Shown here piece by piece: positions 1 to 64,000 of a stretch of DNA of 64,000 nucleotides. The notes below the pieces were generated by a model, which saw only the letters and a program-made list of their open reading frames with translations, was not told the origin of the DNA and made no database searches. Every line of letters begins with the position of its first letter. Position 1 is the first letter of the stretch. The DNA is taken from positions 54,779-118,778 of the forward strand of contig JAPLRU010000099.1 in assembly GCA_026399025.1 (NCBI GenBank), given 5' to 3'. The position numbers and the translations under genes are program-made. This DNA comes from Methylobacter sp. (lineage in GTDB: Bacteria; Pseudomonadota; Gammaproteobacteria; Methylococcales; Methylomonadaceae).

Positions 1-7
1 GATTTTT

Positions 8-154
8 CGACCCTGGAGGGGTCGCAGTCACAGCTTTTTATCTTTAATAGTTTGAATTTATTTATAATTATTAAAATACCGGACTGTGCGAATAAAACTC
101 TCAGAATAAAACTCTCAGCCGCACAAAACGATGACTGCGACCCTTCCAGGGTCG
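8..154. repeat. Inverted-repeat element, 23-bp termini (cgaccctggaggggtcgcagtca / tgactgcgacccttccagggtcg)
   Basis: Positions 8-30 and 132-154 are reverse complements with one mismatch. Confidence 0.7.
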
Positions 155-351
155 TGGTTTTTTTTCGTATTAACCGGGGGTGTCGCTACGCTCAACCCCC
201 GGCTAATAGCTGGCAACCCTCCAGGTTGCAAAAAAGGCATTTTGACACTTGTGTATAACGATGAGCGCTCCGGCGTGGGAACGATGCCGCTTTACCGGCT
301 CCGGCGACTATAATACCTCCGCTCGCTCCCTAGCCTCCGCTTAAGCAGCAA

Positions 352-1551
352 TCAATCCATCTCCAGCAAACTCAGCCAATGCGCTACCGGTATTTGACTG
401 GCTGCATTCAGATGGGTTAAGCAGCCGATATTGGCCGTGGCAATTATCTCCGGCTCAGCTAAATACAAATTCTTAAGTTTACGTTCGCGCAATTCGTTCG
501 CTAGTCCAGCTTGCAAGATCGAATAAGTGCCCGCGGAGCCGCAACACAGAGCCGACTCTTGCACCGGCAACACGTCAAAACCTACGCGTTGCAACACCGC
601 TTCCACGCGCCCCTCAAGCTTGAGCGCATTCACCAAGCTGCACGGAGCCTGAAAAGCAACCCGACGCCCCTTAGCCGCCGCGTCTATCGGCAAGGCTTCA
701 ATTATTTGCACCGGGTCGCGGCACAGTTCAGTCACTCTAGCGGCTTTGGCCGAGTATTCAGCATCTTCCCGCAAGATATGGCGATAGTCCCGCAACATTG
801 CGCCGCAACCGCCGGCAGTCGTGATAATCGCCTCAATGCCGGATTCTATAGAGGGCCATAAGGCGTCTATCGTGGTTTTAATATGAGCATGGGTTTGTTC
901 CGCCGCCGTTAAATGATGACTGACCGCGCCGCAACAACCGGCATAAACAGGGACTGCCGAGATCCCATGCCGATCCAGCAAGCGCGCCAAACTGCTGTCA
1001 ATACCGGGCTCCAAAACCGGCTGTACGCAACCGGCTAAAATCAGCATGCGTCTTGAATGACGAACTTGAGGCCAAACACCTGAGGGTTTAGCAAGCGGAA
1101 TATAACGCTGCACAGCGGATGGCAGAAGCGGGCGCAGCGCACGAGCCAACATCAGCATCAACCCGAAACGCCGGGTCGACGGGATAATCCAACGCAAAGC
1201 GCGGCGCAATAAACGTTGCGGCACACTACGCGGAACCCGTTTTGCTATCTCGGCGCGGCCGATGTCCAGCAATTTTGCGTACTGCACGCCCGACGGGCAG
1301 GCGGTCTCGCAGGCCCGGCAGGTTAAACAACGGTCGAGATGCGACTGGGTTTGAGCGGTCACCGGGCTACCCTCAAGCAGGCCTTTGATCTGGTAAATCC
1401 GGCCGCGCGGACCGTCCAGTTCATTACCCAGCAAGGTATAAGTCGGGCAGGCGGCATTGCAAAAACCGCAATGTACGCAGCTACGCAAAATCGCATCGGC
1501 TGCCTTGCCTTCCGACGTTTGCATGAATTCGGCGGGGAGCCATGTTTGCAT
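352..1551 (-). CDS. glcF: Glycolate oxidase iron-sulfur subunit GlcF
   Basis: Two ferredoxin motifs CVHCGFCNAACP and CLTCRACETACP, two C-terminal CCG motifs, adjacent to glcE/glcD. Confidence 0.93.
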   Translation of the reverse strand: MQTWLPAEFMQTSEGKAADAILRSCVHCGFCNAACPTYTLLGNELDGPRGRIYQIKGLLEGSPVTAQTQSHLDRCLTCRACETACPSGVQYAKLLDIGRAEIAKRVPRSVPQRLLRRALRWIIPSTRRFGLMLMLARALRPLLPSAVQRYIPLAKPSGVWPQVRHSRRMLILAGCVQPVLEPGIDSSLARLLDRHGISAVPVYAGCCGAVSHHLTAAEQTHAHIKTTIDALWPSIESGIEAIITTAGGCGAMLRDYRHILREDAEYSAKAARVTELCRDPVQIIEALPIDAAAKGRRVAFQAPCSLVNALKLEGRVEAVLQRVGFDVLPVQESALCCGSAGTYSILQAGLANELRERKLKNLYLAEPEIIATANIGCLTHLNAASQIPVAHWLSLLEMD

Positions 1552-2615
1552 CAGAACTGTCCTCCCATTAAACCGGGATTAAAAAGGCCGTCAGGGTCAA
1601 ACGATTGTTTTAAGCTTCGATGCAACGTTAGCAAACCGGTCGGCGGCGAGTCGCCGATAACCGGCCCGGCATCGCGAAATAAATAAGCGTAACCGCCTGC
1701 CTTGCTCGCCATGGTTTGAATATATTCGGCGGATCGATCGGTTTGCCACCAACGCAGACCGCCCTGCCAATCGATAAAAACTTCGTTTTCGGGTATCGGT
1801 AAATCCGCGGCGGGCGGCACCGACAAGCGCCATAACGGCTGATGACGGCGAAAAAAAGGATGGGTTTGTTCGCGCAGACTCAGCCAAAAATTTGCACTCT
1901 GTTCCGCAACGTCGCCGCCGATTTGCGCGGAGGCCGCACTGACCGCCGTTTCCGTGCCTTCCAATCTGACCAAAAGATAACCCTCAAGCCAAGCCAACGC
2001 CGATAACGGCAGCGAACGATGAACAAAGCCGGACATGCGTTTGACGGCATGAACCGACGGACATTCAAACAGTAAAGTTTGTTCGAGTTCCGGCTTGGGC
2101 ATGACTTTAACGCTGATCTCCAATAAAGCGCCTAAAGTGCCGCGCGCACCGACCATAAGCCGCGACACATCGAATCCGGCCACGTTTTTCATGACTTGTC
2201 CGCCGAATTGCAGCCGTTCGCCTTTGCCGTTGAGCATATTCACGCCCAACACATGATCGCGCAAACTACCGGCAAAAGGCCGCCGCGAACCGGAAAAGCC
2301 GCAAGCGACGGCTCCGCCCAAGGTCGCCAAATTTTCGCCCTGGCTAAAATGCTGCGGTTCAGAGGCCAACATTTGCCGATGGTCGGCGAGTAGCGTCTCA
2401 ATTTCGGCCAGCGGCGTACCGGCGCGGGCGCTGATAAACAGTTCGCCGGGCTCGTAATTCAATACGCCTCTGTGACCGGAGAGATTGAGTTCCGCATCCG
2501 CTTTGGCCGACTGCAAAAAGCTTTTACTGCCGCCGCCGACAATCGCCAACGTATGTTTTTTTGCAATAGCCTCTTTTACTTGGTCTTGCAGCGATAAAGA
2601 TAAATCGTGGTTCAT
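1551..2615 (-). CDS. glcE: Glycolate oxidase FAD-binding subunit GlcE
   Basis: FAD-binding PCMH-type features (LAIVGGGSKS, LGGAVACGFSGSRRPFAGSLRDHVLG), position between glcD and glcF. Confidence 0.92.
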   Translation of the reverse strand: MNHDLSLSLQDQVKEAIAKKHTLAIVGGGSKSFLQSAKADAELNLSGHRGVLNYEPGELFISARAGTPLAEIETLLADHRQMLASEPQHFSQGENLATLGGAVACGFSGSRRPFAGSLRDHVLGVNMLNGKGERLQFGGQVMKNVAGFDVSRLMVGARGTLGALLEISVKVMPKPELEQTLLFECPSVHAVKRMSGFVHRSLPLSALAWLEGYLLVRLEGTETAVSAASAQIGGDVAEQSANFWLSLREQTHPFFRRHQPLWRLSVPPAADLPIPENEVFIDWQGGLRWWQTDRSAEYIQTMASKAGGYAYLFRDAGPVIGDSPPTGLLTLHRSLKQSFDPDGLFNPGLMGGQF

Positions 2616-2616
2616 A

Positions 2617-4086
2617 TTAAAAGCGCTCTAATTCCGGGAACGGCACTTGTCCCCGATGAACATGCATTGCGCCCAGTTCGGCGCAGCGGTGTAAGGTAGG
2701 CACGGCTTTACCGGGGTTCAGCAGTCCTTGCGGATCGAAAGCCGCTTTAACGCGCAGAAACTGGCTTAACTCCGAAGATTTAAATTGCATGCACATGCCG
2801 TCCAGCTTTTCGATGCCGACGCCATGCTCGCCGGTAATCGTGCCGCCGACCGCTACGCAAAGCCGAAGGATGCACGCGCCTAAAGCTTCGGCTTTAGTTA
2901 AATCGCCTTCGCGGTTGGCATCGTACAAAATCAGCGGATGCAAGTTACCGTCGCCGGCATGGAATACGTTGGCGACCGGCAAGCCGAATTGTTCGGACAA
3001 TGCTTCAATGCGCGTCAGCACCTCGGCCAAGCGATGGCGCGGAATAGTGCCGTCCATACAATAATAATCCGGCGATAAACGGCCGACAGCCGGAAATGTG
3101 GCTTTGCGGCTTTTCCAAAACAACGCGCGTTCGGCTTCGTCTGTTGCGATACGCACTTCAAAAGCGCCGGATTCGAGCATGATTTGCCGCACCCGCTGGA
3201 GTTCTTCGGGCACTTCAACGCGGGCGCCGTCAACCTCGCACAACAAAATAGCGGCCGCGTGTTTCGGGTAACCGACGTGAACGAAATCTTCAGCGGCCCG
3301 GATCGCGAGTTTATCCATCATTTCCAGTCCTGCCGGAATAATGCCCGCGGCAATCACGTTGCCGACCGCCGCGCCCGCTTTGGCGACATCGTCAAAGGCG
3401 GCCACCATGACTTGCGCGCATTCCGGACAGGGCAGCAAACGCACGGTGATTTCCACAATCACGCCCAATAAGCCTTCCGAACCGCACAACAACGCCAACA
3501 CATCGTAGCCCGGCGCATCCAAGGTTTTACCGCCGATGTCCAGCAGTTCGCCTTCAATCGTAAGCATCTTCAAACCCAGCACATTATGCACGGTGAGGCC
3601 GTATTTCAGGCAATGCACGCCGCCGGAGTTTTCGGCGACATTGCCGCCGATAGAACAGGCGATTTGCGAGGACGGATCGGGCGCGTAATACAGCCCTAAA
3701 GGTCGGGTCGCTTCGGATAAAGCCAGATTACGGACGCCCGGTTCAACCCGCGCGCAAAAATTCGGCGCATCGATTTCCAGGATGCGGTTAAGCTTGGTTA
3801 ACACCAGAAGAACCCCGGCATGGTCCGGCAAAGCGCCGCCGGAAAGTCCGGTTCCGGCGCCGCGAGGTACAACCGGCACCTGTAATTCATCGCAAATACG
3901 CAGCACCGCTTGCACTTGCTCGACAGTTTCCGGCAAGCAAACCACAGCGGGCAGTTGGCGGTAAGCGGACAGGCCGTCGCATTCATAAGGACGCAAGGCT
4001 TCCTCATCATGCAATAAGGCGTGTTTCGACAGCACTTTGCCGAGGCGGGTCATTAAGGCGGCGCAGGTGGTTTTAGATAAGGACAT
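2617..4086 (-). CDS. glcD: Glycolate oxidase subunit GlcD (FAD-linked oxidase)
   Basis: PRGAGTGLSGGALP, GGNVAENSGGVHCLKYG, C-terminal TGEHGVGIEKL. Confidence 0.95.
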   Translation of the reverse strand: MSLSKTTCAALMTRLGKVLSKHALLHDEEALRPYECDGLSAYRQLPAVVCLPETVEQVQAVLRICDELQVPVVPRGAGTGLSGGALPDHAGVLLVLTKLNRILEIDAPNFCARVEPGVRNLALSEATRPLGLYYAPDPSSQIACSIGGNVAENSGGVHCLKYGLTVHNVLGLKMLTIEGELLDIGGKTLDAPGYDVLALLCGSEGLLGVIVEITVRLLPCPECAQVMVAAFDDVAKAGAAVGNVIAAGIIPAGLEMMDKLAIRAAEDFVHVGYPKHAAAILLCEVDGARVEVPEELQRVRQIMLESGAFEVRIATDEAERALFWKSRKATFPAVGRLSPDYYCMDGTIPRHRLAEVLTRIEALSEQFGLPVANVFHAGDGNLHPLILYDANREGDLTKAEALGACILRLCVAVGGTITGEHGVGIEKLDGMCMQFKSSELSQFLRVKAAFDPQGLLNPGKAVPTLHRCAELGAMHVHRGQVPFPELERF

Positions 4087-4298
4087 GATTTTGCAAAATA
4101 AACTTTAGGATTTAGGTGATTTGCAGGAAAGAATAGTTAAGGGTTAAGCATTTTTACTCACCACGAAGGCACGAAGATACACGAAGTTTTATGTTTTTCT
4201 TTGTTCTCGTTCCCAGGCTACGGCGTCACGGCCGCTCCTACTCTATGTTTGCCGGATTCATTGAGTATTTTATCGATTGCGCGTTGCCTAAGCTTAAC

Positions 4299-5600
4299 TC
4301 AGCGAGTCGCCCGGAACTTAACCAACACAATAACCGCCGCAATGATCAACCACGCCGCCAGCATATAAAGCGCATTAGTAAAACTACCGGTTTCGGTTTT
4401 TATCCAGGCCACCCACACCGGGCTTAAATAGCCTGCCAGATTACCGCAGGCATTAATCAAGGCAATGCCTCCGGCTGCCGCGGTACCGCTTAAAAAAGCG
4501 GTCGGCAAAGACCAAAATACCGGCAATGCCGACAAAATGCCCAAAGCGGCCAAGGCAAGCCCCGCCAGCGCCCATACTAAATTATCATGATAAACAGCGC
4601 TCAACACCAGCCCCACGCTTCCCGCTAAAGCACTTAACGCAATATGCCAAGCGCGTTCGTTAAATCGGTCTGAGCAATGTCCAATCAAGATCATGCCGAT
4701 TGCGGCCACGACATAAGGAATTGCGGTCAGCAAGCCGGTATGCAAAAGACTTTGCCGGCCCAGTTCGCTAACAATTTGCGGCAGCCAAAAAGAAGTGCCG
4801 TACAGGCCCATGACAATGGAAAAATACACCAGACTCAATAACCAAACTTTAGCATTGCCTAGGGCTTTGCCAAAACCGGTCAGATGGCCCAATTGTTCTT
4901 TTCGCTCGGCCTCGGCATATAACTGCGCCAGCAACCAGCGCCGTTGTTCGGCGCTTAACCACGCCGCCTCCGCCGGGCCGTTTTCCAGCCACAGCGCAAC
5001 AACGATGCCCAGCATCACCGCAGGCAGGGCTTCGATTAAAAACAGCCATTGCCAACCGGCTAATGCCGCAGCCCCGTCCAGGTAAGTCATAATAACCCCG
5101 GACAACGGACCGCCGATAATACCCGCTAAGGCCACCGAGGTCATAAAAGTAGCCGTGGCTTTAGCGCGGCGGGGCGCCGGATACCAATAAGTCAAATATA
5201 AAATAATGCCGGGGAAAAAACCGGCTTCGCCTACGCCTAATAAAAAGCGCAACAGATAAAATTGCATCGGCGTACTGACAAAAACCATTGCCCCCGACAA
5301 TAAGCCCCAAAGGATCATAATGCGGGCAATCCAGAGCTTCGCGCCCACGCGTTGCAAAATCAGGTTGCTGGGAATTTCAAACAGAAAATAACCGATAAAG
5401 AAAATACCGGCGCCCAAGCCGTAAACGCCGTCGCTAAAGCCTAATTGCACCGACATGGTCAGCTTGGCGAAACCTATGTTGACCCGATCAAGGTAAGCGA
5501 TGATGAAAAGACAGATTAGAAAAGGCAGCAACCGGCGGTTGAGTTTGCGATAAACTTGTAACGCTAAAGGCGAGTTCTGAGCGACGGGCATGGACGGATA
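4299..5600 (-). CDS. MFS transporter, ACS-like family
   Basis: About 12 hydrophobic segments, LDRVNIGFA, RFLLGVGEAGFFPGIILYLTYWYP; start chosen at MPVAQNS rather than the ORF start. Confidence 0.85.
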   Translation of the reverse strand, partial: YPSMPVAQNSPLALQVYRKLNRRLLPFLICLFIIAYLDRVNIGFAKLTMSVQLGFSDGVYGLGAGIFFIGYFLFEIPSNLILQRVGAKLWIARIMILWGLLSGAMVFVSTPMQFYLLRFLLGVGEAGFFPGIILYLTYWYPAPRRAKATATFMTSVALAGIIGGPLSGVIMTYLDGAAALAGWQWLFLIEALPAVMLGIVVALWLENGPAEAAWLSAEQRRWLLAQLYAEAERKEQLGHLTGFGKALGNAKVWLLSLVYFSIVMGLYGTSFWLPQIVSELGRQSLLHTGLLTAIPYVVAAIGMILIGHCSDRFNERAWHIALSALAGSVGLVLSAVYHDNLVWALAGLALAALGILSALPVFWSLPTAFLSGTAAAGGIALINACGNLAGYLSPVWVAWIKTETGSFTNALYMLAAWLIIAAVIVLVKFRATR

Positions 5601-5728
5601 AACTGATAAAAGAAGGCGTGTCGCGAAGTATAGGCGATTCATCCAAGTACAGCTATCAAAGGCAATCTTTCCATTTTTCTAAATACTGAGCGGTACCATT
5701 TAACGTTTACAATTTTTGTTGAGGATTT

Positions 5729-6445
5729 ATGAGCAATGCAATCACAGAAGTAGGCGAGTTTTTTAATGCCTGGGCGATTTACCGTAAAGTGCTGGCGAAT
5801 AATTACATGCACCACCAAGCAATTTATCGGGCAGTTGAGAACTTGCTGGCCGAACATTGGGGAAATCGGCCGTTTAAATTACTCGATCTAGGCTGCGGCG
5901 ACGGCAGTTTTCTTGCTCAAGCCCTGCAAGGCAAAGCCATACAACACTATACCGGCTTCGACCTTTCCGATCCGGCCTTGGCGCTTGCGGCCGAAAACAT
6001 GGCGCCGCTGGGGTGCAGCACTGAACTGATGAATATCGATTTCATGGCGGGCTTGGCGCAAACCACGGAACGCTTCGATATTATTTTTACCAGCTATGCC
6101 CTGCATCATTTAACTCAGGCGGAAAAAGCCGAATTCTTTCGTTTGGCGCAGGATGCGTTGACTGAAAACGGCATGTTGCTGGTCATCGACACTTTCCGCG
6201 AGCCCGATGAGACCTTGCCCGTCTATTTGGATAATTATTGCCAATGGATTCGCGAACAATGGTTACACTGCGATGAACTGGAATTGACCGCTATTTTTCA
6301 GCATATCCGTAATAACGATTTTCCCGAAACCGCGGCTATTTTATCTGCCATGGCGGAAGCGGCGGATTTTGACCCGGCAGAGGGTGTCTATCATGTGCCT
6401 TGGCATCAGTTTCTGCGCTTTAACAAAAAAGCCGTGGTTGGCTGA
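5729..6445 (+). CDS. Class I SAM-dependent methyltransferase
   Basis: LLDLGCGDGSFLAQAL motif I, FDIIFTSYALHHL. Confidence 0.85.
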   Translation: MSNAITEVGEFFNAWAIYRKVLANNYMHHQAIYRAVENLLAEHWGNRPFKLLDLGCGDGSFLAQALQGKAIQHYTGFDLSDPALALAAENMAPLGCSTELMNIDFMAGLAQTTERFDIIFTSYALHHLTQAEKAEFFRLAQDALTENGMLLVIDTFREPDETLPVYLDNYCQWIREQWLHCDELELTAIFQHIRNNDFPETAAILSAMAEAADFDPAEGVYHVPWHQFLRFNKKAVVG

Positions 6446-6481
6446 CTTAAGCAGTCGTTCAAAAGTCTTTAAAACTCTTTA

Positions 6482-6540
6482 TTCACCACGAAGACACGAA
6501 GAGCACGAAGAACAACAGAACTTCGTGTCTTCGTGGTGAA
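6482..6540. repeat. Inverted repeat of the ttcaccacgaagacacgaag type
   Basis: tcaccacgaagacacgaag ... cttcgtgtcttcgtggtga; a related half copy lies at about 4160-4186. Confidence 0.75.
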
Positions 6541-6557
6541 CTTTTTGTAACTATTCA

Positions 6558-6643
6558 GTCCCCCTCTTTGAAAAAGAGGGGTTAGGGGAGATTTTTTAAA
6601 TAAATCCCCCTCGATCCCCCTTTTTCAAAGGGGGAGGTGAATA
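6558..6643. repeat. Inverted repeat, possible MITE/REP-like element in a convergent intergenic region
   Basis: gtccccctctttgaaaaagaggggttaggggagatttttt ... aaataaatccccctcgatccccctttttcaaagggggaggtg. Confidence 0.7.
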
Positions 6644-6694
6644 CTTACAATTTTTTTAACCTCTAAGAACACATGAAAGTTTACACACTGAGCC

Positions 6695-7855
6695 TTAATC
6701 GGCCAGCCATTGCCGCCGGTAATCCTGATAATCGTAATGTTTCAACTTTTTCAGCCGCAACGCATTACTCAGGTAGATATCCGGCAAATTGTAGCCGTTA
6801 AACCGGTTCGCCTTAATCAGGGTATAAGCGCCGACATTGTTAAAAACGACTTTATCCCCAATGGACAATGGCTGTTTAAAGCGGTACGCGCCGAATACAT
6901 CACCGGCCAAGCAAGTGCAACCGGCCAAGATAGCGCTATAGCGGCCGGCGGGATCATGCTCGTGCAATTCAGGTTGACGCTGATATTCAAACACTTCGGG
7001 ATTATGGTTAATCGAAGTATCCAGGATAACGACGGTTTCGCCGTCGCTGACAAAACGATCCAGCACCGTCGCCACTAAATACCCGGCCCGGCCTACGACG
7101 GCTTTGCCCGGTTCAATATAAACCTCTATGCCGTAATCATGAGTCAACCGAGTCACCCGCTCAACAAACGGGCGATAGTCGTCGATTTGCCCGAACAAAT
7201 AGCCGCCGCCGATATTCAACCATTCAAGTTCGGCCAAGCCTACCGTTCCTAAATGCCGTTCAAGTTTGTCGATGGTTTCAATCAGCGGCGTGAAATCGGT
7301 GGCTGAAAATACGTTATGAACATGCAGGCCCTGAATACGATCCAGACGAACCGACCGGCTCAATTCGTCAATGTCTATACCCAATTTCGAATGCGGCCGA
7401 CAAGGATCGAAGCGCTCATCATCGACAAAAGACAATTTGGGATTAACCCTTAAGCCGATGGAAGTCTGCGCCTCCGCTATTTCGGCATAGCGTTGATACT
7501 GGCTTAAGGAATTAAAACTGATATGCGAACACAGCGAACTTAACGCGTCCAGTTCGTCAGGCCTGATACCGGGCGTGGTCAAGTGAATGCCGCCCTGTTC
7601 CGCCCCGCTCTGCCGGATCATTTCATCGGCCAAGCGCGCTTCAAATAAAGAACTGACCGAAAAACCGTCAACAAAAGGTGTCGCCATCTCGATGATCGTG
7701 GAAAAAGGCAAGGCTTTAAGCGAATATAAAACCTTGCAGCCGCATTGCGCTCTTAGTTCGGCTAATGTTGCCAAAGTTTTAATCAGCTCCGGTTCATCCA
7801 AAACGAAGGCCGGTGAGGAATAAACGCTGTCTTTCAAAACCTGATAATCCATCAT
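6695..7855 (-). CDS. nspC: Carboxynorspermidine decarboxylase
   Basis: PLP decarboxylase fold III; VLYSLKALP, LNIGGGYLFG, YIEPGKAVV, LAGCTCLAGDVFG. Confidence 0.88.
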   Translation of the reverse strand: MMDYQVLKDSVYSSPAFVLDEPELIKTLATLAELRAQCGCKVLYSLKALPFSTIIEMATPFVDGFSVSSLFEARLADEMIRQSGAEQGGIHLTTPGIRPDELDALSSLCSHISFNSLSQYQRYAEIAEAQTSIGLRVNPKLSFVDDERFDPCRPHSKLGIDIDELSRSVRLDRIQGLHVHNVFSATDFTPLIETIDKLERHLGTVGLAELEWLNIGGGYLFGQIDDYRPFVERVTRLTHDYGIEVYIEPGKAVVGRAGYLVATVLDRFVSDGETVVILDTSINHNPEVFEYQRQPELHEHDPAGRYSAILAGCTCLAGDVFGAYRFKQPLSIGDKVVFNNVGAYTLIKANRFNGYNLPDIYLSNALRLKKLKHYDYQDYRRQWLAD

Positions 7856-8451
7856 TGCCGTCCTATACCGGTATAAATTGTTGTTTCGGTGATGACTAGA
7901 TCCATCGGCACATCATGAACCTCCATCGCGATTTGTTCGATTAACTGCGCTTCAAAACAAATACCGATCAATGCGGCATCGCTTCTGATGTTTTTCAGTA
8001 AGCGATCGTAATAACCCGCGCCGTTGCCCAAGCGTCCGCCTTTTCGATCAAAGGCCACGCCCGGCACGATGATGCAATCGAGCTGTTCCGGAGCGATTTC
8101 TTTTCCCGGCTCGCCCCAGCGATGTTTAGGCGGCTCTAAAATTCCCCAGGTTCCCGGCATGAGTTCGGAAAAGTCTTGCAAGCGCCATAAACCCAAGCGC
8201 TTATGTCCTTGCTCGTCTTGAGTGCAATAAGGAACGACGATGCGCTTGCCGCTTGCCAGTTCGCTTAATAGTACCGCTTGGGTTCCGACTTCGGAACGGC
8301 AATGGCTATACCACATCACGGTTTCGGCTTGCCGATAAGCCGGCTGCGCTATGCATTGAGCGCAAATAATGCGGCTCAGCGCCTCCTTATCGGCTTGCCG
8401 ATTGCGTGCATCGTAGGCTGTGCGGCGTTGCCGGTTTTTCAGGTCATTCAT
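7852..8451 (-). CDS. 5-formyltetrahydrofolate cyclo-ligase
   Basis: IIVPGVAFDRKGGRLGNGAGYYDRLL motif. Confidence 0.93.
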   Translation of the reverse strand: MNDLKNRQRRTAYDARNRQADKEALSRIICAQCIAQPAYRQAETVMWYSHCRSEVGTQAVLLSELASGKRIVVPYCTQDEQGHKRLGLWRLQDFSELMPGTWGILEPPKHRWGEPGKEIAPEQLDCIIVPGVAFDRKGGRLGNGAGYYDRLLKNIRSDAALIGICFEAQLIEQIAMEVHDVPMDLVITETTIYTGIGRQ

Positions 8452-8776
8452 CGGTTAACCAAGGTCTGTTGCAAATTTAGATAATACGCGGATTTATCGT
8501 TGATTTGAAACTCAAAAAGCCGATAAGCGGAATAAACTGAGCGCTTAAAAATAAATTATTTAAGGTCTTTTTTAAACTCAATTTTGCCTCGAAACCGGCT
8601 GATTATTGTTATTTAAAAATTACGTCACTATAATTGCCGTCCTTTATTTAGCAATATGTATTCCAGTCTTTAGGGGCTGACACAGAAAACAAATGTTACG
8701 AAGCGGTAACGCTTGCTAATCCTTATAGCATCATTCCGGATTGCTATTTTTTACACTCAATTAACAGGGGACATAA

Positions 8777-9256
8777 ATGGCGGCTAGTGCTGATGATTTT
8801 AAGAAGGCAATGCAACTGTGGGCCAGCGGTGTCACCGTTGTGACAACACAGTCTGAAAAATTCGGCCTTCAGGGCATGACAGTGACGGCATTTTCGAGTG
8901 TTTCGGTTAATCCGCCGCAGGTATTGGTTTGCATTAATGAATCCGCCGACACCGGCGCGGGCATTCAGGAAAGCGAATACTTTGCGGTCAACGTTTTAAA
9001 TTCAGCGCAACAGGATGTTTCCAATCAATTTGCCGGCGGCAGCAGCCAACAGCAACGTTTTGAAAACACGCCTTGGAGCGCGGGCGTTAGCGGTGCGCCT
9101 CTTCTGAGCGACAGCATTATGTCTTTAGAATGCAAAGTCGTGGAAAGGGTTCACGCCGGCACTCACTGGATTATTATCAGCGAAGTACTGGACTGCACAT
9201 GCCGCTCAGGTGAACCGCTTTTATATTACAAAGGCGCTTATCAGCAACTTCGCTAA
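8777..9256 (+). CDS. Flavin reductase family protein (FMN-binding split barrel)
   Basis: MQLWASGVTVVTTQ, MTVTAFSSVSVNPPQVLVCI, FAVNVLN, Y-KGAY-QL. Confidence 0.88.
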   Translation: MAASADDFKKAMQLWASGVTVVTTQSEKFGLQGMTVTAFSSVSVNPPQVLVCINESADTGAGIQESEYFAVNVLNSAQQDVSNQFAGGSSQQQRFENTPWSAGVSGAPLLSDSIMSLECKVVERVHAGTHWIIISEVLDCTCRSGEPLLYYKGAYQQLR

Positions 9257-9265
9257 TGCGGTAAT

Positions 9266-9340
9266 GAAACGCAGATGACACTGATCAACGCGGAGAGTTC
9301 ATGAAAGATCCGCGTTTATCATAACCATCAGCGTCGTCTG
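9266..9340. repeat. Dispersed inverted-repeat element, aacgcagatgacactgat ... atcagcgtcgtctg type
   Basis: Imperfect inverted arms; a related copy at 20921-20996. Confidence 0.55.
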
Positions 9341-9383
9341 GAAGACGCCGGGGTATCGGCGTCCCCTTTTTTGATCGACAGCA

Positions 9384-11918
9384 CTACGCATAAATACTCA
9401 ACAAACCGTTGCTGACGACAGCCCGTCCGCTTTCGATTTCTTGCTCTACCTCATCAACGCCATTCGCAGCAACGTTCGCAGCTCCGCCTTGCTGTCCCCG
9501 ACCGTCGGCTGTCTGCGCAAAGTTTTGCGCTTGCGAACGCCCTTGATCCGACATTGAACCTTGAGAAATATTCACATCCGCCAAATTAAGTTGTTGCGCG
9601 CCCATCATTTCCTTTAACTTCGGAATAGACGCTTCAATAGCGTCTCTTGTCGCCGCATGCTGTGCGGTAAATACGACAGTGGCTTGATCGTCGGCCACAT
9701 CGACACGCACCGATATCGGGCCGAGATGCGGCGGATTCAATCTGATTTCGGCGGTGGGTATGGCCTTGCTGCTCATCCATACAATCCGCTCACCCAAATC
9801 CTTATTCCATTCAGGATGCGATAGCGGCTTGGTAATTGCCGGAACATCCGCTTTAGTCTCCGCCACCAATTTATTAGGCTGGGCTAAATCCGTTCCAACT
9901 CGGGGTAAAGCCTTTTCCCCTTCTGCACTTAAAGCTTGCTGCTCAATGCGTGCGGATTTTTCAGTGGCCCCCGTATTAACCGCGTTATCAACACTTTTTA
10001 AGCTAAAGTTCTGATTATCCTGAACCGGTTGACGAAAAGCCGTTGTATTGTGCAATGGGCCGTCATCCGGCGCTTTCGTTGGCTGATTCGGTTTAGCGTT
10101 CTCAGTCGAGGGTTTGATAGAAGACAACAGATCATCCTCTTTGGGGCTGTCGGCCTGCGCCAAATTATTGACGGATTTTGCTGGTTCAGCCGGTAGTACC
10201 GCCGGGATAATCATGGTGACCGAAACGCCTTCCGCGGCATGGTTGTTCTCAGCAACGACTGTTTGAGCCTCGCCTTCAACCTGCTTTTTGTCCGATTTAT
10301 CGTTTTTTGCCGGTTTCACGTCCATTTGAGCCGTAACCACCGCAGCAATCGCCTCCTTCATATTGTTCATATCTTGTTCGGCTTCAGCGCCGACGCCTGT
10401 TGGTTTTTGCTGCAGCGGAACAGCTGTTGCGGCGGTGTTTTCGCCGCTTTGTACCGGAGAAACAAGCGTTACCGGTAGGTCTTGATTATTTTGCCCGGTC
10501 GGAGTAACCGTTGTGATCGGATCTTGGACAGTTTGCTTAACCGAAGCCGTCATTGCCATTGCATCCTTACTGTTTTTTTCAGCAGGAACGACTGCCGCAA
10601 TAACGTCCTTGATGGCTTGCTTGGACGGAACGGCCATTGCAGCCGCCGCTATCCCGCCCTTATCGCTTTGCCCCGTTTGGACCGCCACGGCAACCGCATT
10701 TTTTATATTTTTTTCGGTCGGAACAAGATCGGCAAACACATGTTTTCTATTTTGCCCGGCCAACGCAGCCGTTGCTATCGCGTCTTTACTATTTTGCCCG
10801 GTCGGAACTGCTGTTGCCGCATTCTTGCCGGTTTGCCCAAGCGGAGCCGCCGCTACGGCCGCGTTCTTGTTACTTTGCCCAACAAGAACCGCTGCTGCCG
10901 CATTTTTGTTGCTTTGTCCTGCCGGAACTGCGGCCGTTGCCGCCGTATCTTTGCTATTTTGCCCAACAAGAGCCGCCGCGGCCGTCGCATCTTTGCTGTT
11001 CTGCCCGACAAGAACCGCCGCTGCCGTATTCTTGCTGCTTTGTCCTGCCGGAACCGCGACCGTTGCCGCCGTATCTTTATTGCTTTGCCCAACAAGAACC
11101 GCCGCTACCGCATTTTTGTTGCTTTGTGCTACCGGAATCGCAGCCGTTGCCGCCGCATCGGTCCTGCTTTGCCCGACAAGCACCGCCGCTGCCGCATTTT
11201 TTTTTTTGTTGCTTTGTGCTACCGGAATCGCAGCCGTTGCCGCCGCATCGGTCTTGCTTTGCCCGACAAGAACCGCCGCTGCCGCATTTTTGTTGCTTTG
11301 TGCTACCGGAACCGCAGCCGTTGCCGCCGCATCTTTGCTATTTTGCCCAACAAGCACCGCCGCTGCCGCATCCTTACTGCTTTGTTGTCCGGCCGAAAGC
11401 GCCGCTGCAATCGTATCCTTAATATTTTGTTCGGTAGCCGTGCCCAGCGCAGCTGCACTTTTGCCGGCTTGCCCGCCCGGAACCGCCATTGCGATTACAT
11501 TTTTGATGTTTTGTTCAGCCGCAGCGGCCTTTTCCGCCGTCGTGGCACTCATGCCGATATATTTTAAAGTATCGGTTACCGTACCCAATACGGCTTCATG
11601 ATCGACATGACTGTTTATTTGGTATGACGGGGGCAAATCGTTGCCTAATAAAGCGGCAATATTTTGCGTATCGACATTACCGACAGGCACGGCGGCAACA
11701 CCTTGCAAGCTGTTGATAATCGGCAAACCGGTATTGACCGGTGTCTGTACGGGCGATGCGCCCCCGGTTTTTGCATTGCTCAACAGACCGATTTGCGCGA
11801 CTAATTCACCGGAGAAAGCCTCGGAAACAGTGCCGCTGCCGGTTAATGGCTGCGCTATGCTGTCAACTGTACCGAGGCTCGGCGCTAAAGATGATAAATT
11901 TGCACTTTCGATATTCAT
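9384..11918 (-). CDS. fliK: Flagellar hook-length control protein FliK with a long Ala/Gln/Lys repeat region
   Basis: C-terminal Flg_hook domain (AEIRLNPPHLGPISVRVDVADDQATVVFTAQHAATRDAIEASIPKLKEMM); upstream of fliJ; start chosen at MNIESANLSS. Confidence 0.88.
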   Translation of the reverse strand: MNIESANLSSLAPSLGTVDSIAQPLTGSGTVSEAFSGELVAQIGLLSNAKTGGASPVQTPVNTGLPIINSLQGVAAVPVGNVDTQNIAALLGNDLPPSYQINSHVDHEAVLGTVTDTLKYIGMSATTAEKAAAAEQNIKNVIAMAVPGGQAGKSAAALGTATEQNIKDTIAAALSAGQQSSKDAAAAVLVGQNSKDAAATAAVPVAQSNKNAAAAVLVGQSKTDAAATAAIPVAQSNKKKNAAAAVLVGQSRTDAAATAAIPVAQSNKNAVAAVLVGQSNKDTAATVAVPAGQSSKNTAAAVLVGQNSKDATAAAALVGQNSKDTAATAAVPAGQSNKNAAAAVLVGQSNKNAAVAAAPLGQTGKNAATAVPTGQNSKDAIATAALAGQNRKHVFADLVPTEKNIKNAVAVAVQTGQSDKGGIAAAAMAVPSKQAIKDVIAAVVPAEKNSKDAMAMTASVKQTVQDPITTVTPTGQNNQDLPVTLVSPVQSGENTAATAVPLQQKPTGVGAEAEQDMNNMKEAIAAVVTAQMDVKPAKNDKSDKKQVEGEAQTVVAENNHAAEGVSVTMIIPAVLPAEPAKSVNNLAQADSPKEDDLLSSIKPSTENAKPNQPTKAPDDGPLHNTTAFRQPVQDNQNFSLKSVDNAVNTGATEKSARIEQQALSAEGEKALPRVGTDLAQPNKLVAETKADVPAITKPLSHPEWNKDLGERIVWMSSKAIPTAEIRLNPPHLGPISVRVDVADDQATVVFTAQHAATRDAIEASIPKLKEMMGAQQLNLADVNISQGSMSDQGRSQAQNFAQTADGRGQQGGAANVAANGVDEVEQEIESGRAVVSNGLLSIYA
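10740..11400 (-). repeat. Degenerate coding tandem repeats within fliK, about 30 aa per unit (GQxxKxAAAAVLVGQxxKDAAATAAVPVAQ-like)
   Basis: Repeated VLVGQSxKD-AAATAA-P-xxQSNKNAAAA motifs in the translation. Confidence 0.85.
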
Positions 11919-11951
11919 ACTCAATCCTCCTGAGATCCTGGCCAATTACCA

Positions 11952-11967
11952 AGCACTTCCTATGCCA
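11952..11967 (-). promoter_or_regulatory. Candidate sigma-54 promoter upstream of fliK (TGGCATAGGAAGTGCT)
   Basis: GG and GC dinucleotides at canonical -24/-12 spacing; 34 bp before the fliK ATG. Confidence 0.65.
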
Positions 11968-11973
11968 CTTAAA

Positions 11974-12417
11974 TTATTTTGAATGATTCCGGCCGGTTCT
12001 GGAGGCTCGTTCGTCTTGCTCCAACTGTTCCCGCTTGGCTTCCTGCTTCATTTCCACGACCAACGCCGAATCGCACACCTTTTGCAGGCTTTGGGTTTTA
12101 TGATGCAGCTGTTCCCAGATTTTTCTTTTGGCCGATAATTCGGCCTCAATGGAGCGCTGCACTTGTTCCTGACCCAGGATGGCCTTATCGAGTTTATCGA
12201 TAAACGATCTAAACTCCAGAAGCTGGGCAACATGGGCGCCTCTGCTGCCCATCTGGTCGAATCGATCCTGATATTCTTTACGGTAGTTTTTTAGACCTTC
12301 AATCTGAGTCTGCATGGTCTGAAGTTTCCGCTGAACCGAACCCAGCACTTCCAAAGCGTTTTTTTCTTGTGTCGCCTTGATGTCGACGATGGTTTTAATG
12401 CGTTGCGATTTTTTCAC
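11974..12417 (-). CDS. fliJ: Flagellar export protein FliJ
   Basis: About 147-aa coiled-coil protein directly downstream of fliI. Confidence 0.85.
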   Translation of the reverse strand: MKKSQRIKTIVDIKATQEKNALEVLGSVQRKLQTMQTQIEGLKNYRKEYQDRFDQMGSRGAHVAQLLEFRSFIDKLDKAILGQEQVQRSIEAELSAKRKIWEQLHHKTQSLQKVCDSALVVEMKQEAKREQLEQDERASRTGRNHSK

Positions 12418-12446
12418 TTATATCCTTGGTATTCTTAAAAACGCGG

Positions 12447-13799
12447 CTACCGCCTTACGCCCAGCAATAACGCCAGCTCTTGTAAACTCCGCTCGATGTC
12501 GACCGGCTCATCCATGCTCTGTTGCAAAAAATCCAAAATCGCCGGATTTTTTTCTATGGCTTTGTCGATGCGAGGGTCCGATCCCGGCTGATAAGCGCCG
12601 ACACTGATTAAGTCCCGGTTTTGCTGATAAAGCGAATACAATCGCCTTAACTCCCGCGCCATTTGCAAATGACCGGCATCGACAATATCCGGCATAACCC
12701 GGCTAATCGACGCCTCTATATCGATAGCCGGAAAATGTCCCGACTCGGCCAAGCTTCTGGACAAGATAACATGTCCGTCCAACACGCCTCTGGCCGCGTC
12801 GGCAATGGGATCGTTAGTATCGTCGCCCTCGGCCAAAACCGTATAAAAGGCGGTGATCGAACCGCCGCCGTGATCGGCATTACCGGCGCGCTCCACCAAA
12901 TGCGGCAATTTGGCGAATACCGAAGGCGGATAGCCCTTGGTCGCCGGCGGCTCGTCAATGGCCAGCGCAATTTCGCGGTGCGCTTGGGCGAATCGGGTTA
13001 AGGAGTCCATCAATAACAGCACATCAAGCCCCTGATCGCGAAAATACTCGGCAATACTGGTCGACAACAACGCCGCATGAACCCGCATCAACGGCGGACA
13101 ATCGGCCGGCGAAACGACAACTACCGCGCGTTTAAGCCCCTCTTCGCCCAAAGTCTTCAGCACGAATTCATTAACTTCTCGTCCCCGCTCGCCGATCAGA
13201 CCGACCACAACAATATCGGCTTTAGTGAATTTGGTCATCATGCCCAACAGTACGCTTTTGCCCACGCCGGTGCCCGCAAACAAACCCATACGCTGCCCGC
13301 GGCCGACACTGAGAATCGCGTTTATCGCTCTAACTCCGACATCGAGCGGCTCGCGTATCGGCCGTCTCGATAACGGGTTAATCGGCACGCCGTTAAGCGA
13401 AATCAGCGCATCGGTTTTAAGCGGACCTTTATCGTCAATCGCATTGCCGGCGCCGTCCAATACTCGCCCCAGCAAACTGAAACCCACTTTAGCCAAGCTG
13501 TTTTTACCCATCGGAATGACGCGGCAATCCGGCTCAAGTCCATGAACTTCGGAGGTGGGCATTAAAAAAATACGGGCATCGGCAAAACCCACGACTTCGG
13601 CTTCAATCATTCTGCCGCTTTTAGTTTCAATCCGGCAGCGGGACCCGATAGCCGCTCGGCAGCCTACCGCTTCCAAGGTCAGGCCTACCATGCGGGAAAG
13701 CCTACCTTCGACGATAAGCTCAGGCACGTCTGTTAATCTTTCGGAATAAGGCTTTAACCTATCCAGCCAAATCTGCGACCGGTCGGTCTCCGGAATCAC
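12447..13799 (-). CDS. fliI: Flagellum-specific ATPase FliI
   Basis: Walker A GLFAGTGVGKSVL, LLLMDSLTRFAQAHREIALAIDEPPATKGYPPSVF. Confidence 0.97.
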   Translation of the reverse strand: MIPETDRSQIWLDRLKPYSERLTDVPELIVEGRLSRMVGLTLEAVGCRAAIGSRCRIETKSGRMIEAEVVGFADARIFLMPTSEVHGLEPDCRVIPMGKNSLAKVGFSLLGRVLDGAGNAIDDKGPLKTDALISLNGVPINPLSRRPIREPLDVGVRAINAILSVGRGQRMGLFAGTGVGKSVLLGMMTKFTKADIVVVGLIGERGREVNEFVLKTLGEEGLKRAVVVVSPADCPPLMRVHAALLSTSIAEYFRDQGLDVLLLMDSLTRFAQAHREIALAIDEPPATKGYPPSVFAKLPHLVERAGNADHGGGSITAFYTVLAEGDDTNDPIADAARGVLDGHVILSRSLAESGHFPAIDIEASISRVMPDIVDAGHLQMARELRRLYSLYQQNRDLISVGAYQPGSDPRIDKAIEKNPAILDFLQQSMDEPVDIERSLQELALLLGVRR

Positions 13800-14590
13800 G
13801 CGCTTTCATCCTCGTCATCTGCGCCCGGCGTTGCTCTCGGCAAGCGTTGCTCCGCCTTTCCCGTCCGCGCCGTCTCGCCTCCGGCTCTGCCGTCGCTCTC
13901 CCGCTCGCCGCCTAATACGGTTGCGATAACCGCGGCCAAGCGATGTTCTAAAGTGGCGTCAACATGCGAAATCTCGGTAGCGACTTTGCAGCCGCCACGG
14001 GTAACTAACGGATCTTCAACGATAGCCCAACTGGGCGATATGTCATCCAGCGCTAAGGCCGAACGCACCAACTCGGCATCTTCCGGGTGCAGCTTCAAGC
14101 TAATCTTTTGTGAAGCCAGCGGCAAGACTTTGATGGCTTCACGCACAACCGCAACAATTTGTCCGGGATCCAACTTGATTTCGCGGCGGATGATTTGGGT
14201 GGCGATGCCTATAACCAGCTTGATCAGCTCTTTTTCAACTTCGTCATCAAGACGTTCAAACGGTTCGCTGAGCGATTCTAAAAGACTGACCAGCTGTTTC
14301 GCTTGGTTTTGCAATAAATGCACATTATCGTCGTAACCTTTTTTCGAGCCCTCATCAAAACCTTGCTGAAACCCATGCATTTTGCCTTGCGCAAAAGCTT
14401 CGTCATAGGCTTGCCTTTGCATGGCTTCAATTTCATCGACCGTTAAAATCGGTGTCGGCTCATACTCCGGTTCGACCGTCTCCGATACGACAGGCGGCGG
14501 CTCTTCTACTCCGGAAACATCCGGCATGCTCCATAATCTTAACGACTCCAGCTCGGCTTCTGTGAATCGGGGCCTCTTAGATAAGCTCAT
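13796..14590 (-). CDS. fliH: Flagellar assembly protein FliH
   Basis: Location between fliG and fliI; C-terminal stator-like domain; start chosen at MSLSKRPRF. Confidence 0.9.
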   Translation of the reverse strand: MSLSKRPRFTEAELESLRLWSMPDVSGVEEPPPVVSETVEPEYEPTPILTVDEIEAMQRQAYDEAFAQGKMHGFQQGFDEGSKKGYDDNVHLLQNQAKQLVSLLESLSEPFERLDDEVEKELIKLVIGIATQIIRREIKLDPGQIVAVVREAIKVLPLASQKISLKLHPEDAELVRSALALDDISPSWAIVEDPLVTRGGCKVATEISHVDATLEHRLAAVIATVLGGERESDGRAGGETARTGKAEQRLPRATPGADDEDESA

Positions 14591-15590
14591 CACCGCCAGC
14601 TCCCATTTGGATCTCGCCCGCATCGGCTAGTTTTTTGGCAATGGCCAATATATCTTTTTGCGCCAGCTCTACTTCGCTTAATTTGGCAGGCGGTGAAGCC
14701 TCCAAATCGTCACGCAGCATTTCCGCGGCACGCTTGGACATATTGCTGAATATTTTTTCCTTAAGATCGCTCCCCACGCCGCGTAAGGCCAGCAACAACT
14801 GTGCGGTTGAAACTTCGCGCAACAAGGTTTGCATACCCCTTTCATCAATCGTCGTGAGATCTTCAAAAGTAAACATCTTCTCTTGGATTTCCTGAGCCAA
14901 TTCGGAGCGGTGCTCGGCAATGCCCGACATGACCAAATCCGCCGCGCCGCCATCCATGAAGTTTAAGATGTTAGCTACCGCATCGACACCGCCGATAGTG
15001 GTCGATTTGACATTATCGGAACCGGTTAATTGCGCTTCCATAATTTGGTCCAACTCACGCAAAGCGGACGGTTGTATGCCTTTCATCGTCGCGATTCTCA
15101 TCATCAAATCGGCGCGCATACTTTCAGGCAAGAACATCATCACATCGGCCGCTTGCTCGCTTTCCATTAACGACATAATGGTCGCGACAATCTGCGGATG
15201 CTCCAAGCGAATCATGTCCGCAATCGACCGGGTATCCATCCATTTCAACTGCTCGATACCCTTGGTGTTGCCGCCCTGTAGAATCCGGTCGAGAATGCTG
15301 TTCGCCTTATCCGCGCCCAAAGCGCTGATCAATACGGTGCGGATATATTCGTCGGTATCCATACCCAAAGCGGTCTGCCTTTTTACATCGACGATAAACT
15401 CTTCAACCACCTCATCCATCATCTCTATCGAAATCTCGCCCACGCTTGCCATGGTGGTGCCTAAAATCGTCACTTCTCGGGGCGTCATGTGTTTTAGCAC
15501 CATCGCCGCCCTATCCATCCCCAGCGCCAACAGCAATACCGCGGCACGATCGACTTGGGTTAGGTCACTTTTTTTTTCTGCCTTAGCCAT
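14577..15590 (-). CDS. fliG: Flagellar motor switch protein FliG
   Basis: LEHPQIVATIMSLMESEQAADVMMFLPE, FTFEDLTTIDERGMQTLLREV. Confidence 0.97.
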   Translation of the reverse strand: MAKAEKKSDLTQVDRAAVLLLALGMDRAAMVLKHMTPREVTILGTTMASVGEISIEMMDEVVEEFIVDVKRQTALGMDTDEYIRTVLISALGADKANSILDRILQGGNTKGIEQLKWMDTRSIADMIRLEHPQIVATIMSLMESEQAADVMMFLPESMRADLMMRIATMKGIQPSALRELDQIMEAQLTGSDNVKSTTIGGVDAVANILNFMDGGAADLVMSGIAEHRSELAQEIQEKMFTFEDLTTIDERGMQTLLREVSTAQLLLALRGVGSDLKEKIFSNMSKRAAEMLRDDLEASPPAKLSEVELAQKDILAIAKKLADAGEIQMGAGGDELI

Positions 15591-17388
15591 CTTTTTTAAT
15601 CCATGATTTAATTACTTGCGCGACGACTTTCGAATCATCGTCAATCAATCTTTTGACATATTCCAAGCGATGCTCGTAACTTTGAGGGACATCTAAAAGT
15701 AACATATCCTGTATTTCAGTGGTCGGCACATCAAAATGCACATTATGTTGAGCAGCCGGCACGGCAATAGGAATGCCGTCTTCATTAAATCCGACACTTC
15801 CGCCGATAGCCGCCGCCTTTTCTTGTGCTTCCGCCAAAGCCAACGCTTTTTTCTCTTCCACGTCGCGCGCGACAAGACTGCGCATGGTAGGCCGCAATAC
15901 CCCGAACAGCAGAAACAGGACGGCCAACACCGCAGCCGCTTGCTTCATAAGGTCAAGGAACCAGCCTTGCTCCCAAAGCGGCTGGGCCGGCAACTCCTCA
16001 ACCAGATCGTCCATTCTGAAAGTCACATTGGTGACGGTAACCTGATCTCCGCGGCTGCTGTCAAAGCCCACCGCCTGCTTAACCAGGTCGCTGAAACGAT
16101 TAATATCTTCCTGGGAATAAGATTGCCCTTTAACGCTGCCATCGCTTTGCGGGATGTGCCGATCATCGACCACGACAGCCACGGATAAGCGACGCAATGC
16201 TCCGGTAGCCAAGCGAGTATGAGTGATCGTTTTATCCAGCTCGTAATTCCGGGTAAGGTTTTTTGCCGATGAACCGGGCGAGGCGCTTGTCGTGCTTGCG
16301 GAAGTGGAAGCGGTGGCCGAAGGGTCCGGAGCGGCGCCCGCCGGTGTCGGTTGATTGGATAACGCGCCGGGAACGCCTTGAGTAGCGGATTGAGTGCTTT
16401 GCTCTTCCGATGTTTGCTCGCTTCTTAACGCCGGCAAATCCGGGTTGAACATCTCCTGGGTTCGGTCGGTCTCGGTAAAATCCACATCGGCTGAAATTTG
16501 TACGCGCATACCATTGCCGCCCACCAAAGGCGACAAGATATTTTCAATACGTCCCATCAGGTGTTCTTCAATATTTTTCTTATATTCGAATTGCTTGGAG
16601 GTCAGATTGCCCATTGCCGAGGTCTCGTTGCTGTTTAACAACTGACCTCTTTGATCGACGACGGTAACTTGATCGGCATCCAGTTGCGGCACACTGGAAG
16701 CGACTAAATGAATAATGGATTCGACTTGGCCTTTATCCAACGACCGGCCTTGGTATAAATTGACCATGACTGACGCGCTGGGCTTCTTACGCTCCCGCAC
16801 AAACACCGATTGAACGGGAATGGCCAACAGCACCCGCGCGCTTTTTACGTTCTGGATCGACATAATGGTTCGGGCGATTTCGCCTTCCAGCGCGCGTTGG
16901 AAGCGCAGCATTTCGACACTTTTGCTGGCGCCGAAACCCTGCTCCTTATCCAGCAACTCATAGCCCAAACTGTTGCTTTTGGGTAAGCCCTGGGCCGCTA
17001 ATTTGAGCTTTATCGTACTCACCTGATCCGTCGGCACCAGAATAGCGCCGGAACCGTTCTCAACTTTGTACTTGATATTGTCCTTGGTGAGCACATCAAG
17101 AATTTCAGTTACATCGCTTTCGCCGATCTCGGCATACAAGCGGCTGTAAGAGGCTTCCTGCGACCACAGCACAATAGCGACACCAATAGCGACACTCAAA
17201 GCCAAACCCAGCATCAAGCCGAGCTGGCGCGCTATGGTCAGCCCGGCCAAGCCCTTAATAGCGGGGTGTGCATTCGCGGTAGACGCTAGAATATGAGACA
17301 CCTCCCCTTCAAGATGCCCCTTATCCTTTTCCGCCGCATCGTGCTGGTGACCGGTCTCAACTAGACTATTACCGCTTTGTTCGCTCAT
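15583..17388 (-). CDS. fliF: Flagellar MS-ring protein FliF
   Basis: YSRLYAEIGESDVTEILDVL, VENGSGAILVPTDQVSTIKLKLAAQGLP. Confidence 0.97.
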   Translation of the reverse strand: MSEQSGNSLVETGHQHDAAEKDKGHLEGEVSHILASTANAHPAIKGLAGLTIARQLGLMLGLALSVAIGVAIVLWSQEASYSRLYAEIGESDVTEILDVLTKDNIKYKVENGSGAILVPTDQVSTIKLKLAAQGLPKSNSLGYELLDKEQGFGASKSVEMLRFQRALEGEIARTIMSIQNVKSARVLLAIPVQSVFVRERKKPSASVMVNLYQGRSLDKGQVESIIHLVASSVPQLDADQVTVVDQRGQLLNSNETSAMGNLTSKQFEYKKNIEEHLMGRIENILSPLVGGNGMRVQISADVDFTETDRTQEMFNPDLPALRSEQTSEEQSTQSATQGVPGALSNQPTPAGAAPDPSATASTSASTTSASPGSSAKNLTRNYELDKTITHTRLATGALRRLSVAVVVDDRHIPQSDGSVKGQSYSQEDINRFSDLVKQAVGFDSSRGDQVTVTNVTFRMDDLVEELPAQPLWEQGWFLDLMKQAAAVLAVLFLLFGVLRPTMRSLVARDVEEKKALALAEAQEKAAAIGGSVGFNEDGIPIAVPAAQHNVHFDVPTTEIQDMLLLDVPQSYEHRLEYVKRLIDDDSKVVAQVIKSWIKKDG

Positions 17389-17566
17389 GGTTTAATCACA
17401 AATAATTACTCAGCATTCAAACAATTAGAACGCTGCCGGCGCTGACTTCTAAGGTGCGTAAGGTTTTTTTCCTGAACATCCCCTGTCCATCGTATTCCTC
17501 TGCGTTTATTGTATTCGATGGCGCAAAATAGCTACAGTTACCGATTGCTTTAAGAACAAGCCCGCA

Positions 17567-17884
17567 CTACATGGGCATATTCATCACATCTTTATACGCT
17601 TCAACTAATTTGTTCCTGACTTGCAGCATGGCCTGAAACGAAACGCTGGCTTTTTGCGAAGCCACCATGACTTCCGCCAGACTGATATTTGTGTCACCGG
17701 TCTGAAAAGCCTCCGTCATTTTTCCGGCAGTTTGCTGAGTGTCATTCACCGCGCCGATAGACTGTTTCAGCATGGCGGCAAAATCGGCGCCGCCACCGCT
17801 ATCCGCTACTTTATTGCTGCTGGAGGCTTCGAGCGACATAGCCCGCATCTGGGCCAAAACTTGATTTACATTCATCTCACTCAT
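17567..17884 (-). CDS. fliE: Flagellar hook-basal body protein FliE
   Basis: C-terminal LAEVMVASQKASVSFQAMLQVRNKLVEAYKDVMNMPM. Confidence 0.95.
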   Translation of the reverse strand: MSEMNVNQVLAQMRAMSLEASSSNKVADSGGGADFAAMLKQSIGAVNDTQQTAGKMTEAFQTGDTNISLAEVMVASQKASVSFQAMLQVRNKLVEAYKDVMNMPM

Positions 17885-17928
17885 CGGGGGAACCTCTTAA
17901 ATTCTCGGTAGTCTGTAGTAGAGTTTAG

Positions 17929-17944
17929 AGCATTTTTAATGCCA
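17929..17944 (-). promoter_or_regulatory. Candidate sigma-54 promoter upstream of fliE (TGGCATTAAAAATGCT)
   Basis: Canonical GG/GC spacing, about 45 bp before the fliE ATG. Confidence 0.65.
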
Positions 17945-17948
17945 CATA

Positions 17949-19337
17949 CTAGCACGAAATAATCACCCCCGAATCTTTCATCCTCGCCATTTTATAACGG
18001 AGCGTTCGAGGACTAATGCCCAACCTTTCAGCCGTTGCCTTGCGGCTACCGTTTTCCATCTGTAAGGTCTGCAAAATAATGCTTTCTTCGGCAGAACGCA
18101 CCCCGTCACCCAAGCCGCCAAGCTCCGGTTTTTCATTTATATTATCAAGTGCTTCTATATTCTCCGAGGGCATATGTCCGGTCATCGCCGCGAGCATCGA
18201 ATCGGCATCCTCAAACACTAAATCGTCAACCGTAATCTTGTCCCCGGACTGTAAAATAAGCGCCCGCTGCACCACATTATCCAATTCCCTGACATTACCT
18301 GGCCAAGGGTAAGCCATCATTTTTTCAGCGGCTTCAGAGTCGAATTCAGGCAGAATTTTGCCGTCCATTCGATGCCGCTGCATTAATTCCCGCGCCAGCG
18401 GCAAAATATCTCCCGGCCGATTGCGTAACGGCGGAATGTTAATGGGAAATACGTTCAGGCGATAATACAAATCCTCACGGAATCGTCCCTGTTCCATTTG
18501 TTCTTTTAGTTTCTGGTTGGTCGCCGCCAAAATTCTGATGTTCAACTTGATTTTTTTATGGCTGCCGAGGCGCTCGACTTCCTTTTCCTGCAACACCCGC
18601 AATAATTTCGCCTGCAAACCTAAATCGATTTCGGCTATTTCATCCAACAGCAAAGTACCGCTCTGCGCCAGTTCGAATTTCCCCGGCATTGCCTGAACGG
18701 CTCCGGTATAAGCGCCTTTTTCATAACCGAACAACATCGCTTCGAGCATATTTTCGGGAATAGCCGCACAATTTATCGCAATAAAAGGTCCGCGATGGTA
18801 GGCTGAATTTTGATGAATATAACCGGCGATAACCTCTTTACCGGTTCCGCTTTCGCCCTGCAACAACACCGTCACATCGGTTTTGGCGACTTTGGCAATC
18901 AAGGCATAGAGTTTTTTCATGCTCTCGTCCTGCACCACCCGCTCATTATCCGCGGTATTGGCCGCAGCCGGGTTAGCGACCACATAATCGGCTACCTTGT
19001 TGACCAAGGCCTGCGCATCGAAAGGCTTGATCAGATAATCGGAAGCGCCGGCCTGCATGGCCTCGACCGCCTTGGGAATGGTCCCGAAAGCGGTCATCAG
19101 CAATACCGGTGTTTGCGCATACTTATGCTGTATATTTTGCAGCAATTGAAAGCCGTCCATCACCGGCATCTGCACATCGCTGACCACCAGTTTAAACTGG
19201 CCGTGCTCCAGCTTGATTAATGCCTCAGTGCCGTTGCGCGCGGACACCACGCGATAACCGTTTATCTCCAAGGTATCGCACAACGCTTCGCATAACGACA
19301 GATCATCCTCAACAACCAGCACATCATACTGTTTCAT
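17949..19337 (-). CDS. flrC: Sigma-54-dependent response regulator FlrC/FleR
   Basis: Receiver, AAA+ (GESGTGKEV, GAYTGA) and Fis-type HTH; start chosen at MKQYDVLVVEDD. Confidence 0.9.
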   Translation of the reverse strand: MKQYDVLVVEDDLSLCEALCDTLEINGYRVVSARNGTEALIKLEHGQFKLVVSDVQMPVMDGFQLLQNIQHKYAQTPVLLMTAFGTIPKAVEAMQAGASDYLIKPFDAQALVNKVADYVVANPAAANTADNERVVQDESMKKLYALIAKVAKTDVTVLLQGESGTGKEVIAGYIHQNSAYHRGPFIAINCAAIPENMLEAMLFGYEKGAYTGAVQAMPGKFELAQSGTLLLDEIAEIDLGLQAKLLRVLQEKEVERLGSHKKIKLNIRILAATNQKLKEQMEQGRFREDLYYRLNVFPINIPPLRNRPGDILPLARELMQRHRMDGKILPEFDSEAAEKMMAYPWPGNVRELDNVVQRALILQSGDKITVDDLVFEDADSMLAAMTGHMPSENIEALDNINEKPELGGLGDGVRSAEESIILQTLQMENGSRKATAERLGISPRTLRYKMARMKDSGVIISC

Positions 19338-20691
19338 GATTGTTCTCCATGTGATGATTTTTACCGGACAAATCTGTCTGGAACAGATTTGCATTTACCC
19401 GAAGGGCGTCAGGCAGGATAGCCTGATGTGACAAATCTGTCTGGAACAGATTTGCATTTACCCGAAGGGCGTCAGGCAGGATAGCCTGATGTGAAAACCC
19501 GCCCGGCAACAAACTAAAAGCCTGATTGATACACGGCAAAACCAACACAAAAGCAGTGCCCAGCCCCGGCATCGAATCGACTTCAATACGGCCGCCATGC
19601 GCTTTGACCACGCTGTCGACAACAGCCAAGCCCAAGCCTGTTCCTTGTGGCTTGGTCGTGAAAAACGGTTCGAAAATCCGCTGCCGCAAGGCTTTGGCAA
19701 TGCCGGAACCGTCATCTTTAATCACAATCTGCAATTGATAGTCGTCAAGTTGAACCGCCGAGATTTGGATGCAGCCAACCTGCCCTACCGCATCGACCGC
19801 ATTATTCAATAAGTTAAGCAAAGCGCCGCGCAACGCATTTTCATTACCCAGCATCGCATCATGTTGTACTTCGTTGATGATCTGCAAGTCGATGCCGCCG
19901 TTACCGGTAGCCTCTTTAACAGCTTCCTTCAGATGATTTAGCAGTTCGGTCAACGAAAAAGTCTCCATCGCCAAGCGTCCGTCCTTGGCAAAAATCAACA
20001 TATCGTTGACCTGTCTTTCCAAATATTGCAGACGTTCGAGAATTTTTTGCGAAAACTTTTGCCGCTTGCCATTATCCAGCAGCGGATTGCTCATTTGCGA
20101 GGCGTAGAGTATGGCCGTCGCCAGCGGCGTTCTGACCTGATGCGCCATGCTGGCGACCATTTCGCCCATGGCCGACAGCTGCTTTTGCTGATCCAGCATA
20201 TCTTGCAGGTTGCGCATTTCGCTGACGTCGGAAAGCAGAATAATTTGCCCCGAGTCGCCGGCGCCGTTGCCGGCCGCGTCTCTACTGACCGTCATATTGA
20301 CCCGCTTGCCATTACTCAACTGGCGCTCATGAGGATTGCCGAAAACCGGAATCAGGCTGCGTTTGACAATGTCGAGCCAATCCAGACCAATCAACGGTTC
20401 GTCTAAAAAAGCGATGGCGGCCGCATTGCAATCCAAAACCTTGCCTGCCGCATCCAACACAATGACGCCGGCCGGAAGCGCAGCCAGGATTTTTTCCAGG
20501 CGGCCGGCCAGCTTTTCTTTTTCTTCGAGGGTTTTAAGGCGTTCGCTATGGGCAAAAGCGAGTTCGCCATGCAACTTGGCAACCTGCTCTTCCAAGCCTT
20601 GATAAGAATCGGATAAGTTTTGGAACAGCTCGTTAAAAGTGCGGAACGCATCGGTGAGCTGCTCGGTTTTCTGCTTTTTTTGACTATTCAT
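19324..20691 (-). CDS. flrB: Flagellar sensor histidine kinase FlrB/FleS
   Basis: PAS, H-box MAHQVRTPLATAILYASQM, GTGLGLAVVDSVVKAHGG; adjacent to flrC; start chosen at MNSQKKQ. Confidence 0.88.
   Translation of the reverse strand: MNSQKKQKTEQLTDAFRTFNELFQNLSDSYQGLEEQVAKLHGELAFAHSERLKTLEEKEKLAGRLEKILAALPAGVIVLDAAGKVLDCNAAAIAFLDEPLIGLDWLDIVKRSLIPVFGNPHERQLSNGKRVNMTVSRDAAGNGAGDSGQIILLSDVSEMRNLQDMLDQQKQLSAMGEMVASMAHQVRTPLATAILYASQMSNPLLDNGKRQKFSQKILERLQYLERQVNDMLIFAKDGRLAMETFSLTELLNHLKEAVKEATGNGGIDLQIINEVQHDAMLGNENALRGALLNLLNNAVDAVGQVGCIQISAVQLDDYQLQIVIKDDGSGIAKALRQRIFEPFFTTKPQGTGLGLAVVDSVVKAHGGRIEVDSMPGLGTAFVLVLPCINQAFSLLPGGFSHQAILPDALRVNANLFQTDLSHQAILPDALRVNANLFQTDLSGKNHHMENNHETV
19368..19493. 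repeat. Two exact tandem copies of a 63-bp palindrome-rich element inside the 3' end of flrB
   Basis: 19368-19430 and 19431-19493 are identical; each holds caaatctgt..acagatttg and tcaggc..gcctga arms; encodes SHQAILPDALRVNANLFQTDL twice. Confidence 0.97.
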
Positions 20692-20740
20692 TTTCGGTCG
20701 CTCTGCTTGTCTACAACTTAAACCTGTTGGTTTATAGTCA

Positions 20741-20756
20741 AGCAAAAATCAGACCA
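20741..20756 (-). promoter_or_regulatory. Candidate sigma-54 promoter upstream of flrB (TGGTCTGATTTTTGCT)
   Basis: GG/TTGC at canonical spacing, about 50 bp before the chosen flrB start. Confidence 0.55.
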
Positions 20757-20920
20757 AATATTAATTACTCTGTTTTCAGGACGTTAAAGCGAGATGACAA
20801 GAAATTGACGCTTACATCAAGATTGCGCGCTCCGAAGTTGTCCGAGAAAATTCTCGTTGCCGTTCGAAGCCGTATAAGGTAACTCTTGCTCAATAAGGAC
20901 ACGGCAAATCAAGCCGAAAT

Positions 20921-20996
20921 GGAACGCAGATGATTATAATAAATACGGATTTCATAGCTTGTCTCTGTTAATCATCATTCAGCGCCATCTGCGTTC
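20921..20996. repeat. Dispersed inverted-repeat element (ggaacgcagatgat ... atcatcattcagcgccatctgcgttc)
   Basis: Inverted arms; related to 9266-9340. Confidence 0.55.
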
Positions 20997-21048
20997 TATT
21001 GAATGGAGGGTTTATCTATTGCGCATGGCCTACCATCAATTCTTCAGG

Positions 21049-22536
21049 TTAACGCTGTAAATCATACTTTCTTAATTTTTCAACCAGCGTGGTCCGGCGC
21101 ATATTCAAGCGTTTGGCGGCATGAGCCACCACGCCGTTGCATTCGTTTAAGGCCTGACGTATCAAATCGACCTCCAGAATATTCAAATACTCCTTTAAAT
21201 CTATGCCTTGCTCCGGCAACTGCGCTAAAGAGCCTGATGAATTATCAAACGCCGCAATAATATCCATGTGCTCGGATAAATCGACTTCCTCGCTATTAAC
21301 CGCAGTGACCGCTTCAGTATTGTCAACGGTCGGTTCGGCAAGAATTTCTTCAGGAACCTGATAGCGCTGGAATTTTTCCGGCAAATCGGCCGCATCGACC
21401 AGTCCTTTAGGATTCATAATCGCCAGTCGTTCAATCAAGTTCGCCAATTCCCTGACATTGCCCGGCCATTCATGCTGCATCAATACCGCTAAGGCGGCCT
21501 GGGTCAAGCGCACCGAGCCGCGGTTGGACGCTTCCAGGCGTACAATAAGATCGTTCACTAACAAGGGAATATCTTCCGCCCGGTCTTTTAAGGCCGGTAT
21601 TTCGATAGGAAAAACATTCAAGCGGTAAAACAAATCTTCCCGAAACCGGTTCGCTTTAATCTCATTTTCAAGATAGCGGTGAGTGGCGGCGATTACCCGC
21701 ACATCGCAATGGATGGTTTTATTGCTGCCGACGCGTTCAAAGGTGCGTTCCTGCAATACGCGTAATAATTTGACCTGCATAGCCAAGGGCATATCGCCGA
21801 TTTCATCGAGAAAAAGAGTGCCGCCTTCAGCCATTTCAAAACGCCCCTGCCGGGCGCTTAAAGCGCCGGTAAACGCCCCTTTCTCGTGGCCGAACAGCTC
21901 GCTTTCCAGCAGTTCGCCCGGAATCGCGCCGCAATTTATAGGCACAAACGGTCTCTCTCTGCGGAAGGAAGCATCGTGTAAAGCCCGGGCAACCACTTCT
22001 TTGCCGGTTCCCGACTCGCCGAGAATTAACACCGTCGCATCCGATTCGGCCACTTGATCGATCAACTTACGGATGCCGACAATAGCCTGGCTCTTGCCTT
22101 TTAGCCGTTCGACTAAAGGCGAACGACGATCCGAGCCTTCATGCGCCGCAGAGGTCGTTTGCGTAGCCAGTCTATCGAGTATCGGCTTTAACACCGGATG
22201 CGTAGTCGGCCATTCCAAAACGTGAGACACACTATGAGTGATGATGCTTGAAACCTGGAGTGAGGTTCCTTTGTTGATTAACAAAATAACCGGGATCTTA
22301 TTCGCCCTCTCTACAACATCACCGACCACGACCGCTTGTTTTTCAATGCCGTCGCCGACAAAAACGCCACATAAAGGCTCGGTTACACTAAAACAAGACG
22401 CATAATCCGTCGAATCGACGGCTTCCACGGTATACCCCATAAACTGAAAAACCGCCTCCAGTTGTTGAGTTCTTACTTTATTATTGTCAATTAACAAAAT
22501 ACGCGGCAACGCCATATTTTTACACTCATCACTCAC
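21049..22536 (-). CDS. flrA: Sigma-54-dependent flagellar master regulator FlrA/FleQ
   Basis: FleQ-type N-terminal domain, GESGTGKEVVARALH, GAFTGA, Fis HTH (VAHAAKRLNMRRTTLVEKLRKYDL). Confidence 0.9.
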   Translation of the reverse strand: MSDECKNMALPRILLIDNNKVRTQQLEAVFQFMGYTVEAVDSTDYASCFSVTEPLCGVFVGDGIEKQAVVVGDVVERANKIPVILLINKGTSLQVSSIITHSVSHVLEWPTTHPVLKPILDRLATQTTSAAHEGSDRRSPLVERLKGKSQAIVGIRKLIDQVAESDATVLILGESGTGKEVVARALHDASFRRERPFVPINCGAIPGELLESELFGHEKGAFTGALSARQGRFEMAEGGTLFLDEIGDMPLAMQVKLLRVLQERTFERVGSNKTIHCDVRVIAATHRYLENEIKANRFREDLFYRLNVFPIEIPALKDRAEDIPLLVNDLIVRLEASNRGSVRLTQAALAVLMQHEWPGNVRELANLIERLAIMNPKGLVDAADLPEKFQRYQVPEEILAEPTVDNTEAVTAVNSEEVDLSEHMDIIAAFDNSSGSLAQLPEQGIDLKEYLNILEVDLIRQALNECNGVVAHAAKRLNMRRTTLVEKLRKYDLQR

Positions 22537-22784
22537 ATTAAGACCGTTCGATGGCCTGATACTTTGCGCAATAATAACCGGAAATCATCTTCCCGGCATG
22601 ATCTTAAACATAATCCCTGTTTATTATTTAACTAATAAAAGAAGTTAAACATCGAATCAGCGGCATGTCAAAATTGTTATTATTTCATACCGTTCTAAAA
22701 CTTTCTTAATGTAATTTACTTAGCTAAATCAAGCCGTAACCGACATCCAAACTTGACAAAATTTTCCCATCATAGACACTAGGG

Positions 22785-24065
22785 TTGTTTTCCATAACCC
22801 AGAGTGTACTTTCTTTGAACGATATGCCCCTTAGTGTGTTGTTTGGCATACTTGTCGCTATGCTTATTCTTTCCGCATTTTTCGCCGGCTCGGAAACAGC
22901 TTTAATGTCGTTAAACCGGTATCGTTTAAGACATCTTGTTAAGCTAAAACACCCCGGCGCAATAAAAGCCCAAAAACTATTGCAAAGGCCCGATCATTTG
23001 CTCGGCCTGATGCTACTGGGTAATATTTTTATTAATAATTTCGCCGCGTCGCTTACAACCGTCATTGCAATCAAGCTCTATACCGATGATGAATCCGTCA
23101 TAGCTGTCTCCACCGGAATTTTAACGATCGTAATGCTCATTTGCTCGGAAGTAACCCCCAAGACGCTCGCGGCAATAAACCCGGAGCCGCTCGCCTTTCC
23201 TGCCGCCTGGGTTTACATGCCCTTATTAAAACTTCTTTATCCGATTGTTTGGTTTATCAATTTATTCGTTAACCTGTTACTCAGGGTGGTCGGCATTGAT
23301 GTCAAAAAAAGTCGCCATGATGCGCTAAATAAGGACGAATTAAAAAGCGTTATTAGCGACGCGGAAAGTTTAATGCCGCCGCGTTACCAAAAAATGTTAA
23401 TGGGCATACTCGATCTCGAATCGGCGACTGTCGAAGATATCATGACCCCTCGCAAGGAAATTGTCGGTATTGACCTTGAATTGCCGATTGAAGACATCGT
23501 TGATCGGATAAAGACCAGTCCACATACCCGTTTACCCGTCTACAAAACCAGCATCGACAGAATTATCGGTTTTATCCATTTAAGAAAGATACTGCTGCTG
23601 CTCAATCAAGAAGATTTTGACAAACAAACCATTATAAACTGCCTCGACAAACCCTCGTTTATCCCTGAAAGCACACCGGTGCATAACCAAATGCATCGCT
23701 TTAAGCATGAGAAAATCCGCATAGGTCTGGTCGTTGACGAATATGGCGACGTGCAGGGCTTGGTTACGATGGATGATTTATTACAGGAAATAGTAGGCGA
23801 GCTGATCACCGATGATGTCGCGGTAAGAGCGCAAAGCGACGGCAGCTACTTGGTCGACGCCAACATTACCATTAGGGAATTAAACCGCGTCACCCAATGG
23901 TCGCTGCCTACGGAAGGGCCAAAGACGCTGAACGGGCTTATCATTGAGTTTATGGAAACCATACCCGAAGCAGGGACCAGCATCAGACTGCACGACTACC
24001 TGCTGGAAATCATCAGGCGAGATGAAAACAGCGTTAAACTGGTTAAATTTTTACCCAGAAAATAA
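22785..24065 (+). CDS. HlyC/CorC family transporter (CNNM domain plus CBS pair)
   Basis: AFFAGSETALMSLNRYRLRHLV, VEDIMTPRKEI, VVDEYGDVQGLVTMDDLLQEIVGE. Confidence 0.92.
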   Translation: MFSITQSVLSLNDMPLSVLFGILVAMLILSAFFAGSETALMSLNRYRLRHLVKLKHPGAIKAQKLLQRPDHLLGLMLLGNIFINNFAASLTTVIAIKLYTDDESVIAVSTGILTIVMLICSEVTPKTLAAINPEPLAFPAAWVYMPLLKLLYPIVWFINLFVNLLLRVVGIDVKKSRHDALNKDELKSVISDAESLMPPRYQKMLMGILDLESATVEDIMTPRKEIVGIDLELPIEDIVDRIKTSPHTRLPVYKTSIDRIIGFIHLRKILLLLNQEDFDKQTIINCLDKPSFIPESTPVHNQMHRFKHEKIRIGLVVDEYGDVQGLVTMDDLLQEIVGELITDDVAVRAQSDGSYLVDANITIRELNRVTQWSLPTEGPKTLNGLIIEFMETIPEAGTSIRLHDYLLEIIRRDENSVKLVKFLPRK

Positions 24066-24174
24066 GCCCTTATCATAGTATTGAGTGAGTAACCGTTAGG
24101 AAATGGAATTTCTTGAATAACTAAAATAATACCGTCTATAATCAAAGTTCGTTTAAAAATGCATTACCACAACA

Positions 24175-24807
24175 ATGGCAAAACTGACTGTTTTTTTTAA
24201 GGATAAAGCGATCCATTCCGGTCTGTTTGACCACGGTATTGTGCATATCGGACGCGATGAAACCAACGATATAAGCATTGACAGCCTGGCGGTTGCTCCG
24301 GCTCACGCAGTCATGATTATTCGCGACGATGACTACATTATCAAACAGCTCAATGATGAATTTCCGTTAATCGTCAACGGTAAAAAAATCAAAATAGGCA
24401 ATCTCGGCAACAACGATGTTATCTCCATGGGGAAGCATGACATCGTTTTCAATACCACCGAGGCAGTAGAATATCCCGAATCGAATAGCCTTATTGACGA
24501 AGATGTAAAATCGCTTAATCAGGAAATCGACGGCGAATTACGTAGCCCTGCCGCCAACTTGCAATTTATGAGCGGCAACAATATCGGCAAGATCCTGCCC
24601 TTAAAAAAATCCATGACACGGCTGGGTCATGACGGCAACGGCGTTATTGCCATAGCAAAAAGAAAAGAAGGTTATTTTGTTTCAGTATTGGAACATAGCG
24701 GAACGATTACCGTAAATAATGAGCCTTTAAACGATAAGTCGTTAAAATTGAACACCAACGATGTACTGGTTATTGACAACACATCCCTGCAATTTTTTTT
24801 GAATTAA
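24175..24807 (+). CDS. FHA-domain protein, apparently with two FHA modules
   Basis: HIGRDETNDISIDSLAVAPAHAVM...VNGKKI; second segment TRLGHDGNGV...VNNEPL. Confidence 0.8.
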   Translation: MAKLTVFFKDKAIHSGLFDHGIVHIGRDETNDISIDSLAVAPAHAVMIIRDDDYIIKQLNDEFPLIVNGKKIKIGNLGNNDVISMGKHDIVFNTTEAVEYPESNSLIDEDVKSLNQEIDGELRSPAANLQFMSGNNIGKILPLKKSMTRLGHDGNGVIAIAKRKEGYFVSVLEHSGTITVNNEPLNDKSLKLNTNDVLVIDNTSLQFFLN

Positions 24808-24811
24808 AACT

Positions 24812-25180
24812 ATGCTTCCACTAGAAAACAACGATCACCGCCATTTTCACCGGATTCTCTACACCGCGGAAGCCACGTTAAGCTGCGAAGGAAAAACCTG
24901 GAGCTGCAACATTCTTGACCTGTCCTTAAAAGGCTGTTTATTGGATTTTGGCTTTGCTTGGGAAGGCGATCCGGAAAAAATCTGCACACTCGTCCTGCAA
25001 TTATCCGAAGATGTCCGGATAGAAATGGACCTTTGCGCTACCCATGTCGTCAATAGCAAGGTGGGCTTTAAATGCGAACACATTGATATAGACAGCATTT
25101 CCGAGCTACGCAGGCTGGTTGAGCTCAATCTTGGCAGCAGCGACTTATTGGAAAGGGATTTACAGGCATTAATCGGTTAA
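24812..25180 (+). CDS. PilZ-domain protein
   Basis: HRHFHRILYTAEATL, ILDLSLKGCLLDF; matches the RxxxR ... DxSxxG PilZ pattern. Confidence 0.8.
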   Translation: MLPLENNDHRHFHRILYTAEATLSCEGKTWSCNILDLSLKGCLLDFGFAWEGDPEKICTLVLQLSEDVRIEMDLCATHVVNSKVGFKCEHIDIDSISELRRLVELNLGSSDLLERDLQALIG

Positions 25181-25238
25181 AGCCTACAGCAGGCTTGGGC
25201 ATAACGCTCATAAATCCAACGACGCCGGGACTAAGCAT

Positions 25239-26063
25239 GTGTTACGGAAAATATCCTCAACAAAACACTACGATATTCTTATGGCACTCGTTTATTTTTT
25301 AACAACTGCTGTAGCTGCGTTTCTAATAACGAGTGCTGTTGCAAGGCGCTATCGCGTACCTATATTGCTGTATCACTCCGTTAGTCCCGTCGCCAAAAAA
25401 GGCCGAAAGATCTCTATCAATAGTGCTGCATTCGAGCGTCAAATGCGTTTTCTTAAAGAAAACTACAATGTACTGCCGTTAGAAACCTTGTGCGCTTTAC
25501 GTAACGAAAACCAAACCTTTCCCAAAAACAGCATTGCGATAACGTTTGATAACAATTTCGGCAATTTCTATAACCATGCATTACCTATTATTGAGCACTA
25601 TAAACTACCTGTAACCCTGTATGTCATAGTTGGCGAATTGAATAAACTTAAGCCGGAAACCATAAAGGCCATGAAAAAATCCGGCCTTATCGATTTTGCC
25701 AGCCACACTATCTCTCATCCTTATTTGAGCCGGCTAAGTTCGAAAGAACTGAATATGGAGTTGAGTGGCTCCAAAGTACTCTTGGAAAAACAAGTCGATT
25801 CATCTATAAACTCCTTGGCCTATAGCTATGGCGATTTTAATGACCAGGTCAAGCAAAAGACAAAAGAGGCAGGCTACGAGACGGCCGTTGCAGTGTACCC
25901 TCAACATATATTTGCTTATGATGACCTTTTGTCCCTGCGTAGGATACCGATTACCCAGTACTCGGATAATATGCGGGTATTCAAGATGCAACTGTTAGGT
26001 TACCTTGATTTTGTACAGTATTTTGGCTCTTTATTAAAACGAACGTTAATTAGAATAATGTGA
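25239..26063 (+). CDS. Polysaccharide deacetylase family (NodB) protein
   Basis: VPILLYHSVSP, IAITFDNNFGNFYNHALPIIEHY, IDFASHTISHPYLS. Confidence 0.8.
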   Translation: MLRKISSTKHYDILMALVYFLTTAVAAFLITSAVARRYRVPILLYHSVSPVAKKGRKISINSAAFERQMRFLKENYNVLPLETLCALRNENQTFPKNSIAITFDNNFGNFYNHALPIIEHYKLPVTLYVIVGELNKLKPETIKAMKKSGLIDFASHTISHPYLSRLSSKELNMELSGSKVLLEKQVDSSINSLAYSYGDFNDQVKQKTKEAGYETAVAVYPQHIFAYDDLLSLRRIPITQYSDNMRVFKMQLLGYLDFVQYFGSLLKRTLIRIM

Positions 26064-26343
26064 CGGACGTATCCGCTACCGGAGAAAGCCGAAGGACGGC
26101 TGAAGCCATGGCCGGCAAACAGCTCAAAAGCTTTTTCGACCCTCGAAAATCCAATCCATCCACGCCGCCTTAAACAGCTCCGGTTTCAAAAAAGTTTGAA
26201 GGCTCAACCGTCCTAAAAACGACCCAGCGACGCTATTCTAACGCAACTACTTTCTCCCCTGCGGCTTCTAAATCGGCTCCTGCTAGACACCCCCCTCAAT
26301 AAAAGCGAAAATGCCGATCAGCCACAAATAAACAATCTTCCAG

Positions 26344-26372
26344 TCGACCTAGCTACTCAGTAGGTAGGTCGA
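26344..26372. promoter_or_regulatory. Strong hairpin (13-bp near-perfect stem, 3-nt loop) upstream of the hybrid histidine kinase
   Basis: tcgacctagctac-tca-gtaggtaggtcga, one mismatch. Confidence 0.5.
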
Positions 26373-26491
26373 AAGATGGAACGCGGATACCGGTTTTCGG
26401 CACCGGCGTTCCATTGCCTTGAATAGCCGGGTAGTCATCAATCGATGAGCAAACCGACAATCGATTACTTTATCAAACAGAGAGTGAGGCA

Positions 26492-28465
26492 ATGTCTACT
26501 TCAATAAAAACGCCCTTCGCTCATGCGTCGCGTAAACTGATTTCGTCGTTACAGTCGTGGTCTCTAAGGCCTAGTAACGTCAACTCGAAACAAAAGCCAA
26601 ACCGATACTCCATCCCGCATTTCGATGCCGACAACGAACGCCTGTTTCGGCAAGAGCTTAAAATCGAAACCCTGAGCACCCTAAAAACCGTGTTATTGCT
26701 AGGTGCAAGCTGTTTTTTAGGCTTCATTGTTTTGGGTATAGTTAATGGCGGATTGTCAAAAGACGAAATCATCGGTTACTTATTAATAGTCATCACATTA
26801 ACCGTTTTATTTGTGATCTTGTATCGGCACCCTCAACCTGAAAGCCAAGTCAACTCAGTCGCTAAGCTCAGCGCAGTGCTATCGGTTATCGGCCTGAGCT
26901 GTATTTTGCTCACAGAGAACAATCCCGCTTTGTATGCAGAAATCTGGATCGGCTTATTGCCGATTTACTTCTTCATCTATGGGCAAATGTTCATGACAAT
27001 TACCGAAGCCTTGAAATTCGGCCTATTGGCCATGATCATCATGCCCCTGAGCGGTTACCTGATAGGCGTTGAAACGGCGGCGCTGATGCCGTCGATTATA
27101 ATACTGCTGATCGTCAACGCCTTCGGTTTCTGCACCCGCTGCCAACTGGAAGCCCATACCCGCAACTTGTTTCGGGAACGTCGTCAAGCCGAATGCATAT
27201 CGGCAGATAAGACCTTGTTTTTAAGACAGCTTAGCCACAACCTACGTCAGCCGTTACAGGCCTTGAGTTGTTACTCTTCGGTACTGGATGCCGGTTTCAC
27301 CAACCACTCCGCCCCCCATTTACATAATGTGGCGGTCAAACTGGGCGCGGCCGTAGATGATCTTAATAACGCCTTCAATCACATCCTCGACATCGCCAAC
27401 TTGGAAACCGGCCGGCAAATTCCGCAGCTGGCGGCAATCGACGTCAATATCCTATTGGCAACATTGGCAGACCGCTTCGCTCAGCAAGCCGCGAAAAAAG
27501 ACTTGAAGCTGAAAATCCACTTACGTTCGCAGCCGCCCTACACGGTATACAGCGATGCTTGCATTTTAAGCCAGATCATAAGCAACCTGATCGATAACGC
27601 CATCAAGTACACCGACAGCGGCTGGATAGTAATCGCCGCCGTTAAAACCCGCGACAACCGGCTCATGCTACATATACGCGACAGCGGTATCGGCATTGCC
27701 GATGAACTGCATGACGATATATTCAAAGAGTTTTTCCGTTGTCCCAAACATCAGACCGATGCAAAAACTAACGGTCTGGGCATCGGTCTGGCCTATGTAT
27801 TAAAGGCCATGGAATACTTGCCCGATCACAGTCTGCAAGTCCATTCGCGGCTGCATCAGGGTAGCGATTTCCAACTCTGCCTACCGGTCGTTGATACCGC
27901 ACAGCAACAACTTTGCGCCCAGCCCCTCCACTCCGGTTTTACCGATAGCTTCGTGTTTATCGTCGATACCGATCAACAGGTTTTGCAAGCGATGGCCGAA
28001 CAATTAAGCGCTTGGGGCTGTCTGGTACAAACCGCCGCCTGCAAAGCCGAAACCCTTGCCGCCCTGGCCGAAAACTTCAGAGCGCCCGACCTTTTGATCA
28101 CTGACTTCTATTTGAACGACAACGAAACCGCCCACGACATCATCGCCGCTGTCCAGGCCGACTGCGGGCCGGTGCCGACGCTAATCCTATCCTGCCACAA
28201 CATCCCAGCCGAAGACAGGGCAAAACTGCCGGAAAGCACGCTACTGCTGCGCAAACCCGCCGGCGGGGAAGTTTTGATGGGGATGATGGCGAAGGCAATG
28301 GGAACATGGTCAAGTGCCCGCCCTTTTTCCGTTGAAGATACCTATAGGAATGTAGATAAGCAGAGCAACGCAGGCGCAGCTGCCGAGAAGCTTGGAATGA
28401 AGGGAATAAAAAAATTCTCATACCTCGGTTGCGAAAACTCAACTCAAACGCCGTCGCAAATATGA
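26492..28465 (+). CDS. Hybrid sensor histidine kinase (TM sensor, HisKA, HATPase, receiver)
   Basis: LRQLSHNLRQPLQALSCYSS, LISNLIDNAIKYTDSGW, GIGLAYVLKAM, receiver IVDTDQ / LLITDFYLND / LRKP. Confidence 0.9.
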   Translation: MSTSIKTPFAHASRKLISSLQSWSLRPSNVNSKQKPNRYSIPHFDADNERLFRQELKIETLSTLKTVLLLGASCFLGFIVLGIVNGGLSKDEIIGYLLIVITLTVLFVILYRHPQPESQVNSVAKLSAVLSVIGLSCILLTENNPALYAEIWIGLLPIYFFIYGQMFMTITEALKFGLLAMIIMPLSGYLIGVETAALMPSIIILLIVNAFGFCTRCQLEAHTRNLFRERRQAECISADKTLFLRQLSHNLRQPLQALSCYSSVLDAGFTNHSAPHLHNVAVKLGAAVDDLNNAFNHILDIANLETGRQIPQLAAIDVNILLATLADRFAQQAAKKDLKLKIHLRSQPPYTVYSDACILSQIISNLIDNAIKYTDSGWIVIAAVKTRDNRLMLHIRDSGIGIADELHDDIFKEFFRCPKHQTDAKTNGLGIGLAYVLKAMEYLPDHSLQVHSRLHQGSDFQLCLPVVDTAQQQLCAQPLHSGFTDSFVFIVDTDQQVLQAMAEQLSAWGCLVQTAACKAETLAALAENFRAPDLLITDFYLNDNETAHDIIAAVQADCGPVPTLILSCHNIPAEDRAKLPESTLLLRKPAGGEVLMGMMAKAMGTWSSARPFSVEDTYRNVDKQSNAGAAAEKLGMKGIKKFSYLGCENSTQTPSQI

Positions 28466-28567
28466 GCTTTCTACCTACAGGCAAGGCTTAACCCCGTTCA
28501 CCTTGAGCCTTTCGGCTATACTCAGGAAGGGCGCTTGATCGAAGAATGGAAGGTTAAACCTTAGCCT

Positions 28568-29251
28568 TCAATTTCCCACCTCCGGCCGCCCGAACACAAT
28601 CCCCTTCTCAAATACCTTAACCAACAACTCCGTCCGCCGCACTACAGCAAACTTCTGAAAAATCGGCCGCAGATGATTTTTGACCGTCTGTTCCTCAATC
28701 CCCAACTTGCGGGCAATTTCCTTATTGCATAGGCCTTGCACCAACCAACCCAATACCTCGAACTCGCGCGGGGTCAAACCCAAACCAGCCGGATTAGATA
28801 CCGGCCAAATCCCAATATCGGCGGTCTTCTCCGATAAGCTAGACTCTCTCACCGCTTGCGGCCCCACTACCGAAGCCGGCAAATACACCCGCCCGGACAA
28901 CACATCCCGCAATGCTAGGGCAAACGCCTGCCGCGACACCGTCTTGGCAATAAACCCCATCGCCCCCAGCCGCAACGCCTCAAACACCAGTTCCCTGTCG
29001 TCCAAACCGGAAAACATCGCCACGCACAAATTCGGAAACTCCCGGCGCAACTCCGCCAACCCCGTCAGCCCATCCTTACCCGGCAACTGAATATCCAGTA
29101 ACACCAGATTCAGCGGCGTATCGCGAACAATCACCAAACCCTTGTCAAAGCTTTCCGCTTCGAATATCTGCAACTCGGGGAATATCTGCTTCAACAAACA
29201 GGCAACACCCTCGCGGGCGCAGAAATGGTCGTCTATTAGGAGGATGTTCAT
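28568..29251 (-). CDS. NarL/LuxR-type response regulator
   Basis: Receiver LIDDHFCAREG, LLDIQLPGKDG; C-terminal LTPREFEVLGWLVQGLCNKEIARKLGIEEQTVKNHLRPIFQK. Confidence 0.93.
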   Translation of the reverse strand: MNILLIDDHFCAREGVACLLKQIFPELQIFEAESFDKGLVIVRDTPLNLVLLDIQLPGKDGLTGLAELRREFPNLCVAMFSGLDDRELVFEALRLGAMGFIAKTVSRQAFALALRDVLSGRVYLPASVVGPQAVRESSLSEKTADIGIWPVSNPAGLGLTPREFEVLGWLVQGLCNKEIARKLGIEEQTVKNHLRPIFQKFAVVRRTELLVKVFEKGIVFGRPEVGN

Positions 29252-29586
29252 GGGTTTAGAGAGTCAAGGTTGGAGTATTACCGTATTGTACTGGGGATTG
29301 GTTGATTAGCAGTACTTTGGTACTGGTACAGAAGAGAGTAGTTATCTGCTTAGGTTACCGTGTAATATCATTACGCGATAACAATGAAGTGTTAGTTTTG
29401 ACGCGATTTTTTAAAATCAATGGAATCAATCGAGTTTGACCGCATTATTGATTCTGTTGGTGCCCGATGCTATGAGAAAAACTAAAATCCGTCGCTATAA
29501 ATATCGATCATAAACAACATGTCCGATCTACACGGCTTAAATTCACACTTTGTAGAATAGTAGCTGAAACACAACTAACCACGAGG

Positions 29587-30663
29587 ATGACGATTATGAA
29601 ATATACCGCAACATTTCGGCAGAAAATAGCTTGGTTGTTTTTACGATGGCTTGCTCCAGCCATCGTATTTGCACTACTCGCCGGGTGCGCTTCGGTAAAC
29701 CCAGAACCTTTTGCCAAATACCGTAGCGCTGTGCAAGAGGCACACTCGGGGATTGATGCTGTAATGTCAAGCAACTACAATTGGACGCGCTCAGGGTTTA
29801 TCGACGAATTTTCCAGCAACCCAGAGCATAAGTTTTCTGAACTGTTGATTCAGCCTAGCACGGACTATGGCTGGTCATTCCCAAATCCTACTAATGATTT
29901 AAAGAAGCAGACTCAGATTCGTCTTGCACAACTGAACCCGGATTTTGCCAAGTCTGATGATGCCAAGTCAGCCGACCTGAACCTTCCCGTTTTTTTAAAG
30001 GTAAAACAGATAAGGAGTGGTCTTGCACAACTGAACACGGCATTTTCCGAGTATGCCGACCTATTAGCCAAGCTGGCTGGCAACGATCTAGTGAGCGCGG
30101 CAGCATTTGACCTGTTAGCTAAGGATCTCAATCAGAATACAAGAGATGCAGTGAAATCACTCCAGATAACGGCTCCGCCAGAAGGAATTGCAATTTTCTC
30201 CACGGCGGCGAGTGAGGCCGCCCGCTTGTACATTGAAAACAGGCGTCAGAGTAACTTGATAGAAGCAATCACGAGTAACCAGCAAAATGTAATCAATTAT
30301 TCGGATCTTTGCGTATCCCTGCTTCACACGATTCGTGGCAACATCAAGGCATACTATGTCGACCGTGCAGAACCGATTAAGATCGCTTGGAACTCAACAA
30401 CCGGAGAAAAGCGTCAAAAGAATACAGAAGCTATGTTAAACCTTAACGAGCAATATGCCGATGCCATGCGCGTCCTTCAGGAACTTGAAACAGCCTACAG
30501 TACATTACCAGATGCCCACGCCGATCTAGCGAAGGCGATTGAAAAACCAGAACAAGATATTAAAGGCGTCCAGAAGCTTTACGCTTCCGCAAAGCGACTC
30601 CAAAAACTCTATGAGGCGTTGAAAAATACCGAAGAGAAAGCGACTAAAACAGAAAAACCATAG
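29587..30663 (+). CDS. Predicted lipoprotein, uncharacterised, helix-rich
   Basis: Signal peptide and lipobox FALLAGC; long heptad-like helices. Confidence 0.75.
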   Translation: MTIMKYTATFRQKIAWLFLRWLAPAIVFALLAGCASVNPEPFAKYRSAVQEAHSGIDAVMSSNYNWTRSGFIDEFSSNPEHKFSELLIQPSTDYGWSFPNPTNDLKKQTQIRLAQLNPDFAKSDDAKSADLNLPVFLKVKQIRSGLAQLNTAFSEYADLLAKLAGNDLVSAAAFDLLAKDLNQNTRDAVKSLQITAPPEGIAIFSTAASEAARLYIENRRQSNLIEAITSNQQNVINYSDLCVSLLHTIRGNIKAYYVDRAEPIKIAWNSTTGEKRQKNTEAMLNLNEQYADAMRVLQELETAYSTLPDAHADLAKAIEKPEQDIKGVQKLYASAKRLQKLYEALKNTEEKATKTEKP

Positions 30664-30672
30664 GATTGATAC

Positions 30673-31020
30673 ATGAAACCTACAGAAAAGAACCTTTTGC
30701 TGGACGCCCTGAGCGTCTCCTACAACCGCACTAATTATTTGAAGGCGCTTTGTGAAGAACAGGCTCTAACGGAAGAGGCTGGACAACTTGACCGCCGCAA
30801 GGCGCGGCTCAAGCTTGAAATCGACGGACTTTTGCATGACTTGTACGATAATTGGATTGGCGACGCTAAGACTTTGAATGGACAACTGGATGAATCCAAC
30901 AAGGCTGTCGATAAGGCCGTCAAAGACATTGAACAGAAGGTCAAAACTGCCGAGAATGTCGTCAAAGCCATCGGCTACATCGACGACGTAATTAAGATCG
31001 CAGCTGGTCTCGTACTATAA
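30673..31020 (+). CDS. Small helical protein, uncharacterised
   Basis: ORF 9 bp after the lipoprotein stop, charged alpha-helical composition. Confidence 0.6.
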   Translation: MKPTEKNLLLDALSVSYNRTNYLKALCEEQALTEEAGQLDRRKARLKLEIDGLLHDLYDNWIGDAKTLNGQLDESNKAVDKAVKDIEQKVKTAENVVKAIGYIDDVIKIAAGLVL

Positions 31021-31249
31021 CCCCAACACTTGATGCCCTGTGTTGTTTATTGGGATCGAAGCGTAACAGGGTTTGCCCCCCGCCACTGACGTTTTGTAAA
31101 TTAGTGAGGTCTTCAAACAATCCGGTCGGGATTGCAAAAAGTCGTAAGGATTCGCAGTGTTGTTACGGCATATGGCGGAATTGCATCAAATCGAATTTCC
31201 CGACCAGCCGAGGCCGACTACTGAGAGTTCACCACTGGTCGTTAGACAG

Positions 31250-31280
31250 GTCGGGCAACAGCTTTTCATTGCCCGACTTT
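31250..31280 (+). terminator. Rho-independent terminator-like hairpin
   Basis: gtcgggcaa ... ttgcccgac followed by ttt. Confidence 0.55.
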
Positions 31281-31325
31281 AGCTTTAGCATCCGAGAATA
31301 AAATGGGGCCGGTACAAAGACTGGG

Positions 31326-32159
31326 ATGGACATGAACAACATGCCCAAAAGTAATTTATACAATCCAAAGGTATTTACAATGAAAAACATAAACAACCTA
31401 GCCTTCATCCTAGGCACAGTCTTATTGATTGGCCTACCGATTTACTTGGTAAACGCTGAAGGCAGTGAGCACATTCTACTAGCCATAAAATTTGCCGCTT
31501 ATATCTCACTTGCGGCGCTTTTAGTCGGATCGTATATTCTCCTGCAGGATGACAACGCCCTGCGTGACTCATCCGAACTTGTCAAAAATAAGCCGTACAG
31601 TTTTGCGCGTGTGCAGATGTGGTGGTGGACGATGATTATTCTCGGTTCTTTTCTCGGTGTTTATGCTGTATCCGGCAACAAATGGGAGATTAACGCCACC
31701 TGTCTCATACTTCTAGGCATTAGCAGTGTAACAACTGCCGGTGGCCGCATGATCGACAACTCACAAACAAACGATCCCAGCGTAACACGCCATCAGGATG
31801 GACACCCTTCCGAAGGCTTTGTTACAGACATTCTTTCTGATGAAAACGGTTTGAGCATTCACCGTTTCCAGGCACTGATTTTCAATGTGGCCTATGGGCT
31901 TTCTTTCCTTGTTGAAGTCTTCTCGAATGCCAATCACGGCCAGTTTCCCTCTTATGAAAATCCTGTTCTGGGCCTGCTCGGACTAAGTTCGAGTACTTAT
32001 GTTTACATGAAAATGAATGAAAGCCAGAGCACACAGCCTGTAAAACCGACGAACGTCACTACACCGCCCCTGTCTGCTCAACCCGTTGCGGGTTCGACCA
32101 TTCAAAACGACGAACTACTTGACGTGGACGATAACGCCGATCACTCTGCTGATAACTAA
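31326..32159 (+). CDS. Polytopic membrane protein (about 6 TM) with an internal duplication, uncharacterised
   Basis: FARVQMWWWT...LILLGISSVTTAGGRMID and IHRFQALIF...VLGLLGLSSSTYVYMKM are similar halves; start uncertain (MDMNNMPKS or MKNINN). Confidence 0.7.
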   Translation: MDMNNMPKSNLYNPKVFTMKNINNLAFILGTVLLIGLPIYLVNAEGSEHILLAIKFAAYISLAALLVGSYILLQDDNALRDSSELVKNKPYSFARVQMWWWTMIILGSFLGVYAVSGNKWEINATCLILLGISSVTTAGGRMIDNSQTNDPSVTRHQDGHPSEGFVTDILSDENGLSIHRFQALIFNVAYGLSFLVEVFSNANHGQFPSYENPVLGLLGLSSSTYVYMKMNESQSTQPVKPTNVTTPPLSAQPVAGSTIQNDELLDVDDNADHSADN

Positions 32160-32170
32160 AAGAGGTCGCC

Positions 32171-33082
32171 ATGCAATATATAATCACAGCAACCACCCTT
32201 AATCTACGCAATGGCCCTTCGCTTAACGACGCCATCGTCGGCTCGCTACTCAACGGACAGGCTGTTGATGTTACCAACAACAGCAATCCCGATTGGTGGT
32301 TTGTATCAGCCATCGTAAACGGCAACACTATCAATGGTTACGTTGCTTCCCGTTACCTGCGCGAAATACCTGTTTTAACAGCACAGCAGTTAAACCCTCA
32401 CGGCGTGACCGCTGTACATTATGCGAAGTCTCCCGAATCAAACAGAGCGTCGATTAATGCTCGCCACGCACCGCTCAGTGAGGCCAATCTCCCTCAACGC
32501 AATATCGGTGCTGGAGCGACGCCGGCAACGAAAATTACCGATGTGTATACCATCGTGAATTTTCTGGATGTAGTGAACAGTGCTCGCTATCAACCAACGA
32601 AATCGACGTACTGCAATATTTACGCTTACGATTTTTGCTATCTAGCTCAAGCTTACTTGCCACGCGTTTGGTGGACATCCAAGACATTGATGGAGTTTGC
32701 TAAAACACCCGGCTATAACCCAACTCCAGCCTATGGGAAAAACGTCGAAGAATTGAATGCCAATGCCCTTTATAACTGGCTCGACGAATGGGGTGACGAT
32801 TTCGGTTGGGTGCGCACCTATGATCTCACCGACTTTCAAGGCAAAGTGAATGACGGGCGAGTCGGCATCATCTGCGCAAAGCGGCGTGATTTATCCAGAT
32901 CAGGACACATTACCTGCGTAGTGCCGGAAGCTAATGGTTTTGTCGCTCACCGCGAGGGTGTAAAAGTGATAGCTCCTTTACAAAGCCAAGCGGGGAGCAA
33001 GAATAAGAAATTTTTTTCCGAAGATTGGTGGGTTAGATTGGCAAAGGTATTCAGTAATAGCGGTTATTGGTATCACGATTGA
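32171..33082 (+). CDS. Bacterial SH3-domain protein with a putative papain-fold (amidase/CHAP-like) C-terminal domain
   Basis: TTLNLRNGPSLNDAIVGSLLNGQAVDV..GYVASRYL; then TYCNIYAYDFCYLAQAYLPRVWW and RSGHITCVVPE as candidate Cys/His catalytic segments. Confidence 0.65.
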   Translation: MQYIITATTLNLRNGPSLNDAIVGSLLNGQAVDVTNNSNPDWWFVSAIVNGNTINGYVASRYLREIPVLTAQQLNPHGVTAVHYAKSPESNRASINARHAPLSEANLPQRNIGAGATPATKITDVYTIVNFLDVVNSARYQPTKSTYCNIYAYDFCYLAQAYLPRVWWTSKTLMEFAKTPGYNPTPAYGKNVEELNANALYNWLDEWGDDFGWVRTYDLTDFQGKVNDGRVGIICAKRRDLSRSGHITCVVPEANGFVAHREGVKVIAPLQSQAGSKNKKFFSEDWWVRLAKVFSNSGYWYHD

Positions 33083-33261
33083 GCTGCAATCATTTGGAAG
33101 CAATCTAGCTGCAAAAAAATAAGTATTCTATCTACAGAAACAGTTCCCCTACTTGCACTAATCCCTTCGGCTATGCCCAGAAGAAGCCTTGTCGAAAGGT
33201 AAATTGTTTAGTCGTTCATGGTTCGACGACTCACACGAACATGAACGACTATTTCCTTAAA

Positions 33262-33564
33262 TTATTTTACAATCAAACTATTATTAACCGATTTAACCCC
33301 TTTAACCGTGCTTGCCAGCTGCGCCGCTCTGGCAACTGCATTAGCCGAGTCTACAAACCCGCTTAGCTGCACCACACCCTTGTAAGTTTCAACGTTGATT
33401 TGCAGCATTTTAAGTTTGGAGTCGCCCAGTATCGATGTTTTGACTTTGGTGGTCAGGGCAAAATCATCCAGGTATTCCCCGGTGCTTTCATGGGTAGGCC
33501 CTCCGGCACAACCGGCAATTAACATTGCTAATAAAAAACCTGTTATTAATTTGAGCTTACTCAT
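33262..33564 (-). CDS. BON-domain lipoprotein (osmY-like)
   Basis: Lipobox LIAGCAG; VKTSILGDSKLKMLQINVETYKGVVQLSGFVDSANAVARAAQLASTVKGVKSVNNSL. Confidence 0.88.
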   Translation of the reverse strand: MSKLKLITGFLLAMLIAGCAGGPTHESTGEYLDDFALTTKVKTSILGDSKLKMLQINVETYKGVVQLSGFVDSANAVARAAQLASTVKGVKSVNNSLIVK

Positions 33565-33789
33565 AATGTTTAACCTTTATTGTTTTAAATAATGTCAGTT
33601 TAAAAACGCTTATTGCTTGCGTTAAATTCCAGAATTTATGGATTATTTAGATGCAGAGTTCAGTCTAATTTCGGAAAAAATATTTTATGTGACCTGTATG
33701 ACGATAAATGCATCAATTTGCGTGCCTTTATAATAGGTCAGAAACTAAACCATCGCCACCTTGAAAAGCCGAGTTCGAGTCCGGCAAAA

Positions 33790-34305
33790 TTAGTTCAGCA
33801 AAGGTGCAATTACTTCCTCTATTTGCTCTTTGGAAAACTCCCCCGGATGCCGGTGTAGGATCTGTCCCTGCTTGTCAACCACAAGCGTATAGGGAACCGC
33901 ATCGACATTATTGCCCAGTTGATGAGCCAAGCTAATGCCGTTATCGCCGCCCAATAAAATCGGGTAATTGATTTTGCCTGCGGCGCTGTACTCGGCAACC
34001 GGCGCCCTATCCTCTAAAGCGATACCGATAAACTGCACACCTTGGGCCGCATAATGCTCTTGCAAGGCAATAAAATCGGGAATTTCCTTCAGACAGGGCG
34101 GGCACCAAGTGGCCCAAAAGTTGATCACCAATACCTTGCCCCGCCATTCTGAAATATTGTGCTGACGCCCCGACAGGTCGGGCAGGTTAAACTCGGGTAA
34201 AGTGCCAATAACATTCTTTTCAACGGCTGGAAAAAGGTGCCGGGCGGTGATACCCAAACCCAGCGCGATCAGCGCGGCAATCATAATCAGGCCTGTTTGT
34301 TTCAT
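33790..34305 (-). CDS. TlpA-family thioredoxin-like protein
   Basis: VLVINFWATWCPPCLKEIPDF. Confidence 0.9.
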   Translation of the reverse strand: MKQTGLIMIAALIALGLGITARHLFPAVEKNVIGTLPEFNLPDLSGRQHNISEWRGKVLVINFWATWCPPCLKEIPDFIALQEHYAAQGVQFIGIALEDRAPVAEYSAAGKINYPILLGGDNGISLAHQLGNNVDAVPYTLVVDKQGQILHRHPGEFSKEQIEEVIAPLLN

Positions 34306-36551
34306 GATTTAACGCGTTGCAGTGATTTAATAAAAGTTTCGGCATCCTGATAACCGATAACCCGGTTGCCGGTTTTTTCCTGACTGTCCAAGCCGAAAAA
34401 CAATATGGCGGGCGGTCCGATCAGCTTGAATTTTGCTAACAGGGCTTTATCGTCTTCCGAATTATTGGTGACATCGGCTTGCAGCAACACAAGACCGGCA
34501 AGCGCCTGTTTAACATGCGGATCGGCAAAGGTATAAGTTTCCATCTCCTTGCATGAAATACACCAGTCGGCATAAAAATCCAGCATAACCGGTTGGTGAT
34601 TCGCGTTGGCTTGTTTAATCCGGGCTTCCAGCGCTGCCGGCGAGCTAACTCTTTCAAAACGAATACCGGCGGGTTCTACGGCAGCTTGCGCCGTACTCAA
34701 ACCAAGTCCTTGCAACGGTTTTAGCGGGTTGCTATTGCCCAGGCTAAAACCGATCAACAATAACAGGCCGTAAGACAGCATCATTAAACCCAAGCCTTTC
34801 CATAGCTTGCGCCAGCCGGAGCTATTTTCCGGCAGCGGATCGACAGCACTGAGGTAAATGGCCGGAAAGATAAGCAGCATCGCCCAGAGCATCATAATGA
34901 CGTTACCCGGCAAAATACGGCTGAGCATCCACACCGCAACAGCGAGCATAATCACGCCGAATACGGCTTTGGTCGAGTTTAGCCAGTTTCCGGCCTTGGG
35001 CAACAATTTTCCGGCGGACGCGCCCAGCAGCAGCAACGGCACGCCCATGCCTAAACCCAAAGCAAATAAAGCAGCGCCGCCTAATACCGCATCACCGGTC
35101 TGGCCGATATAAATCAACGCACCCGCCAGCGGCGCGGCGACGCAAGGGCCGACGATCAGCGAGGACAGCGAGCCCATAATGGCCGCGCCCAACAACGAGC
35201 CGTCACGATGTATTTCGCTGGAGTTATGCAGTTTAACTTGAAAGGATTTAGGCAATTCCAGATGGTAAAAACCGAACATGGATAAGGATAAAAGCACAAA
35301 AACAGCGCTGAACAGGCCGATGATCCAAGGCTGTTGAAAAGCCGCTTGCAAATTATTACCGAACAATGCGGCGAGTATGCCGAATACGGTATAGGTCAGC
35401 GCGGAGGCAAATACATAACTCAGCGACAGCAAAAAGGCTCTACCGGTGGTAATCCGGTGGCCGTGACCGACGATAATGCCCGATAAAATCGGAATCATCG
35501 GAAAAATGCACGGGGTCAGCGATAGCAATAAGCCAAAGCCGAAAAAGCTGAGTAAGGTTATCGGGAAACTATCCTTGTGCAAGGACTGCACGATTTGGTC
35601 CTGCTCGGAAAGTTCGGGCACAACGTCTTGCCGCACTGCTGCCGACTGTTGTGCTATCGGATGCTGCGCCACCGGTAGGGCCAAATCGATATTTTTACTC
35701 ATCGGCGGATAGCAAACGCCGCGGTCGGCACAGCCTTGATATTTTGCCTGTAGGCTAACGGTTTGCGCCAATTGGTTGGAACGCATAAGCGGCAAGTCAA
35801 AGGTCAGTTCGTCATGAAAGGTTTCAACCTGACCGAAAGCTTCATCCTGTTTGGGTGCGCCTCTGGGAATATCGTAAGCGCCAAGCGTTACACCCTCGGC
35901 ATTAACTAATTCAAGCTGCACTTTTTCCCGGTAAAGATAATAGCCCTCAGCTATCTCCCAATTAACATGCAGAGTGCGCTCATCTTTGACCGAAGCAAAA
36001 AACTTGAATGCTTGGTCCGGCTGCAATAGCTCATCTTCAAACAAGTTAAGTTTTAAGCTTTGAGAGCCTTTTAACAACTGTTTGATCGGATTGATTTGAA
36101 CAACGGGCGCGGGCAGATTCAGGTCAAAGGTGATTTTCTGCGGCGGATAACAAATGCCCCGGTCGGCACAGCCGTGAAATTGCACCAACAAGTGCAGCGA
36201 AGACTCACCGTTTTCAACGGTTAAGGCAATCGGCACATGCAGGGTATGGCGGTAGATAACCACATCGCCAAAGTTTTCGTCATGCTTGGTTTGACCTTCC
36301 GGAAACTCGGGTTCGGCTAAGCGGACCTGCCCGGTTTTGGACTCAAAATGCATTTTATTGCGGTAAAGATAATAGCCTTCGGCGATGTCCCAAGAAACTT
36401 CAATCCGATCGGCAGCCAACACTTTTGCAGAAACCTTAAAGGCTTGGTCAGATGGCAGAGGCTCGTCAACGCCCAGCGCAACAACCGATTGGCTAAGCAG
36501 CGCCAGTAAACACAAAAAAATTATTTTAAAGGGTGGCATGAATCTATCCAA
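34302..36551 (-). CDS. dsbD: Thiol:disulfide interchange protein DsbD, two N-terminal alpha-type domains
   Basis: Two CADRG[IV]CYPP units, TM beta domain (LLSLTPCIFPMIPILSGIIVG), C-terminal DFYADWCISCKEME. Confidence 0.93.
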   Translation of the reverse strand: MDRFMPPFKIIFLCLLALLSQSVVALGVDEPLPSDQAFKVSAKVLAADRIEVSWDIAEGYYLYRNKMHFESKTGQVRLAEPEFPEGQTKHDENFGDVVIYRHTLHVPIALTVENGESSLHLLVQFHGCADRGICYPPQKITFDLNLPAPVVQINPIKQLLKGSQSLKLNLFEDELLQPDQAFKFFASVKDERTLHVNWEIAEGYYLYREKVQLELVNAEGVTLGAYDIPRGAPKQDEAFGQVETFHDELTFDLPLMRSNQLAQTVSLQAKYQGCADRGVCYPPMSKNIDLALPVAQHPIAQQSAAVRQDVVPELSEQDQIVQSLHKDSFPITLLSFFGFGLLLSLTPCIFPMIPILSGIIVGHGHRITTGRAFLLSLSYVFASALTYTVFGILAALFGNNLQAAFQQPWIIGLFSAVFVLLSLSMFGFYHLELPKSFQVKLHNSSEIHRDGSLLGAAIMGSLSSLIVGPCVAAPLAGALIYIGQTGDAVLGGAALFALGLGMGVPLLLLGASAGKLLPKAGNWLNSTKAVFGVIMLAVAVWMLSRILPGNVIMMLWAMLLIFPAIYLSAVDPLPENSSGWRKLWKGLGLMMLSYGLLLLIGFSLGNSNPLKPLQGLGLSTAQAAVEPAGIRFERVSSPAALEARIKQANANHQPVMLDFYADWCISCKEMETYTFADPHVKQALAGLVLLQADVTNNSEDDKALLAKFKLIGPPAILFFGLDSQEKTGNRVIGYQDAETFIKSLQRVKS

Positions 36552-36868
36552 TGCAGGTATTCAGGTAAACCGCGCTCAATGGACACGGCAACTATTTCAG
36601 GTAGTTCGTAAGGGTGATGTTCGCGCACAGCCGCTTCAATCGCTGGATAGTGATCTTTATGCGCTTTAATCAGCAACAGATGCTCTTCGGCGGACTCAAT
36701 TTGTCCTTTCCAAGCATAAATAGAAGTAACGCCAGGCAAAATATTCACACAAGCGGCCTTTTGACTTGCCACCAGCAAGCGGGCTATTTTTTCTGCGGTA
36801 TCTTTATCAGGGCAAGTACAAAAAATTATTTGATGAACGGCAGGCATATTACAAATGATAAAAAACAA
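36521..36868 (-). CDS. cutA: Divalent-cation tolerance protein CutA
   Basis: CTCPDKDTAEKIARLLVASQKAACVNILPGVTSIYAWKGQIE. Confidence 0.93.
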   Translation of the reverse strand: MFFIICNMPAVHQIIFCTCPDKDTAEKIARLLVASQKAACVNILPGVTSIYAWKGQIESAEEHLLLIKAHKDHYPAIEAAVREHHPYELPEIVAVSIERGLPEYLHWIDSCHPLK

Positions 36869-36948
36869 GGGCGACGGATATTATCCTAGAAATTAAGCGA
36901 AATTGTCTTTATATTGTAACGACGATGACTTCAACAAGAGTACTTTAA

Positions 36949-37386
36949 ATGAAAATTTTTCAAACCCTATTCCTGGTCGTGCTGATCATCCCTTTTGCGG
37001 AGATTTATTTGCTGATTCAGGTAGGTGCAATTATCGGCGCATTCCCGACCGTTTTGTTGGTGGTATTTACCGCAGTACTGGGCGCTTGGCTATTGAAACA
37101 GCAAGGCTTTGCAACATTTCAGCGTTTTCAGGAGAATTTGGCACAAGGCGTAATACCCGCTTATGAAATGGTGGAAGGCCCTATTATTCTGGTCGGCGGG
37201 GCATTACTGCTAACGCCGGGCTTTATTACCGATATCATCGGCTTTGCCTGTTTAATACCGCAATCGCGCAGAAAAATTGCCCAATTTGTAATTGAGCATT
37301 ATCTGGTTCAGGCCTCAGAGCATTTTCAGCAAGCCAAAGCGGCTGAAAATAATGTGTTGGAAGGTGAGTTTCGTAAGGAAGAGTGA
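36949..37386 (+). CDS. fxsA: FxsA family membrane protein
   Basis: LIIPFAEIYLLIQVGAIIGAFPTVLLVVFTAVLGAWLLKQQG. Confidence 0.88.
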   Translation: MKIFQTLFLVVLIIPFAEIYLLIQVGAIIGAFPTVLLVVFTAVLGAWLLKQQGFATFQRFQENLAQGVIPAYEMVEGPIILVGGALLLTPGFITDIIGFACLIPQSRRKIAQFVIEHYLVQASEHFQQAKAAENNVLEGEFRKEE

Positions 37387-37528
37387 TCGGCAGCTAGGGA
37401 AATAAAACGCGGATGGTACGGGCTTAAAGGATTTAAACGATTTTCTTTTACTCGATATTTATTCAGTCAAATCCACCTCTATTATAAGGCACAAGACAAA
37501 ACCGGAATTTAGCCTTGTGCCTATCCAC

Positions 37529-37804
37529 TTAACCTTCTGAAGAATCGCTTTCTGTAGGAGCGCTTTCTGTAGAATCGCCAGCGGCCGCTTCACAGGTATT
37601 TTTGTTAAGCCCTGAATAAGCGGGGCACCAACCTGAATAACCTGTAGCCACAAGAACCAAGCCCACTAATAACAAAAGAACCTCACCGCCGGGAACGAAC
37701 AGCGAAATAACCAGCAGTGCCGCTCCCGCGTATAAACGGTATTTTTTTTCCTTTTCACCGACATTGTGTTCAAATTTAAGCATACGTTTAAAATCAAAAT
37801 TCAT
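37529..37804 (-). CDS. DUF2892-like (YgaP membrane-domain-like) protein
   Basis: NVGEKEKKYRLYAGAALLVISL...GLVLVATGYSGWCPAYSGLNKNTC. Confidence 0.75.
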   Translation of the reverse strand: MNFDFKRMLKFEHNVGEKEKKYRLYAGAALLVISLFVPGGEVLLLLVGLVLVATGYSGWCPAYSGLNKNTCEAAAGDSTESAPTESDSSEG

Positions 37805-37923
37805 CTTAAAATCCTCTGTGTGTAGTTATTATTATCGTTAAAAAACAAAGCAACGGTTCAGTTTGTCATTATTGGACCTACGCAATATACACAGCTCTAA
37901 AAAATGTGCAAGCGAAAAAACTA

Positions 37924-40101
37924 ATGGATGTTACCTCAATAATAGCCCCCCTCAATGATGCCCAGCGTCAGGCCGTTACCGCCCCTTCTCAAGCCATGCT
38001 GGTTCTGGCCGGCGCCGGCAGCGGCAAAACCCGAGTTTTAGTGCACCGCATCGCTTGGCAAATCCAAGCGCAAGGTGTATCGGCACACAGTATTTTGGCG
38101 GTCACTTTTACCAATAAAGCAGCCAAAGAAATGCGTAGCAGAGTGGAGGACTTGCTCAAACTATCCGCGCAATCCATGTGGATAGGCACTTTTCATGGCT
38201 TAGCGCATCGGCTGTTAAGACGCCACGCCAAACAGGCCAAATTGCCGGAAACGTTTCAGGTCATGGATTCCGGCGATCAGTTACGGCTGATCAAGCGCTT
38301 GTTGACCACGCTTAATCTGGATGCCGACAAATGGCCGCCGCGTCAAATTCAGTGGTATATCAACGCGCAAAAAGACGAAGGCGTCAGAGCCCGGCATATG
38401 ATGGAGACCCACGATCTCTACCAACGGCAAATGCTGACTATCTATAAAGCCTATGAAGAGCTGTGTGACCGTTCCGGCTTGGTGGATTTTGCCGAACTGC
38501 TGCTGCGGGCACATGAATTGCTGAGAGATAATGACGATGTGTTGGAATTTTACCAACAACGTTTCAGTCAGGTTCATGTCGATGAGTTCCAGGATACCAA
38601 CACCATACAATATGCTTGGTTGCGACTGTTGACCGAAGGCAAGGACAATATTTTCGTCGTCGGCGACGACGACCAGTCCATTTACGGCTGGCGCGGTGCG
38701 AAAATAGAAAATATCTACAGCTTTCAAAAGCATTATCCCAATCATCAAGTCATCAAGCTGGAACAAAATTACCGCTCCACCGGTAATATCCTAAAAGCCG
38801 CCAATAAGGTTATCAGCGTCAATGACGGCCGTATGGGCAAAGAGCTGTGGACCGACGCCGGCGACGGTGATTTAATTTCCCTGTACGCCGCATTCAACGA
38901 ACAGGACGAAGCCCATTTCGTGGTCGAACGCATCAGGGCTTGGGTCAATGAAGGCGGCATGCGCAACGATATCGCCATTCTGTATAGATCCAATGCCCAA
39001 TCCCGGCAATTTGAAGAAAGATTGATGACCACCAACACGCCCTACCGCGTTTACGGCGGCTTGCGTTTTTTTGAACGGGCGGAAATTAAAAATGCGCTGG
39101 CTTATTTACGGCTAATGTCCAATCGCAATGACGATGCGTCGTTTGAGCGGGTGATCAACACGCCGACGCGCGGCATAGGCGCAAAAACCGTTGACGATAT
39201 TCGGACCATAGCGCGAGATCAAGACCTGTCTTTATGGGCGGCGGCCATCGTGCTGATAAACCAACGCAGCCTGTCGGCAAGAGCGGGCAATGCGTTAATA
39301 GGTTTTTTGGAGTTGATCAAACAGTTTGCCGCACAAACGGAAGGCCTGGAGCTTTATGAAAAGGTCAAATGGGTCGTCGAAAAAAGCGGCCTGATTGAAC
39401 TCTATAAAAAAGACAAAACCGACAAAGACGAAGAAAAAGTGGAAAACCTCGAGGAGCTGGTCAACGCGGCGCGGCTTTTCGACGCGGCCACCATCGGCGA
39501 TTTGGAAGATGAAGAAAGTTTAAGCGAACTGGATATGTTTCTGGCCCATGCGACGCTCGAATCCGGCGAATTGCAAGGCGATGACTTCGACGATTGCGTC
39601 CAACTGATGACCCTGCATTCAGCCAAAGGGCTAGAGTTTAAACTGGTCTTTTTAGTCGGTATGGAAGAAGGTTTATTTCCGTCGCAGCAGTCGGTCGATG
39701 ATGTCGGGCGGCTGGAAGAAGAACGTAGGCTTTGCTATGTCGGCATTACCCGCGCCATGCGCCAATTGTATTTAACCTATGCCGAATCCAGGCGTCTATA
39801 CGGCCGCGAAACGTATCCCAGACCGTCGCGTTTTCTGCGCGAAATTCCGGCGGAACATATTCAGGAAGTCAGAATGCGGGCTACCGTAAGCCGCCCTGTC
39901 ACATCGGTCAAACCCAAAGCGCAGTCTTTGCAAACGGAAGGAAAATACAAACTGGGCCAGCGCGTCAGCCATGTCAAATTCGGCGAAGGCGTGGTGTTGC
40001 AAATGGAAGGCAACGGCGCGCAAGAAAGAGTGCAAATCAATTTCAAGCAAGTCGGAATCAAATGGCTGATGCTGGCTTATGCCCAATTGGATGTGTTGTA
40101 G
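37924..40101 (+). CDS. uvrD: DNA helicase II UvrD
   Basis: LAGAGSGKTRVLVHRIAW, FVVGDDDQSIYGWRGA, LMTLHSAKGLEFKLVFLVGMEEGLFP; start chosen at MDVTSII. Confidence 0.92.
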   Translation: MDVTSIIAPLNDAQRQAVTAPSQAMLVLAGAGSGKTRVLVHRIAWQIQAQGVSAHSILAVTFTNKAAKEMRSRVEDLLKLSAQSMWIGTFHGLAHRLLRRHAKQAKLPETFQVMDSGDQLRLIKRLLTTLNLDADKWPPRQIQWYINAQKDEGVRARHMMETHDLYQRQMLTIYKAYEELCDRSGLVDFAELLLRAHELLRDNDDVLEFYQQRFSQVHVDEFQDTNTIQYAWLRLLTEGKDNIFVVGDDDQSIYGWRGAKIENIYSFQKHYPNHQVIKLEQNYRSTGNILKAANKVISVNDGRMGKELWTDAGDGDLISLYAAFNEQDEAHFVVERIRAWVNEGGMRNDIAILYRSNAQSRQFEERLMTTNTPYRVYGGLRFFERAEIKNALAYLRLMSNRNDDASFERVINTPTRGIGAKTVDDIRTIARDQDLSLWAAAIVLINQRSLSARAGNALIGFLELIKQFAAQTEGLELYEKVKWVVEKSGLIELYKKDKTDKDEEKVENLEELVNAARLFDAATIGDLEDEESLSELDMFLAHATLESGELQGDDFDDCVQLMTLHSAKGLEFKLVFLVGMEEGLFPSQQSVDDVGRLEEERRLCYVGITRAMRQLYLTYAESRRLYGRETYPRPSRFLREIPAEHIQEVRMRATVSRPVTSVKPKAQSLQTEGKYKLGQRVSHVKFGEGVVLQMEGNGAQERVQINFKQVGIKWLMLAYAQLDVL

Positions 40102-40217
40102 TTGGGACTACGCGTTACTTAGAGGAATATGGTTAAGCGTCGAACAATCCCAAGCAGAGAGAAGCTGCGCACAGCCTCCCCTTGCTTGGCTTTATCTTAC
40201 ACACTTAAAGAAAAAAC

Positions 40218-40310
40218 ATGCAATCCGCTAAACAAATTATTGATCATGTATCTGACCAAGCAACATGGAATGACTTTATGCATGAACTATATTGTCAAAC
40301 AGACATTTGA
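40218..40310 (+). pseudogene. Truncated antitoxin-like ORF (MQSAKQIIDHVSDQATWNDFMHELYCQTDI*)
   Basis: Resembles the N-terminus of small antitoxins of the 'ATWDDFMYELYVRQ' type, cut off by a stop. Confidence 0.5.
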
Positions 40311-40314
40311 AAAG

Positions 40315-40482
40315 GCTAGCTTGACGCTCTAATAGGGCTTTTTTAATGAGTTCCCGCACGTTTTCACTCATAGTGTTGAATTCACACCACCATAAACTGC
40401 CGCCCACATTCTTTACGGTCATTCTGCTTGCCGTTATGGATGTGACCATTTTTTTATGACGACCAGAGCCGCAATGAGGACA
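40315..40482 (-). pseudogene. IS1-like transposase remnant (InsA-type zinc finger, frameshifted)
   Basis: Minus strand: CPHCGSGRHKK, then in other frames HIHNGKQNDRKECGRQF and ENVRELIKKALLER. Confidence 0.6.
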
Positions 40483-40745
40483 AACTTATCTAGTCACATG
40501 GCCCTGCTAAGCTACACAGTTAAGAAGAGACTATCCGAAATAAACAGAGTTTTCTTTACACGCAAGCATTGCATATATAGCACTACCTCGTCGTGAGGTC
40601 GAAACTATTGTGAAAGAGCGTAATCTGAAGGCCACCCCTGTCAGCCGGCATTTCACCACATAGGACGTCAGACGAAAACCGTTTCGACTTTATCCGCGCA
40701 GTTCAAAATGCCTGACTACGAGCCGCTTCCCTACATTGAAGCCGG

Positions 40746-41474
40746 CTAAACAGCAATACCTACCTGCAAAGCGTCAAACCAGTCTAAAAACCGTTTGACA
40801 TCGTCACCTTTAAACATCCGTCCGTGCTGTGGAGCCAAAATATCAATATCAAGATTTCTGACCCGTTCAATCCAAACTCGCTTTGCCTGATTTGAGGGCA
40901 TCCAGCGCTGATGCCAGTAGCGCATTTTTTCAACATGCGCCGCAAAATTATCAACAAACACGGGAGTGTCGGGTGCTTCAATAGCGGCTCCGACATCGCC
41001 GGACATCAAAATCTTAGCTTGTGGATCATAAACATGAAAATTCCCGGATGAATGTAAATAATGCGCGGGAATAATCTGCAATTCCACTGACTCTAACTTA
41101 ATTGTCCCGCCATTATCCGGAATAGGAACATATTCTATTGATTCACAGCTGTAATGCCGTAAAAACCCCTCCCAGACAGCCGGCGCATGAAGCTTGGCAT
41201 TGGTTAAAGCCTGATCCCATAAGCCTAATGATGAAATAACGTCAGGATCTTGGTGCGAAGCAAACAAATCCGTTATTTGATCTACAGGGGCATGATGCAG
41301 CACCGCCGCCATCATCGGAGCGAACAGCTCAGCCCCGCCTGGATCCAGAAGTAGACAGCGGTTAGCCGTGCGAACTACATATTGGTTAGTGTCGACTATG
41401 TTACTGGGCTTACCTTCGTCCCTGCCAAACATAATCCATTGATGAGATCCTTCATATATTTTGGTCGTTTTCAT
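40746..41474 (-). CDS. MBL-fold diiron protein, ODP-like (oxygen-binding diiron protein)
   Basis: ASHQDPDVISSL, PAHYLHSSGNFHVYDPQAKILMSGDVGAAI, LAPQHGRMF; terminal gene of the che cluster. Confidence 0.75.
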   Translation of the reverse strand: MKTTKIYEGSHQWIMFGRDEGKPSNIVDTNQYVVRTANRCLLLDPGGAELFAPMMAAVLHHAPVDQITDLFASHQDPDVISSLGLWDQALTNAKLHAPAVWEGFLRHYSCESIEYVPIPDNGGTIKLESVELQIIPAHYLHSSGNFHVYDPQAKILMSGDVGAAIEAPDTPVFVDNFAAHVEKMRYWHQRWMPSNQAKRVWIERVRNLDIDILAPQHGRMFKGDDVKRFLDWFDALQVGIAV

Positions 41475-41506
41475 AAAAAACAATGTCTCCGATAATTAGC
41501 CGCTAT

Positions 41507-42115
41507 TCAACTATTGCGATAAATGGATAATGCGATTCTGCAACGCTGCACATTATCATGAATGGTATGTGCAGCTTTATCTACACTTTCGGCAACTGCC
41601 TGCAGACTTTGCAAATACTCACCGGCTTGTGACGCTTCAATTCTTGAGTTTGCGGCAATAACCCGCGCAGCCCGCGCATGATGCATCACAGCTTCAAGCT
41701 GGCCTAGCAGTTGCGAAACATCTCTTTTAAACTGCCTTTGGCAATCTTGCATTGAAAGCCTTGCATGATCTACAGGCCCTTGCATACTCTTAGCATAAAC
41801 AGCATCTCCAGCCATTTTCGCTGCCAACTCAAACTTATTATAAGCCGTTGTTTTTTGAAACTCGTCGACAGTCAACCGATATAATACTAATGCATATATA
41901 TTTATGTTAGTAACCAGTTCAATTGTTTCTTTAGCCAATTCGTTAATAAAGTCAGTAATTGGCTGAAACCCTTTTGCTTTATCCCCTGCTCTAAATGCAA
42001 TGGCCTTAGCATTCGCCGCCGCTAACGATATTTCCTTAGCCACCACCATAACCGCACTTAACTCCGAAGTAATAGAAGCAACTGCAATAAATTGCGATTT
42101 AGTCTGATTAGTCAT
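41507..42115 (-). CDS. MCP cytoplasmic-tip-like protein lacking a sensor domain
   Basis: AANAKAIAFRAGDKAKGFQPITDFINELAKETI resembles the MCP hairpin ([30 protein letters not shown]); second degenerate copy AANSRIEASQAGEYLQSLQAVAESV. Confidence 0.65.
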   Translation of the reverse strand: MTNQTKSQFIAVASITSELSAVMVVAKEISLAAANAKAIAFRAGDKAKGFQPITDFINELAKETIELVTNINIYALVLYRLTVDEFQKTTAYNKFELAAKMAGDAVYAKSMQGPVDHARLSMQDCQRQFKRDVSQLLGQLEAVMHHARAARVIAANSRIEASQAGEYLQSLQAVAESVDKAAHTIHDNVQRCRIALSIYRNS

Positions 42116-42245
42116 ATTTAATTACACTGCGTGAAAAGTGACATTTTTAGATTCTGTATTCAGTCCAATGTATCTAAAACGTATTGTGCTAAATACAGCC
42201 GTAAAAGGCTGGAAGATAATAAATCAAGAACCTTGGCAGCATTTT

Positions 42246-43367
42246 TTAATTAACCTTGCCGACACTGCTTGGCTTAACCAAGCTTAAAACTTTATTCGAA
42301 ACGTCTTCTAGCGATACCACATAATCAGTGCAGCCTAACTTGAAAGCAGCACCCGGCATTCCCCAAACCACACTCGATTGCTCATCCTGAATAACTGTTT
42401 TGGCTCCTGCGTCATGCATTTCTTTCATCCCCAATGCACCATCAGCCCCCATACCTGTTAATAACACGCCAACGGCATTGGCGCCCGCACATTGAGAGAC
42501 TGAGCGAAACAATACATCAACAGCAGGCTTATGTCGGTTGACAGGCAGACCATCACTCAAATGAATGATATACCTCCCGCCCTCTCTAACAACAAGCATA
42601 TGTCTATCACCGGGCGAAAGATAAATATTACCCACTTCAACAACCTGGCCATGCTTGGGAATACACGCTGACATTGCCGTTACAAGATCAATATGCCGAA
42701 CAAATGACTCACTAAATGCAGCAGGCAAATGTTGCGTTATTAAAATAGGTGGAGTATCAGATGGGAACCCTTTAACTACCGTTTTAATTGCTTCCGTTCC
42801 ACCTGTAGAAGCACCTAAAGCTATTATTTTACTACTGGTAGGATGGGCGTGTGTTCTTATCGGTTCCGGTTTCAGAATAACGTCGACTGAATGTCTGTCT
42901 GGGCTTTCAGGGGTAGCCGTTCCAGAGCTTTTAAGTTTAATCGCCCTATCATGAACAGCCCCTACTTTAGCTTGTGCAGCAACTATAACCTTGGAAATAA
43001 TTTCATCGGCGTACTCGTTAAGCGTATTAACAACATCAACCTTTGGTTTCGCAATAAAATCAACCGCACCTAAGGCTAAAGCATTTAAAGTAGCCTCCGC
43101 ACCATGTTCGGTTAACGTAGAAATCATCACGACCGGCGTAGGTCTTAAACGCATCAAATTACTTAAAAAAGTAATCCCGTCCATGTGGGGCATTTCAATG
43201 TCCAAAGTCAACACATCAGGATTCAATTGTTTAATCATTTCTCTAGCGATAAGAGGATCTGCTGCTGCACCGACTACCTCAATATCAGGCGACGCACTTA
43301 AAACTTCAGTCAGTATTTTCCTGATTAATGCCGAATCATCAATAACCAATACTCGTATCTTACCCAT
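42246..43367 (-). CDS. cheB: Chemotaxis glutamate methylesterase CheB
   Basis: Receiver plus methylesterase (IIALGASTGGTEAIKTVV, ITQHLPAAFSESF, LLTGMGADGALGM). Confidence 0.96.
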   Translation of the reverse strand: MGKIRVLVIDDSALIRKILTEVLSASPDIEVVGAAADPLIAREMIKQLNPDVLTLDIEMPHMDGITFLSNLMRLRPTPVVMISTLTEHGAEATLNALALGAVDFIAKPKVDVVNTLNEYADEIISKVIVAAQAKVGAVHDRAIKLKSSGTATPESPDRHSVDVILKPEPIRTHAHPTSSKIIALGASTGGTEAIKTVVKGFPSDTPPILITQHLPAAFSESFVRHIDLVTAMSACIPKHGQVVEVGNIYLSPGDRHMLVVREGGRYIIHLSDGLPVNRHKPAVDVLFRSVSQCAGANAVGVLLTGMGADGALGMKEMHDAGAKTVIQDEQSSVVWGMPGAAFKLGCTDYVVSLEDVSNKVLSLVKPSSVGKVN

Positions 43368-43383
43368 ACACCTACTCTAAAAG

Positions 43384-43430
43384 AAGTCCATCATCACCGT
43401 TAATTAGGTGCATTTTAAATGTTGTTGGTA
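43384..43430 (-). pseudogene. Fossil of the cheD 3' end upstream of cheB
   Basis: gtccatcatcaccgttaattaggtgcattttaaatgttgttg aligns with the real cheD end ctcaacatcaccctcaacaggcgcatttttaatattgttg at about 43979. Confidence 0.75.
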
Positions 43431-43540
43431 TCATTATTATTTTTAGCGATTACAATTTCCGGTACGCCCAATTCCGGTATCCTAAAGTTTTTTATGCCGT
43501 ACTTAGTCTTTATCCCATAACTTTCTGATTTTAAATATCA

Positions 43541-43960
43541 CTATTTAAGCCTTCTGATATTGGCTTGCGATGCTACTTTTACCTTGGCAATAATATCTTC
43601 GGCATAATCATTTAATGTATTTTCCACATCAATTGTCGGCTTTGCTATAAAATCTACCGCGCCTAACTCCAAGGCGGTTAAAGTAACTTCAGCATTACTT
43701 TCTGTAAGCACTGAAATCATTACAACAGGCATTGGCCTCAATCGCATCAAGTTGCGTAAAAAGGTTATCCCATCCATACGCGGCATTTCAATGTCCAAGG
43801 TCAATACATCAGGATTTAACTCCTTAATCATTTCTCTGGCAATAAGGGGATCTTCCGCTGTACCGACTACCTCAATGTCTGGAGATGAACTTAAAATCTC
43901 AGTCAGAACCTTTCTAATTAACAATGAATCATCAATGATCAATACGCGTATTTTATTCAT
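43541..43960 (-). CDS. CheB-type receiver domain only (truncated cheB paralogue)
   Basis: Nearly colinear with the first 139 aa of the neighbouring CheB; stops at the end of the receiver. Confidence 0.9.
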
Positions 43961-43969
43961 TATATACTC

Positions 43970-44608
43970 TTAAAAAAGCTCAACATCACCCTCAACAGGC
44001 GCATTTTTAATATTGTTGAAATACTGCCGCTCTCTTCTTATAATTGTTTCATTATGAATATGCTCGATTTTTTTCATCCCAACTTTTCCTGTTCGCGGAA
44101 AATAAATTATTTTTCTAGGATAAATGTCACCTAAGTCCTGAGATAACAGAGCCAATCCTTCTGTATCAATATATTCCAAAATAAAATCAATATTTTTAAG
44201 ACCCACATCAGTTAAGGTTGGAATAATTTTACCGCCGCCAAACACTTTAACTTCTAAATTTTTCCTTTTACCGCCGTTCATCAAAATGGTATTAATTAAA
44301 TGCTCCATCGCATAATTTCCGTAGCGAGTTGCGTTGCCGACCACTGCTTCGTTACCTTGCTTTAATTTATCGGCAGTAGTTTCCGGCAGCATAAAATGAT
44401 TCATTCCACCCAGACCAGACACTTTGTCTCTAATACATGCAGATATACAAGACCCTAATACGGTTGTAATCAATTCATCATCATGAGTGACATAGTATTC
44501 ACCGGGTAGAATTTTTGCGGCAATCACACCACGTTCTTTATCCACATATCTGTTGATGTGCTCAAAACCGTCGATAGAAGGTAGGCCAATATCATTGCTA
44601 GCACTCAT
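43970..44608 (-). CDS. cheD: Chemoreceptor glutamine deamidase CheD
   Basis: TTVLGSCISACIRDKVSGLGGMNHFMLPE, KVFGGGKI. Confidence 0.96.
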   Translation of the reverse strand: MSASNDIGLPSIDGFEHINRYVDKERGVIAAKILPGEYYVTHDDELITTVLGSCISACIRDKVSGLGGMNHFMLPETTADKLKQGNEAVVGNATRYGNYAMEHLINTILMNGGKRKNLEVKVFGGGKIIPTLTDVGLKNIDFILEYIDTEGLALLSQDLGDIYPRKIIYFPRTGKVGMKKIEHIHNETIIRRERQYFNNIKNAPVEGDVELF

Positions 44609-44614
44609 TTTTAT

Positions 44615-45454
44615 TTATGTATTTTTCCTGTAACTAGTACATGCAACCAACTCAAACTCATTTGAAAGCTGGTTTAATGATTCTGAATGTCCAATAAATA
44701 ACCATGATCTACTAGACAACATTTGAGCAAATCTTCGCGCTAACGATGTCTTGGTGTCACGATCAAAGTAAATTAAAACGTTGCGGCAAAAAATAAAATC
44801 AAAATGAGATTTCATCGGCCAATCTTGCATCAAGTTTAATTGTTTAAACTGAATAACTTGTTGTAAATGAGGCCTTACTTTTACTTGGCCGGATTGCGTT
44901 GATTTACCTCGCATAAACCACTGCTTCAGTGTACTTTCCGGCAAATCACTAACACGATCTTCGCTATAAATACCCTCGGATGCTGTTTGTAATACATTAG
45001 TGTCCAAATCAGTGGCTAAAATCTTAATATCCCAGTCAATGGGTACGTTCTCTAATAAAGTAATCGCCAAAGAATAAGGTTCTTCACCTGTAGAACAACC
45101 AGCTGACCATACCCTGATTTGCCGAGAACTTTTATTTCTAATCAAGACCTCTGGAATAACAACATCCCGAACATAGTCGAAATGATGTATTTCCCTAAAA
45201 AAAGCGGTAAGGTTGGTGGTTATGGCATTGATAAACTCAGTAAACTCACGCTCAGGATAATCCTTAAGATACTGACAATATTCCTTAAAATTTGCTAATC
45301 CAAGCTTCCTTATCCGCTTGGAAAGCCGTGAATAAAACATATCAAATCTTTCATCCGGCACCTGAATGCCTGAATGCTCATTGGATAATTTTCTTAAAAA
45401 ATTAAAATCATCGGCAGTGAATTTAAATTCGCGAACTTTCTCAACAATGGCCAT
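44615..45454 (-). CDS. cheR: Chemotaxis protein methyltransferase CheR
   Basis: LTAFFREIHHFDYV, IRVWSAGCSTGEEPYSLAITL, FDFIFCRNVLIYFD. Confidence 0.97.
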   Translation of the reverse strand: MAIVEKVREFKFTADDFNFLRKLSNEHSGIQVPDERFDMFYSRLSKRIRKLGLANFKEYCQYLKDYPEREFTEFINAITTNLTAFFREIHHFDYVRDVVIPEVLIRNKSSRQIRVWSAGCSTGEEPYSLAITLLENVPIDWDIKILATDLDTNVLQTASEGIYSEDRVSDLPESTLKQWFMRGKSTQSGQVKVRPHLQQVIQFKQLNLMQDWPMKSHFDFIFCRNVLIYFDRDTKTSLARRFAQMLSSRSWLFIGHSESLNQLSNEFELVACTSYRKNT

Positions 45455-45482
45455 GTTTAAACTATTTCCCTTTAATTAAACC

Positions 45483-46052
45483 TTACAGCTCGTGGACATC
45501 AAGTATGTCCAATAAACCTAGCAACTTGGCAGACTCAACGAATCGTGGGGATGGGTAAATAATAGTTACTTTTTTATGTAGCTTAACAACGTCTTTTTTT
45601 AAAGAAACAAGTAATTGCAATGTGGCAGTATCTATTGAAGAAACATCAGATGCATTTATCTCAATTTGATCATGCAAGGCCAATAACCTTTTTAATTTCT
45701 CGTATAACTTGACGACGTTCTGAATAGTCAATGTAGCATCTAAATCAATTAACGGTCCCTCTACTTCCTCGGAGGCAGATACATTAACACCTTCTGATAC
45801 CAGGGCAACATCGGTCGCATCTTCAAATGTAGCTTTTGTGGATTCAGCTTCTTCAGTTACATCCAAGGTGTCATTTTCTTGAATATTTAGCCTAAAATCA
45901 TCTGAGTTGTTAGCGCTTATGCTTGTTTGATTGTCAAAATCAACGCTGTCCATTACTAAATGATCTTCACCGTTTTCATCTTGATCGATATCGCCATCCA
46001 TCCAGGCCAGAGGATCATATCCAATTAAATCATTTTCTTTACTTGTTGCCAT
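45483..46052 (-). CDS. STAS-domain protein with an acidic N-terminal extension
   Basis: ASDVSSIDTATLQLLVSLKKDVVKLHKKVTIIYPSPRFVESAKLLGL. Confidence 0.8.
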   Translation of the reverse strand: MATSKENDLIGYDPLAWMDGDIDQDENGEDHLVMDSVDFDNQTSISANNSDDFRLNIQENDTLDVTEEAESTKATFEDATDVALVSEGVNVSASEEVEGPLIDLDATLTIQNVVKLYEKLKRLLALHDQIEINASDVSSIDTATLQLLVSLKKDVVKLHKKVTIIYPSPRFVESAKLLGLLDILDVHEL

Positions 46053-46815
46053 TCATCACCTTGCCTTCAAGAAAATCATGAGCAAGGCTACGAAAATCCC
46101 TTGCTGAACGACTTTTCGGACTATATTCTAAAATTGTTTTACCAAAACTGGGACATTCTGCAAGCAATGCCGTTTCTCTAATAACTGTCGATAATACTTG
46201 CTCAGGAAAATGCGTGAGTAAGACATTTAACACTTGCTTCGATATTCTTCTATTTGGCGAATACCGGGACATCACTAATAATGTCTTATATTTTTTCTTC
46301 AAAGCTTTTTCAAATCTCTTAATCGTTCCCATCAGATGAGACAGCCCTTGCAAGGCAAGAAAGTCGCTGGCCATAGGAATTAAAATTTCGTCAGCGGCAA
46401 TCAATGCATTTGCAACCAGTAATCCTGAAGATGGTGGGCAATCAATAAAAACAAAATCCTGATCATCAAGACCTTCATGCAAGGCGTCTTTTAGTAAAAC
46501 ACCACGAGGAGACGCTTTCCGACCAGCCAGATGCTCAATCTCCTTAAGCTTTCTCCCCGGTGTAATTAATTGTAAATTATCCCTGACCGGAATAAGTTGC
46601 TGATGAATCATTCTCTCTTTCAGCATAGCTTCATCAATTCCACCGTTACACTGTTCTGTAATACCTAAGGCAACGGCTAAATGACCTTGCGGATCAAGAT
46701 CGATAGCGGTAACTTTTGCGCCGGACTCTGCAATAGCATGACATAAGTTTGCCGTAGTCGTCGTCTTGCCAACACCACCTTTCTGGTTGATTATTGCGAC
46801 AATTCTCACTGTCAT
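46039..46815 (-). CDS. ParA/Soj family ATPase in the chemotaxis operon
   Basis: NQKGGVGKTTTTANLCHA, DLDPQGHLAVALG, FVFIDCPPSSG. Confidence 0.95.
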   Translation of the reverse strand: MTVRIVAIINQKGGVGKTTTTANLCHAIAESGAKVTAIDLDPQGHLAVALGITEQCNGGIDEAMLKERMIHQQLIPVRDNLQLITPGRKLKEIEHLAGRKASPRGVLLKDALHEGLDDQDFVFIDCPPSSGLLVANALIAADEILIPMASDFLALQGLSHLMGTIKRFEKALKKKYKTLLVMSRYSPNRRISKQVLNVLLTHFPEQVLSTVIRETALLAECPSFGKTILEYSPKSRSARDFRSLAHDFLEGKVMNGNK

Positions 46816-47303
46816 ACCAAACTTTCAATACCCTCAACTTCATCAGGGTTAAGTAATTTATCAACATCTAAGAGCATAATCATCTTTTTCTTATACACAT
46901 GCATGCCTCGCATGTAATGTGTATTAATTCTTGAGCCGAAATTTGGGGCTTTTTTGATCTCTTCCAGCTTAATGTCCAGCACATCAGAAACCGCATCGGC
47001 GACTATACCCATTACAAACTGGTTTTCACCATGCTCAACACAAAGCACAATCACTACCGTTTTAGGGGAATAATCACTGTGTTCCAAAGAAAAACGCTCA
47101 CGTAAATCGATAATAGGTACGACGGATCCGCGTAAATTCAAGACCCCTTTAACAAAAGCAGGCGTGTTCGGAATTATCCGAACAGCCTCCCAACCGCGAA
47201 TTTCTTGTACTTTCAAAATTTCAACCCCATACGCTTCGCCTGCGAGCTGGAAGGTAAGAAATTGCTCTACCCGACTATTATTTGACTGCACATCTGTTGT
47301 CAT
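46812..47303 (-). CDS. cheW: Chemotaxis coupling protein CheW (copy 2)
   Basis: YGVEILKVQEIRGWEAVRIIPNTPAFVKGVLNLRGSVVPIIDLRERF. Confidence 0.95.
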   Translation of the reverse strand: MTTDVQSNNSRVEQFLTFQLAGEAYGVEILKVQEIRGWEAVRIIPNTPAFVKGVLNLRGSVVPIIDLRERFSLEHSDYSPKTVVIVLCVEHGENQFVMGIVADAVSDVLDIKLEEIKKAPNFGSRINTHYMRGMHVYKKKMIMLLDVDKLLNPDEVEGIESLV

Positions 47304-47348
47304 TGTTATAGTTTCCTGTCGCTTATATGATTTGCAGCTTTAACAACA

Positions 47349-49682
47349 TTAAAATTCTTCCCATTCTTCGCTGCTATCGCTTTTGAATTTACTTGACGAT
47401 ACGTGGGCCGCAGGCTTCTTTGTTACTACTTTTGCTGACACTGCAGGTGCTTTACTGTGTCCAACCGGCTTACTTATTGCTGAAGCCCCCTTTGAATTGA
47501 CTCTAAAAAAACTAAGTAACTGAGTCATATTAGTAGATTGCTCGCTCATAGCAATACTGCCGGCGGCCGCCTGTTCAGCCAAAGCCGCATTTTGCTGAGT
47601 AATATCATCCATTTGAGCAACAGCTTGATTGACCTGTTCAATACCCGATGATTGCTCTGAGCTGGCGCTGGCGATATGCGCAACAATATCGCCAACTTTT
47701 GCTACGCTTTCGACAATTTCAGTTAATGCTACACCGGTTTCATTAACAAATGCCGTGCCGGCACGAACTTTCTGCACACTATTCTGGATCAGCTCATTAC
47801 TCTGCTGAGCTGCAGTTGCGCTTCGTTGAGCAAGATTGCGCACTTCGGTTGCAACAACAGAAAACCCACGTCCCTGCTCTCCTGCCCTGGCGGCTTCTAC
47901 AGATGCATTTAAGGCCAGCAAATTAGTTTGGAACGCAATTTCATCAATGACACCAATGATTTCGGCAATTTTATTACTACTTTCATTAATTTCCTGCATC
48001 GCAGCGATGGCCGACTTTACTACGCCACCACCTTTTTGGGCTAGTTGACTTGCTGAAGTCACCACTTCAGTCGCTTGAACTGTATTCTGCGCATTATTTT
48101 TTACGGTGCTGGCCAACTCTTCCATACTGGCTGCCGTTTCTTCCAGACTGGCCGCTTGTTGCTCAGCTCGATGCGACAAATTGTTATTACCACTGGCCAT
48201 TTCTTGCGATGAACTGTCTATGAAATCGGCTGCATCCCTAATCTGAATGATAAACTCACTAAGCTTTGCTAGAGTGCTGTTAATATTATTCTTGCATTCA
48301 GCATACACACCTTCATACTCATTAGTAATGGACGTAGTTAAATCACCTTCTGCCATATTTTCCATGACTCTGTTAACATCACTAAATACACTTTCAATAA
48401 CATCCGTTAATTCATTAATGCCGGATGACAACGCTTTTGTAAAGCCCTGTTTATCGTTTAATTTTATACGAGTGCTTAAGTCACCCGCTTTAACACCTTG
48501 TACCAATTGATCAATTTCTTGCTCAATTAAAACCTCATGAGTTCTATCCTGCCATTCAGCAACATACCCAATACGTTCGCTATTTTCACCATTAACAGGA
48601 CTTGCAATAATATTCATATGGCGCCCCCCAATGATCAGCTGGGATCTAATCGACTCTTGTGATTTCTCCAATACTCCAGTTTTAATTGTAGGATGATATA
48701 AATCAACATTAGAACCCATCAAGTTATCTGCAACAAAATGGGGTATCTGCTTGCGAATATCACTTTCTGCAGCCTTGAATAACTTCTGAACGCTGTCGTT
48801 CATGTAAATAATTTCAAAATTCTTATTCGCTACCATAACAGGAGATTGAACATTATCAAGAGCTTGAGTAATCCGCTTAGATTCAGCCAGACCTTGTTTA
48901 AAATCGGCTAAATCCAGACCCAGCTTGACCTCTATGCAATACAAACCACGCAAAAAATCGCCTAATTGATCTTCTCGATTCAAGTCCACCTTATTTGCGA
49001 AGACTCCGCCGCTCAGCCGGTAACAAACAGTAACTGCCGCTTCCAGCGTTTGCGATATGACTTTGGTCATATTAATGCTGAGAGCCGACGCCATCATAGT
49101 CAGCAAGGAAACACCCGTCAGCAAAGCGTATTCCTCTGCCAAAAACAATCGATACATCAAGAAAAAAATAGGAGCCAAAAAAGCCGTCATAACAAAAGTA
49201 TTTTTTTTCCAAATTGCAATTTCGCTAATAGACTTAAGCATAGCGGCTAATCCGGAAGGTCTTACTTTTGCTTCGCCCGCATTAATCTTCTTATACAACA
49301 ACTCAGCAGCCGGAATCAGATCACGCTTTGGCGGATGTCGAACGGAAAGGTACTCATGAACTTTTCCATTTTTAAAGATGGGCATAGCGTTTGCTTCAAC
49401 CCAATAATGATCGCCGTTCTTACACCTGTTTTTCACCACACCTTGCCAAGGCCTAAGCTTTTTTAGGGTTATCCACAAATCTTCATAAGCTGCCGCAGGC
49501 ATATCAGGATGACGAACAATGTTATGTTCCGCTCCTATTAACTCATCACGGGTAAAACCGCTGGTTTCAACAAATGCGTCATTAACGTAAGTAATACGCC
49601 CCATCAAATCAGTTCTTGAAACTAAGATGGTACCCTTTTTCAGAATGATTTCATTATTAGTTACAGGCATATTAATCTTCAT
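47349..49682 (-). CDS. Methyl-accepting chemotaxis protein, Aer-like PAS plus second PAS, C-terminal WxxF-type tail
   Basis: [43 protein letters not shown] tip [40 protein letters not shown]; ends SSEEWEEF. Confidence 0.93.
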
Positions 49683-49723
49683 GCCGACTTACCTCTCAAC
49701 CCATGACAAATACATTAAAACCA

Positions 49724-50296
49724 TTAGCTTTCAACCTGATCCAAGTCTTCCAGCTTCAATAACTTGTCGACATCAAGCAGCATCACCATACGTTCATTAA
49801 CAGAGACCAGTCCATTGATAAACTCGTTACTTACTTTAGTTCCAAAGTCAGGGGCACCTTGGATTTCAGTTTTATCCACACTAATGACATCGGAAACGGA
49901 ATCAACTACCACACCCATTATACGGGGCTTGTTACTGTCTCCGGTTTGCAACACCACTACTACCGTTAACGGTGTATATTCAGCTTTACTTAAATTAAAT
50001 CTTTCCCTCAAATCGAGAATCGGCACAATGGAACCGCGTAAATTAACAACACCTTTTTCATAGCAGGGGACATTAGGTATTCTGGAAACAGGTTCCCAGC
50101 TTCGAATTTCCTGCACTCGAAGAATATCAACACCATATTCTTCTCTGCCTAATGCAAAACTCAGGTACTGCACAGCATTATCCAAGTTTTTACTATAGTG
50201 ATATTGGTCAATATCTTTGTTTTCAGCTTCTTGTGCCATATCTGCTTTATGTATAGTGTTATCGAATTGAAAAACGTACCAAACCTGGAACATCAA
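49724..50296 (-). CDS. cheW: Chemotaxis coupling protein CheW (copy 1)
   Basis: YGVDILRVQEIRSWEPVSRIPNVPCYEKGVVNLRGSIVPILDLRERF; true start may be internal. Confidence 0.94.
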   Translation of the reverse strand: MMFQVWYVFQFDNTIHKADMAQEAENKDIDQYHYSKNLDNAVQYLSFALGREEYGVDILRVQEIRSWEPVSRIPNVPCYEKGVVNLRGSIVPILDLRERFNLSKAEYTPLTVVVVLQTGDSNKPRIMGVVVDSVSDVISVDKTEIQGAPDFGTKVSNEFINGLVSVNERMVMLLDVDKLLKLEDLDQVES

Positions 50297-52364
50297 GAAT
50301 CAGCGCAACAGAACCGTCACCTAAGATAGTTGCACCTGAAACGCCTTCTACCCGTCGATAATTTGCTTCCAATGATTTAATAACAACCTGCTGTTGACCT
50401 AATAACTCATCTACTAGTAAGCAACACAACTCACCCTGTCCCTCGACGACGACAAGAACACCTTCCTTTGACTTTGTCGGATTGCCCGAATGCACATTGA
50501 AAATTCTGCGCATTCTAATAACCGGCAAATACTCATTGCGTAACCGGAAAGTTTCCCCTTTACCGGCCACTTTATTCAACATTCTTTCCGTAATGTTAAT
50601 GGATTCAATAATAGAAACTAGTGGGACAATGTAGGTCTCATCACCCACAGCAACAGATTGACCGTCAAGAATAGCCAAGGTTAACGGTAAATGAATTGCT
50701 ATAGTCGTACCCTTACCCAATTCTGAAATAATTTCTATATTCCCACCCAATGACAGGATGTTTCTTCTTACCACATCCATGCCCACTCCTCGACCGGAAA
50801 TATCAGTAAGCTGCTCGGCTGTAGAAAAACCCGGCATGAAGATGAGCTCAAATATTTGCTTTTCGGTAAGGATACTATTTTCTTCAACCAACCCTTTTTC
50901 TATAGCCTTTGATAGCAGTTTATCTTTATCCAATCCGCGTCCATCATCAATAATTTCTATGACGATGTGACCGCCCCGATGATAAGCTTTTAACTCTATA
51001 GTTCCTGTTTCGGATTTACCGGCCGCCACTCTGTCTGCCGGCATTTCAATACCATGATCCAAACTGTTTCTAATTAAGTGAACCAACGGGTCATTGATTA
51101 ACTCAACGACTGCTTTATCGACTTCGGTATTTTCTCCAACCAGTTTCAGTACAATCTTCTTATCTAATTTACTACTGATGTCATGCACTAAACGAGGAAA
51201 ACGACTAAAAACAAAGCTAATCGGCAACATCCGAATATTCATGACACTTTGTTGTAAATCCCGCGTATGTCTTTCTAACTGGGCAAGCCCTCTTTTAAGC
51301 TGACCGACCTTATCCATGCTAAAGTTTTCGCCAACTAAACCCAGCATGGACTGTGTTATCACAACTTCGCCGACCATATTAATGAGAGTATCGATTTTGT
51401 CCGTATCGACTCGGATCGAACTGGCTTTTGCCATGGCTTTCGCCGCTTCATTATCGGAGTCTTGAGTATCGGATTTTTTTATTTCTGCCGCCACCTTGGG
51501 TTTGGCTTCAGCAGACTTAGGAGAGGGATTACTGGGAAGAACTAGTTCAAGAGGTTCAGGATCAATTATTTTAGCAACAGGGGCTGATTTTATAGGCTTG
51601 GCAAGCGGCTGAATTTCCATTTCACAGTCGCCTTCAACCCAATTGAATATTTCTCTGATATCGTCGCCGGAAATATCCCCAACAACTTTTAAATCCCAAG
51701 AAATATTGCATTCCTCTGGATCTAATTCATAAAAAGCAGGAACATCTTGAATATTAACAATCGTTGTGAGCTCGCCCAGCTCATTTAATTCTCGAAATAG
51801 CCTAACAGGGTCATTGCCGGTTTTAAGCAAATCCAAATAAGGACAAAAGGCTATTTTCCAACCCTGCTCTTCCAAGTCTCCGGATTCCTCTTCAGGAATG
51901 TCAGGAGCCGCATTGACAACAACAGATTCACTTGCAGGTTTGTGCTCAACTTGAGGTACTGACTCATCCATTGAACCGCCATTAAGCACAATCTCTAAAG
52001 CTGCTTTATGCTTAGCGACGCTACTATTATTAACATCCCGTTCATTCTGTATCGCAGTCAACATTTCTCTAAGGCAATCAACAGACCCAAGCAAAACATC
52101 TACCGCAGGCTGGGTCACCTTTCTACGTCCATCCCGCATCTCATCAAGCAAGGTTTCCATAATATGGGTGTATTCAGCAACAACGGTAAAGCCAAAAGTT
52201 CCACTGCCGCCCTTTATCGAATGAGCCCCCCTAAAAATAGTATTGATTATTTCTGAATCAATATCCCCCATATCGAGAGTTAACAATCCTGACTCCATTG
52301 CTTCCAGTCCTTCGAAACATTCTTCAAAAAAGACCTGATGGAATTGTGACATATCAATAGACAT
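50259..52364 (-). CDS. cheA: Chemotaxis histidine kinase CheA
   Basis: HPt RGAHSIKGGSGTFGF, dimerisation and kinase domain (LIRNSLDHGIEMP), ISGRGVGMDVVRRNI, CheW-like C-terminus. Confidence 0.97.
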   Translation of the reverse strand: MSIDMSQFHQVFFEECFEGLEAMESGLLTLDMGDIDSEIINTIFRGAHSIKGGSGTFGFTVVAEYTHIMETLLDEMRDGRRKVTQPAVDVLLGSVDCLREMLTAIQNERDVNNSSVAKHKAALEIVLNGGSMDESVPQVEHKPASESVVVNAAPDIPEEESGDLEEQGWKIAFCPYLDLLKTGNDPVRLFRELNELGELTTIVNIQDVPAFYELDPEECNISWDLKVVGDISGDDIREIFNWVEGDCEMEIQPLAKPIKSAPVAKIIDPEPLELVLPSNPSPKSAEAKPKVAAEIKKSDTQDSDNEAAKAMAKASSIRVDTDKIDTLINMVGEVVITQSMLGLVGENFSMDKVGQLKRGLAQLERHTRDLQQSVMNIRMLPISFVFSRFPRLVHDISSKLDKKIVLKLVGENTEVDKAVVELINDPLVHLIRNSLDHGIEMPADRVAAGKSETGTIELKAYHRGGHIVIEIIDDGRGLDKDKLLSKAIEKGLVEENSILTEKQIFELIFMPGFSTAEQLTDISGRGVGMDVVRRNILSLGGNIEIISELGKGTTIAIHLPLTLAILDGQSVAVGDETYIVPLVSIIESINITERMLNKVAGKGETFRLRNEYLPVIRMRRIFNVHSGNPTKSKEGVLVVVEGQGELCCLLVDELLGQQQVVIKSLEANYRRVEGVSGATILGDGSVALILDVPGLVRFSIR

Positions 52365-52565
52365 AGACTTACCTGTGTGCGCCTAAACTTATTTAAACAA
52401 GATTAACAATTAACCTAAACTTTCTTGGGTCCTTGTCCGGATAAACACCTAAACCATTCATCTAAGCATTCAAATAAAGCAGCATGAAAAAACGGGACAA
52501 ATCAATAAACAAAAGACAAAAACTTTCTTGCATGCGCTTAACACATTTAGGCACGATAATATCAA

Positions 52566-52940
52566 TTAACCCAAAACTTTTAATAATGTTTTTAATAACT
52601 GATCAGGATTGAACGGTTTAACCATCCATCCTGTTGCACCGGCTGCTTTACCTTCTTGCTTTTTTTCGATCCCTGATTCAGTAGTCAGCATCAGCATGGG
52701 GATAAATTTATAGTCTGGAAGTGCTCGTAAATCTCTAATTAAAGTGATTCCGTCTTTATTTGGCATATTAACATCAGTTACCACGCAGTCAAATTTCCTA
52801 GTTTGCGCTTTTTCTAAAGCATCAACTCCATCTACCGCCTCTTCGACATCGTATCCAGCAGCTCTTAAAGTAAATGAAACCATTTTTCTCATTGAAGCTG
52901 AATCGTCAACTGCAAGAATACTTGCCATTGTTTTCTCCAT
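52566..52940 (-). CDS. cheY: Chemotaxis response regulator CheY
   Basis: ILAVDDSASMRKMVSFTLRAAGY, VVTDVNMPNKDGITL, GWMVKPFNPDQL. Confidence 0.93.
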   Translation of the reverse strand: MEKTMASILAVDDSASMRKMVSFTLRAAGYDVEEAVDGVDALEKAQTRKFDCVVTDVNMPNKDGITLIRDLRALPDYKFIPMLMLTTESGIEKKQEGKAAGATGWMVKPFNPDQLLKTLLKVLG

Positions 52941-53080
52941 TAATCTCTAATTTTCAAAGCAAAACCCTATGCGAATATTGTAGCATCCAAATTTTTTAGC
53001 CAAGTATAGTCTAAATTGTTCCGCTGTATCGCACTTCTAATTCTAGAAACTTAATTTCTGCATTTTTCATTGTAACAAAC

Positions 53081-53117
53081 AAAAAAACACCCCACTAGAG
53101 AAAACCCCTAGCAGGGT
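53081..53117 (-). terminator. Rho-independent terminator downstream of tRNA-Leu
   Basis: Minus strand accctgctag ... ctagtggggt followed by gttttttt. Confidence 0.75.
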
Positions 53118-53122
53118 ATATT

Positions 53123-53207
53123 TGGTGCCGATGGCCGGATTTGAACCGGCACAACTTTCGTCACCACCCCCTCAAGATGGCGTGTCTACCAATTTCACCA
53201 CATCGGC
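53123..53207 (-). tRNA. tRNA-Leu (anticodon GAG)
   Basis: Minus strand gccgatgtggtgaaattggtagacacgccatcttgaggg...ggttcaaatccggccatcggcacca; class II, long variable arm, encoded CCA. Confidence 0.95.
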
Positions 53208-53296
53208 TAAAACATTGTAGCAAAGAGATATTATTTAATGCTCACTGATTTTCTTATTTTCTGCAACGTATTTGCCCGTATTATTGACAATACCCT

Positions 53297-53710
53297 TTAC
53301 TTTTTTTCAGTTGTTTGCTCCGCTTCAGGACCGGCCGGAGCGGCAACAGCGGGCACTTCTTCAGATTTAAGATCAGGCACAGGAGAGACATTACCTACAT
53401 TTTTACCGCCCTCCACATCAGGAATACCAAGTGTATCCTGCTCAACTTTGGGAGTATTCATTAAGTCATAAGCCGCACCCTGTTTACCGTTCAATACTGC
53501 CAGCCCTAAACTCGTCATAAAAAATAAAGTTGCCAAAATTGCTGTAGCTCGGGATAAGAATGACGCAGCACCCTGAGCGCCGAAAACAGAACCCGAAGAG
53601 CCCGTACCAAAAGCCGCACCAGCATCAGCCCCTTTGCCTTGTTGCATTAACACTAATCCAACAACCCCTAAACCCAACAGCACATGAACAACGATAATTA
53701 CCTGATACAT
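53297..53710 (-). CDS. secG: Preprotein translocase subunit SecG
   Basis: [43 protein letters not shown]. Confidence 0.95.
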
Positions 53711-53727
53711 AATAAAATCTTAACTTC

Positions 53728-54477
53728 TTAAATTGAATGATAAATCTTTAAAAAGGATTCCGCATCCAACGAAGCCCCACCGATTAAACCGCCGTCAATA
53801 TCCGGCATGGCAAACAAGCCTTTCGCATTATCCGGCTTGGCGCTACCACCATACAAAATTTGTATCTTATCGGCAATAGCCTGATCTTTAGCAGCGATAT
53901 ACTGCCTTATGCATTGATGAACTTCCTGTGCTTGTTCATCAGTTGCTGTTTTTCCTGTTCCTATAGCCCAAACTGGCTCATAAGCAATCACTGCTGCACT
54001 AAAAGCAGCTATACCAGCCAAATCGATAACTGCATCAAGTTGTGTATTAATCACTGCAAGAGTCTGGTCTTGCTCGCGTTGCTCCAGCGTTTCACCTACG
54101 CACAGAATAGGAATAATGTTTTGTTCTTGCGCCTGACAAAAACGAGCAGCAACTGATTCATTGGTATCGCCATAATAACTGCGTCTTTCAGAATGACCCA
54201 CAATGGCAAATTTGCAATTGAACTCACTTAACATTGCAGCCGAAATTTCTCCGGTAAATGCACCTGAAGCTTTATCTGCGACATTTTGAGCGCCCAATGC
54301 CAATGGTGTGTTTTTAACTAACTCACTTACCCGAGGCAAATGCACATAAGGCACACATATCGCTATATCTGCATTAGTGTCCGCTAATCCTGCAACAATA
54401 CCTTTTGCAAGCAACTCAGCATTGGCAAGAGTTCCATTCATCTTCCAATTTCCTACAACTAGAGACCGGCGCATCAC
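53728..54477 (-). CDS. tpiA: Triosephosphate isomerase
   Basis: VGNWKMNG, AIVGHSERR, AYEPVWAIGTGKTA, ILYGGS. Confidence 0.97.
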   Translation of the reverse strand: MMRRSLVVGNWKMNGTLANAELLAKGIVAGLADTNADIAICVPYVHLPRVSELVKNTPLALGAQNVADKASGAFTGEISAAMLSEFNCKFAIVGHSERRSYYGDTNESVAARFCQAQEQNIIPILCVGETLEQREQDQTLAVINTQLDAVIDLAGIAAFSAAVIAYEPVWAIGTGKTATDEQAQEVHQCIRQYIAAKDQAIADKIQILYGGSAKPDNAKGLFAMPDIDGGLIGGASLDAESFLKIYHSI

Positions 54478-54529
54478 TACTCCTCACATAGAATCAAACC
54501 GCTTATGATATATATTAATAGCGCCCAGT

Positions 54530-55870
54530 TCAAGCTCCCATTGCTTTCTTAACGTCATCGGCTATCTGATGCGCATAATTTCTAACCAAATCCTCCTGCT
54601 GCCCCTCTACCATTACACGAATTAACGGCTCTGTTCCTGAAGCTCTTAGCAATACCCGCCCATTACCTCCTAATTTTTTCTCAACAACTTTCACTGTTTT
54701 TTGAATCCCCTCATCTTCATCAGGGTTAATTTTCTTGCTGGTTTTAACATTAACTAGAACTTGCGGGTATTTCTGCATCGCTGATTTTAACTCATGCAAA
54801 CTCTTACCACTATCTTGCATTTCCGCCATGATTTGCAAAGCGGCAATAATGCCGTCTCCCGTTGTCGTTCTATCCAAGCAAATAATATGACCTGAGCTTT
54901 CCCCCCCTAAAATCCCTTTGTGCGCCGCTAGCATTTCCATAACGTAACGATCCCCTACCCTGGCTCTAATTAAATCTATACCGAGTTGCTTCAGACCGTG
55001 CTCCATACCAAGATTTGTCATTAACGTACCCACAACCGGACCAGTCATCTGTCCTGCGTCCAACCTCGCTTTGGCAATAATATAAATAAGCTCGTCACCA
55101 TCAACGATTTCACCTTTATGATCGACCATTATCAAGCGGTCGCCATCGCCATCCAAAGCAATACCGAAATCCGCACGATATGCTAAAACCGTTGCTGCCA
55201 GCCTTTCCGGCTTGGTTGCCCCACACTCATCATTAATATTAAGACCGTCAGGCTCAGCTCCAATTGTAACAACTTCCGCCCCCACCTCGTTAAACACATG
55301 AGGCGCTATGTGATAAGTTGCCCCATGAGCACAATCAATGACAATCCTCATACCGCTAAAATCAAGCCGAGTAGGTACACTAGCTTTACAAAATTCAATA
55401 TAGCGGCCGGCAGCATCACCCAGCCTTTTCGCCTTACCCAATTTTGACGATTCTACCGTAGACATCGGCGAATCAATATGTCGCTCTATTTTTTGCTCTA
55501 TTTCATCGGGTAATTTTGTGCCCTGCACTGAAAAAAACTTAATTCCATTATCATAGTAAGGATTATGAGAGGCACTTATCACAATACCTGCCTGCGCTCT
55601 TAAAGTTCGCGTTAAGTAAGCTATGCCTGGTGTTGGCATAGGACCTAACAACCGAGTATCCACACCTGCAGCCGTTAAACCCGCTTCCAATGCCGATTCA
55701 AACATATACCCCGAAATACGCGTATCTTTACCAACCAAAACAAAACCATGACCTTCATTGGCAAAAACCCGCCCAGCCGCCCAACCCAGCTTCAAAAAAA
55801 AATCCGCCGTTATTGGATGCTCACCCACCTTTCCTCTAATGCCATCAGTTCCAAAATATTTTTTTGTCAT
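54530..55870 (-). CDS. glmM: Phosphoglucosamine mutase
   Basis: [46 protein letters not shown]. Confidence 0.97.
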
Positions 55871-55946
55871 AATTCTAAAACCTATAATTAAGGATAAAAA
55901 CTAAAGCCAAAAACCTACTTATGCACTTGGCCTTTATAAATCACAT

Positions 55947-55977
55947 AAAAAAAGGAGAGACGTTACATCTCTCCTTT
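55947..55977 (-). terminator. Rho-independent terminator after ftsH
   Basis: aaaggagag ... ctctccttt perfect 9-bp stem; T tract on the minus strand. Confidence 0.85.
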
Positions 55978-55996
55978 GTTATCAACTCAAAAACCC

Positions 55997-57937
55997 TCAG
56001 CTTTGCTCAGCAGTTCCACCAATCGATTTCTCATTTTTTATATCACCCTTACCTTTAACATCATCTGTTACAACATCGCCATGAGAAGGGGGCTTATCAT
56101 CCCACCCTTGGGGATCTCTAACGGGTTTGCGAGCCATCAAATCCTCAATTTGAAATTTATCGATGGTTTCATATTTCATCAAGGCCTCGGACATAGCATG
56201 CAGAATATCCATATTTTCCTTTAAGATGGTTTCAGCACGCTCATAATTGCGATCAATGAAAGAACGAATTTCCTCATCAATAGTATGCGAAGTTTCTTCA
56301 GCAACTGTTTTATGCTGCGTCACCGAACGCCCCAGAAAAACTTCGCCTTCTTCTTCACTATATGACAACGGCCCTAGACGTTGAGAGAACCCCCACTTAG
56401 TCACCATGTTTCTGGCCAACTCAGTAGCACGTTCAATATCATTAGATGCACCGGTGCTCACTTGCTCCCGACCAAAAACCACTTCTTCCGCAATACGTCC
56501 GCCGTATAAACTGGAAATCATGCTATCCAGCTTTTGCTTGCTGGCGCTGTATTGATCCCGCTCAGGTAAAAACATGGTAATACCCAACGCACGCCCCCTA
56601 GGCATGATACTGACTTTATAAACAGGATCATGCTCAGGAACCAGTCTACCGACAATGGCATGTCCAGCCTCATGATAAGCGGTCATTTTCTTTTCTTTCT
56701 CATTCATAACCATTGAAGTTCTTTCAACCCCCATGATCAATTTATCTTTAGCTTTTTCCAGATCCGCCATGTTAACGACTCGCTTATTCATTCTAGCTGC
56801 GAATAAAGCCGCTTCGTTAATCAAATTAGCCAAATCGGCCCCGGAAAATCCCGGTGTGCCTTGAGCTATATATTTAACTTCAACATCGTCAGCAATCGGC
56901 ACTTTTTTAACATGTACTGCCAGAATCTGTTCGCGCCCTCTAACATCCGGCAAACCCACAGTCACTTGACGATCGAATCGACCGGGGCGCAATAAAGCCT
57001 TATCCAACACATCGGGACGGTTGGTTGCAGCAATCACAATAATACCTTCGTTACCCTCAAAACCATCCATTTCAACCAGCAATTGATTGAGAGTCTGCTC
57101 ACGCTCATCATTTCCGCCGCCCAAACCAGCACCGCGCTGGCGCCCGACCGCATCAATTTCATCGATAAAAATAATGCAGGGCGCATGTTTTTTAGCTTGC
57201 TCAAACATGTCGCGTACTCGGGACGCACCGACACCGACAAACATTTCAACAAAATCCGAACCGGAAATAGTAAAGAACGGCACTTTGGCCTCACCGGCAA
57301 TAGCCCTGGCCAGTAAGGTTTTTCCTGTCCCCGGAGGGCCAATCATTAACGCGCCACGAGGAATTTTACCGCCTAACTTTTGGTATTTTGCAGGATCCTT
57401 AAGGAAATCGACCATTTCGACAACTTCTTCTTTAGCCTCGTCACAACCGGCCACATCAGCAAAAGTCACCTTAATTTGGTCTTCTTCAAGCATACGGGCT
57501 TTGCTTTTGCCGAAATTCATCGCGCCGCGACCGCCGCCGGCACCGCCCTGCATTTGCCGCATGAAGAAAACCCACACCGCAATCAACAATAACATAGGCC
57601 CGAAAGAAACCAGCAACTGCATTAGCATAGACGGCTGCTCGGGCGGAACAGCTTTGATTTCAACACCATTCGCCAACAAATCGTCGACCATATGGGGATC
57701 CGAAGGTGCATAAGTTTTAAATATCTGCCCCCCCTGCATCTTGCCTTTGATGATATTGTCTTCAATCATCACCTGCTGAACCTGACCCGCTTTTACCGAC
57801 TCGATAAATTGAGAGTAAGACAGCGACGAGTCAGCCCTATCATTTTGCGGACCAAAATTATTAAAAACGGACATCAATACAACTGCAATGACGACCCATA
57901 GGATTATATTTTTCATCATATCGTTCAATTTACACAC
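55997..57937 (-). CDS. ftsH: ATP-dependent zinc metalloprotease FtsH
   Basis: [21 protein letters not shown] (RPGRFDRQV), HEAGHAIVG. Confidence 0.98.
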
Positions 57938-58091
57938 CCTGGGCCTGATCGGCTCTTGATTTAAAAACTGAGTAATTATATCAGGAGTTAACTTTCCTGA
58001 CTGTCGTTATTTATCTGGAGCTTACCACTGCATGAATAATGCTTCATAGACGCGGCACACCTCGTTCTACAGATATTAGGGCTATAAAAGG

Positions 58092-58709
58092 TTATTTAAA
58101 GTCTTTAGCTAAAATATAAACTTCGTTACTTCTCGGCCTTGATGCTTTTGGCTTTCTGATAGCCACTCTGGCAAAAGACCGCTGAACCTCCTTATAAAAC
58201 TCTTCAAAACCAGCCCCATGAAATAATTTAACTAGAAAAACACCGTCTTTTGCCAATACCGTCTTGGCCGTATCCAAAGCCAGTTCACCTAAAAAAATAG
58301 AGCGCGGCTGGTCTACGCCTTTATTGCCACTCATATTTGGCGCCATGTCCGACATCACCAAATTAATCGGTGCACCATCAAGGACTTCATACAATTGATC
58401 AAGAACGGATTGCTCACGAAAATCGCCTTGTATAAAGTCGACCCCCTCCAGCGGATCCATTGCTAAAATATCTAACGCAATAATCTTGTCTTTCTTGCCG
58501 ACAAGCTGACGCGCCAACTGCGACCATCCGCCAGGCGCAGCCCCCAAATCAATGATATTCATTCCCGGCCTGATAAGGCGATCTTTATCCTGAATTTCTT
58601 TTAATTTAAAAACTGCGCGCGAGCGATAACCCTGAGCTTGCGCCATTTTGACGTATTCGTCGTCAAAATGCTCCTGCATCCAGCGACTGCTACTTTTACT
58701 TCGCCCCAT
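58092..58709 (-). CDS. rlmE: 23S rRNA (uridine-2'-O) methyltransferase RlmE/FtsJ
   Basis: [38 protein letters not shown]. Confidence 0.97.
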
Positions 58710-58758
58710 AATTGTGTTTTAGTGTAAAATTTAAGCCTTTTAATTTCAGGAAAAAAGA

Positions 58759-59031
58759 GTGAACTCTGCAGACAAGAAAAAACTCCGGGCCCAAGCGCAC
58801 AGCTTAAAGCCCGTCATCATGATTGGTCAATCGGGACTTACAGCAGCAGTGCTGGCAGAGATTGAATTGGCGCTTGATAATCACGAACTGATTAAAGTGA
58901 GAATACGCGCTGAAAGAGAAGATCGCAAATTGATCAGCGAGAAAATCTGCATCGATACGGGAGCAGCACTCATTCAGAACATCGGGCAAATTGCCGTTAT
59001 TTACCGATTAAATCCAGATAAAATAGACTAA
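58759..59031 (+). CDS. yhbY: Ribosome assembly RNA-binding protein YhbY (CRM domain)
   Basis: LRAQAHSLKPVIMIGQSGLTAAVLAEIELALDNHELIKVRI. Confidence 0.95.
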   Translation: MNSADKKKLRAQAHSLKPVIMIGQSGLTAAVLAEIELALDNHELIKVRIRAEREDRKLISEKICIDTGAALIQNIGQIAVIYRLNPDKID

Positions 59032-59080
59032 GCCAAACAAAAGGCGAAAGGCTCAAACGTTATCACCTTCCGCCTTTAGC

Positions 59081-59557
59081 CTAAATATACTCAATCGAAA
59101 TAATTTCATAATCAACATTGCCGCCCGGCGCTTTAACCGTCACAACATCTTCAACCTCTTTACCGATCAAGGCTCTGGCAATCGGCGAACCGACCGAAAT
59201 ACGCCCCTCCCTGATATTGGCCTCATCTTCGCCGACAATCTGATACGTCACCTTTCTCTCGGATTCAATATCTTCTATTTCCACAGTCGCGCCAAACACC
59301 ACCTTCCCATTGGCATCAACCTTCGTAACATCAATAACTTGCGCATTAGAAAGCTTGGCTTCAATTTCAGAAATGCGCCCCTCTGTGAAACTTTGCTGCT
59401 CTTTCGCGGCATGATATTCGGCATTTTCTTTTAAGTCGCCATGCGCCCTAGCCGTAGCAATCGAGGCGATAATCCGAGGACGCACAACAGACTTTAGCTC
59501 TTCCAATTCAACGCGTAATTTTTCTGCGCCTTTTACGGTGAGAGGTACTTTATTCAT
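59081..59557 (-). CDS. greA: Transcription elongation factor GreA
   Basis: [52 protein letters not shown]. Confidence 0.97.
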
Positions 59558-59619
59558 TTTCAAAACTCCAATAATTATTTTTTAGGCCAAGGGCAAAAAG
59601 CACTGCATTTTAATCTTCT

Positions 59620-62600
59620 CTAAGTCAGACTCTTATGCAAGTCCTGCAAGCAATTCACATCCCCCGCATCCAGTTCACCCAACGCGTAACAGGCCGCTTT
59701 TGCACCGGCCATTGTTGTGTAATAAGTTACGCGATGTTGCAAGGCTTCTCTACGCATAGTAAATGAATCGGAAATTGCTTTTTTGCCTTCTGTCGTATTA
59801 ATAATCAGTTGAATTTGATCGTTTTTAATCATATCAACCGTATTCGGACGCCCCTCATTAACCTTATAAACCACCTCACAAGGAATGCCCGACTCTTTAA
59901 GAAACTTTGCCGTACCACCGGTAGCTACAATTTCGTATTTTTTATCAACCAGCATTCTGGCAATATCAGGCGCCTTGGCTTTGTCCGCATCACGAATACT
60001 GATCAGCACTTTACCGCTATGATTCAAGTTAACACCGGCCGCGCGCTGAGACTTGGCAAAAGCCTCGCCAAAAGTCTTGCCAACCCCCATCACCTCACCG
60101 GTTGATTTCATTTCAGGCCCCAATAAAGGGTCAACGCCAGGAAATTTAACAAATGGAAATACCGCTTCTTTAACCGAATAATAATCAGGAATGCGCTCTT
60201 TGATAATGCCTTGTTTCGCCAAAGTTTGCCCTACCATGCAGCGCGCTGCAATTTTAGCCAGAGGGTAACCCGTTGCTTTCGATACAAAAGGCGCAGTACG
60301 AGAAGCTCTTGGGTTAACCTCAAGCACGTAAATATCCTCGCCTTGAATAGCAAACTGGGTATTCATCAAACCCACGACCCCTAAAGCTTCGGCCATTTTG
60401 GTCACTTGTTCGCGCAACTTATCCTGGATTTGCGGCGCCAGCTCATACGGAGGCAATGAACACGCAGAATCACCGGAATGCACACCCGCCTGTTCAATGT
60501 GCTCCATCAAACCGCCGATCAATATTTGCTCGCCGTCATAAATAGCATCCACGTCCATTTCGATAGCATCATCAAGAAAACGGTCCAGCAATACCGGTGA
60601 ATCATTAGAAACACTGACCGCTTCTTTCATATAACGCTGTAAACCTTCTTCATTAAAGACGATTTCCATAGCCCGCCCGCCTAAAACGTAAGAGGGCCGA
60701 ACCACCAAGGGATAACCCAGGTCTTTTGCCGCATTAATGGCTTGTTCGACAGAGCGGGCTGTTGCGTTGGGCGGCTGCTTTAGATTCAACCTTTCCAATA
60801 GCTTTTGGAAACGTTCACGATCTTCAGCCAAATCAATCGAATCCGGCGAGGTACCGATAATAGGCACCCCTGCCGCTTCCAATGCGCGCGCCAATTTCAA
60901 CGGAGTTTGACCGCCGTATTGAACGATCACACCTTTAGGTTTTTCAATATGAACAATTTCCAGCACATCTTCCAGCGTTAACGACTCAAAATACAAACGA
61001 TCCGACGTATCGAAATCAGTAGAAACCGTTTCAGGATTGCAATTGATCATGATGGTTTCATAACCGTCTTCACGCAAAGCCAAAGCGGCATGCACACAAC
61101 AATAATCGAATTCAATGCCTTGTCCGATACGGTTTGGACCACCACCAAGAATAATGATTTTTTCTTTATCGGAAACCCGCGCTTCGCATTCTTGTTCGTA
61201 AGTCGAATACAAATAAGCCGTATCGGATGAAAACTCGGCAGCGCAGGAATCGATACGTTTATAGACAGGGCGAATATTTTGCTTGTGCCGAACATTACGG
61301 ACTTCAGATTCGGAGGTATCCAGCAACTTAGCTAATCTAAGATCGGAAAAGCCTTTGCGCTTTAATCTATAAAGCTCGCCTTCTTTTAAAGTAGACAAGG
61401 TTTTAGTCGATAATGTCTTTTCAGTCAGAATTAAATCTTCAACTTGCGCCAAAAACCACGGATCGATTTTACTGGCCTCATGCACTTCTTCCAGCGTCAT
61501 ACCGCTACGGAATGCATCGCCAACGTATAACAAGCGATCAGGCCCCGGATGGCGCATTTCTCGCTGCATCTTTTCCCGCGCATCCTCCCGGTTCAAATCG
61601 ATAATTTCATCGAGACCGCTGATGCCGATTTCCAAGCCGCGCAAAGCTTTCTGTAGCGACTCCTGAAAAGTACGACCGATAGCCATGACCTCGCCCACCG
61701 ATTTCATCTGAGTGGTCAAGCGATCATCCGCTTGCGGGAATTTTTCAAAAGTAAAGCGCGGCACCTTGGTGACCACATAATCAATAGTCGGCTCAAACGA
61801 TGCCGGTGTTGCGCCGCCGGTAATCTCGTTTTTCAATTCATCCAGCGTATAACCCACCGCCAGCTTTGCCGCCACTTTGGCAATAGGAAAACCGGTTGCT
61901 TTGGACGCCAATGCAGATGAACGCGATACGCGCGGATTCATCTCAATAACAATCAAGCGTCCGTCTTTCGGATTAATGGCGACCTGCACATTAGAACCGC
62001 CGGTGTCGACGCCAATCTCACGCAATACCGCCAAGGAAACATTACGCAGTATCTGATATTCTTTATCGGTTAACGTTTGCGCCGGCGCTACGGTAATCGA
62101 ATCACCGGTATGTACGCCCATCGGATCGAAGTTTTCGATGGAACAGACGATGATGCAGTTGTCTTTAGAATCGCGCACCACCTCCATTTCGTATTCTTTC
62201 CAACCCAGCACCGATTCTTCGATCAATAACTCGTTGGTCGGCGACAAATATAAGCCGCGCTCGCAAATTTCAACAAACTCTTCCTTGTTATAAGCAATGC
62301 CGCCGCCGCTGCCGCCCATCGTAAAGGAAGGACGGATAACGGTCGGATAACCCACCTCTTTTTGAGCAGCCAGCGCTTCTTCCATAGAATGCGCGGTTTT
62401 TGATTTTGCTACTTCATAACCGATTTTCCGCATCGCCTGATTGAACAACTCACGGTCTTCGGCTTTGTTAATTGCTTCTTTGGTAGCGCCAATCATCTCG
62501 ACGCCGTATTTTTCCAAAACGCCGTTAGCATCAAGATCAAGCGCACAATTCAATGCAGTTTGCCCACCCATCGTCGGCAATATCGCATCGGGGCGCTCTT

Positions 62601-62838
62601 TTGCGATAATTTTTTCTACGGTTTGCCAATCAATAGGCTCGATATAAGTCGCATCCGCCATATCCGGATCGGTCATAATGGTTGCGGGATTGGAATTAAC
62701 CAGAATAACGCGAAAACCTTCTTCCCGCAGCGCTTTACAAGCTTGCGTACCTGAATAATCAAATTCACAGGCCTGACCAATAACAATGGGGCCGGCGCCT
62801 AACAATAGTATGGATTTTATGTCGGTTCTTTTTGGCAT
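59620..62838 (-). CDS. carB: Carbamoyl-phosphate synthase large subunit
   Basis: [37 protein letters not shown], two ATP-grasp halves; start chosen internal to the ORF. Confidence 0.98.
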
Positions 62839-63046
62839 TTTGTATGCGTTACCATTTATTATGTTGCAATTAGTTATGATGTAGAGCTGAATTGCGCCAA
62901 CCTCAATAAGCCTCAACTTAATACCTATTAAATCAATAAACCACAAGCCAATTGATTAGAAAATCACCAACACAACCAAGGAAAATGAAAATTAAAACTT
63001 CGTAGTATTGCGCTTAAGTTAATACGCTGGAGGCGCTAAGTTGACT

Positions 63047-64000
63047 CTATGAGGCCTGCTTCATCATCTCAATAAAATCATCGAATAAAGATTCCACATC
63101 ATGAGGCCCAGGACTTGCTTCAGGATGACCTTGAAAACTCATCGCAGGACAATCCGTCCGCTTGATGCCCTGCAAGCTGCCGTCAAATAATGATCGATAA
63201 GTTGCTGTTAAATTATCAGGCAGGCTACCTTCATTGACTGCGAAGCCGTGATTCTGACTACTGATCATAACTCGGCCCGTGGCTATTTCCTGAACAGGAT
63301 GATTGGCGCCATGGTGGCCGAATTTCATTTTTTCGGTTTTGGCACCACTGGCTAAAGCCAGTAACTGATGCCCCAGGCAAATCCCGAATACCGGAATTTT
63401 ATTTTCCAATATCGTTTTAATAGCCTCTATCGCATAAGTACAGGGTTCGGGGTCACCCGGACCATTAGACAGAAAAACGCCATCAGGATTCATCGCCAAT
63501 ACTTTTTCAGCGGATGTCGTTGCAGGAACAACAGTAACACGACAACCGCGATTAGCCAGTAACCTAAGAATATTACGCTTAACACCAAAATCATAAGCCA
63601 CAACGTGCTTGGTGAAACCTTCAGCTTGCGTATATCCATGCTGCAAATGCCAGATATTTTCAGTCCATTCGTAAATCTCAGCAGTAGTCACATCTTTCGC
63701 CAAGTCCATACCCTTTAAACCGGCAAAACCAACTGTTATTTCTTCTTTTAGGGTACTTACTACTTGCTCAACCAATATTGTGTTTTTCTGTTCGCTAACC
63801 TGGTCCACTAAATGATCAAACTCTTTAGATTTATCTGATAAAACTTCATTCCTTGCCTTTTCAATTCTTGCCCCCAATGCCTCACCTGCAATAATCGCCC
63901 CGCGTTGCGCGCCTTTGTCACGCAACAGACGGGTCAATTTGCGGGTATCGATATCAGCAATAGCGACGACATTGTTGTCGATTAAATATTGCTGTAAGGT
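63047..64000 (-). CDS. carA: Carbamoyl-phosphate synthase small subunit, 5' end beyond the window
   Basis: [34 protein letters not shown]; reading frame stays open to position 64000 ([24 protein letters not shown]). Confidence 0.97.

Follow-up and report, generated by a model that had tools for sequence, protein, structure and literature searches.

A duplicated receptor tip genetically coupled to an ODP in an F7-type chemosensory cluster of Methylobacter

We propose that TIP, a 202-aa soluble protein, and the oxygen-binding diiron protein family member (ODP) encoded next to it form one split soluble chemoreceptor supplying an oxygen/iron input to an F7 array, and that a short peptide of a neighboring STAS protein recruits ParA; we put the probability of this joint reading at roughly 0.7. 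ODP would be the sensor, its diiron site binding oxygen and signaling oxygen and ferrous iron, and TIP the transducer, its two hairpin tips packing into a short four-helix bundle that resembles the receptor-dimer end to which CheA and CheW bind. The genetic coupling of ODP to a sensorless receptor was observed in both directions: TIP is encoded directly before ODP in all gammaproteobacterial loci with upstream DNA (78 out of 78), and each of the 22 TIPs that a blind search of 274 genomes turned up is followed by ODP. Coupling of ODPs to sensorless receptors has already been published, and the TIP version is a variant thereof.

Gene content of the cluster and its F7 setting

The window (the whole stretch of 64,000 nucleotides analysed here) was described in a sequence-only reading as holding thirteen consecutive minus-strand genes between 40746 and 52940, and all 13 ORFs were found at these positions. 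Pfam and NCBIfam families in the cluster are CheA, CheW, PAS-PAS-HAMP-MCP, CheW, ParA (AAA_31), STAS, CheR, CheD, a lone receiver, CheB and ODP. The features are as follows:

53087..53119, minus strand: terminator-like hairpin separating cheY from the gene before it (stem of 15 pairs plus T run; consensus match only)
52566..52940, minus strand: cheY (ORF and sequence; matches in related loci)
50259..52364, minus strand: cheA (PRK10547 CheA, E 4.3e-187)
49724..50296, minus strand: first cheW (ORF; CheW label by homology among related loci)
47349..49682, minus strand: Aer2-like F7 receptor (PAS, hydrophobic segments, PAS, HAMP, MCP domain, C-terminal pentapeptide)
46812..47303, minus strand: second cheW (PF01584, E 2.4e-35)
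46039..46815, minus strand: parA-like ATPase (PF13614, E 3.1e-43; ParA structure 8ray, E 4.5e-43)
45483..46052, minus strand: STAS protein (PF13466 over residues 102-180)
45999..46022, minus strand: codons of GYDPLAWM at the STAS N terminus, candidate ParA-recruitment peptide (by conservation)
44615..45454, minus strand: cheR (PF01739, E 5.1e-66)
43970..44608, minus strand: cheD (NF010013 CheD, 261.7 bits, above cut-off)
43541..43960, minus strand: receiver-only gene, duplicate of the CheB receiver (NCBIfam CheB PRK00742, receiver part only)
42246..43367, minus strand: cheB, receiver and methylesterase (PF01339, PF00072)
41507..42115, minus strand: TIP, 202-aa soluble protein (single chain holding two MCP hairpin tips; adjoins the 5' side of ODP)
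40746..41483, minus strand: ODP, oxygen-binding diiron protein family (PF19583)

The hairpin lies upstream of cheY, and no terminator-like match was found on the minus strand in the intergenic gaps of the 13-gene cluster. These gaps are 201 bp (cheY–cheA), 173 bp (receiver-only gene–cheB), 130 bp (cheB–TIP; TIP could have its own promoter here) and 23–32 bp (TIP–ODP), the remaining genes being less than 50 bp apart or overlapping. For ODP, ATG at 41474 is more likely to be the start codon than TTG at 41483. The entire gene order is repeated in nine Methylobacter-type loci, so it is not due to chance. The receiver-only gene is found in L016–L021 and L023–L025 (all Methylobacter-type) and is missing from the other che-type loci.

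The receptor had been read as an Aer-like PAS-PAS MCP, and its domains agree: the first PAS is like that of Aer (31cj, 8dik) and the second like that of Aer2 (3vol, 4hi4), with E-values of 2.1e-85 to 31cj and 4.1e-43 to 3vol, and residues 265-777 match the NCBIfam Aer2 model (NF041847) with 456 bits. An Aer-type PAS is followed by two hydrophobic segments (163 and 185 in the hydropathy profile), an Aer2-type PAS, HAMP and the MCP domain. The C-terminal EWEEF fits the F7 pentapeptide x-[HFYW]-x2-[HFYW], and ends of this type were seen in each che-type relative for which the F7 receptor terminus was read.

By gene content and order, the cluster appears to be an F7 stage 1 chemosensory cluster in its Methylobacter form; the F7 stage 1 order is STAS/cheY/cheA/cheW/aer2/cheW/cheR/cheD/cheB/mcpA/STAS/phosphatase (Ortega et al. 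2020, PMC7184735). The two share cheY, cheA, two cheW genes, an aer2-like receptor gene with the pentapeptide, STAS, cheR, cheD and cheB, with the core gene order present in the window; however, the window lacks the mcpA-STAS-phosphatase end and adds parA, the CheB-receiver duplicate and TIP-ODP. This end is found, whole or in part, in L041, L043, L046 and L047; L047 retains mcpA and the second STAS in the order mcpA-STAS-REC/ATPase-TIP-ODP.

The function of F7 stage 1 systems 'remains unclear' and their hosts often steer the flagellum by F6 (PMC7184735), which makes the dedicated oxygen/redox taxis pathway suggested earlier doubtful as far as aerotaxis is concerned. The oxygen part of that suggestion fares better: given an ODP with diiron ligands, its co-conservation with a chemotaxis partner and the Aer/Aer2-like PAS domains, the best inference from these sequences is that the cluster receives an oxygen/iron input. 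In Methylococcales, TIP-ODP would have been added to the F7 stage 1 cluster near the Aer2-like receptor, giving oxygen/iron input to the F7 CheA.

TIP and its coupling to ODP

The MBL protein is, as first suspected, an ODP (PF19583, E 1.9e-71; 240 bits, the cut-off being 27). Its phmmer matches include 6qrq (E 4.5e-62) and 6qnm (E 7.4e-54), the solved relatives being the Treponema and Thermotoga chemotaxis sensor ODPs, and the fold of a relative 80% identical to the window ODP (L044) matches 6qrq and 6r9n with TM 0.89–0.90. The Pfam ODP model also matches flavodiiron proteins; matches were therefore judged by bit score and neighbors. By alignment the window protein has the complete diiron ligand set (H77, D79, D81, H141/H144, D163 and H220; we take these roles to be as in flavodiiron proteins). 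Among 84 relatives H77, D79, D81, H141 and H144 are unchanged, H220 is kept except in one gapped row, and D163 is kept in 75 and replaced by Ser in nine. The window ODP probably binds Fe and oxygen. In the ODP tree, the TIP-linked, Roadblock/LC7-linked and GGDEF-EAL-linked ODPs form one clade each (support 97–99). A scan of viral contigs found no ODP relatives.

It is very unlikely that ODP is chiefly an enzyme scavenging oxygen or nitric oxide, with its neighbors merely placing it near arrays: it has the flavodiiron fold, but neither a flavin domain nor an adjacent electron donor gene, and signaling proteins are the partners throughout the TIP, Roadblock and GGDEF clades. Moreover, the family has been described as sensors (PMC7319448), and the solved structure 6r9n shows a member in the peroxy diiron form.

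The duplicated architecture of TIP is seen in its sequence: the two halves are homologous in register (54 columns with no gap, P 3e-5), and both align in register with the MCP tip. TIP matches Pfam MCPsignal weakly (E 1.1e-4, under the curated cut-off), and a TIP profile matches MCP structures with E 5.7e-12. AlphaFold predicts four helices (2-47, 50-102, 108-161 and 165-201; pLDDT 93.5, pTM 0.84). The best matches in a structure search are single-chain four-helix bundles with a weak TM of about 0.45, as expected since natural MCP dimers consist of two chains. Sequence and model together suggest that TIP imitates a receptor dimer in a single, naturally occurring chain.

Each half keeps part of the conserved trimer-contact residues: half 1 has the equivalents of N381 and R388, and half 2 that of E385. 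Out of four positions contacting CheW/CheA in the Thermotoga maritima receptor (PMC5706961), two are altered in half 1 (K/S/A at the L365 equivalent and K/R at the A368 equivalent). Mutual information across the aligned TIPs ranks the pair 42-160 high, although the ∼37 effective sequences are too few to prove contacts. The odds are about even that TIP is an asymmetric single-chain receptor with its halves fixed in the two trimer-of-dimers environments and its input provided by a separate metalloprotein, ODP.

TIP might instead be a truncated tip acting as a decoy or array modifier, which would compete for CheA/CheW and make arrays looser or cap them once ODP is loaded, rather than a core-unit receptor. 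The helices of 37–54 residues are too short for an MCP, some trimer and CheW contacts are lost, and in T. denticola CheA is more ordered once ODP is removed (PMC7666581); but the most conserved receptor-tip residues (the N381, R388 and E385 equivalents) are retained, which suggests continued core-unit docking, and we consider a decoy unlikely. On the split-receptor reading, TIP would bind CheA/CheW and TIP-ODP would control CheA, with CheY or STAS probably acting downstream.

TIP and ODP are predicted to dock, and a relative's TIP and ODP, modeled as one read-through chain (pTM 0.83; cis-linked, each stop codon being replaced by a residue), are consistent with this; DSSP merges TIP helices 1 and 2 in this model. 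The evolutionary distances of TIP and ODP co-vary (r 0.78), and annotated plasmid records also carry the pair, labeled 'chemotaxis protein' and 'MBL fold metallo-hydrolase' in some and 'hypothetical protein' and 'MBL fold metallo-hydrolase' in others. TIP could be taken for a decayed MCP pseudogene fragment, given about 30% identity between distant species and the weak Pfam score, but the homologous frame is kept in 78 out of 78 loci, both halves hold near-invariant positions and the distances follow those of ODP; conservation rules out this reading, to which we give almost no credence, as well as that of a chance neighbor.

The gene conserved with ODP is TIP rather than parA-STAS-cheD, the set that the earlier reading had proposed for a neighborhood survey. 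Core che genes are missing from the examined flanks in 55 out of 78 TIP-ODP loci; such lone pairs, found in most Gammaproteobacteria, would plug into whichever array the cell has. It is therefore possible, though we favor it less, that TIP-ODP serves mainly another array and that its position in the F7 cluster reflects co-expression only: the genome also encodes several further CheAs, and McpA-like receptors of F7 clusters have been reported in F6 arrays (PMC7184735). However, F7 genes accompany the pair in 23 loci of Methylobacter-type and Methylomonas-type genomes, and in the window genome, which has four ODPs (three in separate che clusters), two paralogous TIP-ODP pairs lie within two further che clusters.

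The closest known system is that of T. denticola, in which an ODP of the same family (TDE2498) is genetically coupled to a cytoplasmic receptor (TDE2496). This receptor lacks transmembrane and sensing modules and modulates CheA, and without ODP the ordering of CheA in the array is altered (PMC7666581). Operons joining ODP with MCP genes are reported, as are ODPs accompanied by other signaling genes (PMC7666581, PMC7319448, PMC6978683). The receptor here differs in having only about 200 aa, with a duplicated tip in one chain that TDE2496 might also have, and the pair is found in an F7 cluster (Methylococcales) or alone elsewhere. TIP also resembles single-chain MCPs in carrying two MCP signaling hairpins on one polypeptide: the engineered Tsr~Tsr can signal given a long enough linker, and natural examples have been noted, with roles unknown (PMC4692393). 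TIP, however, is far shorter, with diverged halves and a fixed sensor partner.

ParA and the STAS peptide

The cluster encodes a ParA ATPase with a deviant Walker A motif (KGGVGKTT) and no ParB. ParP is unlikely to be its partner, the second CheW being an ordinary 163-aa CheW. Even close Methylococcales differ in whether they carry parA (missing from L034, L043 and L047), and its presence is tracked by a peptide in the long, variable, acidic N-terminal region of STAS: GYDPLAWM is kept in the window and in 19 out of 19 other loci with ParA (two with one substitution), and missing from all three loci without ParA. Genome matches to G[YF]DPLAWM are all (11 out of 11) on the protein encoded directly after a chemotaxis parA, including soluble MCPs of other Gammaproteobacteria, several of which are lysine-rich.

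This linkage suggests that the STAS peptide binds ParA, whose recruitment would position the complex. The earlier idea that ParA positions the array thus gains a candidate partner, but known ParA activators typically carry a positive charge, which the peptide lacks, and in the window STAS has an acidic N terminus. As in PpfA-TlpT (Rhodobacter sphaeroides) and ParC-ParP (Vibrio), a ParA is encoded in a che cluster, and in those systems the partner's N terminus contacts ParA; the candidate partner here differs in being a STAS protein with the G[YF]DPLAWM peptide.

Implications for F7 arrays and soluble receptors

The G[YF]DPLAWM motif suggests a portable ParA address that shifts between MCP and STAS carriers. 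TIP represents a large conserved family of putative single-chain receptors with a fixed sensor partner, and would be an evolved counterpart of the engineered single-chain receptors made for telling inner receptor subunits from outer ones. TIP-ODP looks like a portable two-protein oxygen receptor across Gammaproteobacteria; if TIP is indeed an asymmetric single-chain receptor, the receptor unit would be unusually small, and many arrays, F7 among them, would have in it a plug-in oxygen/iron input. Methanotrophs are a group in which an F7 array has already been imaged (F7 stage 1 in Methylomicrobium alcaliphilum, PMC7184735). These ancestral arrays have a known structure and no known function, and the attached oxygen/iron sensor makes their input testable.

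The TIP–ODP gene pair

All thirteen genes that a sequence-only reading had placed between 40746 and 52940 on the minus strand were found at those positions, and its gene names were matched by Pfam/NCBIfam assignments. The genes and the peptide discussed here are:

40746..41483, minus strand: ODP, the last gene of the cluster
41507..42115, minus strand: TIP, a 202-aa gene directly 5' of ODP
43541-43960, minus strand: receiver-only CheB copy
45999-46022, minus strand: G[YF]DPLAWM peptide at the STAS N terminus (same peptide at loci L162-L172)

The MBL protein of the cluster is a genuine ODP: it matches PF19583 (E 1.9e-71), and its nearest solved proteins are 6qrq and 6qnm. The fold of an 80% identical relative (from locus L044) matches that of the chemotaxis sensor ODP at TM 0.89-0.90, with the peroxy form 6r9n among the matched structures. 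The candidate diiron ligands (H77, D79, D81, H141 or H144, D163 and H220) are complete in the window ODP and nearly invariant across 84 relatives. As the protein neither groups with unrelated hydrolases nor lacks these ligands, this part of the reading stands.

The reading had suggested a survey for ODP conserved with parA-STAS-cheD; the unit that is conserved proves to be smaller. We labelled the neighbor genes of 80 ODP loci from GTDB genomes: a TIP homologue lies directly 5' of ODP on the same strand in all 78 loci with sufficient upstream DNA, usually overlapping it or at most 80 bp away. In the reverse search, a profile of TIP alone run against 274 gammaproteobacterial genomes found 22 copies in 19 genomes, with ODP next in 22 out of 22. 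Homologues of cheA, cheW, cheR, cheB and cheD were absent from the DNA examined around the pair at 55 of the 78 loci. Given this two-way linkage and the many loci without che genes, what is conserved is therefore the two-gene pair rather than the cluster. Three TIP–ODP pairs occur in the window's genome, in three che clusters; its fourth ODP has a GGDEF-EAL gene as neighbor instead of TIP. In the Colwellia-like loci L064, L074, L085 and L092, the pair is found between ATP synthase operon-like and glmU/glmS-like genes (by gene length only).

Architecture of TIP

In profile searches the TIP family hits the MCP signalling domain, with solved receptor tips giving the best scores, among them 3g6b (E 5.7e-12) and 4jpb and 3ur1 (E about 4e-11). 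Residues 17-70 align with residues 138-191 over 54 gap-free columns (hhalign, P 3e-5), and when either half is aligned with the MCP tip, the AGE turn stays in register. The AlphaFold model (pLDDT 93.5, pTM 0.84) has four long helices (2-47, 50-102, 108-161 and 165-201). An MCP homodimer needs two chains to present two hairpins; the modelled TIP has both in one, and so looks like a single-chain counterpart of a receptor dimer's signalling end. Half 1 keeps the equivalents of N381 (51/51 letters) and R388 (47/53), and half 2 that of E385 (50/53), in E. coli Tsr numbering. T. maritima TM1143 relies on four positions to bind CheW/CheA (PMC5706961); half 1 differs at two of them, which counts against a receptor-like reading.

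Docking was checked on relatives with TIP and ODP in one frame, reading through the stop codon. The chain of 467 residues (pLDDT 90.6, pTM 0.83) is low only at the linker and the first residues; the model, which is cis-linked, has an artificial residue at each stop, comes without interface-error values and has helices 1 and 2 merged by DSSP, is weakly consistent with a defined TIP–ODP arrangement.

F7 context and a ParA-linked peptide

The window ODP is 98% identical to that of a Methylobacter MAG, the methane/ammonia monooxygenase subunit A family has two hits in the genome, and by sequence the source organism is a Methylobacter-like methanotroph. Flagellins, flhA and several CheA genes are present in the genome; CheZ was not found in the whole genome. 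The receiver-only CheB copy, seen only in Methylobacter-type clusters, could be a phosphate sink.

The first PAS domain of the cluster receptor is of Aer type (31cj, 8dik) and the second of Aer2 type (3vol, 4hi4), with two hydrophobic segments between them, and the C-terminal EWEEF fits the F7 pentapeptide. The arrangement of the genes agrees with F7 stage 1 as described by Ortega et al. (PMC7184735). Since the function of F7 stages 1 and 2 is unclear (PMC7184735), we do not adopt the dedicated aerotaxis pathway proposed from ODP and the Aer-like receptor. The order in the related Methylotuvimicrobium buryatense (L047) is cheB-mcpA-STAS-REC/ATPase-TIP-ODP; TIP–ODP was therefore apparently appended to the 3' end of a stage 1 cluster, and the mcpA end appears, from gene order, to have been lost subsequently in the lineage of the window. 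One of the four species with an imaged F7 array (PMC7184735), M. alcaliphilum, belongs to this group as well. ODPs of L026-L028, L030-L033, L035 and L048, mostly within the same kind of F7 cluster, have Asp163->Ser, Gly147->Cys and Asp47->Glu or Gln, a natural diiron-site change that may alter what is sensed.

The variable, acidic N-terminal region of STAS opens with a fixed peptide, IG[YF]DPLAWM, in the window and, with a single substitution in two cases, in 19 out of 19 ParA-bearing relatives; three out of three ParA-less relatives lack it. Searching 369 gammaproteobacterial genomes at the DNA level for G[YF]DPLAW[ML] gave 11 matches (reversed control: 0), and in all 11 the peptide is N-terminal in the product of the gene directly after a chemotaxis parA. 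As they come from related species, these counts do not represent independent events. Nine of the carriers are MCPs whose examined part shows no transmembrane-like segment; the other two are STAS proteins. Two of the MCPs were scanned: one has globin and PAS domains (ParA-linked; L170, 1474-3023; another soluble oxygen-type receptor), and the second combines PAS with HAMP. A further set of 399 Pseudomonadota genomes yielded a single match, the window itself, and a literature search for the peptide found no relevant text. In Rhodobacter the soluble receptor TlpT contacts the ParA PpfA through its N-terminal end (PMC5706961, PMC7993993); by analogy, the peptide may well serve as a ParA address.

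Other partners of ODP

In a quick ODP tree with a few long-branched rows, the TIP-linked (39 rows), Roadblock/LC7-linked (18; neighbors checked separately) and GGDEF-EAL-linked (four) proteins and a fourth group (four rows) without identified signalling partner are each on one branch side, with support of 97-99; thus ODP behaves as a sensor that gained different transducers. Roadblock/LC7-type proteins flank ODP in another Pseudomonadota class (L100-L111, L113, L114, L117, L118, L120 and L125), a possible MglB-like signalling link. A GGDEF-EAL protein adjoins ODPs of a clade of their own at L008 (9321-12277, contig C97 of the window's genome), L112, L115 and L116, where oxygen control of c-di-GMP is likely.

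Published work already links ODP to sensorless receptors, with more than one arrangement of the genes, and also to further signalling genes (PMC7666581, PMC7319448 and PMC6978683), and natural single-chain MCP proteins have been described without an assigned function (PMC4692393). The Treponema ODP-coupled receptor was compared with TIP by its published description. As far as the literature examined allows, three things are new: that an entire ODP clade has a short double-tip receptor with diverged halves as its strict partner, that methanotroph F7 clusters contain TIP–ODP, and the ParA peptide.
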